A stretch of 64,000 nucleotides of DNA from positions 1 to 64,000 of the forward strand of contig JAFRHL010000022.1 of assembly GCA_017433295.1 (NCBI GenBank), in the 5' to 3' direction. The position numbers and the translations under genes are program-made. The notes below the pieces were generated by a model. That model did no database searches. It worked only from the letters and a program-made list of their open reading frames with translations, and was not told where the DNA came from. The stretch comes from Eubacterium sp. Lineage in GTDB: Bacteria > Bacillota > Clostridia > Lachnospirales > Lachnospiraceae. Positions 1-64,000 of the stretch are shown piece after piece. The stretch's first letter is position 1. Every line of letters begins with the position of its first letter.

Positions 1-2
1 AG

Positions 3-68
3 ATATCTTTGTTTGTGGAGAATAACACAGAGGCGGAGATCCTCAATGAAGAACGGGAGATCCGATAA
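3..68 (+). CDS. Possible 3' end of an upstream gene
   Basis: The window opens inside an open frame that reads ISLFVENNTEAEILNEEREIR and stops at TAA 66-68. The acidic, charged composition looks like a protein C-terminus, but only 21 codons are visible, so the family cannot be named. It may equally be a chance open frame. Confidence 0.25.
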   Translation: MSLFVENNTEAEILNEEREIR

Positions 69-136
69 ACGGAAGTGTAAGAGTGACTGGTACCAATACC
101 AGGATAACTTGATGAGTGACAGGGGAGGATTCGCTT

Positions 137-262
137 ATGGACAGTCAATGCCTATCATGTGCTTACTATAGTTATGATGAAGATTATGAGGAATATTTGT
201 GCGACTGCGATATCGATGAGGATGATTATTATCTGCACGGAGGTAAAAGCTTATATCAATGA
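137..262 (+). CDS. Small acidic Cys-rich protein (DUF6472-like), possibly truncated
   Basis: A 41-residue ORF starts at ATG 137, eight bases after a strong GGGGAGG site at 122-128. It reads MDSQCLSCAYYSYDEDYEEY, then a CDCDIDEDD stretch, and stops at 260-262. The C-x2-C pair, Tyr/Asp/Glu-rich body and later C-x-C resemble the small DUF6472-type proteins common in Lachnospiraceae. Those usually continue for another 15-20 residues with a CPYY-type tail, which is missing here, so this copy may be cut short. Function is unknown, and the family link is from memory of the pattern. Confidence 0.5.
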   Translation: MDSQCLSCAYYSYDEDYEEYLCDCDIDEDDYYLHGGKSLYQ

Positions 263-329
263 AGAGTTCGCACGGATTGATATGGTGAAAAGAGTGAGAA
301 AACATTAGATGCGGGAGGAAGGTATTATT

Positions 330-3300
330 ATGAGAATATTTCGGCCGTATAAAATTTCAGCTTCCTTAGTATTATTGGCGGCTTTTTTGATTATCTTTTC
401 AATTCGGGTACAGGCAGATGATGAATACACCTGTGGGGACTATACATATACCTTAACCGAAGAAGGAACTGCTGTTATTAAAAAATATAATGGCTCTGAT
501 ACAGTATTACATATACCTGGAACTCTTGACGGTTACATGGTTACTACCGTTGGAACAGGTGCGTTCGCGACGAACCAGTCAATTAAAAGCGTTACATTTG
601 ATAAAAATATTACAACGATCAAGCCTAATGCTTTTAGAGGCTGTTCCGGATTAACCAGTGTCCAGCTGCCTGAGGCCCTGGAGAGTCTTGGAGAGGAATC
701 ATTTACTTATACAAAGATTGAGGAGATTACCATTCCCAAAACTTTTAAAACTATTGAAGGAAGAACCGGAGAAACCAGCCCCTTTTATAACGCCTCTTCT
801 TTAAAAAAGGTTATATTTGAGGAGGGTATGGAAGAGATTCCAGCTTATATTTGTGCAGGGGACTACATAAATAATACCATGACTGTTGATACCGTTGTCT
901 TTCCTGATACTGTTACTACAATAGGATCTTATGCCTTCTATTATGCAAAAAACCTGAAAGAAGTCACCCTTCCGTCTTCTGTAAAAAGAATTGCCAGGAC
1001 TGCTTTTGTAAATACAGGAATCAAGAAGATTACAATCCCTGCCAGTTTTGAATCCGGGGGGTTAGGTGCTCCTTTTGAAGAGGTCACCTTTGAAGACGGC
1101 ATAAAGGCCATACCAGATCGTTGTTTTGAAGACAATTTTACTCTCAAAAAGGTAGTGCTCCCTGACAGCGTAGAAAGCATTGGGAAATATGCCTTTGATG
1201 ATTGCTCTGCCCTGGAAACCATATCCTTTTCATCAGATTTAAAAACCATAGGTTTTGCTGCATTCTACAAGTGTAAGTCATTAAGAACACTGGTCTTGCC
1301 CCCCTTACTTGAAACATTATCTGGCTGCGCTTTTGAGGGTTGTACTTCTTTGGAGAAAGTGACGCTTCCAGACAGGATTGCTTTAATTGATGGTAATACT
1401 TTTTTGGGTTGCAGTGCTCTGAAAGAAGTTATCATGCCTAAAGGGATAAAAGAAATTGGGACAAGTGTCTTTAAGGGATGTGAGTCTCTCGAAGAGATAT
1501 ATCTGCCTGAAGGTCTTGAGTCAATGGGCAATAAGGTTTTTAATGGGACAGCAATCAAAAACATTACACTTCCCTCAACTCTGGGTAAGACCAGTGGAGA
1601 TGATAATGGTCTTATTCTTAATCCTTTCGAGGAAAATGATACCATTGAGAGTGTTGTTTTCGCTGATGGTATGACAACGATTCCTGGAAAAATATTATGG
1701 GGATCTTCAGTAAAAAATGTTACTATACCAGATTCAGTTACAGAAATCGGTAGTAATGCATTTACCTCATGCAAAGAGTTGGAAGAGCTTGTTCTTCCCC
1801 CCTCTCTAAAAGTAATCGGATCCTGTGCGTTTAATAAAACCGGAATAAAAAATATTCGTCTTCCCGGAACGATTACAAAGATTGGTGATAGTTCTTTTTA
1901 TGGATGCAAGGCCCTGGCTTCTGTAACCTTTGAGACCAATACATCAGAAGAAGGGGTCACAATAGGTCATTCTGCTTTTGGAACTGATACTTCCCTGACA
2001 CGGATTCAATTTGACAATAAGATTAAATCAATTGGAAAAGAGGCTTTTTATCAGTGCCCTCTTTCCTCCAATCTGATTCTTCCTTCCGCATGTACTTCTT
2101 TGGATGAACACGCTTTTGCAGAGACCGGGATTGAGACCCTGACTTTGTCATCAGCTGTCTTTGGAGATGAACCTTTTTACAATTGTCAGAAACTATATGC
2201 TGTTTATTGCGGAAAGGGAGTCGATCATATACCTGATAGCTATTGCGGGCAATTCTGGTTTGAAAAGTGCCCTAATCTGAAAAAAATATCTTTTTTAAGC
2301 AAAGAGACCACGGATAATTATGAGTATTTCGACTCACTTGTTGATTTGTCAACCTGTCCAGATGTAACCATGTACGGATTTAAAGATACCTGGACCCAGA
2401 AATATGCCGAAAAACATCAGATTCCTTTTAAAGCCATAGATGAAAACTATTCCCCTGAGGTCTTCTCGGTGAACTCGGTTGAAAACAGGCAGGCCGGTGT
2501 CCTCGTAGAATACGGGGGTCTGCTCCTGTCGGGCAATGAGACGGACTTCCCCACAGGGGTTCGCCTGGTCAGAAAAAAGGATAACGGGACTTATGAGCGG
2601 GTGGAGGATATCACATTTAAGGCTTTTATATATGGGAAAAAGTATCTGGATGAAGAGGTAGAAGACGGCCATACTTATTCCTATGCCCTCCAGGTCTTTA
2701 GAAAACAGATATACGGGGACAACGGACCTGTTAAGAGTATTTGCTGGAAGAAGACTTTTGAACCCATTAGTGCCAGGGCGGATGACAGGAACAATTCTAA
2801 CCGCATTGACGTATCCGGGAAAAAGGATACGAAGTTCACTATCTATTTTAAGGACCAGATCAACCGGTCCTATATCAGAAAGGAAGGAGATGAAAGCTAT
2901 TTTAATGGTTCCATTGAGCTGTCCTGTCAGGGAAACACATATTATCGATGGAATGAAAACAGGAATGATGTGATCTGCAGCAATAATCCGGAAACGAATT
3001 ATTATGAAATAGAATGTACACTTCCTGCAGGTGCCATAGAAAAAGGGACCTTGCCGGGTAATACCAGCTGTCAGCTTACCCTTTATGATATTAATAAACA
3101 GGTATTAAGTCAGCATACCATAAAGACTTCTCACGAGCGACTAAGCTTTGCAAACAGGGTGGACTCGATCGGGGATATGACTATCTCAAAAGAGATGGCT
3201 GTAAGATTTTTTGGAAAGGTGCAGGGAGAGCGTCTTTATGAAGAAGTGAAGAATATTACAGGAGAGGAATTGGGTAATGGAGGCCTTTGCTTTGGTATGA

Positions 3301-6155
3301 GTCTGGTAACCGACCAGGTTCAGGCAGGCCTTCTTCCATCGGAAGAGTATTTCAACACAAAGATACTGGATGATGCTCTTTCGACCACGGCTATGGAAAA
3401 AACCAGCTCCAGTAATCTTTTAAACTTTGTGAAGCGATGTGCTCTCTATCAGTTTTTAAAAAGCACGGTCCGGGAGATGCTGGATAATAACTATGATTTT
3501 GAAGGATTAAAGAAGGCGATTGATCAATATCGTAATACAGAAGGTCCTGCCCTGATGCCTTTGATCCGTATCGAATCTGAGACGCCGGATGAAAGCCATG
3601 CGGTCCTGGCCTATGATTATTCCACCATGGCCTATGATCATACCCTCATTCTCCATGTATATGAACCCGGGGACCCTTATGGCGATTTTCTTCACCCCCA
3701 TAGTATTTATATCACACATTATGATACAGACCCAGTCTGGTCTTATAGTCTTTCGAATTCGGAACGAATGGGAGGCGGTAAGAAGTGGGGCAACCGTTTT
3801 TCCTGGTATATGCCTGACTGGGATATCATAAAGGGTCCGGATCCTTCTGATGACCTGGACCGGGATGTTCTTCTGGATATTCATTGGACCAGAGATGTGG
3901 TAGATGCTGTGAAGAGACAGAGAGATATCTATGAGACGAACAAACAGCTTACCATGTATCTGATCAGATCATATTTGGCGAATAACTCGTCTTTAGCCTG
4001 GCTGGAAGGAAATGGATTGATAGATTTTGGGTCATATGCCCAGGGATTATCTTTATACGGATCTGATTATGTATATGAAGTAAATGGGGTACAGAATCTG
4101 AACATAGAGATCGATCATGAGATCAGGGCTTCCAATGATACTCCAGGGTCTGAAATCAAGACAATCACCATGCAGCCCGAAGATCCTGAAGTGCCTGTAC
4201 AGGTCACCTGCTCCAGGTATACAGAAGAAGGGATCTTTGTGGCAAAATTCAATCTGGAAGGGTCCGGAGAAATCCGGATGACACCGGAAGATACAGGCTT
4301 TACTGTATCCGGCGCAAAAGGCAGTGTAGAGATTATAAAGCCGGATGAATCCTCCTCTACGATGGATTTGCCGGGAAAGACCGGGGACAATCATGTAGAT
4401 CTTTCTAATGGAAATGTGCTGACAATTGGAAATGCCGGTCCAGATGTGAAATGGACCTTTGACGGGCATACCCTGACGATGTCCGGACAGGGTCCCATCC
4501 CTGACTATGATATTTTCCGGGATACTCCATGGTACAGCTTTCGGAATCAGATCCAGGAAGTGGTTCTGGAAGAGGGGATAACGGTTATAGGAAAAGGAGC
4601 CTTTTGCAGCACCCGCAGCATCATACGTCCGGAAACAGATGAAAGAGGGTGGGATAGCATACTTAGCGTACATTTTCCATCCACTCTGGAAACCATTAAG
4701 GATAGTGCTTTCGAAAACTGCAACCAAATCAGGGAGATCATCCTGCCGGATACCATGACAGGAGAGATTGGAGATACAGCGTTCTACCATTGCTATAGCA
4801 TGGAACGGCTTTATATTGGAAAGAAAGTCCGGGGAATCGGAGAAGCAGCTTTTAAGGACTGTACCCATTTAAGCAGCATCACCATTCCCGACCATATCGA
4901 ACGCATTGCCGATGGCCATAGTGGACTTACGGATGAAGGGGTTAGCGGCATTCTTTATAATTATAATCTTCTTAACAGTGGTGCCTTTGCAGGCTGTACA
5001 AGATTAAAAAATGTTTCTTATGAAAGCGATGCCGATGTAGCTGATTATATGTTCTATGGCAGCACCAGCTTAGAAAGCATCGACTATAAAGGAAAGCCAA
5101 AGAGGATCGGATATGCAGCATTCGAAAAAACAGGATTAAAGAGGACACTGGTACCGGCATCGGTAAGCCAGCTTGTTCACAGGGCATATGCAGGGTGTGA
5201 TAATCTGGAGGAGATCTATTTTTATGGGGACTTTCCTGAAGTATTTGGGGCAGACGAAAACGAACCCAATATGCCTTTCCTGAGTACAAGTGCAAGTGCC
5301 TGGTATCCGGAAAATAATGCCAGCTGGACCCGGGAGGACAGAGACTTTTTGGATCCATCGAAACTGGGAGTGGATGAAACATCGCCATATTACTGGTACA
5401 AAAACAGCGGCAAGCTGACATGGAATCCATTTAACCCGGATGACTTATCCCAGGACCCGGATGACACGGCCGGAGGCCAGAATGGTAACGAAGGCCAGAA
5501 CGAGACTGGGAATCCGGAAGGATCCGGAGATCAGAACGGTAAGGATGGTCAGAATTCCTCAAATGGGAAGACTGCAGTTTCCGGGTCATCAGCAGATATA
5601 GATAAAAAGACATCTCAAGGTCAGGCATCTGTTTTAGTATCAAAAATAATAATCGAAGGGGAATCAAAAAAGATCGCCGCCGGGAAATCGATACAGTTAT
5701 TGGCTGATATTCTTCCGGACAATGCAACAAATAAAGGTGTGATATGGTCATCTTCCAATAAAAAAATTGCAACAGTCAGCTCGTCCGGTCTCGTCAGAAT
5801 AAAAAAGAAAACCGGAGGAAAAACTGTGACCATCATAGCCACAGCCAAAGACGGGTCAGGTAAGAAAGCCAGCTGGAAGATCAAATCTATGAAAGGGATT
5901 GTAAAGTCCATCTCCATCAAAGGGAAGAAATCGGTAAAAGCAGGCAGTAAAGTGATCTTGAAAGCGACGGTGAAAGCTGGTTCAGGCGCCAACAAGCAAC
6001 TGAAATGGTCTACATCTAATCCAGAATACGCCACGGTAACATCCAAAGGTCTTGTCAAAACCAGGAAAGCCGGAAAAGGAAAGACCGTGACTATTACGGC
6101 CATGGCAACCGATGGGAGCAAAAGGAGGAAGAAAGTGAGGATTCAATTGAAATAA
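330..6155 (+). CDS. Giant secreted LRR (BspA-type) protein with embedded cysteine-peptidase-like domain and Ig-like repeats
   Basis: 1941 residues from ATG 330, seven bases after GGGAGGAAGG; an in-frame ATG at 309 lacks such a site. Order: signal peptide (1-29, ending near VQADD); BspA/LRR_5 repeats (about 40-690, recurring I-x-x-x-AF-x-x-C and L-x-x-V-x-L-P units); a linker of probable beta domains (690-950); a region with GGLCFGMS, SHAVLAYDY and VYEPGDP around Cys987, His1090 and Asp1115, the order expected of papain-like or C39-like peptidases (950-1190); a second LRR_5 block (about 1367-1650); a Gly/Asn/Gln/Asp-rich linker (about 1704-1770); and two Big_2-type Ig domains with WSSSN and WSTSNPEYATV motifs to the end. 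No LPxTG motif or membrane anchor is visible, so attachment is probably through the basic Ig-like tail. Likely a cell-surface adhesin or peptidase. The LRR and Big_2 calls are firm; the peptidase call is an inference. Confidence 0.9.
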   Translation: MRIFRPYKISASLVLLAAFLIIFSIRVQADDEYTCGDYTYTLTEEGTAVIKKYNGSDTVLHIPGTLDGYMVTTVGTGAFATNQSIKSVTFDKNITTIKPNAFRGCSGLTSVQLPEALESLGEESFTYTKIEEITIPKTFKTIEGRTGETSPFYNASSLKKVIFEEGMEEIPAYICAGDYINNTMTVDTVVFPDTVTTIGSYAFYYAKNLKEVTLPSSVKRIARTAFVNTGIKKITIPASFESGGLGAPFEEVTFEDGIKAIPDRCFEDNFTLKKVVLPDSVESIGKYAFDDCSALETISFSSDLKTIGFAAFYKCKSLRTLVLPPLLETLSGCAFEGCTSLEKVTLPDRIALIDGNTFLGCSALKEVIMPKGIKEIGTSVFKGCESLEEIYLPEGLESMGNKVFNGTAIKNITLPSTLGKTSGDDNGLILNPFEENDTIESVVFADGMTTIPGKILWGSSVKNVTIPDSVTEIGSNAFTSCKELEELVLPPSLKVIGSCAFNKTGIKNIRLPGTITKIGDSSFYGCKALASVTFETNTSEEGVTIGHSAFGTDTSLTRIQFDNKIKSIGKEAFYQCPLSSNLILPSACTSLDEHAFAETGIETLTLSSAVFGDEPFYNCQKLYAVYCGKGVDHIPDSYCGQFWFEKCPNLKKISFLSKETTDNYEYFDSLVDLSTCPDVTMYGFKDTWTQKYAEKHQIPFKAIDENYSPEVFSVNSVENRQAGVLVEYGGLLLSGNETDFPTGVRLVRKKDNGTYERVEDITFKAFIYGKKYLDEEVEDGHTYSYALQVFRKQIYGDNGPVKSICWKKTFEPISARADDRNNSNRIDVSGKKDTKFTIYFKDQINRSYIRKEGDESYFNGSIELSCQGNTYYRWNENRNDVICSNNPETNYYEIECTLPAGAIEKGTLPGNTSCQLTLYDINKQVLSQHTIKTSHERLSFANRVDSIGDMTISKEMAVRFFGKVQGERLYEEVKNITGEELGNGGLCFGMSLVTDQVQAGLLPSEEYFNTKILDDALSTTAMEKTSSSNLLNFVKRCALYQFLKSTVREMLDNNYDFEGLKKAIDQYRNTEGPALMPLIRIESETPDESHAVLAYDYSTMAYDHTLILHVYEPGDPYGDFLHPHSIYITHYDTDPVWSYSLSNSERMGGGKKWGNRFSWYMPDWDIIKGPDPSDDLDRDVLLDIHWTRDVVDAVKRQRDIYETNKQLTMYLIRSYLANNSSLAWLEGNGLIDFGSYAQGLSLYGSDYVYEVNGVQNLNIEIDHEIRASNDTPGSEIKTITMQPEDPEVPVQVTCSRYTEEGIFVAKFNLEGSGEIRMTPEDTGFTVSGAKGSVEIIKPDESSSTMDLPGKTGDNHVDLSNGNVLTIGNAGPDVKWTFDGHTLTMSGQGPIPDYDIFRDTPWYSFRNQIQEVVLEEGITVIGKGAFCSTRSIIRPETDERGWDSILSVHFPSTLETIKDSAFENCNQIREIILPDTMTGEIGDTAFYHCYSMERLYIGKKVRGIGEAAFKDCTHLSSITIPDHIERIADGHSGLTDEGVSGILYNYNLLNSGAFAGCTRLKNVSYESDADVADYMFYGSTSLESIDYKGKPKRIGYAAFEKTGLKRTLVPASVSQLVHRAYAGCDNLEEIYFYGDFPEVFGADENEPNMPFLSTSASAWYPENNASWTREDRDFLDPSKLGVDETSPYYWYKNSGKLTWNPFNPDDLSQDPDDTAGGQNGNEGQNETGNPEGSGDQNGKDGQNSSNGKTAVSGSSADIDKKTSQGQASVLVSKIIIEGESKKIAAGKSIQLLADILPDNATNKGVIWSSSNKKIATVSSSGLVRIKKKTGGKTVTIIATAKDGSGKKASWKIKSMKGIVKSISIKGKKSVKAGSKVILKATVKAGSGANKQLKWSTSNPEYATVTSKGLVKTRKAGKGKTVTITAMATDGSKRRKKVRIQLK

Positions 6156-6211
6156 AGTGTCGGATATGACTTTGAGTCTATGCCGGTCTATGATTACGCG
6201 GGGAAAATGTT

Positions 6212-7786
6212 TTGAATATTGATAAAACTATATCAACAGAAAATATTGATAAAGACTTCTCTGGTCCCCGGGATTCTTTGCTTCCGAATGCATATATAGC
6301 AATCGATCTGAAAAGCTTCTACGCTTCCGTGGAATGCCGGGAGCTGGGCAGGGATCCTTTGACCACCAACCTTGTCGTTGCGGATAAGTCCCGGACGGAG
6401 AAGACCATCTGCCTGGCTGTTTCACCAAGCCTGAAAGCCTATGGAATCTCCGGGAGAGCCAGACTCTTTGAAGTGGTCCGGGCCGTTAAGAAGATCAATG
6501 CGGAAAGGATCCGCCGGGCACCGGGAAGGGCTTTTGCAGGGAAATCGGATTCCGCTCCCCAACTGGCTGCAGACCCGTCCCTGGAGCTTGATTATATCGT
6601 GGCGGTTCCCCGTATGGCCCTCTACATGGAATACAGCACCAGGATTTATAACATTTATCTGAAATACATCGCACCGGAGGATATCCATGTCTATTCCATT
6701 GATGAGGTCCTGATCGATGCTGCGGGATATCTGAAGACCTATCAGATGACAGCCCATGAACTGGCCAGAAAGATGATCCGGGATGTACTCTTGGAGACAG
6801 GGATTACGGCCACCGCCGGGATCGGGACCAACCTTTACCTGGCCAAGATCGCCATGGATATAGGGGCTAAGCATGTGGAGCCTGATAAAGATGGCGTCCG
6901 CATTGCCGAGCTGGATGAGCTGGGCTATCGCAGGCAGCTCTGGAGCCATAAACCTCTGACGGATTTTTGGAGGGTGGGTGCCGGTTATGCCAGGAAGCTG
7001 CATGACCATGGGATCTGCACCATGGGCGATATAGCCAGATGTTCCCTGGAAAACGAAGACCTGCTCTATGATCTTTTCGGGGTAAATGCGGAGCTTTTGA
7101 TCGACCATGCCTGGGGCTGGGAGCCCTGCACCATGGATCTGGTCAAGTCCTACCGGCCGGAGAACAATTCCATCTCTTCCGGCCAGGTCCTGCAGTACCC
7201 ATATGATTTCCATAAAGCAAGAAATGTGGTCCACGAGATGGCGGAGGCTGCGGCCCTTGACCTGGTGGCCAAAAAGATGGTCACGGACCAGGCAGTGCTT
7301 ACGGTGGGTTATGACCGGGAGAGCCTGGAGGATCCCGCTATCCGAAAAAAATACAAAAACCGTCTGAAGGAAGACCGCTACGGCAGGACTGTACCGGGGC
7401 ATGCCCACGGGACAGCCAACCTGGGCCGGTCCACCTCCTCCGGAACAAAGATCGCTGAGGCGGTCCTTTCCCTTTATGACCGGATCGTGGACCCGGACCT
7501 TGTGATCCGCAGGATGACCCTTTCCCTGAACCACATCGTCCCGGAAGAAAGCATCAGGACCAGGGAACCGGTTTATGAACAGCTGGACCTGTTTACGGAC
7601 TACGAAGCCCTCAGGAAGAAGAGGGAAAAGGAAGCGGCCGATGCTAAGAAGGAACGGAGTCTGCAGGAAGCCATGCTATCCATCAAGGATAAATATGGGA
7701 AGAACGCAATCCTTAAAGGGACCAATTTTAAGGAAGGAGCCACCGGAAGGGAAAGGAACAGGCAGGTGGGCGGCCATAAAGCCTGA
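6212..7786 (+). CDS. Y-family DNA polymerase (ImpB/MucB/UmuC type)
   Basis: 524 residues. It is an error-prone translesion polymerase of the UmuC/DinB superfamily. The metal-binding acidic residues are visible in YIAIDLKSFYASVE (near residue 30) and YSIDEVLID (near 165), followed by the TATAGIGTNLYLAKIAMD stretch typical of the ImpB/MucB group. The frame opens with TTG 6212, because the nearby ATG 6207 runs into a stop in another frame. The ribosome site is weak (GGGGAA), so low-level or coupled translation is possible. It is followed after 22 bases by a YolD-like gene, the usual partner in Firmicutes. No LexA box was recognised by eye. Confidence 0.9.
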   Translation: MNIDKTISTENIDKDFSGPRDSLLPNAYIAIDLKSFYASVECRELGRDPLTTNLVVADKSRTEKTICLAVSPSLKAYGISGRARLFEVVRAVKKINAERIRRAPGRAFAGKSDSAPQLAADPSLELDYIVAVPRMALYMEYSTRIYNIYLKYIAPEDIHVYSIDEVLIDAAGYLKTYQMTAHELARKMIRDVLLETGITATAGIGTNLYLAKIAMDIGAKHVEPDKDGVRIAELDELGYRRQLWSHKPLTDFWRVGAGYARKLHDHGICTMGDIARCSLENEDLLYDLFGVNAELLIDHAWGWEPCTMDLVKSYRPENNSISSGQVLQYPYDFHKARNVVHEMAEAAALDLVAKKMVTDQAVLTVGYDRESLEDPAIRKKYKNRLKEDRYGRTVPGHAHGTANLGRSTSSGTKIAEAVLSLYDRIVDPDLVIRRMTLSLNHIVPEESIRTREPVYEQLDLFTDYEALRKKREKEAADAKKERSLQEAMLSIKDKYGKNAILKGTNFKEGATGRERNRQVGGHKA

Positions 7787-7808
7787 AATACAGGAGAAAA
7801 GGACAATC

Positions 7809-8249
7809 ATGATGAAAAAGGATCAGAAAACAGAACAGGTAAACAGATCCGAAGATCTTTATGGAGACATCATCCATCTGCCCCATTTCGAACCGAAAAA
7901 CCATGAGAGGATGTCTCCCTATAAAAGAGCAGCCCAGTTTGCGCCATTTGCGGCCCTTACCGGCTATGGGGATGCCATCACAGAGGCATCCCGGTATACA
8001 GAAAAGAATATAGACCTGTCAGAGGATGCTTCGGACCGGCTGGACAGAAAGCTCATCCTTTTGCAGGAGGAGATAGAAAAGGGGATGGATCCGGAGATAT
8101 CGATGGTCTGTTTCAGACCGGACGAGAAGAAGGAAGGCGGGGCCTTTGTGGAGGTAAAAGGCAGGCTGAAGAGGATTGATGCCTATGGCAAGGCCCTGGT
8201 CTTTCATGACGGCCAAAGGATCCCGATCAGGGATATAGTAGATATATGA
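7809..8249 (+). CDS. YolD-like protein
   Basis: About 146 residues starting MMKKDQKTEQ at ATG 7809 (or 7812), after GGAGAAAAGG. The frame is open further upstream inside the polymerase gene, but only this start has a ribosome site. The segment SPYKRAAQFAPFAALTGYGD is characteristic of YolD-like proteins that sit beside Y-family polymerases in Firmicutes. They are thought to be UmuD-like accessory factors, though the biochemistry is poorly known. The C-terminal half (VKGRLKRIDAYGKALVFHDG) resembles the small beta-barrel of this family. Cotranscription with the polymerase is likely. Confidence 0.85.
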   Translation: MMKKDQKTEQVNRSEDLYGDIIHLPHFEPKNHERMSPYKRAAQFAPFAALTGYGDAITEASRYTEKNIDLSEDASDRLDRKLILLQEEIEKGMDPEISMVCFRPDEKKEGGAFVEVKGRLKRIDAYGKALVFHDGQRIPIRDIVDI

Positions 8250-8305
8250 TCTATCCCTTTTCATCACGTTAACGCCAATTTATTGATGCCAATCTTTTTG
8301 TGATA

Positions 8306-8314
8306 TGCTATAAT
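8306..8314 (+). promoter_or_regulatory. Extended -10 promoter of the diguanylate cyclase gene
   Basis: TGCTATAAT is a perfect extended -10 (TGnTATAAT). A TTGATG at 8283-8288 lies 20 bases upstream of the hexamer, too far for an ideal -35, so the TG extension probably compensates. It lies 78 bases before the start of the cyclase gene. Confidence 0.55.
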
Positions 8315-8391
8315 TAATGAAATGTCGGTGGATGAAATGAACTTTTCTACAAAAGCTATATGATTCACCATCATTAAAAGGAGAAGCAGAT

Positions 8392-9816
8392 ATGAGGATG
8401 TCGTTAAAAATAAAGGTGATTTGTTTCTTTATCATCTTCACAATCATCATCGGAATTACCGGGATTGCCATGTACAGAAGGGTGATCCTGGATATTGTGA
8501 TGAAAGAGTACGAAGAGCAGTCGGTAAATATTGCTAAAGCAATGGCGCAAACTGTTGATGCGGAACGTGTCCGGAATCTCAGAGATGCTGTGATGAAGAT
8601 ATATAACGAAACAGACGAAAAAGTTCTGAGTGATCAGTGGGGAACACCGGAGTTCAATGCCTATATTGCCCGTTTTTCTGAGATTGAGAAATCAGAAGAT
8701 TTTCTTGTGCTGCGGGAGCAGCTGCGCAGGGTACAGGACGTTATAAATGTGGACTGTCTCTATATCCTCTGGCTGGATGTTCCCGGGAAGCGTATGATCT
8801 ATCTGGTGGATGCAGCCCACGAAGGTGCCTGCCCGCCCGGTTGTGCAGACCCTCTGTTTACGGATGATCCGGACGCCATCTTGAATAATCCTGAAATCGG
8901 TACTCCTCCTAACATAACCCATACCCCGGAATATGGATATCTTTTGACGGCCTCCATGCCGGTGTATACATCGGACAATGAATTTGTCGGATACACCACC
9001 GTAGACATCTCGATGAATGAAATTATTGCCCACGAGCAGCAGCTTATTATAATAGCAGCAGTGATTTTCCTTTTTGTAGCCTTTCTGATCGGCCTTGCCG
9101 GAATCCTGCTGGTAGACCGGTTCATCGTTCGTCCCATCAATAAGCTTTCTGATGTTGCAGAGACATATACACAAGGTGAAGCCAACTTCTCCGAACTTGA
9201 TATCAGGACCGGTGACGAGATTGAAACCCTGGCAGAATCCATGAAACAGATGGAGAAAGATCTCACTGAGTACATGGAAAACCTGATATCTACAAGGAGT
9301 GATCTGGCAACCGTGACGGAAAAGGCAGAATTCCTGAACCGGGAAGCAAATATCGATGCCCTGACCGGCCTTCGGAACAAGCGGGCTTATGACCTGGCTG
9401 TCGCTGACCTTGACAACGGTAATACGGCTTACGCCATTGTCATGATCGATCTGAATGATTTAAAAATGATCAACGACAAATATGGCCATGACAAGGGGGA
9501 TATCGCCATCAAAAACCTGGCCGCCCTGATTCGCAGAGTATTCACACACTCTCCGGTATACCGTATCGGAGGAGATGAGTTTGTTGTCCTCCTGGACGCG
9601 GAAGTCCTTGCCATGCGTGAGAGCCTGATCGGCCGCTTCCGTGATGAAGTCAGGGCACTTTCGCAGATTGAGAACCGGCAGGTATGGGAGAAGGTATCTG
9701 CAGCCTGCGGCTATGCAGTATATGATCCGGAAAAAGACCAGAATTCCAGGAGCGTATTTAAACGTGCTGATGAGGACATGTACAAGCACAAAGCAGAGAT
9801 GAAAAATACCAAATAG
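8392..9816 (+). CDS. Membrane-bound diguanylate cyclase (HAMP-GGDEF)
   Basis: 474 residues. It should make cyclic di-GMP from two GTP at the membrane. An N-terminal membrane segment (KVICFFIIFTIIIGITGIAM) is followed by an extracytoplasmic sensor of about 180 residues, a second membrane segment (near 220-245) leading into a HAMP region (VRPINKLSDVAETY), a short coiled linker, and a GGDEF domain. The catalytic motif reads YRIGGDEFVVLL, so it is intact. DALTGLRNKRAYD is the usual N-terminal signature. No EAL domain is present. Start ATG 8392 has AAAAGGAGAAG upstream. It has its own promoter and a downstream terminator, so it is probably monocistronic. Confidence 0.92.
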   Translation: MRMSLKIKVICFFIIFTIIIGITGIAMYRRVILDIVMKEYEEQSVNIAKAMAQTVDAERVRNLRDAVMKIYNETDEKVLSDQWGTPEFNAYIARFSEIEKSEDFLVLREQLRRVQDVINVDCLYILWLDVPGKRMIYLVDAAHEGACPPGCADPLFTDDPDAILNNPEIGTPPNITHTPEYGYLLTASMPVYTSDNEFVGYTTVDISMNEIIAHEQQLIIIAAVIFLFVAFLIGLAGILLVDRFIVRPINKLSDVAETYTQGEANFSELDIRTGDEIETLAESMKQMEKDLTEYMENLISTRSDLATVTEKAEFLNREANIDALTGLRNKRAYDLAVADLDNGNTAYAIVMIDLNDLKMINDKYGHDKGDIAIKNLAALIRRVFTHSPVYRIGGDEFVVLLDAEVLAMRESLIGRFRDEVRALSQIENRQVWEKVSAACGYAVYDPEKDQNSRSVFKRADEDMYKHKAEMKNTK

Positions 9817-9899
9817 AAAAGAGCAGGCGGGAAAATAAAGAGACAAAAAACAATAGAAGAGGCCAAGAAGGAGTGATATCAGGAATACTAAAGCTGGTT

Positions 9900-9937
9900 C
9901 CCGGGATCAGAATAATAAAGGATTCCGGGGGCTTTTT
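9900..9937 (+). terminator. Intrinsic terminator after the diguanylate cyclase gene
   Basis: CCCGGGATC (9900-9908) pairs with GATTCCGGG (9921-9929, one G-T pair). A GGC and five T residues follow. Confidence 0.5.
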
Positions 9938-10008
9938 GATTTCATGAAGCTTACAGGGGACATCAATCACAAAGCGTCTCCTGAGAGAATATTTAAGGAA
10001 AAGGACAT

Positions 10009-11124
10009 ATGATCAGACAGGAAAGAATTATAAATGAATTTTGCGAACTGGTTAGTATCGATTCACCCAGCTATAAAGAACGTATGATCACGGATGTGAT
10101 CAAAAGGAGACTGGAAGCAATCGGTTTCAAAGTGCAGGAAGATGATGCCGGAGCGAAAACGGGAGGCAATGCAGGTAATATCTATGCGTATATGGCCGGG
10201 AAACTGGATGCAGAACCCATTCTATTTTGTGCTCATACGGACACGGTTGAGCCATCCGGGGGAAAGCGGGCGGTCCTCCATGAAGATGGGAGAATCACCA
10301 GTACCGGAGACACTGTTTTAGGAGGGGATGATCTCTGTGGTATTGTTGAGATAATGGAAGGAATCCGGCACCTGGAAGAAGAGGGGATTCCCCACAGGCC
10401 GGTAGAAGTAGTTCTCATGGCTGCGGAAGAAGTTTTTGGAAAGGGAGCTAAGGCATATGATTATGAAGGAAGGGGACTTCGTTCAAAAGAAGCATATGTT
10501 ATTGATATGTCAGGTCCCGCCGGCAGCGCAGCTATAGCTGCTCCCACATTGATCGGCTGGGAAGCCCGTATAAAGGGGGTGGCAGCCCATGCAGGTTTTG
10601 CACCCGAGACCGGCATAAATGCGATTTTGGCAGCATCCAGAGCAGTAGCCCTGCTTTCTCCCGGGAGGATCAGTAGGGACACAACCATGAACATTGGGAC
10701 TATTAAAGAAGGAATTGCTGATAATATTGTTCCGGACAGTTGCATTGTGAAAGGAGAAGTAAGGAGCCTTAATCATGGTAAGGCACTTGAGACCATTGAA
10801 CAGATCAGAGAGACTTTCAAAGCACAGGCAGGCCCGTCGGAAGTAGAATTCCTTGTAGAGCCGCATATCTATGCCTACCATACTCCGGAAGACCATCCGG
10901 TTGTAAAACGTTTTATAAGAGCATGCGATAAACTGGGACTTCCCGGCACCCTGGTGTCTACATTAGGAGGAAGTGATAATAATGTCCTGGCTCAGCAGGG
11001 GATTACCGGTATCGTTCTGTCCTGCGGCATGTACAATGTACATTCGACCCGGGAATATACTTGTATCGAAGACTTGTTGAAAGGTGCGGAACTGGTGGCT
11101 GAACTGCTGAAAGATGAAGAATAA
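10009..11124 (+). CDS. M20-family peptidase, PepT/YqjE-like
   Basis: 371 residues. A cytoplasmic two-zinc aminopeptidase or tripeptidase-like enzyme. Metal and catalytic motifs are in the expected order: FCAHTDTVEP (His and Asp), VLGGDDLCGIV (bridging Asp), MAAEEVFGKGA (general-base Glu and metal Glu), and CGMYNVHSTREY near the end (metal His). The dimerisation or lid domain starts near AAPTLIGWEARIKGVAAHAG. Length fits the YqjE/PepT-like subgroup. The start follows AAGGAAAAGG. Substrate is not predictable beyond small peptides. It stands alone, downstream of a terminator. Confidence 0.88.
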   Translation: MIRQERIINEFCELVSIDSPSYKERMITDVIKRRLEAIGFKVQEDDAGAKTGGNAGNIYAYMAGKLDAEPILFCAHTDTVEPSGGKRAVLHEDGRITSTGDTVLGGDDLCGIVEIMEGIRHLEEEGIPHRPVEVVLMAAEEVFGKGAKAYDYEGRGLRSKEAYVIDMSGPAGSAAIAAPTLIGWEARIKGVAAHAGFAPETGINAILAASRAVALLSPGRISRDTTMNIGTIKEGIADNIVPDSCIVKGEVRSLNHGKALETIEQIRETFKAQAGPSEVEFLVEPHIYAYHTPEDHPVVKRFIRACDKLGLPGTLVSTLGGSDNNVLAQQGITGIVLSCGMYNVHSTREYTCIEDLLKGAELVAELLKDEE

Positions 11125-11239
11125 AGGCAGCAAAAGCTGCTAATGTAAGTGTGCCAGACACCCTTTCATGGGAAAGCATGGGTTCTGAGAACAGCCAAAA
11201 AAGGAAATAATGCAGAGAATATGGAGGTGGAAATAATTG

Positions 11240-11611
11240 ATGAACAATGCGAAATCCGCTAAGCGGATAAAGAATACCAGCAAATTCATTTCCCTGATTC
11301 TGCGGCACAAGCCCGAGACCATCGGCATTTCCCTGGATGAACATGGCTGGGCAGATGTTCGGGAACTGATCGACGGAGTAAATCGTACCGGTGGACATGT
11401 TCTTGATATGGAGCTTCTGGAAGAGATCGTTCGGACAGATGAAAAGCAGCGTTATTCCTTCAATGAAGATCACACACTGATCCGGGCCAACCAGATCTGG
11501 CTGACTAAGAGAGTGCCGGCCCGGTACCTGAAACCGCAACACAGTCAGATTACTCGGACAAAAAGGAGTGTTGAAATTGAAAATCATGGTCAGTGCCTGC
11601 CTGGCAGGTGA
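11240..11611 (+). pseudogene. kptA: RNA 2'-phosphotransferase (Tpt1/KptA) remnant with internal deletion
   Basis: 123 codons from ATG 11240 after GGAGGTGG. The first part, [20 protein letters not shown] to LIRANQ, matches the N-terminal winged-helix half of KptA. At about 11494 the frame jumps directly to [12 protein letters not shown], which corresponds to the extreme C-terminus of KptA (NGVWLT-type ending). Roughly 80 residues between them are missing, including the NAD-binding His-Gly-Thr segment and catalytic Arg/His residues. The remaining frame then overruns into the next gene. KptA removes a splice-junction 2'-phosphate using NAD+; this copy cannot do so. The family call is strong, and the loss of activity follows from the missing residues. 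Confidence 0.8.
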
Positions 11612-12017
11612 AAATTGTAAATATAATGGCGGCAATAACCGAAATGAGAAGGTTATTCAGCTGATGACAGACAATGATGTAATCACAATCTGCCCGGAGC
11701 AGCTGGGCGGACTTAAGACACCGAGAGTTCCTTCGGAGATCGTGGAAGGTGTAGTAACGGCCAAAGACGGCAGTGTCGTGGATAAAGAGTTCCGCGCCGG
11801 AGCAGCCAAATGTCTGGAGATCGCAAAGCGTGAGCAGCCGGATCTGATTATTTTGCAATCAAGAAGCCCCAGCTGCGGCGTAAAGCAACGCTATGACGGC
11901 ACATTTTCCGGAAAGCTGGTGAACCAGCCGGGTGTAACAGCCGAGCTTCTGATGAAGAACGGTTTCCGGTGCCTGGATTTGGAGGATTTATCGGACCGGA
12001 GGGAGCATAGACCATGA
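11577..12017 (+). CDS. DUF523 family protein
   Basis: About 146 residues. It starts [19 protein letters not shown] from TTG 11577, eight bases after AAAGGAG (11562-11568); GTG 11568 and TTG 11571 are in frame but sit on the ribosome site. Conserved cysteines lie in SACLAGENC and in [16 protein letters not shown], the two hallmarks of DUF523 (YbbK-type) proteins. Function is unestablished; the cysteines suggest metal or Fe-S binding. It overlaps the kptA remnant and ends in an ATGA overlap with sfsA, so translation of the two is probably coupled. Confidence 0.85.
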
Positions 12018-12724
12018 GGAAACCAAAGCCGTTTATTAAATATGAGAACACAGTGCCCGGTACATTCTTAAAAAGGCTCAACCGCTTTTCAGCAGAGGTA
12101 CTGATCGATGGAAAACCCGAGATTGTCCATGTAAAGAATACCGGACGATTGGGGGAACTGCTGGTCCCAAACGCAAAAATCACTCTTCAGAGGGCAGATA
12201 AGGTGGGCAGGAAAACGGCCTATGACATGATCTCTGTATATAAACCGAGGTTAAAATGGGTCAACATTGACAGCCTTGCCCCAAATGAGCTGATGAAACA
12301 GCATTTTCTGTCAATGAATTATGATGTGGTAAAGCCGGAATACAAATACGGTGACTCCCGATTTGATTTCTATATGGAAAAAGATGGCCAAAAACACCTC
12401 ACCGAAGTAAAAGGCTGTACCCTGGCAGCTGACCTGAAGAAGGGGATCGGACTGTTTCCTGATGCTCCTACCGAGCGAGGGGTAAAACATCTGCGCGAAC
12501 TGGCTGCTGCGGCAAATGAAGGCTATATATGCCAGATTGCCTTTGTGATCCAGATGAACGGGATCCATCTGGTTTTACCAAACCATGAGACCCAGCCTGA
12601 ATTCGGACGGGCCCTTGAGGCCGCCGCAAAGGCAGGTGTTCAGGTCGTTTATTACGGATGTCATGTGGAAGCAGACAGCATAAAGATAACCAGTGTGGTC
12701 GGAGATACAATACAGACAGCCTGA
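12014..12724 (+). CDS. sfsA: SfsA family protein (sugar fermentation stimulation protein homolog)
   Basis: 236 residues, the normal length for SfsA. It starts [20 protein letters not shown] and contains VHVKNTGRLGELL (near 38-50), DSRFDFYMEKDGQKHLTEVK (near 110-130) and LFPDAPTERGVKHLREL, all diagnostic of the family. The DFY/TEVKG segment resembles a PD-(D/E)XK nuclease core, and SfsA proteins are proposed nucleic-acid-binding or nuclease-like proteins; the original sugar-fermentation link is phenotypic. The start overlaps the DUF523 stop (ATGA). Confidence 0.9.
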   Translation: MRKPKPFIKYENTVPGTFLKRLNRFSAEVLIDGKPEIVHVKNTGRLGELLVPNAKITLQRADKVGRKTAYDMISVYKPRLKWVNIDSLAPNELMKQHFLSMNYDVVKPEYKYGDSRFDFYMEKDGQKHLTEVKGCTLAADLKKGIGLFPDAPTERGVKHLRELAAAANEGYICQIAFVIQMNGIHLVLPNHETQPEFGRALEAAAKAGVQVVYYGCHVEADSIKITSVVGDTIQTA

Positions 12725-12757
12725 TGGAGGCTGGGTTCATAATGGAGGAATTAGAAA

Positions 12758-12877
12758 ATGTCAGCATATTTGATTAAAGATACAACCAGAGAAGAGAGTC
12801 AGCGTATCGTCGAGGAATCCCTCGGGAACATATACGGTTCCTGTGATGGATGCATGGCCGGGCTGGCGGAGATATGA
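12758..12877 (+). CDS. Short Cys-containing protein, truncated paralog of the 21.4-21.9 kb pair
   Basis: 39 residues from ATG 12758 after ATGGAGGAA. It reads MSAYLIKDTTREESQRIVEE and ends SCDGCMAGLAEI. The N-terminus matches the 73-residue protein at 21448 (MKSILIKDTTKEEREAII), and the CDGC pair occupies the position of its C-x2-C motif. The C-terminal 30 or so residues (WDIYQDYIDGKREI-type) are absent. Its stop overlaps the start region of the next gene, so it may now serve as a coupled leader frame. Function is unknown. Confidence 0.55.
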   Translation: MSAYLIKDTTREESQRIVEESLGNIYGSCDGCMAGLAEI

Positions 12878-12879
12878 CA

Positions 12880-13536
12880 ATGAAAAGTATTCTTTTTTAC
12901 GGCGATTCCAACACTTGGGGATACGATCCGGCAACAGGCCTTCGTTATCCCTACCGGGACCGATGGACTACGGTATGCGCAGATTTGCTCGGTTCCGGCT
13001 ACAATTGTATCCCTGCCGGTATGAACGGGCGCACGACTGCATTTGATGATCCGGTAAAAGGTGCAAGAAATGGGATCAAAGGACTCGATTATGAATTACA
13101 GACCCATAAACCACTGGACCTGTTTGTGGTTATGCTGGGGACCAACGACCTGAAATATACCGATGCCCGGGGCAGTGGGGACGGGATGGACAAGCTTGTC
13201 AGATTAGTTCTGAGTGCAAATGAACGGTATAATCTGAGCTCGCCTGTCTTTCCGTCTGCCGGCAGCAGCATGCCGGTCCTTCTGATATCGCCGATCCTGT
13301 TGAAAGAACATGTTGGGATTCGAAGGGATGATGTATCCGAATCAGAAAAACTTTACGGATTCTATAAAGAGATAGCAGAAAAGTACGGGATACATTTTCT
13401 GGATGCTGCCCTGTACGCAGAACCGTCCGGTATTGATGGGATCCATCTTGGGGCAGAGGGGCACAAAAAACTCGGTGACGCCATTGCGGGGAAAATAAAG
13501 AGATATTTTGACGAACTCAGGGAAACACAGGATTAA
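12880..13536 (+). CDS. SGNH/GDSL hydrolase (esterase-like)
   Basis: About 218 residues from ATG 12880, eight bases after GGAG 12868-12871; ATG 12874 is an alternative that overlaps the previous stop. Blocks of the SGNH family are complete: FYGDSNTWGYDP (nucleophile Ser, block I), NGRTTAFDD (block II region), VMLGTNDLK (Asn, block III), and GIDGIHLGAEGH (catalytic Asp-x-x-His, block V). No signal peptide is visible, so a cytoplasmic acyl- or aryl-esterase, or carbohydrate deacetylase, is likely. Substrate is unknown. A second SGNH gene lies at 37.9 kb. Confidence 0.88.
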   Translation: MKSILFYGDSNTWGYDPATGLRYPYRDRWTTVCADLLGSGYNCIPAGMNGRTTAFDDPVKGARNGIKGLDYELQTHKPLDLFVVMLGTNDLKYTDARGSGDGMDKLVRLVLSANERYNLSSPVFPSAGSSMPVLLISPILLKEHVGIRRDDVSESEKLYGFYKEIAEKYGIHFLDAALYAEPSGIDGIHLGAEGHKKLGDAIAGKIKRYFDELRETQD

Positions 13537-13570
13537 GGCTGTACTCATTGGGGTTTACAGGGAGGAGCAT

Positions 13571-14119
13571 ATGCTGAAGGTGAGAAAAGCAACAGCAGCT
13601 GACATTTCAAAAATAATGGCGATATACAGATATGCGCAAGATTACATGATCCGGTCGGGCAACCCAAATCAGTGGGGACACTTTTATCCCAAACAGGAAC
13701 TGATCAGGGACGACATAGAAAAAGGTTCATGTATGGTAATATGCGATGAAAGTGAAATACACGGCGTGTTTGCCTTGGTTGAAGGAACGGAACCAACCTA
13801 TGAGTACATAGAGAACGGTGAGTGGTTGAACGAGGATTCCTATGTGACAATCCACAGGATTGCAGGTGACGGACAGGTTCATGGAATTTTTCAATGCGCT
13901 GCAGATTTCTGTAAAGGCCTTTTTTCAAACATCAGGATTGATACCCATGAGAATAATACAACTATGCAGAGGCAAATCGAAAAAAACGGCTTCAGAAAAT
14001 GCGGCATCATCTATGTCAGTGATGGCTCGCCGAGAATCGCTTATCATTGGAAAGGAGACAGGGGACGGTTCTCGGGAGACAGGGGACGGTTCTCTGTCTC
14101 CTTTGGTGAAGAAAAATGA
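13571..14119 (+). CDS. GNAT family N-acetyltransferase with a repeat-derived C-terminal tail
   Basis: 182 residues from ATG 13571 directly after GGAGGAGCAT. The start LKVRKATAADISKIMAIY and the late NIRIDTHENNTTMQRQIEKN followed by GFRKCGIIYV are typical of GNAT enzymes (acetyl-CoA loop and NNxxMQxxxxxxGF motif). The last 20 or so residues (GDRGRFSGDRGRFSVSFGEE) are encoded by two tandem copies of the palindromic repeat at 14054-14101, so the natural end is probably near YHWK and the tail is acquired. Substrate unknown. Confidence 0.85.
   Translation: MLKVRKATAADISKIMAIYRYAQDYMIRSGNPNQWGHFYPKQELIRDDIEKGSCMVICDESEIHGVFALVEGTEPTYEYIENGEWLNEDSYVTIHRIAGDGQVHGIFQCAADFCKGLFSNIRIDTHENNTTMQRQIEKNGFRKCGIIYVSDGSPRIAYHWKGDRGRFSGDRGRFSVSFGEEK
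14054..14101 (+). repeat. REP-like palindrome, tandem copies (locus 1)
   Basis: A partial copy, GGAGACAGGGGACGGTTCTC (14054-14073), is followed by a complete 27-bp copy (14075-14101) whose 8-bp arms GGAGACAG and CTGTCTCC flank GGGACGGTTCT. The sequence lies inside the 3' end of the acetyltransferase frame. The GGGACGGTTCT core resembles REP elements associated with RAYT transposases in other bacteria; no such transposase is in this window. Confidence 0.85.
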
Positions 14120-14317
14120 GTCTGCTTATTGATGCGTTAATAAAATAAATTGTGTTGCATTTAATTTTGCGGACTGTTAAAAAGGGGATAAATATGTTAC
14201 AATATTTTGAGTAATATTTCAATTATTTGAAAGCGACATCGGAGGACGGACTTGCTGAAGAACAACTTTGAAATGGATGTAAAAAGAGGTGTTTGCATCA
14301 ATTAAGGAGGTCAGCAA

Positions 14318-15336
14318 ATGGAACGTGAAAAGAGCGTATTACAGCAGTTGCTGTCAGAATGTATCCGTAGTCCGGAGCAGCTGCGAGAGCCATTGCATCT
14401 GAATGAACAGGATGTCGCGCATCTGAATGAGATCGCCAGGCAATACCCGATCTGTGTCCCGCCATATTATCTTGACCTGATCGATTCCGACTGGGTACAC
14501 GACCCTGTCCGGAGAATGTGTATTCCTGACCCCATGGAATCATCCGCAGATGGACACAAGGATACCAGCGGTGAAGGCGACAACACTGTAGTCATCGGCA
14601 TGCAGCAAAGTATAGACAGACTGCCCTTATATTGACCACCAATCAATGCTCCATGTACTGCCGTCATTGCTTCAGGAAGCGTATGGTTGGCAACAATGCC
14701 GAGGAGATTGCGTATCATATCGGGGAGATGGTCGAGTACGTCACCAATCACCCCGAGATCGATAATGTTCTCCTCTCCGGCGGCGACGCACTGATTAACG
14801 AGAACAAGCGCCTGGAACAGTATCTGGAGGCATTCTCCACCATTGAGCATTTGGATTACATCCGCATAGGCACGCGTGTTCCCGTTGTTCTCCCGCATCG
14901 GATACTGCTCGATCAGGAATTGCTTGATATGCTGTATAAGTACAATCGGCGCAACCAGACCGTTCTACTGAAAGGAATCAACGATGAAAGTTCTACATTG
15001 GCGGAACTCATGAACCGCCTGACTTCCATTGGAGTGCTCCCCTACTACGTCTTCCAGTGCTGCCCTGCGATGGGCGTCAAGAATCAGTTCCAGGTGCCCC
15101 TTTTGACCGGTCAGCGCATCGTGGATGAAGCCAAGAAGGACATGAGCGGGCAAGCGAAACAGTTCCGCTATGTCATGTCCCATGTGACCGGCAAAATTGA
15201 GATCCTGGGCAGGCCTGATGGTGAAGAGATGCTGTTCAAGTATCACCAGGCCAAGTATGAGAAGGACGCCTCGCGCTTCTTTACGGCGAAGCTTAGCGAA
15301 GAACAATGCTGGCTCCCGGATGATTGGTCATTATGA
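14318..15336 (+). pseudogene. KamA-family radical SAM aminomutase, frameshifted and internally deleted
   Basis: Starts at ATG 14318 after AAGGAGG. The first frame covers DPVRRMCIPDPMES and a TSGEGDNTVVIGMQ segment, then runs into a stop at about 14635. Adding one base at 14606-14608 (CA to CAN) restores KYRQTALILTTNQC. The second frame then gives CSMYCRHCFRKR (the radical SAM Cys-x3-Cys-x2-Cys cluster), LLSGGDAL and VLLKGINDES. Between DMLYKYNRR and NQTVLLKG, about 35 residues expected in lysine 2,3-aminomutase relatives (the HFNHP segment) are missing near 14947-14955. Two independent lesions make this a decayed gene. An intact homolog would use SAM, PLP and an Fe-S cluster to shift an amino group. 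Confidence 0.85.
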
Positions 15337-15369
15337 TTATCGTGGGGTGCCACAGCTTGGGAGTATGTT

Positions 15370-16011
15370 ATGACAGAGAGTCAATGGGACAAGCTTCTGA
15401 AAATAAAAACAACCGGCCGTGATGATTCGAAATCAAATCAATATAATTATCCTTACGAACCGACTCCATATGAAGTGCTGGAACGGCTTTCAGGCAGTGG
15501 ATACATTTCCAGGAAGAACGTATTGCTGGATTATGGATGCGGGAAAGGCCGTGCCTGTTATTATTTGTCCTGGCAATGCAGGTGCCGGTGCATCGGGGTA
15601 GAATATGATGACCGGATATTTAAAGCTATGGTCAAAAACAGGAAGACAGCGGTGTCTGCTTCCCTGGTGGAGCCTGTACATATCAAAGCGGAAAAATATG
15701 ACTTGCCGGCTGTGGTGGACCGGGTCTTTTTCTTTAATCCATTTTCGGTGGAGATCTTACAGGGCATTATGGAAAAAATTCTGGAATCTTGGTATAATAA
15801 ACCCCGGGAGATCCTGCTCTTTTTCTATTATCCTTCAGATGAATATGTGGCATGGCTGATGTCTGTCCATGAACTCATGTTTTTGGATGAGATTGACTGC
15901 AGTGATCTGTTCCATTCCAATAGCAGACGTGAACGGATTATGGTGTTTGTGATCGAGGAGAGGGAGACAGGGGACGGTTCTCTGTCTCCCTTTACAAGGA
16001 GAAGAAAATGA
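15370..16011 (+). CDS. Class I SAM-dependent methyltransferase with a repeat-derived tail
   Basis: 213 residues. The SAM-binding motif I reads VLLDYGCGKGRACYYL (near 50-65), followed by GVEYDD (motif II acidic residue) and FFFNPFSVEIL in the motif IV position. Substrate is not predictable; FFFNPF resembles the NPP/NPF type of motif IV. The last residues, EERETGDGSLSPFTRRRK, are translated from a copy of the palindromic repeat at 15962-15990, so the ancestral end was probably around VFVIEE. The stop overlaps the next start (ATGA), hence coupled translation with the channel gene. Confidence 0.8.
   Translation: MTESQWDKLLKIKTTGRDDSKSNQYNYPYEPTPYEVLERLSGSGYISRKNVLLDYGCGKGRACYYLSWQCRCRCIGVEYDDRIFKAMVKNRKTAVSASLVEPVHIKAEKYDLPAVVDRVFFFNPFSVEILQGIMEKILESWYNKPREILLFFYYPSDEYVAWLMSVHELMFLDEIDCSDLFHSNSRRERIMVFVIEERETGDGSLSPFTRRRK
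15962..15990 (+). repeat. REP-like palindrome (locus 2)
   Basis: A complete copy with 9-bp arms GGGAGACAG and CTGTCTCCC around GGGACGGTTCT, same orientation as locus 1. It encodes the tail of the methyltransferase and sits 18 bases before the next start codon. Confidence 0.85.
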
Positions 16012-17873
16012 AGAAAAACAGTGCATGGCAAAAATTTCGTTACCGGTTTGACAATCTGATGTCAAAAGGAACAGGATCCCTTCTGTTTCTGCTGGCTGTT
16101 ATTACTACCTGTGTCGTGGTACTCGGAGGATTGGCAGCTGTTGCCCTTGGCGGAGCAGACGGACAGGGAACAGCTTCCACAGGCAAGTCAATCTGGTTTA
16201 CCCTGATGCATGCCATCAATACCGGCGTGCTTGCAAAGGAAGAGGGATCTGTTCCCTATCTGACCATAATGACCATCGTTACCCTGGTCGGCATTTTTAT
16301 CACCAGCTTCCTTATTGGTACCATTTCTAATTGGATTAAAGACAAGATGATGGATCTGCAACGGGGGAAGTCCCGGGTCATCGAAAAAGGTCACACAGTG
16401 ATCATCGGCTTTGATGATAATATAATAGGGATCATTGAAGAATTAATCTTAGCAAACGAAAACCAGAGAGATGCCGCTGTAGTGGTCATGTCCGATATGG
16501 ACAAGATCAGGATGGAGGAAGCGATAGGAGATCATATATCTGATACAGGAAATGTACGGCTGGTCTGCCGTAACGGCCGGCCAGACAGCCTGAACGATCT
16601 TCAGGTTTGTTCTCTGGATACCTGTAAGTCAATCATAGTGAATCTGAACAATGATTTCATGACGGTAAAAACCATCCTTCTGTGTAAAAGCATCCTGGAG
16701 GATAACGACAATAAAGGTGCCTGCATTATTGCCACTGTTCGTGACCCCGAAGTAATTGCCCCGGCCACCATCGCAGGTGGCAGCCGCGCAGAGATCCTGA
16801 ATTTTCATAATACCATAGCACGTCTCATGGTTCAGTCGGGACGCCATCCCGGCATGTCCGAGATCCTTTCCGAAATTCTCAGCTTTGAGGGTAACGAAAT
16901 ATATGTGGAGGACAATCCCAGTCTGACTGGTCTTACCATTAGCCAGATCAACCTTCGTCTTACTGACTGCGTAGCCATAGGAATGGTGAAAGGGGATAAA
17001 CCCCTGATCAACTGCGACTTAAAAACGGTATTGGAAGAAGGGGATAAACTGATCCGGATTGCTCTTGATGATGATGAACTGGTATTAAAAGAATCAGCTC
17101 AGCCAGACGAGAGCCTGTTCTCCTCTGATACCGGGATCGTTGAAGAAGCCCATACTCTGCTGATCATTGGTTATAGCGACATGATAAGTCAGATTCTGAT
17201 TGAAGAAAATGCCTACGCAGTACCCGGCTCCAGGGTAATTCTTGCTGCTGAACCGGGTAATATAGATATGGACTCCCTTCCTGCCCCGGACCAGCTTGAC
17301 AACATTTATGTAGATGTAAGGGAATGTAATATTTATAAACGCATTATACTTGAAGAACTGGTAGCCGAGGGACCTTCCAGCATCATGCTGCTGTCTGACA
17401 ATTCATTAAATTATGAAGAGGCGGATGCCCGTACCCTGATGCTTCAGTTGCATTTGAATAATATTACCGAGGAAAAAGGCCGGATGATCCCCCTGACCAT
17501 CCAGATGAACACCACAGGCAACCAGCGCCTGTCCCAGATGCTGCGGGCAGCTGATTATGTGGTCAGCAGCTCCATCACATCCAAAATGATGGTTCAGATT
17601 TCAGAAGAGCGGCATATCAGGGCTATTCTTGAGAACCTTATCTCTGAGGAAGGTTCTGCTATTTACATGAAACCGATAATCCGCTACATTAAAATCGATA
17701 AGCCGGTGGATTTCTATACCCTGGCTGCAGCGGCAGCCCGTTATGACGAGATTTTGATTGGTTATAAGAAATATACAGCAGACGGTACATTTGCCATTGA
17801 AATTAATCCGGCCGACCGGGAAGCAAGGCAGTTTAGTGACCGGGATGATCTGATCGTTCTTGCCAGGACCTGA
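16008..17873 (+). CDS. CASTOR/POLLUX-type ion channel family protein
   Basis: 621 residues. Two N-terminal membrane segments (SLLFLLAVITTCVVVLGGLA near 25-45 and LTIMTIVTLVGIFITSFLIG near 85-105) flank a pore-like loop (STGKSIWFTLMHAINTG). A long cytoplasmic part follows with a Rossmann/RCK-like fold beginning HTVIIGFDDN (about 128) and a second one beginning HTLLIIGYSD (about 385). This matches the CASTOR/POLLUX/SYM8 (DUF1012) family of ligand-gated cation channels related to prokaryotic RCK channels. Pore selectivity cannot be read from the sequence. It follows the methyltransferase with a 4-base overlap. Confidence 0.85.
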   Translation: MKKNSAWQKFRYRFDNLMSKGTGSLLFLLAVITTCVVVLGGLAAVALGGADGQGTASTGKSIWFTLMHAINTGVLAKEEGSVPYLTIMTIVTLVGIFITSFLIGTISNWIKDKMMDLQRGKSRVIEKGHTVIIGFDDNIIGIIEELILANENQRDAAVVVMSDMDKIRMEEAIGDHISDTGNVRLVCRNGRPDSLNDLQVCSLDTCKSIIVNLNNDFMTVKTILLCKSILEDNDNKGACIIATVRDPEVIAPATIAGGSRAEILNFHNTIARLMVQSGRHPGMSEILSEILSFEGNEIYVEDNPSLTGLTISQINLRLTDCVAIGMVKGDKPLINCDLKTVLEEGDKLIRIALDDDELVLKESAQPDESLFSSDTGIVEEAHTLLIIGYSDMISQILIEENAYAVPGSRVILAAEPGNIDMDSLPAPDQLDNIYVDVRECNIYKRIILEELVAEGPSSIMLLSDNSLNYEEADARTLMLQLHLNNITEEKGRMIPLTIQMNTTGNQRLSQMLRAADYVVSSSITSKMMVQISEERHIRAILENLISEEGSAIYMKPIIRYIKIDKPVDFYTLAAAAARYDEILIGYKKYTADGTFAIEINPADREARQFSDRDDLIVLART

Positions 17874-17920
17874 GATGATTTCCTGGTAAATCACTGTTAC
17901 ATAAGCAATGGTTACAAACT

Positions 17921-18586
17921 ATGAAAAGAAAAATGCCTTACAATAACCAGCTTTTTTTATCAGAAGAAATCAAGAAAGCATCAAATTCCGAAATTATCAA
18001 TGCAATCTGCCGATTTGCTTATAAGCTCGGAAAGCAGGATTGGCACTATATAAGGTATGAGTTTTTTAAGCCTTACACACATAAATGTCCAATCTGTTCT
18101 AAGAGGACGCAGGGAAGCAAATATGGAAGCAATTGTATCTGCGTTCCATTTGCATGCTGGCATCATGGAGGACATATTCCCTGTCACTGCAACACCCATG
18201 TGATCAATGATTCTAACTGGGAACGAATCGGTGAATTGCAGGATTATGAAGATGCGCTTGCCATAGCCCGCAAACGAATCGGTGTAAAAGATATTATGCT
18301 GATCAGAGGCGAACAGGTAAAGGCATCACTTCAACGGGGAGATATATGCGCACATTTCACCGGCAGCAAATATATACACTCATCATTGTATCTGGGGGAT
18401 GGAATGATGCTCGACTGCTCTCTGGAAAAGATGCATATCGCAATACGGGAAGCCAGAGACTGCAGGTATGCAATCCGCTATACAGGCAGCAGGGACAATC
18501 TTGCTTTCGGGAATTCTGGTATTGCAGTAAAAAAGACGTTAGCTGACAGACTTAAGTCTGATACTTATCAAAATATGCGAAGCTAA
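17921..18586 (+). CDS. Putative NlpC/P60-like or papain-fold amidohydrolase
   Basis: 221 residues, no signal peptide. CPICSKRTQGSKYG is followed by NCICVPFACWHHGGHIPCHC (near 77-96). A His in KYIHSSLYLGDGMMLDCS lies about 70 residues later. The Cys-rich CIxxxFAxxHHG pattern with a following HxxxYLGDG resembles phage-associated peptidoglycan amidohydrolases of the NlpC/P60 clan, where the Cys and His are catalytic. This is pattern recognition, not a confirmed match. No good ribosome site precedes ATG 17921; ATG 17933 is an alternative. It could be a domesticated prophage enzyme. Confidence 0.5.
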   Translation: MKRKMPYNNQLFLSEEIKKASNSEIINAICRFAYKLGKQDWHYIRYEFFKPYTHKCPICSKRTQGSKYGSNCICVPFACWHHGGHIPCHCNTHVINDSNWERIGELQDYEDALAIARKRIGVKDIMLIRGEQVKASLQRGDICAHFTGSKYIHSSLYLGDGMMLDCSLEKMHIAIREARDCRYAIRYTGSRDNLAFGNSGIAVKKTLADRLKSDTYQNMRS

Positions 18587-18616
18587 TTTTTCATGTTTTT
18601 TCCAGGAGGTGTCTGC

Positions 18617-19165
18617 ATGAATGATCTAAAAAGCAACTGGTTTTACAAGTTGTGCATAAAGCAGTGCAAAAAAGACATAATTTGGTTAGTATTGGGGGTG
18701 GTTTGCCTTGCCATTGCGATATCCTTTATCGTACTGCGAGGCGAGGTCCTGACTGTGGTAATATTTGCCGGACTGGGTGTAGCCATGATATATTTCGGGG
18801 CAGATGCACTGCTATTCAAGCTTCCAAAGGTAAAGGACCGTCTGGAGAAGATGGATCCCTATGAATTTGCGACTATGGGTGAAAGCGCGCCACAGTGCAT
18901 CAACAAGACATTCTACTTTACAGAAAGATTCCTGTGTGCTCCCATAGATTATACGATAATCCCTCTTAGCACCATAAAAAGCATGACCTTGCGCCAGAAA
19001 AAATACAAAGGCAGGGTGAAGGGAGCTTATATCGAAGTGGAATTCAATGACGGTACTCCACAGAAGGTGCTTGTGTCCCATTATAAAAGATTCATGGCGC
19101 ACGCTGATGCCTTTGCCGAACATGTCGGACAGTACAGGGCGGATATTGTAATAAACAGGGAATGA
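18617..19165 (+). CDS. Small membrane protein with two membrane segments, unknown function
   Basis: 182 residues from ATG 18617, six bases after CCAGGAGGT; an upstream in-frame ATG at 18593 lacks a site. Two adjacent membrane helices (DIIWLVLGVVCLAIAISFIV and LTVVIFAGLGVAMIYFGADA) lie near residues 20-65, followed by a cytoplasmic domain. Its strand pattern (TIIPLSTIKSMTLRQKKYKG, KGAYIEVEFNDG) resembles a PH-like or bPH domain. Family not recognised. It lies between the putative amidohydrolase and a PD-(D/E)XK-type gene. Confidence 0.7.
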   Translation: MNDLKSNWFYKLCIKQCKKDIIWLVLGVVCLAIAISFIVLRGEVLTVVIFAGLGVAMIYFGADALLFKLPKVKDRLEKMDPYEFATMGESAPQCINKTFYFTERFLCAPIDYTIIPLSTIKSMTLRQKKYKGRVKGAYIEVEFNDGTPQKVLVSHYKRFMAHADAFAEHVGQYRADIVINRE

Positions 19166-19176
19166 TGGGAGACAAG

Positions 19177-19205
19177 GGGAGACAGAGAACCGTCCCCTGC
19201 CTCCC
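19177..19205 (-). repeat. REP-like palindrome (locus 3)
   Basis: Inverted relative to loci 1-2: GGGAGACAG-AGAACCGTCCC-CTGCCTCCC, with one mismatch in the right arm. It lies in the 60-base gap between two genes, close to the stop of the upstream one. A short GGGAGACAAG half-copy precedes it. Confidence 0.85.
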
Positions 19206-19226
19206 TGAAGAGAAGGATATTGAATC

Positions 19227-20483
19227 ATGTACCCACCAATCCACAAAAAACCGGATAATTCCTGGTCCTTTGAACGGCTGGATATGCTTTGGGAAAGGTA
19301 TCCCAAATATCATGATATGACAACCTTTTCATCGCTTGATGCCCTGCTTGATGAACATGAGTCTTACAGGGAGGACTTTGAGGAACTCAGGGAGGAATAT
19401 GAAAAGAATCAATATGAACGTTTCCTTGTGCAGTTGTCATGGTCAGACCTTCCATACCGCTATGAAACAAGGAGGCTGATCGAAGCGGCAGGGACATTTC
19501 CGCCAAATCCGTATGTTTCCTCTTTTATGGAGCAGTTTGAAGGGTTTGATACGGATCATGCCGCCTGTTTTCTCTTCCCTGAAAGTTATATCTCCCAGTT
19601 TTTTGTTGTCACTGAAGTCTGTAAAAAGGCGGAGATTTTCCAGCCTGTCCGTAGTCTCTTTCCCGATGAGGAGAGGATTCATTATCTTGCAGTTTTTGAC
19701 AAGAGGAATTTGGATGATGTCCTCCTTATGTTTCATCTGTTGTATACGAATGGGTCACAGGATCTGTTTGGCGGCTATTCTCTTTATGATTATTCCCTGC
19801 CCTGGTATCAGGACCATTTATGGGAGGATGGCATTGTCCTGCGGTCCCCATATCTTCCGGACCGGATTGCCAGGTTTCAGGGAAACCTGCCTTTTCATCA
19901 CAATCCTTCAAAGACCGTTTATGTGAGGCGGAACATTAACCATATCCTGGAATGCGGGTATTTTTCATCTGAGCTGGAATTTTTCCTGAGCCTTACCAGG
20001 GTCATCATGCCCTTTTTTCATTGGTGGTATACGGATATTGTCCTTTATGAGGAAAAGGACGGCTTCTCCTCCGACTGGCGGCTGGCCCGGACAAAGATCC
20101 GCACAAAGCTGACAGCCCAGGGGGTCATCAAACCAAAATGGAAGCATGAACTGACCCTGTTTCATGTCGTGAGACAAATATACCCGGATACACTTTACCA
20201 GTATCGTCCCGAGTGGCTTGGCCGTCAGAGCCTGGATCTTTTTATCCCGTCCATTAAAACGGCCATAGAGTATCAGGGCATCCAGCATTATTATCCGGTC
20301 GACTTTTTCGGCGGGGAAGAAGCATTGTTACAGAGACAGGAACTGGACCGTGTGAAGAAACAGCTATGTCTGGATCATGATGTAAGGCTCATCGAGTGGC
20401 CTTACAGTAAGGAGCCTACGGTATTTAATGTAGAGAGGGAGACAGAGAACCGTCCCCTGTCTCCCCCGAAATATGAGGTGTAA
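19227..20483 (+). CDS. Unknown protein with a C-terminal PD-(D/E)XK-like nuclease motif
   Basis: 418 residues. The first 290 residues match no family known to me. Residues about 310-395 read KHELTLFHVVRQIYP, then QSLDLFIPSIKTAIEYQGIQH, then DFFGGEEALLQRQELDRVKK and LIEWPYSK. An Asp in LDLFIP, a Glu-x-Gln in IEYQG and a following Lys/Arg-rich helix are the arrangement of PD-(D/E)XK or Vsr-like nucleases that recycle the D-(x)n-E-x-Q core. Catalysis is plausible but unproven. The last residues (ETENRPLSPPKYEV) come from repeat locus 4, so the natural C-terminus has been replaced or extended. Confidence 0.7.
   Translation: MYPPIHKKPDNSWSFERLDMLWERYPKYHDMTTFSSLDALLDEHESYREDFEELREEYEKNQYERFLVQLSWSDLPYRYETRRLIEAAGTFPPNPYVSSFMEQFEGFDTDHAACFLFPESYISQFFVVTEVCKKAEIFQPVRSLFPDEERIHYLAVFDKRNLDDVLLMFHLLYTNGSQDLFGGYSLYDYSLPWYQDHLWEDGIVLRSPYLPDRIARFQGNLPFHHNPSKTVYVRRNINHILECGYFSSELEFFLSLTRVIMPFFHWWYTDIVLYEEKDGFSSDWRLARTKIRTKLTAQGVIKPKWKHELTLFHVVRQIYPDTLYQYRPEWLGRQSLDLFIPSIKTAIEYQGIQHYYPVDFFGGEEALLQRQELDRVKKQLCLDHDVRLIEWPYSKEPTVFNVERETENRPLSPPKYEV
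20437..20465 (-). repeat. REP-like palindrome (locus 4)
   Basis: GGGAGACAG-AGAACCGTCCC-CTGTCTCCC, perfect 9-bp arms, same orientation as locus 3. It is translated as the tail of the PD-(D/E)XK-like protein and ends 26 bases before the chosen start of the next gene. Confidence 0.87.
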
Positions 20484-20490
20484 GTTTCCC

Positions 20491-21372
20491 ATGGTACATG
20501 AGTATGAATCGTTTGATAAAGCATTGCAAAAGATATGTGGGGAAGGTTGTTTCCTGGCAGAAAAAAGGCCGGTTTTTGGAGGAGATATCAATGATGCCTT
20601 CCGGCTGACCATGAGCGATGGAACTGTTCTATTTATGAAGTCAAACAACATTCGTTCCTATGATAATTTCAAGGCAGAGGCGGAGGGCCTTTCCGCCATC
20701 AGGGACACCGGGGCTATAGGTGTTCCGCCGATCCTTGGGATGGGAAAGGAAGGTGACAGGTCTTTTCTCCTGCTGGGCTATGTTTCAGGCGAATCCAGGA
20801 AGAAGGATTACTGGGAAACCTTTGCAGGGGAACTGGCAGATATGCATATTGCCGGGATATCAGGGAATGGAATGTATGGATTCGCCCGAAATAATTATAT
20901 TGGCTCCAATAGTCAGGTGAATGACTGGCATAGCTCCTGGGTTTCCTTTTTTCGTGAATGCCGTTTACAACCACAGTTAAATATGGCGTCTACGTATTTC
21001 TCCTCTGCCGACAGAAAAAGGTTCGATCATCTTCTGTCACATCTGGACAACTATCTCATAGAACCCGGGAGACCGTCTTTGCTGCACGGAGATTTATGGT
21101 CAGGGAACATGATCACAGGGAATGACGGGAAAGGCTGGCTGATCGACCCTGCTGTATATTATGGACATCCCGAGGCCGATATAGCCATGACGGAACTGTT
21201 TGGTGGTTTTTCCTATCGCTTTTATGGGGCTTACAGGGAAAGGGGACTGATGGAGAATGGTTACGAAGACAGGCGGGACATCTATAATCTCTACCATCTG
21301 CTTAACCACTTGAATCTGTTTGGCGGAGGTTATCTGTCTTCCGTAATAAGAATCCTGAAGCACTATACATGA
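20491..21372 (+). CDS. Fructosamine kinase family protein
   Basis: About 293 residues from ATG 20491, which follows GAGGTG; ATG 20473 is also in frame but overlaps the previous gene. The protein-kinase-like fold of the fructosamine-3-kinase/APH group is visible. VLFMKSNNI carries the ATP-binding Lys (near 50), SLLHGDLWSGNMI the catalytic Asp and Asn (near 195), and GWLIDPAVYYGHPEADIAMT the metal Asp (near 215). Members phosphorylate ketoamines on glycated proteins or free amino acids, leading to deglycation. Substrate here is inferred from the family only. Confidence 0.87.
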   Translation: MVHEYESFDKALQKICGEGCFLAEKRPVFGGDINDAFRLTMSDGTVLFMKSNNIRSYDNFKAEAEGLSAIRDTGAIGVPPILGMGKEGDRSFLLLGYVSGESRKKDYWETFAGELADMHIAGISGNGMYGFARNNYIGSNSQVNDWHSSWVSFFRECRLQPQLNMASTYFSSADRKRFDHLLSHLDNYLIEPGRPSLLHGDLWSGNMITGNDGKGWLIDPAVYYGHPEADIAMTELFGGFSYRFYGAYRERGLMENGYEDRRDIYNLYHLLNHLNLFGGGYLSSVIRILKHYT

Positions 21373-21402
21373 TATTAAACTTACAGGAGATATGTGGGAG
21401 AA

Positions 21403-21429
21403 GGAGACAGAGAACCGTCCCCTGTCTCC
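21403..21429 (-). repeat. REP-like palindrome (locus 5)
   Basis: GGAGACAG-AGAACCGTCCC-CTGTCTCC, a perfect 27-bp copy in the inverse orientation. It lies between the kinase stop and the next ribosome site, so it is noncoding here. Confidence 0.87.
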
Positions 21430-21447
21430 TGAAAGAGAGGTTTTTGT

Positions 21448-21669
21448 ATGAAATCAATTTTGATCAAAGATACTACAAAAGAAGAACGTGAAGCTATCAT
21501 AAGAAAATCTATGGATTGCGGCGGGGGATGTGAAAACTGTTCCTCCTGCTGGATTGGAGGAGGATCTCCCTGGGATATTTATCAGGATTATATAGATGGT
21601 AAAAGGGAGATCAGAGAGATAAACATGGATTATATAGAAAAGCACCGCCAGGGCAGAAAGATTATATGA
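21448..21669 (+). CDS. Small Cys-rich protein, paralog family member A
   Basis: 73 residues. It reads MKSILIKDTTKEEREAIIRK, then a Gly/Cys-rich core with CGGGCENCSSCW, then IYQDYIDGKREIREINMDYI. Four cysteines are packed in 11 residues, suggesting metal or Fe-S binding. It shares layout with the adjacent 66-residue protein and with the shortened copy at 12758: a KDTT/GSTIEER-type start, a Cys cluster, then a YDDYI/YQDYI-G-R helix. Ribosome site AAGAGAGG. Not a family I can name. Confidence 0.75.
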   Translation: MKSILIKDTTKEEREAIIRKSMDCGGGCENCSSCWIGGGSPWDIYQDYIDGKREIREINMDYIEKHRQGRKII

Positions 21670-21679
21670 GGGACAGATA

Positions 21680-21880
21680 ATGGTTAATGCACCTGATATA
21701 ACAGGATCAACGATCGAAGAACGCAGAACATACATTAGGAAAAGATTTCCCTGTCTGGCAGATTGCGATATGTGCGGCCTGTGTAAAGTTTTTCGTGGGA
21801 TGGATGCAGAACGTGCCTATGATGATTATATAATGGGAAGACGTTCCTTCATGTCTGTCTCGGATGATTTTAAACGATGA
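21680..21880 (+). CDS. Small Cys-rich protein, paralog family member B
   Basis: 66 residues starting MVNAPDITGSTIEERRTYIR, with a cysteine cluster CLADCDMCGLC and ending AYDDYIMGRRSFMSVSDDFK. It begins 10 bases after member A stops and is preceded by GAGGGACAG, so the pair is almost certainly cotranscribed. Divergence from member A is high except for the Cys spacing and the C-terminal YDDYIxG/R stretch. Function unknown. Confidence 0.7.
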   Translation: MVNAPDITGSTIEERRTYIRKRFPCLADCDMCGLCKVFRGMDAERAYDDYIMGRRSFMSVSDDFKR

Positions 21881-21940
21881 AACCATTAGAATATGGGCTT
21901 TGACATGAAACTGGGCGGAAAAGTAAAACAGTTCCGCCAG

Positions 21941-22210
21941 TTATGTCTCATATTGACTCCCTTCCATTGCGTGTATCAGCCTCAAAATCGTTTCCTGTAC
22001 CGGCACGGACAAGTTTTGCTCTCTGGCAGCCTTTACTACTGCCCCGGTAATGAAATCTACTTCTGTTTTCCTTCTGTTCTTTATATCCACACATAGACTG
22101 GCATAGCCATCCGGTGCATTCCTGCCAATCAATGATACATTCGCAGTTGCTGCCAGTTTTCCTCCAAACAATAGCCCCATGGCGCCCGGTCCGATTATAG
22201 TAATATTCAT
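21941..22210 (-). pseudogene. 2-dehydropantoate 2-reductase (PanE/ApbA) remnant with internal deletion
   Basis: 89 codons with an intact start and ribosome site (GGAGGTTTGTT). The N-terminal 31 residues (MNITIIGPGAMGLLFGGKLA) are the NADPH-binding GxGxxG segment of ketopantoate reductase. At about 22100-22108 the frame joins DIKNRRKTEVDFITGAVVKA and VPVQETILRLIHAMEG, which belong to the C-terminal helical domain. About 190-200 residues between, including the rest of the Rossmann fold and the catalytic Lys, are absent. The frame is preserved across the joint, so a short protein may still be made, but it cannot be an active reductase. Confidence 0.8.
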
Positions 22211-22245
22211 AACAAACCTCCAACAATACTAATATGTTATTTTTG

Positions 22246-22299
22246 AAATGTTGCTTATGTAATTTTTTTTATTATAGCAACATTTTTATTGTCCGCCAA
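22246..22299 (-). promoter_or_regulatory. Promoter and inverted-repeat operator of the panE remnant
   Basis: On the minus strand TTGGCG (22294-22299) and TATAAT (22271-22276) are 17 bases apart. A 9-bp inverted repeat, AAATGTTGC (22246-22254) and GCAACATTT (22277-22285), straddles the -10 and start region. This is the layout of a repressor site. On the plus strand the same repeat with its T-rich flank could also act as a weak terminator. Confidence 0.6.
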
Positions 22300-22335
22300 T
22301 AAAAAATTATGGGGCTCCGAATTGCTAAATAGCCC

Positions 22336-22391
22336 TTGATTTTTCCACCTTGAGAAGTTATAATAACGAATTAGTTAGCAAAGGCTAACTA
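22336..22391 (+). promoter_or_regulatory. Promoter and palindromic operator of the ABC exporter gene
   Basis: TTGATT (22336-22341) and TATAAT (22359-22364) are separated by exactly 17 bases. Seven bases downstream lies an 8-bp inverted repeat, TAGTTAGC-AAAG-GCTAACTA (22372-22391), positioned over the expected start of transcription, as expected for a repressor operator. No regulator gene is adjacent. Confidence 0.7.
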
Positions 22392-22423
22392 TAATTTGGA
22401 ATACAGAACAAGGAGGCGTGGAT

Positions 22424-24220
22424 ATGAAGGAAAAGAAACAAAGTGACGTGGCTGTTCTGCTGAAATATGCAGGAAGCTATAAAAGGCTGACCTTCCTGGG
22501 GCTTGGTCTTTCTACCCTTGCCATGATTCTTGGGATGGCTCCCTACATCTGCATCTGGCTGGTGGCACGAGATCTGATTTCTGCAGCGCCAAACTGGACG
22601 GAAGCCTCCGGCGTCGCCCGTTACGGCTGGATGGCTTTCGGCTTCGCCGTAGCCGGGATATTGATTTATTTTGCCGCTCTGATGTGTACCCATCTGGCTG
22701 CTTTTCGTACAGCTTCTAATATTCGCAAGCAGGGCATGGCACATTTGATGAATACCCCGCTGGGCTTCTTTGATTCCAATGCGTCGGGTCTGATCCGAAA
22801 TCGTCTGGACGGGGCAGCTTCCGAGACAGAGACCCTGCTTGCCCACAACCTGGCGGATATCGTAGAAAGTGCTGCCATGCTGATCTCCATGATCGTCCTG
22901 ATGTTTGTCTTTGACTGGCGGATGGCTCTTGCCTGTTTGTGGGGTGTCCCGGTAGCCTTTTTACTGCTTTTCGGCAGCAGAAAACTTACCAAACACAATT
23001 CTGAGGTCACCAAGGCGGCAGGCATCCAGGTGTCGGACGGTATTCAGGAAACCCTGGAAAACATCCGGGTGATACGCGCAACCAATCAGGAAGACCGATT
23101 CCTGAAAGTCCTGAATGACAAGATCGACCATCATGAAAAGACCATGCTCCGGGGCGAACTGCAAACCGGTATCTTTGTCAATGCGGCCAGCGTTATCATG
23201 AGGCTGGGCGTGGCAACGACAATCCTTACGGGAACAAGTCTGATCCTGTCGGGTCAGATCGACTTTATGGTTTTGTTCATGTTCCTGCTGGCAATCACCC
23301 GTGTCTATGCGCCCTTCGACCAGGCTCTGGCGCTGATTGCGGAGATGTTCATGTCTCAGATCTGTGCAAGCCGGCTGATGGAAATCTACGATGCCGGGAC
23401 AGCGGAAGGCGCGGATAGCTTTGTTCCGGCAGGGCATGACATTGTATTTGAGAATGTCGGTTTTTCCTACGAGACGAATTCCGGCAAAGCCGGAAGAGAG
23501 AATGGCCCGGGCCGTGACGATGAGCAGGTGCTGCGAGGCGTCAGCTTTACGGCAAAAGAGGGTGAGGTCACAGCACTTGTAGGTCCGTCGGGCTCCGGCA
23601 AAAGCACCTGCGCAAGGCTGGCTGCCCGCTTGTGGGACATTTCGGAAGGGGTTATCCGGGTCGGCGGCATAGATATCAGTACGGTTGATCCCGAGGTCCT
23701 GCTTACAGACTATTCCATGGTCTTCCAGGATGTAGTTCTCTTTGATGATACCGTTATGGACAATATCCGTCTCGGCAGGCATGGCGCCACGGACCAGGAG
23801 GTCCTGGCAGCTGCGGCGGCAGCCAACTGCGATGAGTTTGTTGAAAAAATGCCGCAGGGTTATGCGACACCGATCGGCGAAAACGGGGCAAAGCTGTCCG
23901 GTGGGGAACGCCAGCGTATCTCGATTGCCCGGGCGCTGCTGAAAAATGAGCCTATCGTTCTTCTGGATGAGGCTACCGCCTCCCTTGATGTAGAGAACGA
24001 AACGAAGGTTCAGGGCGCATTGTCACGACTTCTGGCAGGAAAGACCGTTCTGGTCATCGCACACCGTATGCGCACCGTGGAGGCTGCCGATAAGATCGTA
24101 GTCCTTGCTGACGGCAAGGTCGCAGAGGAAGGCAGCCCGGATGAGCTTCTCGCAAGGGAAAACGGTATTTTCAGACGTATAACGCAGCTCCAAAGCGCCA
24201 GTGCAGCCTGGAGTATTTAA
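22424..24220 (+). CDS. ABC exporter, fused permease and ATPase
   Basis: 598 residues from ATG 22424, seven bases after AGGAGG; GTG 22418 is in frame but too close to the site. An N-terminal membrane domain of about 320 residues (first helix LTFLGLGLSTLAMILGMAPY) is followed by an ATPase. That half has Walker A VGPSGSGKSTCAR (near 390), Q-loop SMVFQDVVLF, signature LSGGERQRISIARALL and Walker B IVLLDEATASLD, then the H-loop VIAHRM. Exporter type (type IV fold), a homodimer or the half of a heterodimer; no second half-transporter is adjacent. Substrate unknown. The upstream operator suggests regulated, possibly metal- or drug-responsive expression, but no regulator is beside it. Confidence 0.92.
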   Translation: MKEKKQSDVAVLLKYAGSYKRLTFLGLGLSTLAMILGMAPYICIWLVARDLISAAPNWTEASGVARYGWMAFGFAVAGILIYFAALMCTHLAAFRTASNIRKQGMAHLMNTPLGFFDSNASGLIRNRLDGAASETETLLAHNLADIVESAAMLISMIVLMFVFDWRMALACLWGVPVAFLLLFGSRKLTKHNSEVTKAAGIQVSDGIQETLENIRVIRATNQEDRFLKVLNDKIDHHEKTMLRGELQTGIFVNAASVIMRLGVATTILTGTSLILSGQIDFMVLFMFLLAITRVYAPFDQALALIAEMFMSQICASRLMEIYDAGTAEGADSFVPAGHDIVFENVGFSYETNSGKAGRENGPGRDDEQVLRGVSFTAKEGEVTALVGPSGSGKSTCARLAARLWDISEGVIRVGGIDISTVDPEVLLTDYSMVFQDVVLFDDTVMDNIRLGRHGATDQEVLAAAAAANCDEFVEKMPQGYATPIGENGAKLSGGERQRISIARALLKNEPIVLLDEATASLDVENETKVQGALSRLLAGKTVLVIAHRMRTVEAADKIVVLADGKVAEEGSPDELLARENGIFRRITQLQSASAAWSI

Positions 24221-24348
24221 TCTGTTGCCGGTCTTTTTATGTTGGCGAAAAAAAGATTAACTGTTATAATAAACATGGCATACATTTTTGTGCTGAATCT
24301 GACATGATACCTATGGGATATGATGTCGATAATAAGGAGGGAATGCTT

Positions 24349-25092
24349 ATGCCTGTTGGCGTAATTGTTAATGCTTTGTCTGTGGCCATCGGCGGGCTGG
24401 CCGGTGCATTGCTGGGAAATATACTGACCGATGATTTCAAGGAGAAGATCAACATGATCTTCGGCTGCTGCTCCATGGCCATGGGTATCAGTACCATCGT
24501 CCTGATGGAAAACATGCCTGCCGTTGTATTTGCAGTGATCATAGGAACCGGCATAGGCCTGGCGGTCCACCTGGGAGAGCTTATCAACAGGGCAGGCGGG
24601 GCCATGCAGAGGCTTGCCAGCCGGTTTATTAAGATCGATTCCTCCCGGATATCACAAGAAGAGTTTGATGCCACTCTTTTAACGGTTATTGTCCTTTTCT
24701 GTGCCAGTGGAACCGGGATATACGGTTCTCTTGTATCAGGCATGAGCGGCGACCACAGCGTGCTCTTTGCCAAATCCATCCTGGATTTTTTTACTGCATT
24801 GATTTTTGCCTGTACTTTGGGTGTCGTGGTATCCCTTGTGGCAATTCCCCAGTGTGTTTTTTTCCTGATCCTGTTTGCCCTGGGGGGTTTTATCATTCCT
24901 CATACAGGGCCTGCCATGATTGCGGATTTTAAGGCCTGCGGAGGCTTTTTGATGCTTGCCACCGGCTTTCGGATGATAAAGGTAAAGATGTTTCCCATAG
25001 CGGATATGCTGCCTGCCATGGTTCTGGTCATGCCCATCAGCTTGTTTTGGGCCGATGTGATCAGCCCCGCAGTTGCAGCACTGGCAGGGTAG
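24349..25092 (+). CDS. DUF554 family membrane protein
   Basis: 247 residues from ATG 24349, eight bases after AAGGAGG. The start MPVGVIVNALSVAIGGLAGA and the six or seven hydrophobic segments are those of the DUF554 (YdfK/YqgA) family. The central ASGTGIYGSLVSGMSGDHSV is a conserved family loop. These are putative transporters or channels without a defined substrate. A terminator follows at 25181. Confidence 0.88.
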   Translation: MPVGVIVNALSVAIGGLAGALLGNILTDDFKEKINMIFGCCSMAMGISTIVLMENMPAVVFAVIIGTGIGLAVHLGELINRAGGAMQRLASRFIKIDSSRISQEEFDATLLTVIVLFCASGTGIYGSLVSGMSGDHSVLFAKSILDFFTALIFACTLGVVVSLVAIPQCVFFLILFALGGFIIPHTGPAMIADFKACGGFLMLATGFRMIKVKMFPIADMLPAMVLVMPISLFWADVISPAVAALAG

Positions 25093-25180
25093 CAGCAGTA
25101 AACAAGCGAAATCGCCTCGGCGATTATACACAATAAACAAATCAGGATTGGTATTATTGTAGAGAATGTAGAAAATAAAG

Positions 25181-25207
25181 AGGCTCTTGACAGGAGCCTT
25201 TTTTTTA
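25181..25207 (+). terminator. Intrinsic terminator whose loop carries the next promoter's -35
   Basis: AGGCTC (25181-25186) pairs with GAGCCT (25194-25199), followed by a run of seven T residues. The loop contains TTGACA, which serves as the -35 described in the next entry. Confidence 0.75.
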
Positions 25208-25245
25208 TTTATACTTAAATCAACAGAAACCGATATACCGGTATA
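25187..25245 (+). promoter_or_regulatory. Promoter and palindromic operator of the acid-sugar gene pair
   Basis: TTGACA (25187-25192) and TATACT (25210-25215) are 17 bases apart. Downstream, TATACCGGTATA (25234-25245) is a perfect 12-bp palindrome at about +13. Such a site suits a GntR/FCD regulator like the one at 28634, though the pairing of protein and site is an inference. Confidence 0.6.
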
Positions 25246-25400
25246 CGACATAAAAGATTTCAAAGGGGTCCGCATTAATCGATTTCCCATGAGCCCGGTG
25301 GCAGCTTTGGTTGTCTACATATTCGGGCTGTTGAATCTTTCGCATACCGGAAAAGATATTATTTTTCATATGGCCATAGAGCCGGAAAGGAGCGATATCA

Positions 25401-26288
25401 ATGAAAGTAGGATTTATCGGACTCGGAATTATGGGAAGACCCATGGCAAAGAATCTGTTGAAGGCAGGCGTGGACCTTCTGGTGGCGGACCTTAATAAGG
25501 AAGCCGTGGCGGATGTAGTTGCTGCCGGGGCGAAAGAAGCAACCTATGCAGAGATCGGAGAACAGTGTCAGCGCATCATTCTTATGGTGCCAAGCGGAGA
25601 CATTTCCAAATCCATCCTTTTCGGAGAAGGCGGTGTGGCTTCTACTGTGAAAGCCGGCACGGTGATCTGTGATATGAGCTCTGTGACTCCTGTAGAATCC
25701 CAGGAATGCTATGAAGGATTAAAAGCCAAAGGAGTAGGATTTGTTGACGCACCGGTATCCGGCGGAGAACCGGGAGCCATAGCAGGAAGTCTTGCTATTA
25801 TGGCCGGCGGAGACCAGGAAGATTTCGATGCCTTTAAAGAGTACTTCGACATCATGGGCAACAGTGCCCTGCTGATCGGCGGCTCCGGAAGCGGCTCCGT
25901 TACCAAGCTGGCAAACCAGGTGATCGTGAATAATACCATCGCTGTTGTATCCGAGGCATTTGTGCTGGCAGTGAAGGCCGGTGCGGATCCTGTAAAGGTA
26001 TATCAGGCCATCCGGGGCGGACTGGCAGGCAGCGCAGTGCTTGACGCCAAGATCCCCATGATCGTGGAAAGAAACTTTAAACCGGGCGGACCCATCCGTA
26101 TCAACCACAAGGATATCAAGAACGTTGTAAATACTGCCCATTCTATTGATGTTCCGATTCCATACACCGCTCAGTTATATGAGATCCTGCAGGCCCTGAA
26201 GATCCATGGCCATATGGGAGATGACCACGGCGGAATCGTTCAGTACTTTGAGAATCTGGCAGACGTTAAGGTTAAGAAGGTTGACTGA
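25401..26288 (+). CDS. NAD(P)-dependent beta-hydroxyacid dehydrogenase (tartronate semialdehyde reductase / threonate dehydrogenase type)
   Basis: 295 residues. The dinucleotide motif MKVGFIGLGIMGRPMAKNLL is followed by the substrate motif VDAPVSGGEPGAIAGSLAIM (near 120) and by GSGSVTKLANQVIVNN with the catalytic Lys (near 170). These are hallmarks of the 3-hydroxyisobutyrate dehydrogenase family that includes GarR and LtnD. The kinase next door belongs to the C4 acid-sugar pathway, where LtnD oxidises L-threonate, so threonate or erythronate is as likely a substrate as tartronate semialdehyde. Good AAAGGAG site. It is the first gene of a probable operon, 27 bases before the kinase. Confidence 0.87.
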   Translation: MKVGFIGLGIMGRPMAKNLLKAGVDLLVADLNKEAVADVVAAGAKEATYAEIGEQCQRIILMVPSGDISKSILFGEGGVASTVKAGTVICDMSSVTPVESQECYEGLKAKGVGFVDAPVSGGEPGAIAGSLAIMAGGDQEDFDAFKEYFDIMGNSALLIGGSGSGSVTKLANQVIVNNTIAVVSEAFVLAVKAGADPVKVYQAIRGGLAGSAVLDAKIPMIVERNFKPGGPIRINHKDIKNVVNTAHSIDVPIPYTAQLYEILQALKIHGHMGDDHGGIVQYFENLADVKVKKVD

Positions 26289-26315
26289 GATCAGCTCTAC
26301 AGGAGGAATTGGAAA

Positions 26316-27737
26316 ATGGCTATCAGTACAGATGTTTTAACATCCTATAAGGTTATAGATGAGGCGGCTGTGGACGCCCTGCTGGCAAAAGAGATCGTCG
26401 CCAACAATAAGAAAATTGTTGTCCTGGATGATGATCCCACCGGTGTGCAGACAGTGCATGACATTTCCGTATACACCAATTGGGACAAGGACAGCATCAA
26501 GATGGGATTTGAGGAGGAGAATAATCTCTTCTATATTATGACCAATTCCCGGGGCTTTACGGCAGAGCAGACCACAAAGGCCCATCATGAGATCGCCGCA
26601 GTGGTTGACGAAGTTGCCAAAGAGACCGGGAAGGAGTACATTTTCATAAGCAGAAGCGATTCCACTCTCCGGGGACATTATCCTCTTGAGACAGAGCTCC
26701 TTAAGGCAGATTACGAGAAGTATACCGGTGCCAAGATCGATGGTGAGATCCTTTGTCCCTTCTTTAAGGAAGGCGGGCGTTTCACCATTGACAATGTGCA
26801 TTATGTAAAATACGGTGATGAGCTTGTTCCTGCCAATGAGACCGAGTTCGCAAAGGATAAGACCTTCGGATATACCGCGGCCACCATGCCGGAATACGTG
26901 GAGGAGAAGACAAAAGGCCAGTACAAGGCGGCGGATGTGACCTGCATCTCCCTGGAAGATATCCATGATGTGAATATCGATAAAATTGAAGAACAGTTGA
27001 TGAATGTAAAGGATTTCAATAAAATCATCATCAACTCAGTGGATTATGCAGACATCAAGGTCTTCTGTGTAGCCCTTTATCGCGCCATGGCCAAAGGCAA
27101 GGTATTTATGATGCGTACCGCGGCCGGTATTGTTAAGGTGATGGGCGGGGTAACAGACCAGCCTCTTTTAACCAGAGAACAGATGGTTGTGAAGGAAACC
27201 AGCAATGGCGGCATCATCGTAGTGGGCTCCCATACGGATAAGACTACAAAACAGGTTGAATGCTTAAAAGAATTCAAGGATATTGAGTTTATCGAGCTGG
27301 ATGCGACCCTTGTAAAGGATGACGCGGCCTTTGAAGCGGAAGTTGCCCGTTGTCTGGCAAAAGAAGAAGAGTGCATCAGGGCCGGTAAGACCGTATGCTG
27401 TTATACCACCCGTGCTCTTATCACCGCTGATACAGGAGATAAGGAGGATGAACTCCGTCTCTCCGTGAAGATCTCCGATGCCGTTCAGTCCCTGGTAGGC
27501 AGACTGACCGTGACGCCGGCCTTTGTTATCGCGAAAGGTGGCATCACCTCCAGTGATGTGGGAACCAAGGCTCTGGCAGTGAAGAAGGCAAATGTTTTAG
27601 GACAGATCAAGCCGGGTATCCCCGTATGGCAGACCGGTCCGGAGAGCAAATTCCCCCAGACACCTTATGTGATCTTCCCGGGCAACGTCGGAGAGATCAG
27701 CACATTAAAAGAGGCTGTTGAAGTCCTGACAAAATAA
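26316..27737 (+). CDS. Four-carbon acid sugar kinase family protein (DUF1537/OtnK type)
   Basis: 473 residues. The N-terminal sugar-binding domain contains VVLDDDPTGVQTVHDISVYT and FISRSDSTLRGHYPLETELL, the signature motifs of the family. The C-terminal nucleotide-binding domain has GGIIVVGSHTDKTTKQVE and ends with IAKGGITSSDVGTKALAVKK and IPVWQTG. Members phosphorylate D-threonate, D-erythronate or 3-oxo-tetronate. Ribosome site AGGAGG. It belongs in an operon with the upstream dehydrogenase. The OtnI isomerase and OtnC decarboxylase of the full route are not in the window. Confidence 0.9.
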   Translation: MAISTDVLTSYKVIDEAAVDALLAKEIVANNKKIVVLDDDPTGVQTVHDISVYTNWDKDSIKMGFEEENNLFYIMTNSRGFTAEQTTKAHHEIAAVVDEVAKETGKEYIFISRSDSTLRGHYPLETELLKADYEKYTGAKIDGEILCPFFKEGGRFTIDNVHYVKYGDELVPANETEFAKDKTFGYTAATMPEYVEEKTKGQYKAADVTCISLEDIHDVNIDKIEEQLMNVKDFNKIIINSVDYADIKVFCVALYRAMAKGKVFMMRTAAGIVKVMGGVTDQPLLTREQMVVKETSNGGIIVVGSHTDKTTKQVECLKEFKDIEFIELDATLVKDDAAFEAEVARCLAKEEECIRAGKTVCCYTTRALITADTGDKEDELRLSVKISDAVQSLVGRLTVTPAFVIAKGGITSSDVGTKALAVKKANVLGQIKPGIPVWQTGPESKFPQTPYVIFPGNVGEISTLKEAVEVLTK

Positions 27738-27792
27738 ACTGTAGAATTCTGATTAAATATATGTGGACAGAATAATAATCTGTCAAATCAAA

Positions 27793-27821
27793 TTGACTGT
27801 ATAAAATGTGTATAGTATAAT
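27793..27821 (+). promoter_or_regulatory. Promoter of the cyclase-family gene
   Basis: TTGACT (27793-27798) and TATAAT (27816-27821) with 17 bases between. The gene starts about 40 bases after the -10, so it can be transcribed apart from the kinase operon. Confidence 0.75.
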
Positions 27822-27862
27822 TTAATTAACTATAAATAATTAATAAACAGGAGGGCGTTACT

Positions 27863-28552
27863 ATGTTTATGTTTTTATCTCACATTCTGGATCCTGACGG
27901 ATATGCATGGCCAGGTGAACCGGTTGTTTCCACAAGACAGTGCACAGATGTTTCAGATGACTGTCCGTTCTGCAGCTTTGAATCCACACTGCCTAACCAC
28001 TGCGGTACTCATATGGATGCTCCCCGTCATTTCGTAAAGGACGGTATCAGCATCAATGAACTGCCCATTGAGTATTTCTGCCATACAGAAGTAGCACTCC
28101 TTGAGATCCCCAAGGGACCGGCCCAGGGCATTTACAAAGAAGATCTGGAGCCCTATGCAGATATTCTTTCCAAGGTTTCCTTTGCTCTGATCCGTACCGG
28201 TATGGAGCAGTATCGTGAGACCGATCAGAATACCTATCAGAACGAAGGCGCTTATATTGCACCCAGCGCAGGCGACTATCTGACAGAGAACTTCCCGAAT
28301 CTTAAGGGAATCGGAATGGACTTCCTGGCCATCGGCTCCGCATCCGCTTCCTGCCCGGAAGGCGAGCTTCCGCCGGATTGCCATCGTCACATCCTTGGAT
28401 ATTACACAGGCAAGTTCTGTACGGGCGTAGAAGATATGCACCTGTCCGAGATCCCCAAGGGCGCCAAGATCAAGAGATTCATCAATGCTCCTCTCAGGAT
28501 CAAGGGCCTTGATTCCAGCCAGGTTGTCTGCATCGCAGAAATCGAGGATTAA
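27863..28552 (+). CDS. Cyclase family (kynurenine-formamidase-like) metal-dependent hydrolase
   Basis: 229 residues. The metal-binding motif reads PNHCGTHMDAPRHF (near 47-60), fitting the H-x-G-T-H-x-D-x-P-x-H-F pattern of the cyclase/KynB family. The later DCHRHILGY and FLAIGSASASCP match the family's C-terminal active-site region. KynB cleaves N-formylkynurenine, but other members act on lactones, isatin or cyclic amides. Next to acid-sugar genes a lactone or sugar-acid derivative is plausible, but this is inference. Site AGGAGGG. A bidirectional terminator follows. Confidence 0.87.
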   Translation: MFMFLSHILDPDGYAWPGEPVVSTRQCTDVSDDCPFCSFESTLPNHCGTHMDAPRHFVKDGISINELPIEYFCHTEVALLEIPKGPAQGIYKEDLEPYADILSKVSFALIRTGMEQYRETDQNTYQNEGAYIAPSAGDYLTENFPNLKGIGMDFLAIGSASASCPEGELPPDCHRHILGYYTGKFCTGVEDMHLSEIPKGAKIKRFINAPLRIKGLDSSQVVCIAEIED

Positions 28553-28609
28553 TTATCTGCCGCAGAGCTGACGCACAATCGGCGCAGTCGGCCGGAAGCG
28601 GACTAATAG

Positions 28610-28642
28610 AAAAAGTGAACGTCGAGATGACGTTCACTTTTT
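28610..28642. terminator. Bidirectional terminator between the cyclase and GntR genes
   Basis: AAAAAGTGAACGTC (28610-28623) and GACGTTCACTTTTT (28629-28642) form a 14-bp stem with a 5-base loop and T/A-rich flanks on both strands. It serves the two convergent genes; the regulator's last codons lie inside it. Confidence 0.88.
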
Positions 28643-29293
28643 TATGAGCTTCAGATTAATCTTCTGGGCAATATCAAGATGATATTTGATCAGTTCCTCC
28701 AGTTCGGAAAGCTTCTGTTCCTTCACCATCCAGAGAATCTGCCGGTGTTCCTTTACAGTTTCTTCCATCCGCCCTTCCTGGAGAAAGGAAGTGGCTGTCT
28801 GCCAGAAGATCCGGTACATAAAGCGCCGGTAGATTTCAAGCATGGATGCGTTGCCCACAAACTGGACAACACTTCGATGGAATTCATAATCCTTTCGGGC
28901 AAAATCTTCATTGTTGTGACTTGTGGCTATGATTCCTTCCTGACTGTTTACCTTTCCGGACAGCTTGGTATAATATTCCTGCCCTCTCTCTGTATCCAGA
29001 TGGATAGAAAGCTCTTTGAAGCAGTAGGTTTCCAGGGCGAATCGAAGCTGATATGTCTCAATGATATCTTCCTGTGTCATCTTATGCAGGGTAAAACCCT
29101 TACTGGGGAAAATATCTATATACCGTTCCTGCTCCAGCCGGAGTACAGCATCCCGGAAGGGCGTACGCGACACACCGGCTTCCCGGGCCATTTTGTTAAG
29201 AGAATAGTATTCTCCCTCCGTTAACTTTCCGTCTTTTATCAACCCGATCAGATGATCATATGCAATTGATTGAAGCATTTGTGTTTCTTTCAT
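28634..29293 (-). CDS. GntR-family transcriptional regulator (FCD/FadR subfamily)
   Basis: 219 residues. An N-terminal winged helix-turn-helix (LTEGEYYSLNKMAREAGVSR and TPFRDAVLRLEQERYIDIFP) is followed by an all-helical FCD effector domain (from about 75). The FCD part contains ETYCFKELSIHL, HNNEDFARKDYEFHRSVVQF and a C-terminal VKEHRQILWMV, which carry the family's metal or ligand-binding Asp/His residues. It is convergent with the acid-sugar genes and probably controls them through TATACCGGTATA or similar sites, responding to a sugar acid. Site GGGAG before ATG. Confidence 0.9.
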   Translation of the reverse strand: MKETQMLQSIAYDHLIGLIKDGKLTEGEYYSLNKMAREAGVSRTPFRDAVLRLEQERYIDIFPSKGFTLHKMTQEDIIETYQLRFALETYCFKELSIHLDTERGQEYYTKLSGKVNSQEGIIATSHNNEDFARKDYEFHRSVVQFVGNASMLEIYRRFMYRIFWQTATSFLQEGRMEETVKEHRQILWMVKEQKLSELEELIKYHLDIAQKINLKLIKK

Positions 29294-29326
29294 GATAGTA
29301 AAACTCCCGGCCAGACCTGTGTTGAA

Positions 29327-29372
29327 ATGATAATCATAATATATTTTACCTTATCACTGAAAAAGTTGTCAA
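29327..29372 (-). promoter_or_regulatory. Promoter and ATGATAATCAT operator of the GntR-family gene
   Basis: On the minus strand TTGACA (29367-29372) and TAAAAT (29343-29348) are 18 bases apart. Just downstream lies ATGATAATCAT (29327-29337), a perfect 5-bp inverted repeat around one base and a likely autoregulatory site. Confidence 0.6.
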
Positions 29373-29564
29373 TCATCAATATTCTGCTTTTTGGTAAGAC
29401 GATCCCAATCCTGATCCGGCTGAATGCGTATTAACCGAAATCACCATTCACGAAAAACATGCCTCTGTGATTGAAAACAATACACACAACTTAACTACAA
29501 TTTCCGATAAAAGTATAAGAAATAAATAATATTCTGAATATATACTTTTTATTAAAATAATAAT

Positions 29565-29593
29565 TGACAAAAAGGAGGTAATGGTGTAGTATA
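29565..29593 (+). promoter_or_regulatory. Promoter of the candidate structured RNA
   Basis: A perfect TTGACA (29565-29570) is followed after 17 bases by TAGTAT (29588-29593, four of six consensus) within a TATA-rich run. No coding sequence follows for 600 bases. Confidence 0.55.
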
Positions 29594-29599
29594 TAGATA

Positions 29600-30087
29600 A
29601 TAAAAGAAACGAAGAACTAAAAGAAGAAAAAAAGATGTATCCGGATATAATTGCACATCAGTTTAGGAGATTCGATTCTTGGAAATAAGGAGGACGGTCC
29701 GATGGGAACTTAAAGCAATAGATTCATATTCTGCATATGACAGGTTCTTAACAGGAGGTTATGAAGTGAAACTTCAGATTATTTGAGGGAGTGGTTTCGT
29801 TCCATAATTCGGTGGAGATCTGAACAAAGTATGATTCAGACAAAGTAAGAATCAGTTTTAACGGACGGAATGGAATCACGGTAAATAAAGAATTATTTAA
29901 CAGTAGCAGAAGCTATAAAAATAGATATCAAAATTTCTGAATGACGGACCGTTGGGACGTTAAGTGATAGATATTAAAGGTTAATAATTCAAAATCTATG
30001 AAAGCGAAGGTGTATTAAATGAAATTAAAGGAAATTCATTTATAAGCACTACCTGATATGATAAATAAATCAGGTAGTGCTTTTTTT
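29600..30087 (+). ncRNA. Candidate large structured noncoding RNA (about 490 nt)
   Basis: No ORF longer than a few codons exists here, yet the region is bounded by a TTGACA promoter and a 14-bp-stem terminator. Hairpins read by eye: TCATAT/ATATGA (29724-29740), TGAAGT-GAA-ACTTCA (29762-29776), TGATTC/GAATCA (29832-29854), TATTAA-AGG-TTAATA nested in ATAGAT/ATCTAT (about 29965-29999) and AAATGAA/TTCATTT (about 30018-30041). GACGGTCCGATGGGAACTTAA (29693-29713) recurs as GACGGACCGTTGGGACGTTAA (29943-29963), 17 of 21 identical. ACGGTCCG (29694-29701) can also pair perfectly with CGGACCGT (29945-29952), closing a 250-nt domain. Three AGGAGG motifs are each followed by an ATG and a stop within three codons. 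Size and style recall large Firmicute RNAs such as OLE, ROOL or GOLLD, but I cannot assign it to any of them. Confidence 0.6.
30044..30087 (+). terminator. Strong intrinsic terminator of the candidate RNA
   Basis: AAGCACTACCTGAT (30044-30057) pairs with ATCAGGTAGTGCTT (30069-30082), a 14-bp perfect stem, with a run of seven T residues (30081-30087). No protein gene ends before it on this strand. Confidence 0.92.
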
Positions 30088-30206
30088 GATTTGGGCGAAG
30101 CATTTCTCCTTTACATTCAGCCGGAAGCAAAATATAATAGACCTGATTAATTCAGGCAGTTTAAAGTGATGCCTTTTCCTGCCTTGTATAATGATAGGAG
30201 TTAAAA

Positions 30207-31445
30207 ATGACAGAAAAGGAAAAAAGAGACCTGGGAATGCTGTATCTGGCCAGCCGGGATGATGAATTATGTAAAGAATATATAAAAGCCAAAGATCTTT
30301 GCTTTGAATACAATATGACTCGTCCTTCGGATAAGGGGAGGAAGGCAGAGCTTCTGGAAAGAATCCTGGGAAAAATGGGAGATAACTGTTTTATAGTGTC
30401 TCCTTTCTGGTGTGATTACGGTTATAATATTGAGGTAGGGGATAACTGCTGGATAAACCATAATTGTGTGATCCTCGATTGTGCGAAAGTAACTTTCGGT
30501 GACAATGTCTTTATCGGGCCGGACTGCGGTTTTTACACAGCGGGTCATCCTGTTGACACAGCCAGGAGAAATGCCGGTCTGGAGTTTGCCCACCCCATTA
30601 CCGTGGGAGATAATGTATGGATCGGCGGGGGAGTCCGGGTCATGCCCGGCATAAGCATCGGCAATCATTCGGTGATCGGAGGCGGCAGCACAGTGGTTTC
30701 TGATATTCCTGCCGGAGTGATAGCGGCGGGAAATCCCTGCCGGGTGATCCGGGAACTGACAGAAGAGGAAATACAAACAAAGCTGGCTGAACAATCCGAA
30801 TCCACCGATGATAAGGAAGCTTTTGATGATACCCGGCTGGGTAATCCCAGAAAACCCGAGGGAGAAGCCGGGGCCATGATGCTGGCCCGCATGAATGAAA
30901 GCCATGGCCCGGTTACAGACTGGGCACTCTCATTTCTGAATCCGGAAGGGGCCAGAAAGATTCTGGATATCGGTTGTGGTGGCGGTGCGACCATAGGAAG
31001 GCTTGCCGGGCTGGCCCCGGAGGCAATAATTACAGGTGTAGATTATTCACCTGTTTCAGTGCAGGAATCAAAAGAGTATAATACAGAACTGATTGCCGGA
31101 GGGCGGGCTGAGGTGGTGGAAGCATCCGTGGAGGAGCTTCCCTTTGCAGATGACACATTTGACCGTATTACAACGGTGGAGAGCTTTTACTTCTGGCCTG
31201 ATCCTGCCGAGAACCTGAAGGAGGTCCGCAGGGTCCTGAAGCCGGGAGGAAGGTTTTATCTGATTGCGGATATCTATGGAAAGGCCGGACTGGATCAGGC
31301 CATCCTTGACAACATAGATTTGTATGATTTATTTAACCCTTCAAAAGAAGAATTCCTTATCCTGTTTCGGAATGCCGGATTTATAGCCGTGAAGATCCAT
31401 GTGAAGGAAGGAACGGACTGGATCTGTGTGGAAGGAATAAAATAA
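30207..31445 (+). CDS. Fusion of a sugar O-acetyltransferase and a SAM methyltransferase
   Basis: 412 residues. Residues 1-190 are a maltose/galactoside O-acetyltransferase-type left-handed beta-helix. They include the N-terminal MLYLASRDDELCKEYIKAKD helix, hexapeptide repeats such as ITVGDNVWIGGGV, the catalytic-type TAGHPVD His, and GNPCRVIREL. After a 25-residue linker, residues about 215-412 form a class I methyltransferase with ILDIGCGGGATIGRL, TGVDYSPVSV, FDRITTVESFYFWPD and VLKPGGRFYLIAD. Both halves look intact in one frame with no stop. Site AGGAG. The fusion suggests sequential acetylation and methylation of one substrate, but that is speculation. Confidence 0.9.
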   Translation: MTEKEKRDLGMLYLASRDDELCKEYIKAKDLCFEYNMTRPSDKGRKAELLERILGKMGDNCFIVSPFWCDYGYNIEVGDNCWINHNCVILDCAKVTFGDNVFIGPDCGFYTAGHPVDTARRNAGLEFAHPITVGDNVWIGGGVRVMPGISIGNHSVIGGGSTVVSDIPAGVIAAGNPCRVIRELTEEEIQTKLAEQSESTDDKEAFDDTRLGNPRKPEGEAGAMMLARMNESHGPVTDWALSFLNPEGARKILDIGCGGGATIGRLAGLAPEAIITGVDYSPVSVQESKEYNTELIAGGRAEVVEASVEELPFADDTFDRITTVESFYFWPDPAENLKEVRRVLKPGGRFYLIADIYGKAGLDQAILDNIDLYDLFNPSKEEFLILFRNAGFIAVKIHVKEGTDWICVEGIK

Positions 31446-31511
31446 ATCTGATAAGAAAAAAGACCTGGTCGATCAGCTCTGATGAAAATCCACAGGGAGA
31501 AGGAGAGGACT

Positions 31512-32492
31512 ATGAGAATCGTAATCTTGGACGGTTACACCGAAAATCCCGGGGATCTTTCCTGGGACGGGATAGAACAGTTCGGGGAACTGACTGTTTA
31601 TGACAGGACTCCGCGAGAAGATGATGAGGAGATATTAAGGAGAATCGGGGAAGCCGAAATCGTTTTTACCAATAAGACATTGCTAAGTGCCAATGTAATC
31701 ACAAGGGCTCCAAAGCTCATTTATATTGGTGTGCTTGCTACGGGTTACAATGTTGTGGATGTGGAGGCTGCCCGCAGGAGGGGGATCCCTGTGACGAATA
31801 TTCCTTCATACGGCACAGGGGCGGTTGCCCAGCATACCATGGCCATGTTGTTAGAAATATGTAATCAGGTGGGACACCATGACCGGGCAGTGAAGGAAGG
31901 CCGCTGGGAGAATTCAATAGACTTCTGCTTCTGGGATACACCATTGATGGAGCTGTCAGGAAAGACCATGGGTATCATCGGATTTGGCAGGATCGGGCAG
32001 GAGACTGCCAGGCTGGCCCGGGCCTTCGGGATGAATGTTTTAGCCTGGGCCCGGCACAGGAGGCCGGAACTGGAGACAGAAACCTGTCGCTATGCGGCAG
32101 ATCTTGACGAGCTGTTTGCCCGGTCGGACGTGATTTCCCTCCACTGTCCCCTGTTCCCTGAAACAGAAGGGCTGATCTGTAAAAAGAATATTGCGAAAAT
32201 GAAGGATGGGGTGATCATCCTCAATACAGCCCGCGGCCCCATCATAAATGAAAAAGACCTGGCAGAGGCATTGAACAGCGGGAAAGTGTATGCTGCCGGT
32301 ATGGATGTGGTATCGACCGAACCCATCAAAGGGGACACCCCGCTTCTGACTGCCCGAAATTGTTTTATTACGCCGCATATTGCCTGGGCCTCCAAAGAGA
32401 GCAGGCAGCGTCTGATGGACACAGCGGTGGCAAATCTGGGAGCATTTCTGGCCGGACATCCGGAAAATGTTGTGAATCCGGGAAATGAATAA
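31512..32492 (+). CDS. D-2-hydroxyacid dehydrogenase (glycerate dehydrogenase-like)
   Basis: About 327 residues from ATG 31512, which follows GGAGAAGGAGAGG; an upstream ATG at 31482 has no such site. NAD-binding motif MGIIGFGRIGQETARLARAF (near 145-165); the catalytic Arg lies in ILNTARGPIIN, Glu in GMDVVSTEPI and His in CFITPHIAWAS. This order defines the family that includes HprA/glycerate dehydrogenase. It reduces a 2-oxoacid such as hydroxypyruvate; the exact substrate is open. Confidence 0.9.
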   Translation: MRIVILDGYTENPGDLSWDGIEQFGELTVYDRTPREDDEEILRRIGEAEIVFTNKTLLSANVITRAPKLIYIGVLATGYNVVDVEAARRRGIPVTNIPSYGTGAVAQHTMAMLLEICNQVGHHDRAVKEGRWENSIDFCFWDTPLMELSGKTMGIIGFGRIGQETARLARAFGMNVLAWARHRRPELETETCRYAADLDELFARSDVISLHCPLFPETEGLICKKNIAKMKDGVIILNTARGPIINEKDLAEALNSGKVYAAGMDVVSTEPIKGDTPLLTARNCFITPHIAWASKESRQRLMDTAVANLGAFLAGHPENVVNPGNE

Positions 32493-32541
32493 AGATGCTT
32501 GCATTTTTTTTGTAAAGCATTTAGAATATATCATTAGCGAT

Positions 32542-32589
32542 GATGCCGGTACAGGTCTGCAAAGTCCCTTGCAGACCTGTACCGGCATC
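32542..32589 (+). repeat. 21-bp perfect inverted repeat in the 5' leader of the His-rich GTPase gene
   Basis: The arms at 32542-32562 (starting GATGCCGGTAC, ending CTGCAA) and 32569-32589 (ending GTACCGGCATC) are perfectly complementary around the loop AGTCCC. The hairpin lies 13 bases before AGGAGG and has no T-tract, so it is not a simple terminator. It is a candidate leader regulatory structure or a protein-binding site. Confidence 0.88.
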
Positions 32590-32615
32590 CAAATCCATAC
32601 AGGAGGATAGATAAC

Positions 32616-33692
32616 ATGACAAAGATAGATATTATCTCCGGTTTCCTGGGAGCCGGGAAAACAACTTTGATTAAAAAATTGCTTGAAGAGGCCCTTGCCG
32701 GACAGAAGATCGTTCTCATTGAGAACGAGTTCGGCGAGATTGGAATTGACGGTGGTTTTCTGAAGGAATCCGGGATCCAGATCAATGAAATGAATTCAGG
32801 ATGCATTTGCTGTTCCCTGGTAGGTGATTTTCATGTTGCCCTTAAGGAAGTCCTTGAAAAATTTACTCCGGACCGTATTCTGATAGAGCCTTCGGGGGTC
32901 GGCAAGCTTTCCGACGTGATCAAGGCAGTGCAGAATGTGGTCGACGATGAAACGGTTGTTCTCAACAGCCATATAACGGTTGCCGATGCCATGCGGGCAA
33001 AGATGTACCTGAAGAATTTCGGAGAGTTCTATAAGAATCAGGTGGAATTCGCCAGCGCCATCATATTAAGCCGTACCCAGAATGTGAAAGAAGACAAACT
33101 GGACAAAGTTGTTGAACTTCTTCGTGAAATAAACGATAAATCACCCATCGTTACCACACCCTGGGATGAATTAACAGGAGAACAGCTCCTTTCTGTGATG
33201 GAAGGAGAGAATGATTTTGCGGCAGAGCTTCTGGAAGCCGCGCAGATATGCCCGGAATGCGGCCATCACCATCATGAGGGGGAGTGCTGTGACCATGAGC
33301 ATCATCACCATGCTCATGAGGACCACGAGCATCATCATGAGCATCATCACGATCATGAGGAACATGGCCATCACCATCACCATCATCACGGCCATGACCA
33401 TCACCATGCAGATGAGATATTTACCAGTTGGGGCAGGGAAACTCCCAGGAAGTACTCAGAAGAAAAAATCCGGCAGATCCTTTCTGTTCTTGCAAAGGAA
33501 GAGGATAATGAGTATGGTGTGATTTTAAGAGCCAAGGGAATTGTACCGGAAGAGAATGGTAAATGGATCCATTTTGACCTGGTTCCCGGGGAGGAAGAGC
33601 TGCGATACGGTACTGCCGATTATACCGGAAGGATCTGTGTTATCGGCGCGGAACTTAAGGAAGATAAACTGGCAGAGCTTTTTGGACTTTAA
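32616..33692 (+). CDS. CobW/YciC-type G3E GTPase with His-rich metal-binding insert
   Basis: 358 residues. Walker A is ISGFLGAGKTTLIKKLL; ENEFGEIGIDGG and the metal motif SGCICCSLVG (Cys-x-Cys-Cys) follow, and then ILIEPSGVGKLSDV. Residues about 215-270 form an extreme His/Asp/Glu-rich stretch with over 30 histidines, including HHHHHHHGHDHHH. A CobW C-terminal domain (from about 280) closes the protein. G3E GTPases load Zn, Co or Ni onto target proteins; the His-rich insert suggests a metal store or sensor, most likely zinc. Site AGGAGG, preceded by the hairpin at 32542. It is followed after 21 bases by a second G3E GTPase. Confidence 0.92.
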   Translation: MTKIDIISGFLGAGKTTLIKKLLEEALAGQKIVLIENEFGEIGIDGGFLKESGIQINEMNSGCICCSLVGDFHVALKEVLEKFTPDRILIEPSGVGKLSDVIKAVQNVVDDETVVLNSHITVADAMRAKMYLKNFGEFYKNQVEFASAIILSRTQNVKEDKLDKVVELLREINDKSPIVTTPWDELTGEQLLSVMEGENDFAAELLEAAQICPECGHHHHEGECCDHEHHHHAHEDHEHHHEHHHDHEEHGHHHHHHHGHDHHHADEIFTSWGRETPRKYSEEKIRQILSVLAKEEDNEYGVILRAKGIVPEENGKWIHFDLVPGEEELRYGTADYTGRICVIGAELKEDKLAELFGL

Positions 33693-33713
33693 AGGATTGC
33701 TGAGGGGATAGAA

Positions 33714-34694
33714 ATGCCTGGAAAAAAGAAACTGGAAATACCTGTATATCTGTTTCTGGGGTTCCTGGAGAGCGGGAAAACAACGTTTATTCAGGATACT
33801 TTGGAGGAAGATTATTTTAATGACGGACAGAGGACTCTACTATTTGCCTGCGAAGAAGGGCTTACCGAGTATGATGAAGATCTGATGAAGGCTTCCAATA
33901 CCACATTGATCCAAGTGGAGGACGAGGAAGAATTTACTGCGGATTTCATTACCGGAAAAGTCATCCAGTACTATCCTGACCGGGTGATCATAGAATATAA
34001 TGGTATGTGGATGGTCAACCGGCTGTTTGAAACTCTGGAGGATACTCCCCTCCTGGTATTCCAGACCATTATGACCGTAAATGCTGAGACCTTTGACTTA
34101 TATATGAACAATATGCGTTCATTGGCCGTGGAAATGTTTAAGATTGCCGAGATGGTGGTGATCAACCGCTGCCGTGAAGAGTCTCCCCGGGCCACATGGC
34201 GCAGGAGTATAAAAGCTGTAAACCGGCGGGCCCAGGTTATGTTTGATTTCGCGGATGATGTGGAGGAGATCGGTGATGAGGACCCGGATGCTGCTCTGCC
34301 CTATGATCTGGAGTCCGACGAGATCGTGCTGGAAGACGAAGACTATGGTATCTGGTTTGTGGATATCATGGAACGGCCGGAAGCTTATGCCGGAAAGACC
34401 ATTACCATGAAGGCTCACATTTTCAAGTCCATCCGTCTGCCCAAAGGATGCTTCGTGCCGGGACGCCATGCCATGACCTGCTGCGCCGATGATATTCAGT
34501 TTATCGGTTATATTTGTCATACCAATCATGCCAAATCGTCTACCATCAAGAAGATAAAAAATCAGATGTGGGCCATGGTGACAGCAGAGATCCGCATAGA
34601 ATATAATGCGGAGTACGGTGAGGAAGGGCCTGTTCTTTATGCGAAGCGGATAGAAGCAGCAGAAAAACCTGACGAAGAGCTGGTTTACTTCTGA
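33714..34694 (+). CDS. G3E-type GTPase fused to a TIGR03943/DUF1980-like C-terminal domain
   Basis: 326 residues. The P-loop reads YLFLGFLESGKTTFIQD, then EGLTEYDEDL, VIIEYNGMWMV and VVINRCREE, a diverged CobW/G3E domain that lacks the Cys-x-Cys-Cys metal motif of its neighbour. After an acidic linker (residues about 180-215), YGIWFVDIMERPEAYAGKTI followed by PGRHAMTCCADDIQFIGYIC resembles the C-terminal part of TIGR03943 (YcgQ-type) proteins linked to zinc permeases. Pairing with the His-rich GTPase suggests a metal-homeostasis pair. Domain assignment of the tail is from pattern memory. Confidence 0.8.
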   Translation: MPGKKKLEIPVYLFLGFLESGKTTFIQDTLEEDYFNDGQRTLLFACEEGLTEYDEDLMKASNTTLIQVEDEEEFTADFITGKVIQYYPDRVIIEYNGMWMVNRLFETLEDTPLLVFQTIMTVNAETFDLYMNNMRSLAVEMFKIAEMVVINRCREESPRATWRRSIKAVNRRAQVMFDFADDVEEIGDEDPDAALPYDLESDEIVLEDEDYGIWFVDIMERPEAYAGKTITMKAHIFKSIRLPKGCFVPGRHAMTCCADDIQFIGYICHTNHAKSSTIKKIKNQMWAMVTAEIRIEYNAEYGEEGPVLYAKRIEAAEKPDEELVYF

Positions 34695-34782
34695 GATTGA
34701 GCCTCCGGCGGCAGCTGTCGGGGCGGAAACAGGCTTGTTTTCCTGAAAAAAATATGATATAGTTACGCCAGATATATAAATG

Positions 34783-34867
34783 ATCAGGGGAGCTTTGATC
34801 GAGAAGCTGAGAGTAAGGTATTCCTTAGACCCTTTGAACCTGTTGGATAATGCCAGCGCAGGAAGAT
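34783..34867 (+). promoter_or_regulatory. TPP riboswitch (THI box)
   Basis: The conserved core is visible: CAGGGGAGC at the 5' helix, AGCTGAGAGTAAGG, ACCCTTTGAACCTG, and TGGATAATGCCAGCGCAGGA at the 3' side. This is a near-consensus thiamine pyrophosphate aptamer. It is followed by a terminator at 34883, so TPP binding should stop transcription of the transporter genes. Confidence 0.95.
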
Positions 34868-34882
34868 TACAAAAACGATTTG

Positions 34883-34910
34883 CGCTCGCATAAGATATGC
34901 GGGCGTTTTT
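34883..34910 (+). terminator. Riboswitch-controlled terminator
   Basis: CGCTCGCAT (34883-34891) pairs with ATGCGGGCG (34897-34905, one G-T pair), followed by TTTTT. It directly follows the TPP aptamer. Confidence 0.8.
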
Positions 34911-34980
34911 ATTTTATCAGAAATGTAAAAAAACGGGTGTTTTACATTTTCCGGGAGTAATGAAAGGAGGATTCGTAAAA

Positions 34981-35277
34981 ATGAACACAAGTGTTGCAAT
35001 TCAGGTGCTGCCGTCCGTTCTGGATGATGAAGAGGTGATCCGCATCGTGGATGAGGTCATCGACTATATCAAATCCACCGGATATCACTATTATGTGGGC
35101 CCCTTTGAAACCACTGTCGAGGGAGACTACGAGGGACTGATGGAAATCGTGAAGAACTGTCAGCTGGTGGCGGCGAAGGCCGGCTGCCCGGCCATGAATA
35201 CTTATGTAAAGATCGCCTACAAGCCGGAAGGAGATGTTCTCAGTATTGACAAAAAAGTTACCAAACATCACCAGTAA
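34981..35277 (+). CDS. Thiamine-binding protein, MTH1187 family
   Basis: 98 residues from ATG 34981, eight bases after AAAGGAGG; an upstream in-frame start at 34897 lies inside the terminator region and is unlikely. NTSVAIQVLPSVLDDEEVIR, GPFETTVEGDYEGLMEIV and GCPAMNTYVKIAY match the small ferredoxin-like MTH1187/YqgV (PF01910) proteins that bind thiamine or its phosphates. The TPP riboswitch and transporter genes confirm the context. It probably acts as an intracellular thiamine carrier or sensor. Its 3' end overlaps the permease gene by 44 bases. Confidence 0.88.
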   Translation: MNTSVAIQVLPSVLDDEEVIRIVDEVIDYIKSTGYHYYVGPFETTVEGDYEGLMEIVKNCQLVAAKAGCPAMNTYVKIAYKPEGDVLSIDKKVTKHHQ

Positions 35278-36025
35278 GCTGCCTGCCCTTGCGGCCTTAT
35301 GCCTGATCCTGCTTTTCTGGGCCCTGCTGGCTCATTCGGACGCGGTGCCGGCCTATATGCTGCCTTCACCGGAAAAGGTACTGAAAGCCCTGGTGTCCGA
35401 CAGGAGGATCATTCTCAGTCATGCCTGGTTTACTTTACAGGAGGCCCTTTACGGGCTGGCCGCAGGTATTCTGCTGGCACTTATTACCGCGACCCTGATG
35501 GATCATTTCCTGATCCTGAATCAGGCTTTTTACCCCATCATGATCATCACACAGACCATTCCCACCATAGCCATAGCACCGGTACTGGTGCTCTGGATGG
35601 GCTTTGGCATGGCACCCAAGATCACTCTTGTTGTGGTTACTACCTTCTTTCCCATCACAGTGGGCCTTTTAGATGGCTATAAAAGTGTGGACAGGGATTC
35701 CATAGATCTCATGAGGTCCATGGGAGCAGGAAAGAAACAGATATTTTTCCACCTGAAGGCGCCCTCGGCTCTGCCCTATTTTTTTGCGGGGCTTAAGATA
35801 TCGACCTCCTACGCGGTGGTGGGGGCGGTTATTTCAGAGTGGCTGGGAGGCTTTAACGGACTGGGGGTATATATGACCCGGGTAAAAAAAGCCTACGCCT
35901 TTGACAAGATGTTCGCGGTTATTATTTTTATTGTAGTTATCAGTCTGCTGCTTATGTTCCTGGTAAATATGATCAGCATCATATCTATGCCCTGGGTGCA
36001 GGCGGCAAAGAGAGAGGAGAAATAG
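35234..36025 (+). CDS. thiX: ThiX-like ABC transporter permease
   Basis: 263 residues. Binding-protein-dependent permease of the SsuC/TauC/ThiX type, with about six membrane helices starting at LPALAALCLILLFWALLAHS. The cytoplasmic EAA loop reads DLMRSMGAGKKQIFFHLKAP. ATG 35234 sits directly against GGAAGGAG with no spacer, so TTG 35246 (leading to TKKLPN) is an alternative start with better spacing. Translation is coupled to the thiamine-binding gene it overlaps. It forms a transporter with the following two genes, probably for thiamine precursors such as formylaminopyrimidine. Confidence 0.88.
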   Translation: MFSVLTKKLPNITSKLPALAALCLILLFWALLAHSDAVPAYMLPSPEKVLKALVSDRRIILSHAWFTLQEALYGLAAGILLALITATLMDHFLILNQAFYPIMIITQTIPTIAIAPVLVLWMGFGMAPKITLVVVTTFFPITVGLLDGYKSVDRDSIDLMRSMGAGKKQIFFHLKAPSALPYFFAGLKISTSYAVVGAVISEWLGGFNGLGVYMTRVKKAYAFDKMFAVIIFIVVISLLLMFLVNMISIISMPWVQAAKREEK

Positions 36026-36027
36026 TG

Positions 36028-37086
36028 ATGAAATTGAATATGAAAAAAATAGCTGTTTATGCATTGAGTGCTGCCCTGGTTCTGGGCATCAGTGCCTGTG
36101 GTTCCGGGGGAGGAGCTGCCGGCGGGAAGGAGAAGGATTCCACAGAGAATAGTGCCGGAGATCTGACAAAGATCACCCTCTGTCTGGACTGGACGCCCAA
36201 TACCAACCATACCGGAATCTATGCGGCCAAAGCTTTGGGATACTATGAAGAAGCCGGCCTTGATGTGGAAATTGTTCAGCCTCCTGAAAACGGGGCGACC
36301 ACCATGTGCGCTTCCGGCCAGGCTCAGTTTGCGATAGACGCCCAGGATACCATGGCTGCGGCCATAGATGAAACAGAGTCCCATGAGCCTCTGGGTATAA
36401 CCGCAGTGGCTGCCATGATCCAGCACAACAGTTCAGGTGTCATGTCCCGTAAAGGAGAAGGCCTTGACAGACCCAAGGGACTGGAAGGAAAGACCTATTC
36501 GACCTGGGAGATCCCCACTGAGCTTAAGATGATGGAATATGTGGTTTCCGCCGATGGCGGAGACTTCGGAAAAGTAAAGCTTATACCCAACGACATCACG
36601 GATGAGCCTGCGGCTCTGGCAGCAAAGCAGACAGATGCCGTATGGATATTTTATGGCTGGAGCGGTATCAACGCCGATGTGGAAGGTGTTCCCGTGGACT
36701 TCTGGAGCTTTGCGGATATCAGTCCTGAACTGGATTACTATACGCCGGTCCTGATTGCAAACAACGATTTTCTCAAGGAGAGCCCTGATCTGGCAAAGGC
36801 ATTTCTTGCGGCAACAAAAAAAGGTTATGAGTATGCGGTGGAGAATCCGAAGAAAGCGGCAGATATGCTGATGGAAGGGGACGATACGGGCTCCTTAAGT
36901 GGTTCCAGAGACCTGGTTTATGCCAGTCAGGAATGGCTGTCGAAAAAGTACGTGGATGATGCGTCCTCCTGGGGTCTGATCGATCCCCAGAGATGGGACA
37001 GCTTTTATGAGTGGCTCTATAACAACAAACTGACTGAAAAGAATCTGAGCGGACTGGGATATTCGAATGATTATCTTCCGAAATAA
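36028..37086 (+). CDS. thiY: ThiY-like substrate-binding lipoprotein (NMT1/THI5 family)
   Basis: 352 residues from ATG 36028, which follows AGAGGAG; GTG 36025 overlaps the previous stop. The lipobox is LGISACG, with lipidation at Cys near residue 22. CLDWTPNTNHTGIYAAKALG and QPPENGATTMCASGQAQF are signature segments of ThiY/THI5-like proteins, which bind pyrimidine precursors of thiamine. It lies outside the membrane, feeding ThiX/ThiZ. It is under the TPP riboswitch with its neighbours. Confidence 0.9.
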   Translation: MKLNMKKIAVYALSAALVLGISACGSGGGAAGGKEKDSTENSAGDLTKITLCLDWTPNTNHTGIYAAKALGYYEEAGLDVEIVQPPENGATTMCASGQAQFAIDAQDTMAAAIDETESHEPLGITAVAAMIQHNSSGVMSRKGEGLDRPKGLEGKTYSTWEIPTELKMMEYVVSADGGDFGKVKLIPNDITDEPAALAAKQTDAVWIFYGWSGINADVEGVPVDFWSFADISPELDYYTPVLIANNDFLKESPDLAKAFLAATKKGYEYAVENPKKAADMLMEGDDTGSLSGSRDLVYASQEWLSKKYVDDASSWGLIDPQRWDSFYEWLYNNKLTEKNLSGLGYSNDYLPK

Positions 37087-37094
37087 GATAGAAT

Positions 37095-37829
37095 ATGGTA
37101 TTATTAAAGGCAGAACATATCACTAAGAGATTTGGTGATAAGGTTATTATCAAAGACATCAACATAGAGCTCAACAGGGGAGAACTGGTGTCCCTGCTGG
37201 GAGTCAGCGGATCAGGGAAAACGACTCTGTTTAATGTCCTGTCCGGTCTGGTCAGACCGGAGGAAGGACATGTTACCATAAACGGAGAGGATATGACCGG
37301 GAAACCGGGCTGTATCAGTTATATGATGCAGAAGGACCTGCTCATGGTCCATAAGAAGATCATCGATAACGTTTCCCTGCCGCTGGTATTAAAGGGGATC
37401 GACAAAAAGTCCGCAAGGCAGAAGGCAGACTCCCTTTTTGAAGAATTCGGCCTTGATGGGACCCAATACCTTTATCCGGTGCAGCTTTCCGGGGGAATGA
37501 GACAGAGGGCGGCCCTGCTGCGCACCTATCTTTCCTCCGGCGGAGCGGCTCTGCTGGATGAACCCTTCAGTGCCCTGGACGCCATCACAAAGTCTGCCAT
37601 TCACAGATGGTACCTTGATGTAATGCAGAAGATCGATCTGTCCACTTTATTTATTACCCATGATATTGATGAGGCCATCCTTCTTTCTGACAGGATCTAT
37701 ATTCTTAACGGGAAACCGGGGCAGATCAGGGATGAGATCCTCATTAAGGAGAAGAAACCGAGACCGGAGGATTTCTATCTGACGGAATCCTTTCTGCATT
37801 ATAAGAGACAGATCATCAAACGGTTATGA
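37095..37829 (+). CDS. thiZ: ThiZ-like ABC transporter ATPase
   Basis: 244 residues. Walker A LLGVSGSGKTTLFNVL, Q-loop YMMQKDLLM, signature LSGGMRQRAALLRTYL, Walker B ALLDEPFSALD and H-loop LFITHDIDEA are all intact. It is the NitT/TauT-type ATPase of the ThiXYZ importer. The start at ATG 37095 has no clear ribosome site, so translation is probably coupled to thiY eight bases upstream. Confidence 0.9.
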   Translation: MVLLKAEHITKRFGDKVIIKDINIELNRGELVSLLGVSGSGKTTLFNVLSGLVRPEEGHVTINGEDMTGKPGCISYMMQKDLLMVHKKIIDNVSLPLVLKGIDKKSARQKADSLFEEFGLDGTQYLYPVQLSGGMRQRAALLRTYLSSGGAALLDEPFSALDAITKSAIHRWYLDVMQKIDLSTLFITHDIDEAILLSDRIYILNGKPGQIRDEILIKEKKPRPEDFYLTESFLHYKRQIIKRL

Positions 37830-37886
37830 AACCGTATGTTATTCTGCAGCTTTCCGCCGGTCTTCCCGGTCAGAATGGAGAATAGT

Positions 37887-38525
37887 ATGAATAATAAGAA
37901 AAGAATATCAATTCTGGGAGATTCGGTCAGTACCTATTACGGGCTGACTCCGGAAGGGTATGTTTTTTACGGCAGCTGGAATGCCGGGGAGACAGGAGTA
38001 GAATCCCCGGAGGATACCTGGTGGATGAAGGTGATCAGAGCAATGGACGGGGAACTGGGAAGGAATAATTCTCTGTCCGGCTGCCTGGTTGCCGGAAGGG
38101 CCCTAAGCTCCGGCACCTCCTTAAACAGGATCCGGGACCTGTCTGTCAATGGAAGACCCGACATGATCCTGGTGGCCCTGGGAGCGAACGACTGGGGATT
38201 TTCAGTCCTGCCGGAGGAGTTCGCCTCAGAGTATGCAAGGATGCTTTATCTGCTGAAGGAAACATATCCCTATGCCGATATATGGTGCGCCACTCTGCCT
38301 GAGGGGCGCGCGCCGGATGATGAATATTTCTTCTTTGATGTTGACAGCTGTATTTCAAAAAGGGTCTATTCTGACATCATCAGAAAGGCAGCCGCAGAAA
38401 GCGGCGTACATGTGGCTGACCTGCACCGGTCCGGTCAAGAGTACTCTTCCATCGACGGGGTCCATCCCGATAAGAAGGGGATGCAGATGCTGGCCGACCT
38501 GTGGATCAGAGAACTTAAAAAATGA
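37887..38525 (+). CDS. SGNH/GDSL hydrolase
   Basis: About 212 residues from ATG 37887, seven bases after GGAG; in-frame starts at 37836 and 37875 are less well placed. SGNH blocks: ISILGDSVSTYYG (Ser), NNSLSGCLVAGRAL (Gly block), LVALGANDWGF (Asn), SIDGVHPDKKGMQ (Asp-x-x-His). No signal peptide, so intracellular. It follows thiZ by 57 bases and may be read through from the thiamine operon, but nothing in it points to thiamine. A terminator follows. Confidence 0.87.
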   Translation: MNNKKRISILGDSVSTYYGLTPEGYVFYGSWNAGETGVESPEDTWWMKVIRAMDGELGRNNSLSGCLVAGRALSSGTSLNRIRDLSVNGRPDMILVALGANDWGFSVLPEEFASEYARMLYLLKETYPYADIWCATLPEGRAPDDEYFFFDVDSCISKRVYSDIIRKAAAESGVHVADLHRSGQEYSSIDGVHPDKKGMQMLADLWIRELKK

Positions 38526-38535
38526 TTATAATGAT

Positions 38536-38572
38536 AAAAAATGCAGTGTGGAGTCAGAAACACTGCATTTTT
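38536..38572 (+). terminator. Intrinsic terminator after the SGNH hydrolase gene
   Basis: ATGCAGTGT (38541-38549) pairs with ACACTGCAT (38560-38568), flanked by AAAAA and TTTT that extend the stem and supply the T-tract. Confidence 0.85.
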
Positions 38573-38637
38573 TATTATTTGTTTTCATAATTCATGGAAA
38601 AAAGGGTGAAACTGTGATACAATAGTTTCAATCTCAG

Positions 38638-38673
38638 ACGCAGGAATCTGCGTGAAATCGCGGGGGCGATTTC
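38638..38673 (+). promoter_or_regulatory. Two tandem short hairpins in the ilvE leader
   Basis: ACGCAG-GAAT-CTGCGT (about 38639-38654) is followed at once by GAAATCGC-GGGG-GCGATTTC (about 38654-38673). Neither has a T-tract. They end about 35 bases before the ilvE start and may protect the mRNA end or bind a regulator. No known riboswitch core is visible. Confidence 0.4.
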
Positions 38674-38709
38674 GATTGATATTTATATTTTGGAAAGGAA
38701 GTCATAATA

Positions 38710-39735
38710 ATGGAAAAGAAAAACATTGACTGGGGCAACATCGGATTCGGTTATATTCCGACAGAGGCCAGGTTTGTTGCCAATTATAAAGATGGCGCAT
38801 GGGAAGAAGGGGGACTTACGGACGAAGCGACCATCACCATGACTGAGTGCGCAGGGGTACTTCAGTATGCCCAGACCTGTTTTGAAGGGTTAAAGGCCTA
38901 TACCACCGAGGATGGCAAGGTCGTATGTTTCAGGCCCGACCTGAATGCGGCCCGTATGGCTGACAGCTGCCGCAGACTTGAGATGCCGGTATTCCCGGAA
39001 GAGAAATTCATTGATGCAGTGGATCAGGTGGTAAAAGCAAATCTTGCCTATGTTCCTCCCTTCGGATCAGGCGCGACTCTTTACATTCGTCCCTTTATGT
39101 TCGGGTCCAATGCGGTGATCGGTGTTAAGCCGGCGGATGAATATCAGTTCCGTATCTTTGTTACACCCGTAGGCCCATACTTTAAAGGCGGCGCAAAGCC
39201 CATCACGATCCGTGTATCTGATTTTGACCGGGCGGCTCCCCACGGAACCGGACATATCAAGGCGGGCCTGAATTATGCCATGAGTCTTCATGCCATAGTT
39301 GATGCCCATAAGAATGGATTTGATGAAAACATGTACCTGGATCCCCGGACAAGAACAAAGGTGGAGGAGACCGGCGGCGCAAACTTCATTTTTATCACTA
39401 AGGATAATAAGCTGGTCACACCGAAATCCAACAGTATTCTTCCTTCCATCACCCGCAGGTCCATCATGTATGTTGCCGAGCATTATCTTAATATGGAAGT
39501 GGAACACAGAGAAGTTTACTTTGATGAGGTAAAAGATTTCGCAGAGTGCGGTCTTTGCGGAACCGCTGCCGTGATCTCGCCTGTGGGCAAGATCGTTGAT
39601 CATGGCAAAGAGATCTGTTTCCCGAGCGGCATGGAAGAGATGGGACCGGTGACCAGAAAGCTTTATGATACTTTGACAGGTATCCAGATGGGACATCTTG
39701 AAGCTCCCGAAGGATGGATCAGAGTGATCGCGTAA
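38710..39735 (+). CDS. ilvE: Branched-chain-amino-acid aminotransferase
   Basis: 341 residues, fold-type IV PLP enzyme. QTCFEGLKAYTTEDGKVVCF (near 55-75), FRPDLNAARMADSCRRLEMP, and the PLP-Lys region in HIKAGLNYAMSLHAIVDAHK are visible. VEETGGANFIFITKDNKLVT and FAECGLCGTAAVISPVG complete the active site. It transaminates the oxoacids of valine, leucine and isoleucine with glutamate. The length and motifs fit the long class of IlvE (BCAT-like). Ribosome site GGAAAGGAAG. It is followed by glgB after a 43-base gap, perhaps cotranscribed without functional linkage. Confidence 0.92.
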   Translation: MEKKNIDWGNIGFGYIPTEARFVANYKDGAWEEGGLTDEATITMTECAGVLQYAQTCFEGLKAYTTEDGKVVCFRPDLNAARMADSCRRLEMPVFPEEKFIDAVDQVVKANLAYVPPFGSGATLYIRPFMFGSNAVIGVKPADEYQFRIFVTPVGPYFKGGAKPITIRVSDFDRAAPHGTGHIKAGLNYAMSLHAIVDAHKNGFDENMYLDPRTRTKVEETGGANFIFITKDNKLVTPKSNSILPSITRRSIMYVAEHYLNMEVEHREVYFDEVKDFAECGLCGTAAVISPVGKIVDHGKEICFPSGMEEMGPVTRKLYDTLTGIQMGHLEAPEGWIRVIA

Positions 39736-39778
39736 CTTGCTGCCTGCTAATCAGAATTAATACAGGAGGTATTCCGGC

Positions 39779-41695
39779 ATGAAGAACGATACACCCAATG
39801 TCAGCTTTATTACAGAGTTTGACCAGTATTTATTTGGTGATGGTACCCATTATGATCTGTACAATAAGATGGGTGCGCATCCGGTAAGCATCGGAAAAGA
39901 AGAAGGGGTATATTTCGCAGTATGGGCTCCCAATGCGAAAGGCGTATCCGTTGTGGGCAACTTTAATAACTGGGACGAGGGTGCCAATCCCATGAAAAGA
40001 CTGGAACCTCTGGGTATCTATGAGCTTTTCATTCCCGGCCTCAAGACGGGGGAGGTGTATAAGTATGCCGTAGAGACCAAGGAGAAGGGAACAGTTTTAA
40101 AGGCGGATCCCTTTGCCTTCCAGGCGGAGCTGCGCCCCAATACCGCATCTGTAGTCACAGATATTTCCAATTTTAAATGGACTGATGACAAGTGGATGAA
40201 GAAGAGAAAGAAATTTGACGACCGCAAGAGTCCCATGTTTGTCTATGAAGTGCATCCGGGTTCCTGGATGAAGCATCCGGCGACAGAGGAGAATAAGGAC
40301 GGCTATTATAATTACCGTGACCTGGCTGTGAAGCTGACAGAATATGTTAAGGATATGGGCTATACCCATGTGGAGCTGATGGGCATTGCAGAACACCCCT
40401 TCGACGGTTCCTGGGGATACCAGGTTACCAATTATTTTGCTCCCACTTCAAGGCATGGCTCACCGCAGGATTTCCAGTTTTTTGTAGATTACCTTCACAA
40501 GAATAAGATTGGTATTATTCTTGACTGGGTGCCGGCTCATTTTCCCAGAGATGCCTTCGGCCTGGCCGAATTTGACGGAACCTGCCTGTATGAATATGCA
40601 GATTCCAGAAAGGGAGAACATCCCGACTGGGGAACCAAGGTTTTTGATTTCAGCAAAACAGAAGTCAAGAATTTCCTGATATGTAATGCCCTTTACTGGA
40701 TAGAAAAATATCATATTGACGGCCTGCGGGTGGATGCGGTGGCCTCCATGCTGTATCTGGATTATGGCCGGGAAGACGGACAGTGGGTTCCCAATATTTA
40801 CGGTGGAAATGAAAACCTGGAGGCAATTGAGTTCTTCAAGCATCTCAATACGGTGGTTAAGGGACGTAATCCCGGAACAGTTATGATAGCCGAGGAGTCC
40901 ACAGCCTGGCCTAAGGTGACAGACAAGGCTGAGTTTGGCGGACTGGATTTCTCCCTGAAATGGAATATGGGCTGGATGCATGATTTCCTTGAGTACATGA
41001 AACTGGATCCCTATTTCAGGAAGTACAACCACAATAAGATGAACTTCGCCATGATGTATGCCTATGCGGAGAATTACATGCTGGTACTCTCCCACGATGA
41101 GGTAGTCCATCTGAAGTGCTCCATGATCGAGAAGATGCCCGGACTTTATGATGATAAATTCAGAAACCTCATGGCAGGCTACGCCTTCATGACAGGACAT
41201 CCCGGAAAGAAGCTCCTCTTTATGGGACAGGACTTCGGACAGCACAGGGAATGGAGTGAGGCCAGGGAGATCGACTGGTTCCTGCTGGGCAAGGAGAGAA
41301 ACCAGCAGCTCCAGAATTTCGTCCGGGCCCTGCTGCACATTTATCGTAAGAATAAGTGCCTGTATGAATATGACTGCTGGCCGGAGGGCTTTGAGTGGAT
41401 CAATGCCAATGACGGCGACAGAAGTATTTTCTCCTTTGTAAGACATTCCGAGAACGGGAAGAACAATATGCTATTCGTCTGCAATTTCACTCCCATCGCA
41501 AGACCCGATTACCGGGTGGGGACAACCTGCCGCAGAAAGCATACACTGGTACTGAACAGTGACGACGTGGAATTCGGCGGCTCCGGCGCAGAGCGTCCGG
41601 AGGTCTATAAACCGGAGAAACAGGAATGCGACGGAAGGAAGTTTTCCTTTGCCTATGATCTTCCCGCTTATGGGGTGGCACTGTTTAAATATTAA
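39779..41695 (+). CDS. glgB: 1,4-alpha-glucan branching enzyme
   Basis: 638 residues. N-terminal CBM48 module (YFAVWAPNAKGVSVVGNFNN near 45-65), then a GH13 barrel. The HPFDGSWGYQVTNYFAPTSR stretch, DGLRVDAVASMLYLDY (nucleophile Asp), MIAEESTAWP (acid Glu) and LVLSHDEVVH (transition-state Asp) give the complete catalytic triad of branching enzymes. It makes alpha-1,6 branches in glycogen. No other glycogen genes are in the window. Site AGGAGG, start ATG 39779. Confidence 0.93.
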   Translation: MKNDTPNVSFITEFDQYLFGDGTHYDLYNKMGAHPVSIGKEEGVYFAVWAPNAKGVSVVGNFNNWDEGANPMKRLEPLGIYELFIPGLKTGEVYKYAVETKEKGTVLKADPFAFQAELRPNTASVVTDISNFKWTDDKWMKKRKKFDDRKSPMFVYEVHPGSWMKHPATEENKDGYYNYRDLAVKLTEYVKDMGYTHVELMGIAEHPFDGSWGYQVTNYFAPTSRHGSPQDFQFFVDYLHKNKIGIILDWVPAHFPRDAFGLAEFDGTCLYEYADSRKGEHPDWGTKVFDFSKTEVKNFLICNALYWIEKYHIDGLRVDAVASMLYLDYGREDGQWVPNIYGGNENLEAIEFFKHLNTVVKGRNPGTVMIAEESTAWPKVTDKAEFGGLDFSLKWNMGWMHDFLEYMKLDPYFRKYNHNKMNFAMMYAYAENYMLVLSHDEVVHLKCSMIEKMPGLYDDKFRNLMAGYAFMTGHPGKKLLFMGQDFGQHREWSEAREIDWFLLGKERNQQLQNFVRALLHIYRKNKCLYEYDCWPEGFEWINANDGDRSIFSFVRHSENGKNNMLFVCNFTPIARPDYRVGTTCRRKHTLVLNSDDVEFGGSGAERPEVYKPEKQECDGRKFSFAYDLPAYGVALFKY

Positions 41696-41735
41696 ACTTT
41701 TTTCTGCCTGGCACAGCTGACGCAGCAAAAAAGAG

Positions 41736-41764
41736 TTGACAATCCGGTGATTATTGATTAGAAT
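41736..41764 (+). promoter_or_regulatory. Promoter of the T-box/tyrS transcript
   Basis: TTGACA (41736-41741), 17-base spacer, TAGAAT (41759-41764). It lies just upstream of the T-box leader. Confidence 0.8.
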
Positions 41765-41777
41765 AGTCCACATATGA

Positions 41778-42117
41778 AAAAGACTTTGACGGAAATAAGT
41801 AGTTCAGATGGGGACATCCAGAGAGAGACCGGCTGGTGAAAGGTCAATGAAGCTGTCTGATACGAATACATTCCCGAGTTCCGTACCGAAGAACGACCGG
41901 TTGATCGTGATATTCTCCTGTGGATTTGACTGATTAGCTGTTTGATCGAAGGGGGACACTTTCCCTGATGATAGTTGTTTGAGTAGGCTGCGGCGGCAGG
42001 CCACCGTTATAGAGGCCATGACGTGTCGGCGTCAGATTGAGGCAGTATTTTATATGCTGCGAAAAAAGGTGGTACCACGAATTAAAACCTCGTCCTTTTA
42101 CGGACGGGGTTTTCTTA
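41778..42117 (+). promoter_or_regulatory. Tyrosine-specific T-box leader with terminator
   Basis: A long structured leader precedes tyrS. A tyrosine specifier triplet TAC lies at 41884-41886 in TTCCGTACCGAAG. The T-box itself reads AAGGTGGTACCACG (42066-42079), whose TGGT pairs with the acceptor end of uncharged tRNA-Tyr (discriminator A). The competing terminator is AAAACCTCGTCC (42084-42095) with GGACGGGGTTTT (42102-42113). Uncharged tRNA-Tyr should prevent termination and raise tyrS expression. Confidence 0.93.
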
Positions 42118-42139
42118 TTTTTACAGGAGGTTAAAAAGG

Positions 42140-43366
42140 ATGACAGTATATGACGAGTTAGTGGCAAGAGGACTTATTGCCCAGGTGACCAATGAAGAAG
42201 AGATCAGAAAGATGATCAATGAGGGAAAGGCTGTTTTCTATATCGGCTTTGATCCCACGGCAGACAGCCTTCATGTGGGACATTTTATGGCTCTGTGTCT
42301 GATGAAGCGTCTTCAGATGGCCGGAAATAAGCCCATTGCCCTTTTAGGTGGTGGAACTGCCATGATTGGTGACCCTTCCGGTCGTACAGATATGCGTCAG
42401 ATGATGACAAAGGAGACCATCGACCACAATATCGAATGTTTTAAGAAACAGATGAACCGTTTTATCGATTTCTCTGATGACAAGGCCATGATGGTCAATA
42501 ATGCGGACTGGCTGCTGGACCTGAATTATGTTGACCTGCTCAGGGAGGTGGGTCCGTGCTTTTCAGTGAATAATATGCTGCGGGCAGAATGCTATAAGCA
42601 GCGTATGGAGAAAGGCCTGTCCTTCCTGGAGTTCAACTATATGATCATGCAGAGCTATGATTTCTATGTGTTATTCCAGAAATACGGCTGTAACATGCAG
42701 TTTGGCGGAAATGACCAGTGGAGCAATATGCTGGGCGGAACGGAACTGATCCGCCGGAAGCTGGGTAAGGATGCCCATGCCATGACCATCACCCTGCTTT
42801 TGAACTCCGAGGGTAAAAAGATGGGTAAGACCCAGTCCGGCGCTGTATGGCTGGATCCGGAAAAGACCTCTCCCTTTGATTTCTACCAGTACTGGAGAAA
42901 TGTCGGTGATGACGATGTTATGAAATGCATCCGTATGCTGACTTTCCTTCCCTTAGAGGAGATAGATGCCATGGACAGCTGGGAGGGCAGCCAGCTGAAT
43001 AAGGCCAAGGAGATCCTGGCCTTTGAGCTGACCAAACTGGTTCATGGAGAGGAAGAGGCCCTTAAAGCTCAGAAAGCGGCACAGGCTTTGTTCGGAAAAG
43101 GGGTAGATGATGCCAATATGCCCACCTGCAAGCTGGAAGAGGCTGATTTAAGAGATGGCCGGATAGATATTCTCGGTCTCCTGGTGAAGGCCGGCCTGGC
43201 AGGCAGCCGTTCCGAGGCAAGAAGAAATGTAATGCAGGGCGGTGTGACTGTTGATGGAGAAAAAGTTACGGACCCCGCTGCTTCCTACGCTCCGGATTAC
43301 TTTGGAGCAGATGGAAAGGTTATCAAAAGAGGAAAGAAAAAATTCATAAAAGTTGTTTCCGAATAA
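42140..43366 (+). CDS. tyrS: Tyrosyl-tRNA synthetase
   Basis: 408 residues. [20 protein letters not shown] contains the HIGH-like motif [24 protein letters not shown] contains the KMSKS-equivalent KMGKT. A C-terminal S4-like RNA-binding domain ([20 protein letters not shown]) closes the protein. Charges tRNA-Tyr. It is controlled by the T-box immediately upstream. Site AGGAGG. Confidence 0.95.
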
Positions 43367-43480
43367 AAGAGTATATTTTCAGGGATTATAACACATACTG
43401 TTCCTGTTCATGAAAAACAATGAAAGACGGCGGATTCTTTGCTGTCTTCCTCTTTGGAGATGAACGGGAAGGAGTATATT

Positions 43481-43684
43481 ATGTCTAAAAAGAAACGAAA
43501 TGAAATAACGGACCAGTCAGCAAGTTCCTGCAAGAACCAGTGCATGGACACCACAGGCCATGAAAGTGCCACAGACCGTGAGAGTGCAACTGACTGCAAG
43601 AGAGCCACAGACTGTGAGAAGACAACCGATTGTATGAAAAAGCATGAAAAGAGCAGCTGCGGAAAGCATGAAACTGCAAAATAA
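43481..43684 (+). CDS. Small Cys/His/Lys-rich repeat protein, unknown
   Basis: 67 residues from ATG 43481 after GGGAAGGAG; an in-frame start at 43439 lacks a site. The body is low-complexity with degenerate seven-residue units such as ESATDRESATDCKRATDCEK, and ends MKKHEKSSCGKHETAK. Six Cys and several His and Lys residues suggest metal or nucleic-acid contact. No family recognised. Confidence 0.6.
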   Translation: MSKKKRNEITDQSASSCKNQCMDTTGHESATDRESATDCKRATDCEKTTDCMKKHEKSSCGKHETAK

Positions 43685-43849
43685 CAGTCATTCGGACTCT
43701 TTATCCCGGGAACGATGAGGGGATCGTTTTGGAAACACGAGGGGCAGGGGAGATTTGTTCTTTCCTGTCCCTTTTGCTGTCTTTATCAGCTTTGCTGAAC
43801 GGTTTTTCATCCACGTCATATACTATAAAAAAGGAATGGCGGAAATAGC

Positions 43850-44170
43850 ATGTTTGACATTGTGAATATGGCGGAGGCCATGACAGCCGTCTCAAAAGGG
43901 ACGGCTTTCCTGATTGATATTCGTTCTAAAGAAGCTTACCGGAAAGGGCACCTTCCCGGGGCGGTCAATATTCCCCTGGATTACATTTTGAAGGATGATT
44001 ATAAGCGTTTCCTCCCTGATTATCATACCGGAAGAAAAATGATCCTGTATTGTGATACCGGAACAGGCAGTCTCCTAGCTGCAAAGAAACTGGACAGGAA
44101 GGGTATGGAAGCCTGCAGTATTTCGGGAGGACTTGCCGGTTATAAAGGCCATCTTGACACAGGCAGTTGA
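43850..44170 (+). CDS. Rhodanese-like domain protein
   Basis: 106 residues. FLIDIRSKEAYRKGHLPGAV is the conserved N-terminal rhodanese segment, and MILYCDTGTGSLLAAKKL holds the active-site Cys in a six-residue loop (CDTGTGS). GGLAGYKGH is the usual C-terminal motif. Single-domain sulfurtransferase or sulfur carrier, cytoplasmic. Site AAAGGAATGG is imperfect. Likely cotranscribed with the following methyltransferase gene. Confidence 0.85.
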   Translation: MFDIVNMAEAMTAVSKGTAFLIDIRSKEAYRKGHLPGAVNIPLDYILKDDYKRFLPDYHTGRKMILYCDTGTGSLLAAKKLDRKGMEACSISGGLAGYKGHLDTGS

Positions 44171-44226
44171 TGACAGTAGAATGTTTAAGAAGACATTGGA
44201 TAAATCCTGTGATATACGGAGGATAT

Positions 44227-45420
44227 ATGAAAGAAATTTTCGAGTTTTCAGCACCATGTCATTTCGGGCTGGAAGCAATATGTAAAAGAGAGATCATGGA
44301 TCTGGGCTATGATATTACTAAGGTGGAGGATGGGAGAGTGACCTTTGAGGGCCCCCTGTCTGCCATGGTCAGGGCCAACATTTTCTTGAGGTCGGCTCAG
44401 CGGATCCTGCTGAAGGTCGGTGAGTTTAAAGCTGTGACTTTTGAGGAGTTGTTTCAGGGAATCCGGCAGATACCCTGGGAGGAATATCTGCCGGTGGACG
44501 CCCGGTTCTGGGTGACCAAGGCCACATCCGTAAAAAGCACACTCTTTTCTACTTCTGATATCCAGTCCATTGCCAAAAAGGCCATGGTGGAGAGGATGAA
44601 AAATCATTTTCATGTAAACTGGTTTGAGGAAAATGGGGCGGACTATCCGGTGCGGATCTCCTTCTATAAAGATATAGCTCTTGTAAGTCTGGAGACATCG
44701 GGAGAGAGCCTGCACAAGCGGGGTTACAGGAAAATGGTCAGTAAAGCTCCCATTGAAGAGACCCTGGCTGCCGGGCTGATTCAGCTCACCCCCTGGAATA
44801 AGGACAGGATCCTGGTGGATCCTTTCTGCGGAAGCGGGACATTTCCCATAGAGGCGGCCATGATGGGGGCGGGGATCGCTCCCGGTATGAACCGGAGCTT
44901 CCAGGGTATGCAGTGGAAGAATCTCCTGTCTGAGCAGGACTGGAGAAAAGGGTTTGACGAGGCCCGGGATCTGGCAGACTTTGAAACCCGGATGGATATA
45001 CAGGGATATGATATTGATCCCCAGATCGTGAAGGCTGCCAGGGAGAATGCCGGGCGGGCAGGAGTTGCCCATATGATCCATTTCCAGCAAAGACCGGTAC
45101 ATAAGCTGCGGCATCCGAAGAAATACGGCTTTATCATAACCAATCCTCCCTACGGGGAGCGCATGGAGGACAAGGAGGACATGCCTGTTCTGTATCGGGA
45201 GATCGGAGAAGCCTTTTCCCATCTTGACAGCTGGTCAGAGTATGTGATCACAGCCTATGAGGATGCAGAAAAGTATATAGGAAAGAAAGCTGCGAAAAAC
45301 AGGAAGATCTATAACGGGATGATGAAGACCTACTTCTACCAGTTTCCCGGTCCCAAGCCTCCGAAGCGCCGGGTTCAGACCGGTGATGATATTGGGAAGA
45401 AGAGAGATAAGGAGATGTAA
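44227..45420 (+). CDS. THUMP-domain class I rRNA methyltransferase (RlmL/YpsC-like)
   Basis: 397 residues from ATG 44227 after ACGGAGG; ATG 44167 is in frame but lacks a site. An N-terminal THUMP domain (about 1-155) is followed by the methyltransferase domain: RILVDPFCGSGTFPIEAAMM (SAM motif I), IQGYDIDPQIVKAARENAGR and IITNPPYGERM (catalytic NPPY). This is the architecture of RlmL/YpsC enzymes that make m2G in 23S rRNA. Members here end before the RlmK domain found in enteric bacteria. rdgB follows after two bases. Confidence 0.9.
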   Translation: MKEIFEFSAPCHFGLEAICKREIMDLGYDITKVEDGRVTFEGPLSAMVRANIFLRSAQRILLKVGEFKAVTFEELFQGIRQIPWEEYLPVDARFWVTKATSVKSTLFSTSDIQSIAKKAMVERMKNHFHVNWFEENGADYPVRISFYKDIALVSLETSGESLHKRGYRKMVSKAPIEETLAAGLIQLTPWNKDRILVDPFCGSGTFPIEAAMMGAGIAPGMNRSFQGMQWKNLLSEQDWRKGFDEARDLADFETRMDIQGYDIDPQIVKAARENAGRAGVAHMIHFQQRPVHKLRHPKKYGFIITNPPYGERMEDKEDMPVLYREIGEAFSHLDSWSEYVITAYEDAEKYIGKKAAKNRKIYNGMMKTYFYQFPGPKPPKRRVQTGDDIGKKRDKEM

Positions 45421-45422
45421 TA

Positions 45423-46007
45423 ATGGATAAAAAAATCATTTTTGCAACGGGCAACGAGGGGAAGATGAAAGAGATCCGGGAGATCCTTTCCGACTTGGAT
45501 TATCAGGTCCTCTCCATGAAAGAGGCAGGGGTCGATGTGGAGATCATTGAGGATGGCAAAACCTTCGAAGAAAATGCCATTATAAAAGCAAAAACGGTAA
45601 TGGAAGCCACAGGCTGTATCACCCTGGCGGATGATTCCGGGCTGGAGATCGATTATCTCAACAAGGAACCCGGCGTCCAGTCTGCCCGTTATATGGGGGA
45701 GAATACGTCCTACCGGATCAAGAATCAGATCCTCTTAGACAGGCTCCATGGTGTTCCCGCCGTCGTGCGGACAGCCAGATTCGTCTGTGTCGTGGCCGCC
45801 GCATTTCCGGACGGCAGAATAGAGACAAGACGGGGGACCATTGAAGGAAGGATCGCGGACAAGCCGGCCGGCGAAAACGGGTTCGGTTATGATCCCATCT
45901 TTTACCTTCCTGACCGGGGCATGACTACGGCAGAACTGACACCGGAAGAAAAAAACGCCATCAGCCACAGGGGAAAGGCTTTAAGGCAGATAAAGGAGAT
46001 CCTTTGA
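45423..46007 (+). CDS. rdgB: RdgB/HAM1 non-canonical purine NTP pyrophosphatase
   Basis: 194 residues. FATGNEGKMKEIREIL (nucleotide-binding start), TLADDSGLEID (metal Asp residues), and PAGENGFGYDPIFYLPDRGM with NAISHRGKAL complete the ITPase signature. It removes dITP/XTP from the nucleotide pool. It begins two bases after the methyltransferase stop and shares its transcript. Confidence 0.93.
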   Translation: MDKKIIFATGNEGKMKEIREILSDLDYQVLSMKEAGVDVEIIEDGKTFEENAIIKAKTVMEATGCITLADDSGLEIDYLNKEPGVQSARYMGENTSYRIKNQILLDRLHGVPAVVRTARFVCVVAAAFPDGRIETRRGTIEGRIADKPAGENGFGYDPIFYLPDRGMTTAELTPEEKNAISHRGKALRQIKEIL

Positions 46008-46095
46008 TTTCGGAACCGGGCCGGGAGCTTTTTGTAATATATGACAATAAAACGGGCTAAATATATTTAAAATCAGTAAAAATTTACAGATGATA

Positions 46096-46124
46096 TTGTA
46101 ATTTTCTTGTTAATGAGCTATAAT
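46096..46124 (+). promoter_or_regulatory. Promoter of the glycerol dehydrogenase gene
   Basis: TTGTAA (46096-46101), 17 bases, TATAAT (46119-46124). The start codon lies 58 bases downstream. Confidence 0.7.
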
Positions 46125-46182
46125 AAATCGAGGATTGATTAATCCATATACCGTAATTTTTTAATAGGGAGGTAATTATATC

Positions 46183-47280
46183 ATGGCAAGAATTATCATT
46201 GCACCTAATAAGTATGTACAGGGCCCCGGAGTCCTCGGTGACATCGCTGAGTATGCTGTTAAGTTTGGAAAGAAACCCTTTATCCTCATCAGTGAGGGTG
46301 GAAAGAAGCGTTTTGGCGCTCTGATCGAAAAGAGCTTTGAGGGAACAGATGCTGTCCTTACTTTTGAGGCATTCCACGGTGAGTGCTCCAAGAATGAGAT
46401 CAACCGTCTTAAAGCACTCGTTGAGGCAGGCGGATGTGACCTGGTGATCGGTGTAGGCGGCGGCAAGATCTTCGATACTGCCAAGGCTGTTGCTTACTAC
46501 TGCGGCACACCGGTAATTATCGCTCCTACGATTGCAGCTACAGACGCTCCCTGCTCTGCACTTTCCGTAGTATATACAGATGATGGTGTATTTGAAGATT
46601 ATCTGTGGCTTCCGGCCAACCCCAACCTGGTACTGGTTGACTCCCAGGTTGTTGCCAATGCTCCTGCAAGACTGCTTGTTTCCGGTATGGGTGATGCCCT
46701 GGCAACATATTTTGAAGCTAAAGCATGCCAGATCAGCAATGCTACAAGCTGTGCAGGCGGAACCATCACTACAGCAGCCATTACACTGGCCAAGGTTTGC
46801 TATGATACATTGATCGCAGAAGGCGTTAAGGCGAAACTGGCTGTTGAGAATAACGCAGTGACAGAAGCTGTTGAGAAGATCATCGAGGCCAACACCCTCC
46901 TTTCCGGTATGGGCTTTGAGTCAGGCGGACTGGCAGGCGCTCATGCTATCCACAACGGACTTACCGCCATCAAAGAGTGCCATCACCTCTATCATGGTGA
47001 GAAAGTTGCCTTTGGTACACTGACCCAGCTTGTTCTTGAGAACGCTGACGAAGACCTCCTGGATGAGGTTGTAGGCTTCTGCATGGAAGTTGGACTTCCC
47101 ACCACATTTGCAGACCTGGGCATTGAGAACGTGGACAAAGAGGCTCTGATGGAGGCAGCCACACTGGCAGCAGCTCCCACAGATACCTGCGGCAACGAGC
47201 CTGTTGAGATTACTCCCGAAGCCGTTTACAATGCTATGATCGCTGCAGATGCCATCGGCAGATATTATAAAGGGGAATAA
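46183..47280 (+). CDS. gldA: Glycerol dehydrogenase
   Basis: 365 residues. Iron/zinc alcohol dehydrogenase superfamily, GldA group. VIGVGGGKIFDTAKAVAYYC binds NAD, IAPTIAATDAPCSALSVVYT and SGMGDALATYFEAKAC supply metal ligands, and SGGLAGAHAIHNGL and HGEKVAFGTLTQL complete the metal site (Asp, His, His). It oxidises glycerol to dihydroxyacetone. It has its own promoter and a downstream terminator, so monocistronic. Site GGGAGG. Confidence 0.93.
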   Translation: MARIIIAPNKYVQGPGVLGDIAEYAVKFGKKPFILISEGGKKRFGALIEKSFEGTDAVLTFEAFHGECSKNEINRLKALVEAGGCDLVIGVGGGKIFDTAKAVAYYCGTPVIIAPTIAATDAPCSALSVVYTDDGVFEDYLWLPANPNLVLVDSQVVANAPARLLVSGMGDALATYFEAKACQISNATSCAGGTITTAAITLAKVCYDTLIAEGVKAKLAVENNAVTEAVEKIIEANTLLSGMGFESGGLAGAHAIHNGLTAIKECHHLYHGEKVAFGTLTQLVLENADEDLLDEVVGFCMEVGLPTTFADLGIENVDKEALMEAATLAAAPTDTCGNEPVEITPEAVYNAMIAADAIGRYYKGE

Positions 47281-47344
47281 TAAGAATTATAAAAGATACG
47301 ATACCGATATGATGGGGCTGTCGCACTAAAACAGCCCTTAACCG

Positions 47345-47385
47345 CCAGGATTCCATGTAATAAAATATGGGATCCTGGTTTTTTT
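47345..47385 (+). terminator. Terminator after gldA, first copy of a repeated segment
   Basis: CCAGGATTCCAT (47345-47356) pairs with ATGGGATCCTGG (47367-47378, one T-G pair), then seven T residues. Upstream, GGGCTGT (47315-47321) and ACAGCCC (47331-47337) form another small hairpin. The right half plus TTTTTTCAACA and GACAGCATC recurs at 53199. Confidence 0.8.
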
Positions 47386-47408
47386 CAACAAGTCAGACAG
47401 CATCCGAT
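47368..47408 (+). repeat. Dispersed repeat copy A (right terminator arm plus flank)
   Basis: TGGGATCCTGG, a T-run, CAACA and CAGCATC. It is shared with 53199-53238, differing by short substitutions and one T. Copy A has the complete hairpin; copy B has only the right half. Confidence 0.6.
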
Positions 47409-47648
47409 CCAGATTCATACGGCCCTTTAAATAGTGAAAAACGCCGTAATTCTAATTATCAATCGATGCCAGGATATAATCGTTGATGTTGCACCTGGTT
47501 TTTAGGGCCAGTGAGCAACTTTCTTCTCCTTCTGCTTCGAAAAAAGCGAACTTCTATCAACCTTTTCGCAGAAAAATTCAGATATTTGATGTTTTTCGTG
47601 TTACATCCCCTTTTGCTTATATTCAGTGGACAAAATGGAGATTACTTG

Positions 47649-47707
47649 GTAAAATTGAGCTTGAAAACAGATGGCCTGTAGAATTGAGTTCAAAAACAGA
47701 TGGCCGG
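47649..47707 (-). mobile_element. Tandem 29-30-bp repeats resembling an IS21-family end (remnant)
   Basis: The units TGGTAAAATTGAGCTTGAAAAC... (47649-47678) and TGTAGAATTGAGTTCAAAAAC... (47679-47707) both end in AGATGGCC and are about 80 percent alike. Read on the minus strand they begin GGCCATCTGTTTT. Multiple end-proximal repeats of this style mark IS21-type transposon ends. No istA or istB gene is present, so it is a solo end or relic. The surrounding 47386-47754 region holds no credible gene; an 83-codon open frame at 47483 is non-coding-like. Confidence 0.4.
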
Positions 47708-47754
47708 AGTAATGTGACATTGTATGCCTTTTAGGCAGAACAGGGGGGGACAAT

Positions 47755-48516
47755 ATGTTAAAGAATCCCGTGCAGACAAAGAATGAAATAGTTAAATGGA
47801 TAAGAGACTACTTTGCGGAAAACGGACCGGATTGCAGTGTGGTGATCGGTATTTCCGGAGGGAAGGACTCCAGTGTGACGGCAGCTTTATGTGCAGAGGC
47901 TCTGGGTAAGGACCGAGTGGTCGGTGTTTTGATGCCGGACGGAGTGCAGGCTGATATCGCCGATTCCCAGGAAATCGTGGAGCTCCTTGGAATTCCTTAT
48001 ATTACGGTAAATATTCATGCAGGCATGGAGGGCTTAAGCGGTGCCATCGAGGAAGAGCTGAGAAAAGGGACGATCCCCGGAACCGAGGGACTTTCCAGAG
48101 ATTCCAGAATCAATATGCCGCCCCGTCTCAGAATGAGTACCCTCTATGCAGTGGCCCAGTCCCTGCCCAAGGGGGGACGTGTGGTCAATACCTGTAACAG
48201 GTCTGAGGACTATATCGGTTATTCAACAAAGTTCGGTGATGCAGCGGGAGATTTCAGCCCCCTGGCCAATCTCCTGGTTCATGAGGTGATTCAGATCGGG
48301 GAGGTACTTGGTGTGCCGGAACGGCTGACAAAGAAAACTCCCTCAGACGGGCTTTCCGGCATGTCCGATGAGGATAAGATCGGTTTTACCTACGCTGTGC
48401 TTGACCATTATATTCTCACCGGAGAGTGTGAAGATGAGGAGACTCGTAAGAAAATAGACCGGATGCACCGGCTTAATCTCCATAAACTTCAGCTGATGCC
48501 CTGTTATAAATTGTAA
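47755..48516 (+). CDS. nadE: NAD+ synthase
   Basis: 253 residues, the short ammonia-dependent type without a glutaminase domain. VVIGISGGKDSSVTAALCAE is the ATP-PPi loop; VVNTCNRSEDYIGYSTKFGD, FSPLANLLVHEV and KTPSDGLSGMSDEDKIGFTY are conserved active-site segments. It makes NAD+ from deamido-NAD+ and ammonia. Site GGGGGGAC. It follows the transposon relic, so its promoter is not clear. Confidence 0.93.
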   Translation: MLKNPVQTKNEIVKWIRDYFAENGPDCSVVIGISGGKDSSVTAALCAEALGKDRVVGVLMPDGVQADIADSQEIVELLGIPYITVNIHAGMEGLSGAIEEELRKGTIPGTEGLSRDSRINMPPRLRMSTLYAVAQSLPKGGRVVNTCNRSEDYIGYSTKFGDAAGDFSPLANLLVHEVIQIGEVLGVPERLTKKTPSDGLSGMSDEDKIGFTYAVLDHYILTGECEDEETRKKIDRMHRLNLHKLQLMPCYKL

Positions 48517-48660
48517 TATCAGCAAAGAGGATATTATAATATCGGCTGATAAACCTGCTTTCGCAGAGGGAGACCACGGGGGCGGACAATTATATCCACT
48601 CTCTTTCGCAATATTTTCTCAGAATTCGATCGTATTATTCCATCTTCAATTTTGGAAAGT

Positions 48661-48749
48661 TTGATATAATACCAGCAGATACGTATTCTCAAACTCAACA
48701 TATTCTCTGTGCACTGGCCTCGCTTTCTCAAAAGAAAGCGGGGTTTTTT
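48661..48749 (+). ncRNA. Candidate small RNA (about 75 nt) with its own promoter and terminator
   Basis: An extended -10, TTGATATAAT (48661-48670, TG-A-TATAAT), is followed about 48 bases later by a perfect terminator. CCTCGCTTTCT (48718-48728) pairs with AGAAAGCGGGG (48733-48743, one T-G pair) and six T residues follow. No ORF lies between. The short body (from about 48677) has no recognisable known RNA motif. It could also be a minor promoter plus the nadE terminator. Confidence 0.45.
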
Positions 48750-48792
48750 GCGTATTAAGGTATGGAGCCTTCCGGTTATGGAGATTTTCTGC

Positions 48793-48885
48793 AAAAAAAT
48801 GCGCCGCAGTTATGATCTTTCCCTTCTCGGAACGAAGAGGGAATCTGCCCCTCAGTTTTCGAACCGGGGGGATCAACTGCGGCGC
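48793..48885 (-). terminator. Large branched terminator-like structure after the rubrerythrin gene
   Basis: On the minus strand an 11-bp closing stem (GCGCCGCAGTT at 48801-48811 with AACTGCGGCGC at 48875-48885, extended by GATC/GATC) encloses two further hairpins. One is CCCTTC/GAAGAGGG near 48821-48841 and the other is CCCC/GGGG near 48848-48870. The minus strand then continues ATTTTTTT. It is about 85 nt with a T-tract, far larger than a normal terminator. It could be a small structured RNA at the end of the rubrerythrin mRNA. Confidence 0.6.
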
Positions 48886-48966
48886 TTCATATTGGTAAAG
48901 GGTAAATGCTGTGCCGTCCGATGATTAGCAGCGGATGCCTACACAGGGCAAATGCCGGGTCGTGAA

Positions 48967-49527
48967 TTAATAATTATCTGCTCTGAGCTCAAAGTAAGCC
49001 TGTGGATGGTTGCATACCGGACAGACATCCGGGGCAGCGGGACCCACAACGATATGTCCGCAGTTGCCGCATTCCCATACACGGTCGCCGTCGCGGGAGA
49101 ATACCAGACCGCCTTCAATGTTTGCGATCAGCTTGCGATAGCGGGCTTCATGTTCTTTCTCGATCTCAGCTACCATTTCGAATAATTTGGCGATTTCCTC
49201 GAAGCCTTCTTCGCGGGCATCTTTTGCGAAACCAGGATACATTTCTGTCCATTCATGCTGTTCGCCTTCTGCGGCAATCGTCAGATTGGTCTTGGTGTCG
49301 GCAATACCCTCAAGAATCTTGTACCAGATCTTTGCATGCTCTTTCTCATTGGCTGCAGTTTCTTCGAAGATCTTTGCAATTTGTACATAGCCGTCTTTTT
49401 TGGCCTTTGATGCAAAATAGGTATATTTATTCCTGGCCTGAGACTCACCGGCAAAAGCCTCTAAAAGGTTATCAAAAGTTTTAGTTCCTAAAAGATTCTT
49501 TCCTAAATTCTGATAATAATCTGCCAT
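48967..49527 (-). CDS. rbr: Rubrerythrin
   Basis: 186 residues. An N-terminal diiron four-helix domain has ligands in [12 protein letters not shown] (Glu), EKEHAKIWY (Glu, His) and [10 protein letters not shown] (Glu, His). A C-terminal rubredoxin-like domain has [10 protein letters not shown] and [12 protein letters not shown] with two Cys-x2-Cys pairs. Reduces hydrogen peroxide in anaerobes. Site AGGAGGAAC. The gene has its own minus-strand promoter with TATAAT near 49577-49582 and is divergent from the next gene. Confidence 0.95.
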
Positions 49528-49631
49528 AAAATGTGTTCCTCCTTATACAAATATTAATTTACCAGTTGTACTTCTTATTATAACATAGCAGAAAAAAATA
49601 AAAAAGAAAAAATTAACCAAAATTGGACAGA

Positions 49632-49661
49632 TTGACAATATTTCATGGAAGATGTTACTAT
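49632..49661 (+). promoter_or_regulatory. Promoter of the GpsA-like gene
   Basis: TTGACA (49632-49637), 18 bases, TACTAT (49656-49661) preceded by TGT (extended -10). Confidence 0.65.
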
Positions 49662-49730
49662 TGTAACCACATGTGCTGCACAGCTATAACAGATGAGTTT
49701 CACCACTGCAATAAAGAGGAGGTATCTTAT

Positions 49731-50768
49731 ATGAGCATAGTAACCTTGATCGGCGCCGGCCAGATGGCGTCCGCACTGACATTTCCACTTATAGAGAACG
49801 GACATGAAGTCCGTCTGGTGGGCAGTCCTCTGGATGATGATGTGATTGCCCGGCTGAGGAAGGATAATTATCATGTGAATCTTCTTCGCACTCTTCATGA
49901 AGGGATTCATTACTATAGTTACACTAAGGTGAGGGATGCTGTTGACGGTGCTGATCTGATCGTCTGCGGGGTTTCCAGTTTCGGAGTGGAATGGTTTGCT
50001 GATGAGATACTGCCTTTACTGAATGAAGATATTCCCCTTATCTCTGTGACCAAGGGAATGCTGGACTATGAAGACGGTACTATGCAGACTTACCCGGAAT
50101 ACTGGCAGACGAAGCTTCCTTCTGGCAGCAGATTGAAAATTTACGCCATTGGTGGACCCTGCACTGCAAGAGACCTGGCAGACCATGATCCGTCCTTTGT
50201 GTCCTACTGCGGACCTGATTTTGAGACGCTGGAATGGATCCGGAATCTTTTTGCGACGGATTATTATATTATCAGCCTTACTCTGGATGTGGTGGGGCTG
50301 GAATGTGCCGTGGCATTAAAGAATGGTTATGCCCTGGGCACCGCACTGGCCATCGGGATTAAAGAGAAAATGGGAGAGGATGGAATAAACCACAACAATA
50401 TGAAGGCAGCTTTATTTCAGGAAAGTGTCAAGGAAATGCTGGACCTGCTCCGCCTTGTGGGAGGAGGCGTGGATAATATCATGTTTGCGGCCGGAGACCT
50501 GGATGTCACTGTTTCCGCAGGAAGGAGCAGAACGGTGGGACTTCTTCTGGGCAAAGGCATGGCCATTGAGGAGGTTCTGGAACAGCTTAAGGGACAGACC
50601 CTGGAAGCGGTGGTCATTGCCACCAGGACTGCCAGGGCTGTAAAAGCTCTTGCCCGCAGAGGCCTTGTCAGTGAAGACGACTTCCCGCTGCTGATACATG
50701 TTAATGAACTGTTGAATGAGGGGAAGACTTTATCCATCCCCTGGGGCAAATTCCAGAAGCATATGTGA
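49731..50768 (+). CDS. NAD-dependent glycerol-3-phosphate dehydrogenase family protein (GpsA-like)
   Basis: 345 residues from ATG 49731 after AAGAGGAGG; a frame open from 49623 has no site there. MSIVTLIGAGQMASALTFPL is the NAD-binding start. SVTKGMLDYED (the K of VTKG), CTARDLADHDPSF, and LECAVALKNGYALGTALAIG (catalytic Lys near AVALKN) follow the GpsA pattern. GRSRTVGLLLGKG is the C-terminal motif. Several positions differ from canonical GpsA (for example CTARDLA where GPS-AE is usual), so it may use a related polyol phosphate. Confidence 0.85.
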   Translation: MSIVTLIGAGQMASALTFPLIENGHEVRLVGSPLDDDVIARLRKDNYHVNLLRTLHEGIHYYSYTKVRDAVDGADLIVCGVSSFGVEWFADEILPLLNEDIPLISVTKGMLDYEDGTMQTYPEYWQTKLPSGSRLKIYAIGGPCTARDLADHDPSFVSYCGPDFETLEWIRNLFATDYYIISLTLDVVGLECAVALKNGYALGTALAIGIKEKMGEDGINHNNMKAALFQESVKEMLDLLRLVGGGVDNIMFAAGDLDVTVSAGRSRTVGLLLGKGMAIEEVLEQLKGQTLEAVVIATRTARAVKALARRGLVSEDDFPLLIHVNELLNEGKTLSIPWGKFQKHM

Positions 50769-50829
50769 AATGTGGATGGTTGTATAAAAAATATTGGCGG
50801 TTATCCGGAAAACGGGCCCCGTCTCATGC

Positions 50830-51795
50830 TTATTGCAGGTCCCGGATTGCCGGGAAACCGTAAGCACCTTCGGCGCTGGTTGCAGCCCGGGTGATGGCCT
50901 CGCTCATGACCTCAGCTGCCAGGGTACCCACCAGATCCTGGTCTGCCTCTACATTTCCCACTGATACAGCATAGATGCTGTCACCATCTGCGGAAGTATG
51001 TACCGGACGGATGGATCTGGCGTAGCCGTTGTGGGCCATCCCGGCAATCTTGCACAGCTGGGTTTTATCAAAAGCAGCATTGGTGATCACGATGCCCAGG
51101 GTGGTATTACCGGTAAATTTATTATCTACTTTCTCGATATTATTTTTCATAAGTTCGCAGGTATCCCGGAAACCGGTCTTGTCCGGAGTCAGGAGTCCTG
51201 CGATCTTTTTGCCTGTTTTCCAGTCATAGATATCTCCCAGTGCGTTCAGCGCTACGATGGCTCCCACCTGGAGCCCCCCTATCTGCAGGGCATAGCTGCC
51301 GATGCCGGATTTCATGCAGGTATCCATGCCGCCGAACTTCCCCACCGTGGCACCGCATCCGGCCCCAAAGTTCCCATCTTTATAATTGGGAGCCTCCATG
51401 GCATATTTTGCGGCTTCATAACCCATGGCAGGATCCGGGCGGGTAAATGGGTCACCCACAGTAAGGTCAAAAAGATCGGCCTGGGCAACCAGGGGAACCT
51501 TGGTCACGCCCACATCATAACCGATGTCGTGGGATTCTAAATATTTCATAACCCCGTTTGCAGCACCAAGACCGAAGGCGCTTCCTCCTGCCAGCAGAAT
51601 GGCATGAATATACTGGGCAGCAGCCAGCGGTTTCAGCAGTTCGCTTTCCCTCGAAGCAGGACCTCCGCCTCTGACATCCAGGCCGGCAGCCATACCCTTC
51701 TCACAGATCACCACAGTACAGCCGGTTCCGGCATCGGTGTTCTGGGTCTGTCCTATCTTTATGGATTCAATGAGTGTGACAGGTATCTCTTTCAT
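50830..51795 (-). CDS. P1 family peptidase (DmpA/NylC-type N-terminal nucleophile hydrolase)
   Basis: 321 residues. TDAGTGCTVVICEKGMAAGL and LAGGSAFGLGAANGVMKYLE are family signatures. KFTGNTTLGIVITNAAF contains the Asn-Thr pair where members self-cleave to expose the catalytic Thr. FGAGCGATVGKFGGMD and AHNGYARSIRPVHTSADGD are also conserved. Members cleave beta-peptides, D-aminopeptides or nylon oligomers. Substrate unknown here. Site AAAGGAG. Convergent with the GpsA-like gene. Confidence 0.9.
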   Translation of the reverse strand: MKEIPVTLIESIKIGQTQNTDAGTGCTVVICEKGMAAGLDVRGGGPASRESELLKPLAAAQYIHAILLAGGSAFGLGAANGVMKYLESHDIGYDVGVTKVPLVAQADLFDLTVGDPFTRPDPAMGYEAAKYAMEAPNYKDGNFGAGCGATVGKFGGMDTCMKSGIGSYALQIGGLQVGAIVALNALGDIYDWKTGKKIAGLLTPDKTGFRDTCELMKNNIEKVDNKFTGNTTLGIVITNAAFDKTQLCKIAGMAHNGYARSIRPVHTSADGDSIYAVSVGNVEADQDLVGTLAAEVMSEAITRAATSAEGAYGFPAIRDLQ

Positions 51796-51951
51796 AATAA
51801 AACTCCTTTGTAATCTTATTATACTGATAATATCTCAAAAATACCCGGATTTAAAGATATAAATGTAAGAATAATTATATTTATGGAAATATTTTTATCC
51901 TGCTTGATTTTTTCAGACTTTTCTGAGATGATACAGACAAGGAGGTAAGAA

Positions 51952-53199
51952 ATGATGAAGAAATTAGTTACTTTAATTTTAGCCCTTTTATTGACAGCAA
52001 CTCTTGTGGCCTGTGGATCTTCTGCTCCAGGAAAGAAGGATAAGGATAAAAAGGAAGAAACGTCAAGGGTCAGGGACATATTTAAGGGGATCACCGAGGA
52101 GACCGGTATCCACATGAAGTATTCCATGGAAACCCAGGGTATGACCATAGAAGAGGAAATGTATAAGAAGGGGGAAAACTTTTATTCAGATACTCTGGCC
52201 CAGGGCAATCGCGTGGTCATGATTGTAAAGGGTGATGTGATGTATATGCTGAATGACAGCTCAAAAACTGCCATAATGGCGGAACTCACAGATGACCAGA
52301 AGGCCCAGATCAAAAATGCCATGGCTCAGATCGACACTGTGTTTGAGACCGGGACTTCTTCGGGTGATTTTACAAAGGGAACTGTGAATATCAGTGGAAA
52401 GGAATATGATACAGAAGAAACGACTTCAGATGGTGCCACATCAAAGTTCGTTTTTAACGATGACGGTGATCTGATCTATGTTATTGCATCCGCCGAAGGC
52501 CAGGAGGTCCGTTTAAAAATTGATGCTCTGGATGGAGAAGTTAAGGACGAGATCTTTGAGGTTCCGGCAGAATATCAGCTGGTAGACATAAACGGGAAGC
52601 CCGTTTCAGGCCAGCCGGCCTCCGGAAATGATACAACAGAAAGTCCGAAGGCGGAAACATCTACCACAGAAAACACCACGTCCCAGAGCGGGAGCACCCA
52701 GGCGGTAACTGAAAGCACAGAGAATACCCGTGCTGACTCTCCCCTGCCCGCCCAGGGCACTCAGACTGTGACCAGCGAGGCAGGAGGCTTCACTTTTACC
52801 ACCGGAAGCAATTATATCATCAATATCAACGGCCAGTATGTTGATGTTTATTTAAAGACCCAGAGTACGCTGCCTTCTTTCAGGCTGTATCCCATGATGC
52901 AGGTTTCCGGTCAGACTGTGGATCAGTTTCATGACGGGACAATTCAGAAGGTGAAAGAGAACCAGCAAAACAAGCTCATCGGAGAGCCCCAGAAGGTTAC
53001 CATCACAGTAGGCGATAAAGAGATCAAAGGCTTTACATACTCTTACTCAACGGACGATGGCAAGGATGTGGTTATGGCCGAGAACTACACGGACCTGATT
53101 GACGGCACCTTCTACAGCTGGGGCTGCACCTATATGAAAGGGGACAATGTCACACCGGCGGAGTGCAGGCTGGCAATGGAGAGCTTTAAACTAAAATAA
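51952..53199 (+). CDS. Lipoprotein with LolA-like N-terminal domain, unknown function
   Basis: 415 residues, starting at ATG 51952 or 51955 after AAGGAGG. Signal peptide with lipobox LVACGSS (Cys near 22). Residues about 25-200 (MKYSMETQGMTIEEEMYKKG, VVMIVKGDVMYMLND) have the repeated beta-strand pattern of LolA/DUF6612-like lipoproteins. A Thr/Ser/Glu-rich linker (about 215-265) leads to a second beta-rich domain to the end. Exported and membrane-anchored. Function unknown. It has no operon partner. Confidence 0.75.
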   Translation: MMKKLVTLILALLLTATLVACGSSAPGKKDKDKKEETSRVRDIFKGITEETGIHMKYSMETQGMTIEEEMYKKGENFYSDTLAQGNRVVMIVKGDVMYMLNDSSKTAIMAELTDDQKAQIKNAMAQIDTVFETGTSSGDFTKGTVNISGKEYDTEETTSDGATSKFVFNDDGDLIYVIASAEGQEVRLKIDALDGEVKDEIFEVPAEYQLVDINGKPVSGQPASGNDTTESPKAETSTTENTTSQSGSTQAVTESTENTRADSPLPAQGTQTVTSEAGGFTFTTGSNYIININGQYVDVYLKTQSTLPSFRLYPMMQVSGQTVDQFHDGTIQKVKENQQNKLIGEPQKVTITVGDKEIKGFTYSYSTDDGKDVVMAENYTDLIDGTFYSWGCTYMKGDNVTPAECRLAMESFKLK

Positions 53200-53238
53200 A
53201 GCCTGGGATCCTGGTTTTTTCAACATAGAAGGCAGCAT
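53199..53238 (+). repeat. Dispersed repeat copy B
   Basis: TGGGATCCTGGTTTTTTCAACA and GGCAGCATC, a shorter relative of 47368-47408. The left arm of the hairpin is missing, so it is not a working terminator copy. Confidence 0.55.
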
Positions 53239-53252
53239 CGGGTGGCGGAAAC

Positions 53253-54059
53253 CTATTTTGCTTTTTGCAGCTCTATCGATTTTTCTGTGGCGGCAGCAAC
53301 CCCCTCAATCACCGCAGACCGGAGCCCCATTTTCTCCAGGACCCGTACTCCGGCTATGGTGGTTCCTGCCGGTGAGGTAACCATGTCCTTCAGTTCCCCG
53401 GGATGCTTTCCTGTCTCCATGACCATTCTGGCGGAGCCGCAGACTGTCTGGGCCGCGAAGGTATAGGCTGCAGACCGGGGCATGCCGCCATTTACAGCGG
53501 CGTCCGCCAGGGCTTCAATAAACATGAATACATAAGCCGGACCGCTGCCGCTGACGCCGGTAACGATATCAAAGAGGTGCTCCGGCATCAGCTCTGCTTT
53601 GCCGAAGGTCCGGAGGATTGTAAGAGCTTTTTTAGTTTCTTCTTCTGTAACATGTTTATTTGGGCAGACCGCGGTCATAGCCTCTCCCACCTGGGCAGGT
53701 GTATTCGGCATGATCCGTATCGTTTTTACGGGTTTTCCAAACTGTTCTTCCAGGTAGGAGAGGGTCCTTCCTGCCCCTACGCTGATGATCACATGGTCTT
53801 CGCGGATGTGATCTTTGATCCCGGCAATCATTTCCGTATAGTATTGTGGTTTTACTGTAAAAAATACATAGTCTGATTCATCCAGAACCTTTTTATTATC
53901 TTCTGTGACATGAATACCGTTTGTTCGTACTGTTTTGTCACGACCTTCAGGGGAAGGTTCTCCCCCGATAATATCCTCTGGTTTGTAAAGGCCGGCTTTT
54001 ATAATGCCGCCCATCATCGCATTGGCCATGACGCCGCATCCGATAAATCCTAATTTCAT
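53253..54059 (-). CDS. proC: Pyrroline-5-carboxylate reductase
   Basis: 268 residues. MKLGFIGCGVMANAMMGGII is the NAD(P)-binding start; IRIMPNTPAQVGEAMTAVCP and VTGVSGSGPAYVFMFIEALA are ProC hallmarks; TSPAGTTIAGVRVLEKMG follows near the C-terminus. Last step of proline synthesis. Site GGGAGG. It is downstream of the antitoxin gene on the same strand with a 33-base gap. Confidence 0.95.
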   Translation of the reverse strand: MKLGFIGCGVMANAMMGGIIKAGLYKPEDIIGGEPSPEGRDKTVRTNGIHVTEDNKKVLDESDYVFFTVKPQYYTEMIAGIKDHIREDHVIISVGAGRTLSYLEEQFGKPVKTIRIMPNTPAQVGEAMTAVCPNKHVTEEETKKALTILRTFGKAELMPEHLFDIVTGVSGSGPAYVFMFIEALADAAVNGGMPRSAAYTFAAQTVCGSARMVMETGKHPGELKDMVTSPAGTTIAGVRVLEKMGLRSAVIEGVAAATEKSIELQKAK

Positions 54060-54092
54060 TATTTTTCCTCCCGTCTGTTAAAGATACCCTAA

Positions 54093-54374
54093 TCAGAATC
54101 CTTCATACTCTTCCCGGATTCCTTTGATGACCGGGTTCTCAATAAAGTCAGAATTGCTGTTGTTAAAGGCTGCTGCAGCTGTCTCCGGGACAGGATAAGG
54201 TCCGGAGTCTTTCGGACCCATTTTTATCTCAAATGGAATACTCTCTGTGATAATGATCTGCTTGATCAGCATATTGACAACAGTGGAGAGATTGGTTCCC
54301 AGATGATCCAGGATCCGGGAAGCTTTTTCTTTGTCTGATTCATCAACCCGAACCTGTAAAAATGAATTTGCCAT
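54093..54374 (-). CDS. RelB/DinJ-family antitoxin, orphan
   Basis: 93 residues. SFLQVRVDESDKEKASRILD and TNLSTVVNMLIKQIIIT form the ribbon-helix-helix DNA-binding domain of RelB/DinJ antitoxins, and IPFEIKMG the usual linker. The C-terminus has a long Pro/Asn segment and ends EGF. The usual RelE/YafQ toxin gene should follow but proC occupies that place, so the partner is missing. Site AAAGGAG. It may act as a free regulator or as a remnant. Confidence 0.8.
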   Translation of the reverse strand: MANSFLQVRVDESDKEKASRILDHLGTNLSTVVNMLIKQIIITESIPFEIKMGPKDSGPYPVPETAAAAFNNSNSDFIENPVIKGIREEYEGF

Positions 54375-54453
54375 AATGCCAGCTCCTTTCTGTTTAAGTT
54401 ATAATCAGCTTTTTTCTCAGCATAAGTCAGTTTCAGACTTTCTTGACGGAATA

Positions 54454-54482
54454 AAGATAGCATAATGTAGTGACAATGTCAA
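54454..54482 (-). promoter_or_regulatory. Promoter and overlapping operator of the antitoxin gene
   Basis: On the minus strand TTGACA (54477-54482) and TATCTT (54454-54459) are 17 bases apart. The inverted repeat TGACA-A-TGTCA (54471-54481) overlaps the -35, as expected for antitoxin autoregulation. The 54375-54779 gap otherwise holds T-rich sequence and the next gene's promoter. Confidence 0.6.
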
Positions 54483-54649
54483 TACATATATAGAGGTTTA
54501 TTAATTATTAACAATTGAGGGGAACAATTGAAGGGTCTTTTTTATTCGATCTTCTTTTAAAAATAGTTAACATTAGCGTAATTGTTATTATCAAAAACTG
54601 AGAAAAATATTGTTTTTTTTACATATAGCAATTTTTTTTGCTTTTTTCA

Positions 54650-54678
54650 GTGACAGAATCCTGCTATTGGTGTATAAT
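54650..54678 (+). promoter_or_regulatory. Promoter of the L,D-transpeptidase gene
   Basis: GTGACA (54650-54655) and TATAAT (54673-54678) with 17 bases between. The start codon is 100 bases downstream. Confidence 0.65.
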
Positions 54679-54779
54679 GATATGGCGTACAGACAAATGG
54701 AGTCACTAATGATGTCAGCTGCAGGATAGCTGGTTTTTGATGACAGGAGATCCTGCTTAAAAAAACAAAGGAAGATATT

Positions 54780-56138
54780 ATGTCCAGAGTGGAAAGATAT
54801 GGGTCAAAGAGGAAGAAGTGGAAACGCATCCTGGCAGCTGCCGGACTGGTTACTGTAGTATACATCGGGGGTATGGCTTTCTTCCACACTCATTATTATC
54901 CGAAAACAAAGGTAGGGAATATTGATTTAGGCTTTAAATCCCGACAGGGAGCCAGGGAATATGTAAAAGATGAGCTGGAGAAGTATTCGATTATCATCAG
55001 GGAAAAGGATGGTGAAGAAAGTATATCAGCTGCAGATGCAGGCCTGTCCTTTTCAGATATAGATAAGATTGACAAGATACTGAAAGAGCAGTCTTATGGA
55101 CCCTGGCCGGTAAATCTGACGAAACATTTTGATTTTGGTGAACTGAATATCCAGGTTGACGAGGGAAAACTTAGTTCCTATGTGGATACTTTAAAGTGTA
55201 TGAATCCCGAGACTCCCGAAGAGTCTGTCAGTGCATCCATATCTTATGATAAAGAGAATAAGCAATTTCAGATCAATCCTGAAACCATCGGAAATATTGT
55301 GGATAAGGAGCATTTTCTGAATGGATTAACAGAAGCTATGACCCATCACGATAAAGAGATCTCGCTGGTGGAGGATACCTATTATGTGCAGCCGAAATAC
55401 TATGCTTCTTCCGAGCCCGTTATAGATGCCAACGAAAAGCTGAATAAATATTTACAAGGTATTGTAACTTATAAAGACGGCGATCTGAAGACGAAAACAT
55501 ATAAAAAAGATATTGCAGAGATGCTCACCTGGTCCGATGATTTTGAGGTGAAATTTGACAAGAAAAAGGTGAAATCTTTTGTCAAAAATAATGTGTCAAA
55601 GACCTTTAATTCTCTTGAGGGAGACATACCTTCAGGGATTACAGCCTGGAAGGTGGGAGTAGATAAGGAGAGCACCCAGCTTATAAAGAATATCAAGTCG
55701 GGTAAGCGTACCAGCAGGAAGCCGGTCTATATTAAGGAAGGACTAAACCGGGACGAGTACAATATTGGAAAGACCTTTATTGATGTCAATATTTCCGATC
55801 AGAGAATGTGGTATGTGGAAGATGGTAAGATCCAGCTTTCCAGTGATGTGGTAACAGGGAATCTCTCTACAGGACACGGGACTTCCACAGGTTTTTACAG
55901 AATCGCCTATAAGCAGAGAGATCATCTCATGGTAAAATATAATTCCTTTGTACACTACTGGATGCCCTATAATACGGCAATCGGGGTAGGATTTCATGAT
56001 GCTTCCTGGAGAGGAAGCTTTGGAGGACAAATATATCGTACAAATGGTTCCCACGGATGCATCAACATGCCTCCGGCCAAAGCTGCCTCATTGTTTAACA
56101 TGATCAGCTCCGGAACAGCAGTATATATTCACTGGTAG
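54780..56138 (+). CDS. L,D-transpeptidase (YkuD domain) with peptidoglycan-binding-type N-terminal domains
   Basis: 452 residues. A single membrane helix near the start (ILAAAGLVTVVYIGGMAFFH) anchors an extracellular part. Residues about 40-320 hold two related domains of the PG_binding_4/VanW-associated type (FKSRQGAREYVKDELEKYSI). The C-terminal YkuD domain (from about 325) has TGNLSTGHGTSTGFYRI, a His in GVGFHDASW and the catalytic YRTNGSHGCINMP (Cys in HGC). It makes 3-3 cross-links in peptidoglycan or attaches proteins to it. Site AAAGGAAG. Confidence 0.93.
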   Translation: MSRVERYGSKRKKWKRILAAAGLVTVVYIGGMAFFHTHYYPKTKVGNIDLGFKSRQGAREYVKDELEKYSIIIREKDGEESISAADAGLSFSDIDKIDKILKEQSYGPWPVNLTKHFDFGELNIQVDEGKLSSYVDTLKCMNPETPEESVSASISYDKENKQFQINPETIGNIVDKEHFLNGLTEAMTHHDKEISLVEDTYYVQPKYYASSEPVIDANEKLNKYLQGIVTYKDGDLKTKTYKKDIAEMLTWSDDFEVKFDKKKVKSFVKNNVSKTFNSLEGDIPSGITAWKVGVDKESTQLIKNIKSGKRTSRKPVYIKEGLNRDEYNIGKTFIDVNISDQRMWYVEDGKIQLSSDVVTGNLSTGHGTSTGFYRIAYKQRDHLMVKYNSFVHYWMPYNTAIGVGFHDASWRGSFGGQIYRTNGSHGCINMPPAKAASLFNMISSGTAVYIHW

Positions 56139-56186
56139 AATCTTTATATAACCCAGAAACAGATATAAATAATCAGCCCCGTCTGT

Positions 56187-56951
56187 TTAATTCTGCTTCT
56201 GCAGCCTCTTCTGTTCTTTGCGCTCCCGGCGTTCCCGCTTTTTCTGCTCCTTTTTTTTGCGGCGTTTCACTTCATCTTCATCCGAAGTGGTAAAGAACTG
56301 AACCAGGATTCCCAGCAGGCAGAGAATAAGGGTGAGACCGCCTGAAGTGAAATGGGTAAAGGTGTATATGTTCATTTGCTCACAAAGAGTGACGATCAGT
56401 CCCGATGCAATCCAACCTCCTGTCAGGGCAGATGAAAAGATGATGACAGGACGGATAAACTTGACAGCCAGAGAACCGATGATAAAACCAATCAGGGTCG
56501 AGAGGAAGAACTGAATATCACCGTTAAGGGGAAGCAGGGCAGCGGCGGCTATAAAGGCCAGTATAAAGCACAGGATGAATATACCTGCCACATAGATCCG
56601 GTAGGCCAGCAGGGATAAGAGGATGCCTCCGGCTAGAGTACACAGTGCTGTCAGGGGAGCACCCAGCTTTAAAACCTTATAGCCAACCGTCAGGCCGATG
56701 ATGCAGCCTGCCAGAAATCCCGTAATGCTCATAAATAATTTGGCCAGCTTATATCCCAGGAAACAGGCAATCAGTGCAAGGATCAGAGTGACACCTGCTC
56801 CCGCAATTTTTACGGAATTGTTCATGTCGGAGAAAAAAGAGAAAATGGAATCCAGCGGTATCTGTTCCCGAAATGAATCAGGAAGGATAGAGCCCGATCC
56901 TGGCGATGGAAACGGTAAATTTTTTAAAAATGTTAGAAAATCAGAAATCAT
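56187..56951 (-). CDS. Polytopic membrane protein (DUF4203/TM7S3-like)
   Basis: 254 residues. After a 40-residue N-terminal part, seven or so hydrophobic helices follow (VTLILALIACFLGYKLAKLF, ITGFLAGCIIGLTVGY, and so on) with regular GG and GxxxG spacing. The protein ends in a strongly basic KRRKKKEQKKRERRERKEQK tail. The repeated GFLAG/GFIIGS pattern resembles the TM7S3/TM198 (DUF4203) domain. Function unknown. Convergent with the transpeptidase gene. Confidence 0.75.
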   Translation of the reverse strand: MISDFLTFLKNLPFPSPGSGSILPDSFREQIPLDSIFSFFSDMNNSVKIAGAGVTLILALIACFLGYKLAKLFMSITGFLAGCIIGLTVGYKVLKLGAPLTALCTLAGGILLSLLAYRIYVAGIFILCFILAFIAAAALLPLNGDIQFFLSTLIGFIIGSLAVKFIRPVIIFSSALTGGWIASGLIVTLCEQMNIYTFTHFTSGGLTLILCLLGILVQFFTTSDEDEVKRRKKKEQKKRERRERKEQKRLQKQN

Positions 56952-57268
56952 TGTATCTACCTTTCTTTATCCTGAATGAATGTAAGTTCGTTGTTCCTTA
57001 AAGAGTATCACAATAAGAACATTTTCGCAAATTTTTTCATTAAAATACTTTCCGGACTTTTTCCCGTATAAGAAATAAACCTGAATGGCCGGGACCGGGT
57101 CCCGGGAAGCTTAATGACTTTATTCTTGTGTCCGGGATTTTTTTATATTATAATAACCCTCAGCACATCCTTTGGAGGCGGCTGCCTGTATCAATCGAAA
57201 TCGTCTCTGCGGTTGATGTAAAGGGAATTGTATAATATTCGACATGGAAAGGAAGCGAGGAAAATATT

Positions 57269-58726
57269 ATGAGTGAGATCAGGACAAGATTTGCGCCCAG
57301 TCCTACAGGAAGAATGCATGTAGGTAATCTGAGGACGGCGTTATATACTTATTTGATCGCAAAACATGAAGGTGGAAAATTTATTTTAAGAATAGAGGAC
57401 ACAGACCAGGAGCGCTTTTTTGAGGAGGCACTGCAGATCATCTATCGTACCCTGGAGTCCACCGGCCTGCTCCATGATGAAGGGCCCGACAGGGACGGCG
57501 GTTACGGTCCTTATGTACAGAGTGAGAGATGCAGGTCCGGACTGTATATGAAGTATGCAAAGGAGCTGATCGATAAAGGAGAGGCATACTATTGTTTCTG
57601 TGATAAGGAGAGGCTGGAGTCATTAAAACAGGTGGCCGGAGGCAAGGAGATCTCTTCCTATGATAAGCATTGCCTTCACCTGTCTCAGGAAGAGATAGAG
57701 GCAAATCTGGTGGCGGGAAAGCCCTTTGTGATCCGGGCCAATATACCGGATGAGGGCGAGACCACATTTTATGATGAGATCTACGGGAGCATTTCCCAGC
57801 CCAATGAGGAGCTTGATGACATGATCCTTATCAAGTCGGACGGATATCCTACTTATAATTTCGCCAATGTTGTGGATGACCACCTGATGAAGATCACCCA
57901 TGTGGTCCGGGGAAATGAATATCTTTCTTCAGCTCCCAAATATACCAGGCTTTATCAGGCCTTTGGCTGGGAGGAACCCAAATATATCCACTGTCCCCTG
58001 ATCACCAATGAAGAGCACCAGAAACTGTCCAAGCGTTCCGGACATTCTTCCTATGAAGATCTGCTGGAGCAGGGATTTTTGTCCGAGGCCATAGTGAATT
58101 TTGTGGCCCTGCTGGGCTGGAGTTCCCCTGATAACCGGGAGATATTCTCTCTGGAGGAGCTGGTGGAGGCTTTTGATTACAGGCATATCAGCAAGTCCCC
58201 GGCAGTGTTCGACATGGTCAAGCTCCGCTGGATGAACGGCGAGTATTTAAAAGCCATGGATCCGGATCGTTTTTATGAAATGGCCGGACCCTATATCAGG
58301 GAGGTCATCAGTAAGGATTATGATTTAAAGAAGATTGCCGGACTGGTCCAGACCAGGATCGAGACTTTCCTGGATATCAAAGATAAGATCGATTTCTTCG
58401 AAAAAGTTCCGGAATACGATATCTCCATGTATACTCATAAGAAGAACAAGACCAATCCGGAAAAATCCCTGGCAGTACTGGAGGAGCTGCTTCCTCTTCT
58501 TGCGGAGCAGGAGGACTATTCTAATGATGCCCTCTATCAGACCCTTCGTCAGTTTGCAGCAGACCACGGGTATAAGAACGGGTTTGTGATGTGGCCGGTC
58601 AGGACAGCGGTTTCCGGCAAGCAGATGACCCCGGGAGGAGCCACGGAGATCATGGAAGTGATCGGAAAGGAAGAGACGATCGCAAGGATCAGGGCAGCGA
58701 TAGAGAAACTTAAAACAGCTGTTTAA
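57269..58726 (+). CDS. gltX: Glutamyl-tRNA synthetase
   Basis: 485 residues. FAPSPTGRMHVGNLRTALYT carries the HIGH equivalent HVGN; HQKLSKRSGHSSYEDL is the KMSKS equivalent. RIEDTDQERFFEE and HVVRGNEYLSS are family segments. C-terminal helical anticodon-binding domain from about 320. In Firmicutes it may also charge tRNA-Gln for transamidation. Site GGAAAGGAAG. A TATAAT at 57231-57236 may be its -10. The 57000-57268 leader has no other clear element. Confidence 0.95.
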   Translation: MSEIRTRFAPSPTGRMHVGNLRTALYTYLIAKHEGGKFILRIEDTDQERFFEEALQIIYRTLESTGLLHDEGPDRDGGYGPYVQSERCRSGLYMKYAKELIDKGEAYYCFCDKERLESLKQVAGGKEISSYDKHCLHLSQEEIEANLVAGKPFVIRANIPDEGETTFYDEIYGSISQPNEELDDMILIKSDGYPTYNFANVVDDHLMKITHVVRGNEYLSSAPKYTRLYQAFGWEEPKYIHCPLITNEEHQKLSKRSGHSSYEDLLEQGFLSEAIVNFVALLGWSSPDNREIFSLEELVEAFDYRHISKSPAVFDMVKLRWMNGEYLKAMDPDRFYEMAGPYIREVISKDYDLKKIAGLVQTRIETFLDIKDKIDFFEKVPEYDISMYTHKKNKTNPEKSLAVLEELLPLLAEQEDYSNDALYQTLRQFAADHGYKNGFVMWPVRTAVSGKQMTPGGATEIMEVIGKEETIARIRAAIEKLKTAV

Positions 58727-58810
58727 GGCAGGGAGTTTTAAGAAAGCCGGTGAAGACAGACAATTTGTCTGTTGACAAATATTCTTTGATATGACATTAT
58801 AATAGCAACT

Positions 58811-58918
58811 GGTCGCTGACGGATGAATGTGAGATTACACAATGTGATCAGTTTCAGCGGATATATTCTGACTGATAACAGCCGACCGTCTGGGCAGCTT
58901 CTTAGGAAGCTGCCCTTT
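58811..58918 (+). promoter_or_regulatory. ZTP riboswitch (pfl motif) with overlapping terminator
   Basis: GGTCG (58811-58815) pairs with CGACC (58883-58887), and ACGG (58819-58822) can form the pseudoknot with CCGT (58886-58889). The 3' core CCGTCTGGGCA is the hallmark of the class. The same GGGCA starts a terminator stem, GGGCAGCTTC (58892-58901) with GAAGCTGCCC (58906-58915) and TTTT, so ligand binding competes with termination. ZTP signals folate shortage, which fits fhs downstream. Confidence 0.92.
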
Positions 58919-58919
58919 T
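58892..58919 (+). terminator. ZTP-riboswitch terminator
   Basis: A 10-bp perfect stem with loop TTAG followed by TTTTG, inside the riboswitch 3' end. Confidence 0.9.
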
Positions 58920-58986
58920 GTTTTAGTAAAGATCCCTTCCTCTTAGAGAGAAGGGGCTGATATCTACAAGAAAAGGGGGACCTGCT

Positions 58987-60657
58987 ATGAAAACAGATAT
59001 TCAGATTGCCCAGGAGGCTACCATGCTTCCGGTAAAGGATGTTGCTGCTGGATATGGGATTTCGGAAGATGATCTGGAATTATACGGAAAATATAAAGCG
59101 AAATTTTCTGATGAACTGCTGGAAAAGGTAAAGAATAATCCGGATGGGAAACTGGTCCTGGTGACCGCCATTAACCCCACTCCTGCCGGAGAAGGAAAGA
59201 CAACTACCAGTATCGGCCTGGCCCAGGCTCTGGCGAAACTGGATAAAAAGTGCCTGCTTGCTTTAAGAGAGCCTTCCCTGGGCCCCTGCTTCGGAATCAA
59301 GGGCGGAGCAGCCGGCGGCGGATATGCCCAGGCTGTACCCATGGAAGATCTTAATCTTCATTTTACCGGAGATTTTCATGCCATTACTTCGGCCAACAAT
59401 CTGCTGGCAGCCATCGTAGACAACCATATCCATCAGGGCAATGAGCTGCGTATTGATACCAGGCAGATCATATGGAAGAGATGTCTGGATATGAATGACC
59501 GTGCCCTGCGTAATATTGTGGTTGGCCTGGGAAGCAAAGCGGATGGATTCGTAAGAGAGGATCATTTTGTTATTACAGTGGCCACGGAGATCATGGCGAT
59601 CCTTTGTCTGGCTGAAGATATGGCAGATTTAAAGAGAAGGCTGGCAAGGATCGTGGTTGCCTATAATCTGGATGGCAATCCTGTAACGGCAGGCCAGCTG
59701 AATGCGGTGGGTTCCATGGCAGCCCTGCTGAAGGACGCCATCAAGCCCAACCTGATCCAGACCCTGGAGCATACCGGCTGCATTGTTCACGGTGGCCCCT
59801 TTGCCAATATTGCTCACGGCTGCAATAGTGTGCGGGCAACAAAAGCTGCTCTGAAGATGGCTGATATTGTGATCACCGAGGCCGGATTCGGTGCGGATCT
59901 GGGAGCGGAGAAATTCATGGATATCAAGTGCCGCATGGCCGGCCTTAAACCGGATGCGGTGGTACTGGTTGCCACAGTACGTGCTCTTAAATACAATGGA
60001 GGAGTTCCCAAGGCAGACCTGGCCAATGAGAATCTTGACGCCCTGGCAAAGGGTATCTGCAATCTTGAAAAACACATTGAGAATCTGCAGAAATATGGTG
60101 TGCCCATCGTTGTTACCCTGAACTCCTTCCTGACAGATACAGAGGCCGAGCATGAATATATCCGTAATTTCTGTGAAGAAAGAGGATGTGAATTTGCCTT
60201 GTCAGAAGTCTGGGCAAAAGGTGGCGAGGGAGGACTGGATCTGGCTGAAAAGGTTCTTACGACCCTTGATGAAAAGGAAAGTCATTTCCATGTGCTTTAT
60301 GAGGATGAGCTGCCTTTGAAGGAGAAGATAGAGAAGGTGGCAAAAGAAATCTACGGCGCCGATGGAGTTAACTATATTCCCGCGGCGGAAAAGATGCTTG
60401 ATAAGATCACGGAAATGGGTTACGGAAAGCTTCCGGTATGTATGGCAAAAACCCAGTATTCTCTGTCTGATGACCAGACTAAGCTGGGACGTCCGGAAGG
60501 ATATTCCATCAGTGTCCGTGACGCCTATGTGAATGCCGGCGCAGGTTTTGTGGTAGTACTGACAGGAGCCATTATGACCATGCCGGGGCTGCCCAAGAAG
60601 CCTGCCGCTTATAGTATTGATGTGGATGATGCCGGAAAGATCACGGGATTGTTCTGA
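58987..60657 (+). CDS. fhs: Formate-tetrahydrofolate ligase
   Basis: 556 residues, the normal length. The ATP-binding loop reads [18 protein letters not shown] (near 60); [38 protein letters not shown] and [13 protein letters not shown]-like segments follow; [15 protein letters not shown] and [15 protein letters not shown] close the signature. Makes 10-formyl-THF from formate, THF and ATP, feeding purine synthesis and the Wood-Ljungdahl methyl branch. Controlled by the ZTP riboswitch. Site AAAAGGGGG. Confidence 0.95.
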
Positions 60658-60686
60658 TTGTCAATTGGTTTTATAAGAAGAATTAA

Positions 60687-60756
60687 TGGGGCTTCGCAAA
60701 CGCTTTTGTCCATTCGGATCTGAATGGGCAGATCGTATTGCGAAGCCCCAATTTTA
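60687..60756. terminator. Bidirectional branched terminator between fhs and the DUF6273 gene
   Basis: TGGGGCTTCGCAA (60687-60699) pairs with TTGCGAAGCCCCA (60738-60750), 13 bp. Inside, CCATTC (60710-60715) pairs with GAATGG (60722-60727). An ATTTTATT tract follows on the plus strand, while the minus side has only a weak T-rich flank. Confidence 0.7.
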
Positions 60757-62091
60757 TTCTGACACATCTACCCAGATGGCAGGTCTGGCTTTGACAATAT
60801 CGCTTCCCGCGTCATAGCCAAAGTCCATTACTTCTTTATCTGTTGAAACAATACTTACGGTTTCGGGCGTACTTCCCGGGGTTCTCAGCCACCAGAGATA
60901 ATGAGTTGTCGGCAGGAATTCTGAGTATTTCAGAAATTCTTCAGAGCTTAAAAGGAAAAGCTTGTCCGTTGTCCCGTTTCCGCCTTTAGTTCCGTATACC
61001 GGATTGTCACTGACGGGGAGGGCCGTTTCTATGATGGCATCTTTTTCTTTGTCAAAAGAAAATAGTTCATTCATATAGCTTTTGTTCAACCAGGCTCTTA
61101 TAGTGGAGGTCTCCCAGTTTGCCGCTCCTCCTCCGGTGTGAAAGGGTGCTTCTCCCTGCGTCTTATCCTTCAGCAGAAGAACTTTATCCCCATCATGGGT
61201 CAGTATACGCCAGTTGACTTCACCGAAACGAATTTTTTCTCCGTCCGGAAGCTCTTTGATACGGGCTTTTTCCATTTTGACGAGATAATCCTCACTGTCT
61301 TTATAATTCAACCTTGCCAGTTCTCTGAAAGAATCCCTGACATCTTCCCGGTTTCGGGTCTTATACCCTTCCAGAGCTGCCAGATATCGGGCTTCTTCGT
61401 ACTTCTCCAGAACGGAAGGATCATTGGTTTTCTGGTAAACATTATAAAAGAACTGGTATGCTCTGCCATAATGATGGGTTATCTTGCAAAACTCACCCAG
61501 ACACAACCTGGATGTGGTTGTTCTGGAGAAAGCAAGAAGCATAATGACGAACAGAAGAAAGATGCCGCTGGATATCACACTCTTTCTACGCTGTTTTTTC
61601 ATCAGCTTTGTAGCCATCTCTCCACAATATTCAGATTGCTGTTCGGAATCTGAACATTTATTAACTTCTTCATAGAGCTCAGGAGTTACATGATTTTCGT
61701 ATACAATGTGTGTCAGTTCATGTTTATGGATGCGGTCAAAAAGTGTTTGCGCAGTCAGGTAATCTGTCGGTGTTTGCGCATTATCGCGAAGCTGACATGC
61801 TTCCTTGTATAATGTGATTTTACCATTAGCACGCGCATAGAATTTCTTATGGTCTGTCTCACGAATCAGGGGATTCAAGCCCGGTATTTTTTCGCGTGCT
61901 TTTTTCAGATTGACCAGGGCTTTATGGTAATACTTGTCCTGATCTTCATACTTTTTCATGTAATTTGCAATATTAATGTAGCGCAGACCTGTCTCATAGT
62001 ATTCCTGACAGCGCTGCTCTTCGGTAAGCTCTTCATCATTGACAGATGAGTCACCTTCAAGATTAATATCGATTTTTTCATTGTTTTTCAT
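60754..62091 (-). CDS. Membrane protein with TPR-like N-terminus and DUF6273-like C-terminal domain
   Basis: 445 residues. A cytoplasmic N-terminal part of about 165 residues has helical repeat-like sequence (YYETGLRYINIANYMKKYED, YYHKALVNLKKAREKIPG). A membrane helix (SVISSGIFLLFVIMLLAFSR) lies near 172-192 and a second helical repeat segment at 195-270. The C-terminal domain has VNWRILTHDGDKVLLLKD, WETSTIRAWLNKSYMNE, DKLFLLSSEEFLKY, WWLRTPGS and ARPAIWV, the DUF6273 pattern seen in many Lachnospiraceae surface proteins. Function unknown. Site GAAAGGAAG. Confidence 0.8.
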   Translation of the reverse strand: MKNNEKIDINLEGDSSVNDEELTEEQRCQEYYETGLRYINIANYMKKYEDQDKYYHKALVNLKKAREKIPGLNPLIRETDHKKFYARANGKITLYKEACQLRDNAQTPTDYLTAQTLFDRIHKHELTHIVYENHVTPELYEEVNKCSDSEQQSEYCGEMATKLMKKQRRKSVISSGIFLLFVIMLLAFSRTTTSRLCLGEFCKITHHYGRAYQFFYNVYQKTNDPSVLEKYEEARYLAALEGYKTRNREDVRDSFRELARLNYKDSEDYLVKMEKARIKELPDGEKIRFGEVNWRILTHDGDKVLLLKDKTQGEAPFHTGGGAANWETSTIRAWLNKSYMNELFSFDKEKDAIIETALPVSDNPVYGTKGGNGTTDKLFLLSSEEFLKYSEFLPTTHYLWWLRTPGSTPETVSIVSTDKEVMDFGYDAGSDIVKARPAIWVDVSE

Positions 62092-62130
62092 GGTATACTT
62101 CCTTTCGGCAAAGGTTTATTTATATTAACA

Positions 62131-63912
62131 TTATTTGCGGATTAATACAAGTATTCTTTTTTTCAGGATATCAAAAGGACAGGATCCGCAGTTAAGGACC
62201 AGGGTGTGAAATTTCTGGATGTCAAAATCCTCCTGCAGCTCTTTCTGACAGGTTTCTTTCAGTTCCTGAAATTCATAGTAACCTGTACAATAGGTAAGAT
62301 ATGTGGTGGGATTTTCCACTACATATTCATATATGGCGGATGCATTATCTTTCCCGATGCCGTACCCGGAAAGATATACTGCCAGAGCATCCCTGTCATA
62401 ATCCATATAATTCACATAAAGGTCGCTTAAAGAGTACAGTGTCAGGGCCACCAGATCATTGTAACGATACAGGGATCTTAAAAGCTCCGTTTTTTCAGGA
62501 TCCCTGTCAGTAAATTTCATATAATTATAGCTGCAGAGCTGGGCATAGGTTCCCCATCCTTCATCATATCCGGGAGTACCGAGCAGATAACGGAGAGGGT
62601 CGGGGTTCTGTTCCATATAATAATTTGTCTGGAAGAGGTGTCCCGGATATCCTTCGTGGGCAAGGGTTGAAAAAAGCTCTTTATCTTCCAGGCGCAGCCT
62701 GTTGATATATATAATATTTTCATCCCTGATATCGATCGGGGGAATCAGGTAGAAAGCAGCTGCGCTGGTGCCGGCAAGAGAAGATGGCAGGTCCTTTAAA
62801 ACATAAGGGATATCCTGTATGTGGGGAAATTCAGCAGAAACAGCTGATTTTAAGTCTTCCAGTATTTTTTCCGGATCATCAATTACCGGGGTCGCGGCAA
62901 GATAATCGGCGTAAAGATCAGGGGTTGACCTGTTTAGTGCAGCCATTTCAGAGGTCATGGTCTTAAGCTGCTTTTCCAGAAACCGGATCCATTCTTCCGG
63001 TTTTTTATCTGTACCCGTGTTGGCCCGCAAAAGAAATTCATAATATTCTTTTCCCCTGTCATAGCGGCTGAGACGTTCATGGTCCGGGTCTGCTGTTTCC
63101 CATGATGCCAGTGTGGTTTTCAGAGATTCAAAGGCAGGAACGACCACCTGATTAAATAAAGCTTCATTATTTTTTATATAAGATTTTTTCTGGTCCTGGC
63201 TGAGACCGGGGACAGAATCGATCCTTTCTTTGAAGGTCACAAGCAGAAGCTGGTCTTCCTTCGTTCCCGCAAGAAATCGGTCGATCTGCTCTATTGTATT
63301 TTTGACAGCAAAATCCGGAGGAGCCATGCCTGCTTCACATCGTGTTTTTTCATATTCAACCATCTGCCGGAAAAGATCAGGAATAGTGTTTAAAACAGCC
63401 AGATAATTCCGGACATCTTTTTCATTATAAAAACAGTATTCAGAAAGGGAAACGGGAATCTGGGAAGACAGGCCGTTTTTTCCCAGATAGCTGCTGTATA
63501 GAAGATAGTCCGCGGCCTCTATATTCTCCATCAGCTTCCTTTCAAAAATATCCCGGGTAAGCTGACGGTCAGGTGAGAGCGCAGACCTGTCGAAGGACCG
63601 GAGTTTTTTCAGGAGAACAGCTGCTCTGGCGCAGTATTTCTTCCGGGTATCCAGGGAAATATCCTGGCTCCGGCCAGCCGTGTCAGCAATACCATAGGCT
63701 GATGGGTCTGCCAGTTTGAAATGAAGGCTTATAGCTTCTCTGCCGACGATCTCTTTAAAACATTCTGCAGTAAAAGCAGAGAACTCATGGTCTTCCCGGC
63801 TCCCGGAGGGTTGACGGCACCCTGACAGCAGACACAGGATAAGGCTCAGGGATAATAAGACAGATGTCAGGCGGTATGGGATCATGGGTTTGTTATTATA
63901 TAATGAATTCAT
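62131..63912 (-). CDS. DUF885 family lipoprotein, putative metallopeptidase
   Basis: 593 residues. Signal sequence YRLTSVLLSLSLILCLLSGC ends in a lipobox (LLSGC). STLAHEGYPGHLFQTNYYME (near 415) is the conserved HExxGH-like zinc motif of DUF885, and TPGYDEGWGTYAQLCSYN supplies the downstream Glu/Asp pattern. Exported and membrane-anchored, probably hydrolysing peptides. ATG 63912 lacks a clear site; ATG 63885 (MIPYRLTS) is an alternative that gives a more usual signal peptide. The gene is complete inside the window. Confidence 0.85.
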   Translation of the reverse strand: MNSLYNNKPMIPYRLTSVLLSLSLILCLLSGCRQPSGSREDHEFSAFTAECFKEIVGREAISLHFKLADPSAYGIADTAGRSQDISLDTRKKYCARAAVLLKKLRSFDRSALSPDRQLTRDIFERKLMENIEAADYLLYSSYLGKNGLSSQIPVSLSEYCFYNEKDVRNYLAVLNTIPDLFRQMVEYEKTRCEAGMAPPDFAVKNTIEQIDRFLAGTKEDQLLLVTFKERIDSVPGLSQDQKKSYIKNNEALFNQVVVPAFESLKTTLASWETADPDHERLSRYDRGKEYYEFLLRANTGTDKKPEEWIRFLEKQLKTMTSEMAALNRSTPDLYADYLAATPVIDDPEKILEDLKSAVSAEFPHIQDIPYVLKDLPSSLAGTSAAAFYLIPPIDIRDENIIYINRLRLEDKELFSTLAHEGYPGHLFQTNYYMEQNPDPLRYLLGTPGYDEGWGTYAQLCSYNYMKFTDRDPEKTELLRSLYRYNDLVALTLYSLSDLYVNYMDYDRDALAVYLSGYGIGKDNASAIYEYVVENPTTYLTYCTGYYEFQELKETCQKELQEDFDIQKFHTLVLNCGSCPFDILKKRILVLIRK

Positions 63913-64000
63913 AGATGGTTTTTTTGTTAGAATTATATTCGGTTATTTTATAAAAATGACATTACTGATGATATTATCTCATAGCTGTCCCCGAATATCC

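Follow-up and report, generated by a model that had tools for sequence, protein, structure and literature searches.

A very probable freestanding RNA gene carrying arrays of Shine-Dalgarno sites, common to related Lachnospiraceae, that may tie up or sense ribosomes without making protein

The lambda bar minigene is one case of a two-codon open reading frame (ORF). Another is found in axe-txe, where, in the available part of the report, an AUG-X-stop ORF 5′ of the toxin gene serves as a regulatory element in cis (PMC8708949). Among peptides that arrest translation, RAPP and RGPP are given as the strongest in the accessible text of two reports, with RDPP partly permissive and HGPP also reported (PMC12992588, PMC10951233), and the first describes RAPP/RGPP uORFs as absent from many Gram-positive bacteria, including Bacillota (PMC12992588). 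The OLE RNA binds bS21 and carries an anti-Shine-Dalgarno (anti-SD) mimic within a stem, according to extracts of its description (PMC12054373). The excerpted account of RosA from Bacillus subtilis gives an RNA of ∼225 nt with a predicted σA promoter and terminator and three G-rich regions, which binds RoxS/FsrA; it also has a potential 7-amino-acid small ORF with a ribosome-profiling signal, the SD of which may be G-rich region 2 (PMC8216469).

The window analyzed here is a 64,000-nt stretch of a Eubacterium sp. contig (JAFRHL010000022.1). An earlier note made from the letters alone had proposed that it holds a large structured RNA, ROOL/OLE/GOLLD-like or of a new class, in a gene-free stretch running from a TTGACA promoter to a terminator with a 14-bp stem. 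These boundaries were upheld. No ORF of at least 60 amino acids lies between the start of gntR (29293) and that of the acetyltransferase gene (30207), TTGACA is present at 29564-29569 with a predicted transcript start near 29599, and the terminator stem is real and perfect over 14 bp (30044-30057/30069-30082). The features of the locus are as follows.

28634-29293, minus strand: gntR, flanking the RNA locus.
29528-29542, no strand given: CodY-like box AATATTCTGAATATA, with 3 mismatches to AATTTTCWGAAAATT.
29564-29592, plus strand: σA-type promoter TTGACA-N17-TAGTAT, called from sequence, with similar promoters in homologs.
29599-30087, plus strand: whole predicted RNA, about 489 nt, from promoter and terminator prediction.
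29687-29713, plus strand: module A1, AAGGAGGACGGTCCG and the micro-ORF ATGGGAACTTAA (MGT-stop), matching motif A.
29753-29786, plus strand: module D, AGGAGG then GTG...TGA, ORF at 29766-29786 (MKLQII-stop), shared with loci L009, L011, L014, and L015.
29943-29963, plus strand: degenerate second A motif, TTG GGA CGT TAA, a 17/21 repeat of A1.
29990-30045, plus strand: module E, CAAAATCTATGAAAGCGAAGGTGTATTAA and an ORF at 30019-30045 (MKLKEIHL-stop), from alignments A2/A3 and sequence model R1.
30044-30087, plus strand: intrinsic terminator, 14-bp stem and T run, overlapping the E stop codon.
30207-31445: acetyltransferase-methyltransferase fusion gene, on the other flank of the RNA locus.

The 17/21 direct repeat described previously (29693-29713 and 29943-29963) is present by reading, the repeat-family listing having omitted it; its second copy has no SD and lies off the usual spacing from module E. 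An 8-nt complement between 29694-29701 and 29945-29952, also claimed, is present in the window but is no general feature of the family, since single-copy minimal relatives carry no complementary partner (by eye, L084 has GGTCC without GGACC, and L085 has GGACC without GGTCC). Judged from sequence, the long-range pairing arises only because one motif is present twice. The AGGAGG-ATG-stop triplets, three in the earlier note, proved central to the family, with the first and third needing correction. The first AGGAGG (29573-29578) falls inside the promoter spacer and is therefore probably untranscribed, and the start kept in relatives after the third (29753-29758) is the GTG at 29766, not the ATG just 5′ of it. 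Modules A1, D, and E and the terminator are present in the window copy, together with the degenerate A, and module C and an A copy at the fixed spacing are both missing from its sequence. By this content it is a reduced or diverged family member, and the functional arguments below draw mainly on relatives.

The nucleotide search for homologs that had been suggested identified relatives with the same architecture in related genomes. Matches from a DNA search over 99 relatives were short and consistent; 12 places were fetched, and of the 10 that were read (L017 and L018 were not among them), nine had the same architecture (L016 is cut by a contig end). L019 looks like a coding region and was rejected as a homolog. 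Scanning genome contigs for the 3′-end pattern gave 19 stretches, 14 of which were read (L021, L025, L026, L027, and L033 were left out, their contigs having the same lengths as those of loci already covered), comprising 11 homologs and 3 non-homologs, the unrelated L031, L034, and L039. A stricter 3′-end pattern matched in 5 of 397 sampled Lachnospiraceae genomes with 0 control matches, and further loci were supplied by a motif search within Lachnospiraceae. Altogether, 29 RNAs (the window and 28 others) from about 24 genomes were parsed and are here called class 1. Their predicted lengths are roughly 160 to 520 nt, and in the 26 loci whose promoter was found by script, the −35 and module E are separated by 112 to 469 nt.

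A sequence model of module E (R1), built from 28 class-1 loci, matched in 26/397 Lachnospiraceae genomes at an E value of ≤0.001 and in 16/397 at ≤1e−6, with three matches in one genome and four in another. Nine loci first found with this model were tried and six could be parsed (L133, L140, and L153 could not; the remaining E-model places lay outside the sample). In all six, the stop of E falls at codon 8 or 9. A motifs are present in five of them (at the 63- to 68-nt spacing from E described below in two, the others at 59, 103, and 146), and a CodY-like box with ≤3 mismatches is present in four; L138 has an altered C-terminal half of E (MKLQEPM) with the 7-codon length kept. From these features, the six mostly appear to repeat the class-1 pattern.

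The gntR and fusion genes flanking the window copy are kept in one relative (G005), and similar neighborhoods were also seen for L029/L030 and for L024/L035. Around the other class-1 loci, the neighboring genes are found on both strands and by eye appear unrelated to one another, which argues for a freestanding gene. Several copies occur within single genomes (G003, on C31, C80, and twice on C161, plus a class-2 copy on C72; G428, on C108, C11, and C116), which suggests that duplication has enlarged the family. Its distribution is patchy, as no class-1 match was found in a complete same-genus genome. Phage and plasmid searches (six records each) gave short matches only, and two pattern scans of viral contigs gave no matches. 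Taken from these comparisons, the stretch in the window is very probably a stand-alone RNA gene common to related gut-type bacteria, and the noncoding transcript first proposed is borne out as a predicted freestanding transcription unit that contains no protein gene and has counterparts in related genomes.

At the gathering threshold, the only Rfam match in the window is a TPP riboswitch (34776-34881, 71.2 bits), which precedes genes that by eye look like thiamine-transport genes; positions 32616-34694 hold two adjacent CobW-type GTPase-like genes (by eye), one with a long histidine-rich stretch. Within 29300-30210, seven sub-threshold, chance-like matches were obtained at an E value of ≤10, and ROOL, OLE, GOLLD, and HEARO were not among them, nor were these four matched at ≤0.5 in 20 related loci. 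The Rfam comparison, which the earlier note had named as decisive for a known class, thus gave no relevant match at gathering or lax thresholds; a ROOL/OLE/GOLLD-like identity found no support in any of those models even at ≤10, and the alternative of a new class stood, as the RNA matches no Rfam family. As far as its sequence allows, class 1 is an RNA family absent from Rfam, and no description of it was found in the open-access literature, where the search likewise returned no RNA acting by ribosome docking at an array of dead-end sites.

Covariation was assessed on modules C and E and the terminator, the parts of the RNAs that the alignments covered. Compensatory changes were found in 10 of 12 pairs of the terminator stem, but in none of the C-module helix that pairs the SD (6 pairs, 0 changed on both sides in 10 sequences), so that the covariation expected of a structured RNA was obtained for the first and not for the second. 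The C alignment (A1) comprises 10 of 15 module-C loci (L011, L013, L014, L015, and L023 were left out), and its L101 row was set by hand and ends at the SD. A hairpin at the E start codon was dropped as a candidate, with 88% of cells pairing but only 1 of 8 pairs changed on both sides. An ornate structured RNA, of the ROOL/OLE/GOLLD kind or another, would fit the size, promoter, terminator, and predicted fold of the window RNA (−105.8 kcal/mol, terminator included; z-score of −3.9, with 0/100 shuffles as good). It is nonetheless very improbable given the lack of a relevant Rfam match, homolog lengths that vary several-fold, and clear compensatory changes in the terminator alone when two modules were tested; the large structured RNA of the earlier note was not supported on this last point. 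The conserved content of the family appears instead to be mostly linear, consisting of SD sites and micro-ORFs.

Two further explanations are the least probable of those considered. G-rich motifs repeated near start codons recall a CsrB-like sponge of CsrA, which was rejected since CsrA (PF02599) was found in 1 of 15 carrier genomes, several of them incomplete drafts, and not in the window genome (G000). A decayed protein gene agrees poorly with the lack of any long frame and with micro-ORF stops that are conserved in homologs.

Module A consists of AGGAGGUACRGUCCR followed by a very short frame. Counts and spacings given here refer to copies fitting one regular expression, of which there are 47 in the 29 loci, with 5 of the 29 having no match. 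ATG directly follows CCR in 27 of the 47, with a stop as the third (n = 19) or fourth (n = 8) codon, and ACA, AAA, AAG, or ATC stands in place of ATG in the other 20; an in-phase stop at the third or fourth codon is present in all 47. The micro-ORF products vary (MGT, MA, MK, MY, and others). The bare motif AGGAGGTAYRGTCCRA occurs at 53 places in 39/397 Lachnospiraceae genomes, versus 8 control matches, and outside Lachnospiraceae in 1/131 genomes, at a locus (L117) that resembles a true array. A looser pattern, GAGGNNNRGTCCRA, was not enriched (47 matches versus 74 control matches in 12 carrier genomes). By eye, most of the 30 motif loci that were read are intergenic and 3′ of a promoter. L113 seems to mark where a real gene begins, and L090, L092, L094, L107, L109, and L111 had no clear context.

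The bare motif also occurs in RNA classes other than class 1. A second class (L075, L078, L079, and L080, with L088 tentative) carries its A motifs, two or three in number, close to the 5′ end; L079 and L080 are some 500 nt long and end with AGGAGGTAAAGTCCATTGGATATGATAA ahead of the terminator, and L078 has an E-like stretch, ATGAGATTAAGGGAATTCAT, with a different frame. In a third class (L086, L089, L091, L093, and L110), a hairpin with the invariant loop TGACGAGAAAG is carried on differing stem sequences, with 3 to 9 contiguous pairs beside the loop and an A motif 5′ in four of the five, making this class a candidate for a truly structured RNA. In a fourth pattern (L107 and L108), an A motif, CCCCAGGAATATT, and GAATAGATGRAATTCG are common to two genomes.

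The predicted hybrid of window module A1 with the 16S 3′ tail has a free energy of −18.0 kcal/mol, and A copies average −16.5 kcal/mol compared with −11.5 at the best start of each of 44 long ORFs in the window. The part after GAGG contributes to this predicted pairing beyond all 300 shuffles in both groups, at −14.9 kcal/mol for ATG copies (−10.9 for shuffles) and −18.8 for ATG-less copies (−13.4 for shuffles). The ATG-less copies are predicted to pair more strongly (mean of −18.8 versus −14.9 kcal/mol; P = 1.8e−4, distinct copies), with the qualification that these shuffle and rank tests ignore the relatedness of loci, the copies being related by descent. The best-pairing variants (GATCC, and AGGAGGTGATCC without the bulge) have 0 occurrences among A copies, which counts against selection for 16S pairing alone. 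The tail sequence GGATCACCTCCTTTCT was identified in a genome of the same genus and in G048, and the draft genome to which the window belongs contains no exact match to the 15-mer of the 16S tail that was searched. Predicted SD pairing of modules C and E is of ordinary strength (means of −12.8 and −12.1 kcal/mol).

Module D (MKLQII-stop and variants) was found in the genus of the window. Module E is the most conserved, reading GAAAG-GAAGGUG-(6 to 7 nt)-AUG with 7 or 8 codons, and its stop (TAA, TAG, or TGA) falls at codon 8 or 9 in 29/29 loci. The stop lies −6 to +2 nt from the terminator stem in 28/29, the exception being L013, for which a simple finder placed the stem wrongly. An A copy is placed 63 to 68 nt 5′ of the E start codon in 20/29 loci. 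Sixteen of these fixed-position copies are ATG-less and four contain ATG, all four coming from one genome, G003 (L013, L020, L036, and L037). The last A copy is ATG-less in 16/24 cases compared with 4/23 for earlier copies (P = 0.001).

Module C encodes a six-residue peptide, and in most predicted folds its SD is paired with AUCUCU 5′ of it. When ORFs were anchored on SD strings alone, 14/14 ended in (R/H)(G/D/A)P-stop, one with His for Arg; the anchor was present in 14 of 29 loci. These features raise the alternative of a peptide or dual-function gene, in which MKGR(G/D)P and MKLxEIH would serve as signals or arrest peptides controlling RNA processing or stability, and the RNA so processed or stabilized would regulate other genes. 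The stops kept in C and E, synonymous variation at the Gly, Arg, and Pro codons of C, and a C SD held in a helix conserved without covariation are in its favor. Third-position bias in C gave P = 0.074 without codon requirements, the value of 0.0086 having come from a search expression in which part of the first and second codon positions was preset, and was not significant in E (P = 0.37), where codons 2 and 3 were fixed by the search expressions and excluded as evidence. As A micro-ORFs vary or have no start, and the C anchor is missing from all but 14 of the 29 loci, the window copy being among those without it, a peptide gene is considered unlikely.

Somewhat less likely again are STAB-SD-like roadblocks, by which the SDs would merely shield a regulatory RNA from 5′-3′ decay and the function would lie elsewhere. 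Titles cited in PMC3997798 point to stabilizer SD sites in Firmicutes and to a mini-ORF ribosome-binding site shielding mRNA. Against this, little conservation was noticed beyond the SD modules and terminator, modules C and E and the terminator being the parts aligned.

A CodY-like box with ≤3 mismatches was identified within 110 nt 5′ of the −35 in 24 of the 29 class-1 loci, compared with a mean of 1.6 and a maximum of 5 loci for shuffles. Ten loci have it 35 to 36 nt from the −35 and ten others 45 to 48 nt away; in the remaining four the distances are 17, 17, 28, and 55 nt, and in the window the distance is 36 nt. The offset between the two main groups is close to one turn of the helix, a possible sign that a phased site activates transcription instead of simply repressing it. 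A CodY gene is encoded in the window genome (G000:C43), so that both a box near the promoter and CodY itself are found at the sequence level, and CodY-type nutrient control of the class-1 RNA is probable. With L009 as the query, the two best matches in G004 were weak (E values of 0.004 and 0.012) and consisted of promoter-like sequence about 1.8 kb 5′ of 16S 3′ ends; the L009 promoter therefore resembles rRNA promoters of a same-genus genome.

All modules are SDs without a productive frame, which favors a transcript that engages ribosomes without making protein. The reading preferred here, tentatively and with a probability of roughly 0.37, is that the class-1 RNA is a ribosome-engaging decoy or parking RNA. 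We infer transcription, ribosome binding, arrest, and decoy action; the family, its modules and their spacing, the dead-end frames, and the CodY-like box are read from the DNA. Transcription from a strong promoter that probably responds to nutrients through CodY would yield an RNA of roughly 160 to 520 nt with many SD sites, at which ribosomes would meet four kinds of dead end: A sites with AUG and a stop within four codons; A sites that have no start codon but are predicted to pair over a longer stretch of the 16S 3′ tail; the short peptide ending Arg-(Gly/Asp/Ala)-Pro-stop, with its SD usually paired; and the 7- to 8-codon ORF set against the terminator. Upon a nutrient change, 30S or 70S ribosomes would be parked or titrated, or their availability reported. 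In the window, too, ribosomes may be tied up or sensed and no protein made. A decoy, a sensor of ribosome availability, and an RNA shielded by bound 30S would all fit.

The full version of this reading, a nutrient-controlled freestanding ribosome-parking RNA with the ribosome itself as target and combining 30S docking by extended 16S complementarity, start-stop minigenes, a minimal arrest peptide, and fixed spacing, is doubtful, though worth naming: it would do as an RNA what hibernation factors do, and related classes would exist across Lachnospiraceae. The odds of both the decoy and the parking readings were reduced because a single genome supplies all four fixed-position AUG copies and SD strength in C and E is only ordinary, by which the sponge and peptide-gene alternatives gained slightly. 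The decoy reading is further weakened by the common descent of the copies, the reported scarcity of RAPP/RGPP uORFs in Gram-positive bacteria, the best-pairing variants that never occur, the unenriched looser pattern, the nonsignificant third-position bias, the 5 of 29 RNAs without an A match, the absence of C and the fixed-spacing A from the window copy, and the patchiness of the family. If it is true, a transcript competing for, storing, or sensing ribosomes under nutrient control exists in members of a common gut-bacterial family.

The strongest rival to the decoy reading, itself rather unlikely, is a RosA-like sponge, in which G-rich SD-like motifs would titrate C-rich small RNAs that block mRNA SDs, the micro-ORFs being secondary. 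An own promoter, an intrinsic terminator, and several G-rich SD-like regions, one with a short ORF, are all found in the sequence, an anatomy strikingly similar to what the available account of RosA describes (PMC8216469), and nutrient-linked control is compatible with sponge and decoy alike. However, no full-motif complement was recognized among the matches read (the GAGGTA-type and one more of the 47 from the looser pattern, where the G428:C108 locus is L024, and the 30 motif loci), and a sponge would not predict the fixed A-to-E spacing or the contrast between AUG and duplex strength. Even as a small-RNA sponge, class 1 would be a new RNA family, offering a candidate arrest peptide of six residues as well as SD sites that naturally have no ATG.

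Set beside the described systems, as far as the accessible parts of their reports go, the OLE RNA is like class 1 in imitating part of the SD/anti-SD helix; OLE, a large Firmicutes RNA, carries an anti-SD mimic in a stem, whereas class 1 carries the SD side in an array. The AUG-X-stop ORF is shared with axe-txe, but in class 1 such ORFs are arrayed along an RNA that contains no protein gene. Module C resembles ApdA, ApdP, and ApcA, for which the same partial sources describe nascent chains ending with Arg-Ala/Gly/Asp-Pro (PMC12992588, PMC10951233), and its C-terminal residues match those supporting or permitting RAPP-like arrest; this candidate differs in having six residues, a stop instead of the second Pro or Gly, and no regulated gene downstream. 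Judged from sequence, the anatomy of class 1 is close to that of SD-mimic sponge RNAs, with added features not known from any of them. Like RosA as partly described, class 1 is freestanding, with a σA promoter, a terminator, and several G-rich regions that resemble SDs, one of which would serve as the SD of a short ORF (a potential one of seven residues in RosA). Unlike RosA, compared by anatomy and not by RosA sequence, it has up to four extended motif copies, AUG-X-stop minigenes, an R-(G/D/A)-P-stop ORF, a fixed A-to-E spacing, and a CodY-like box.
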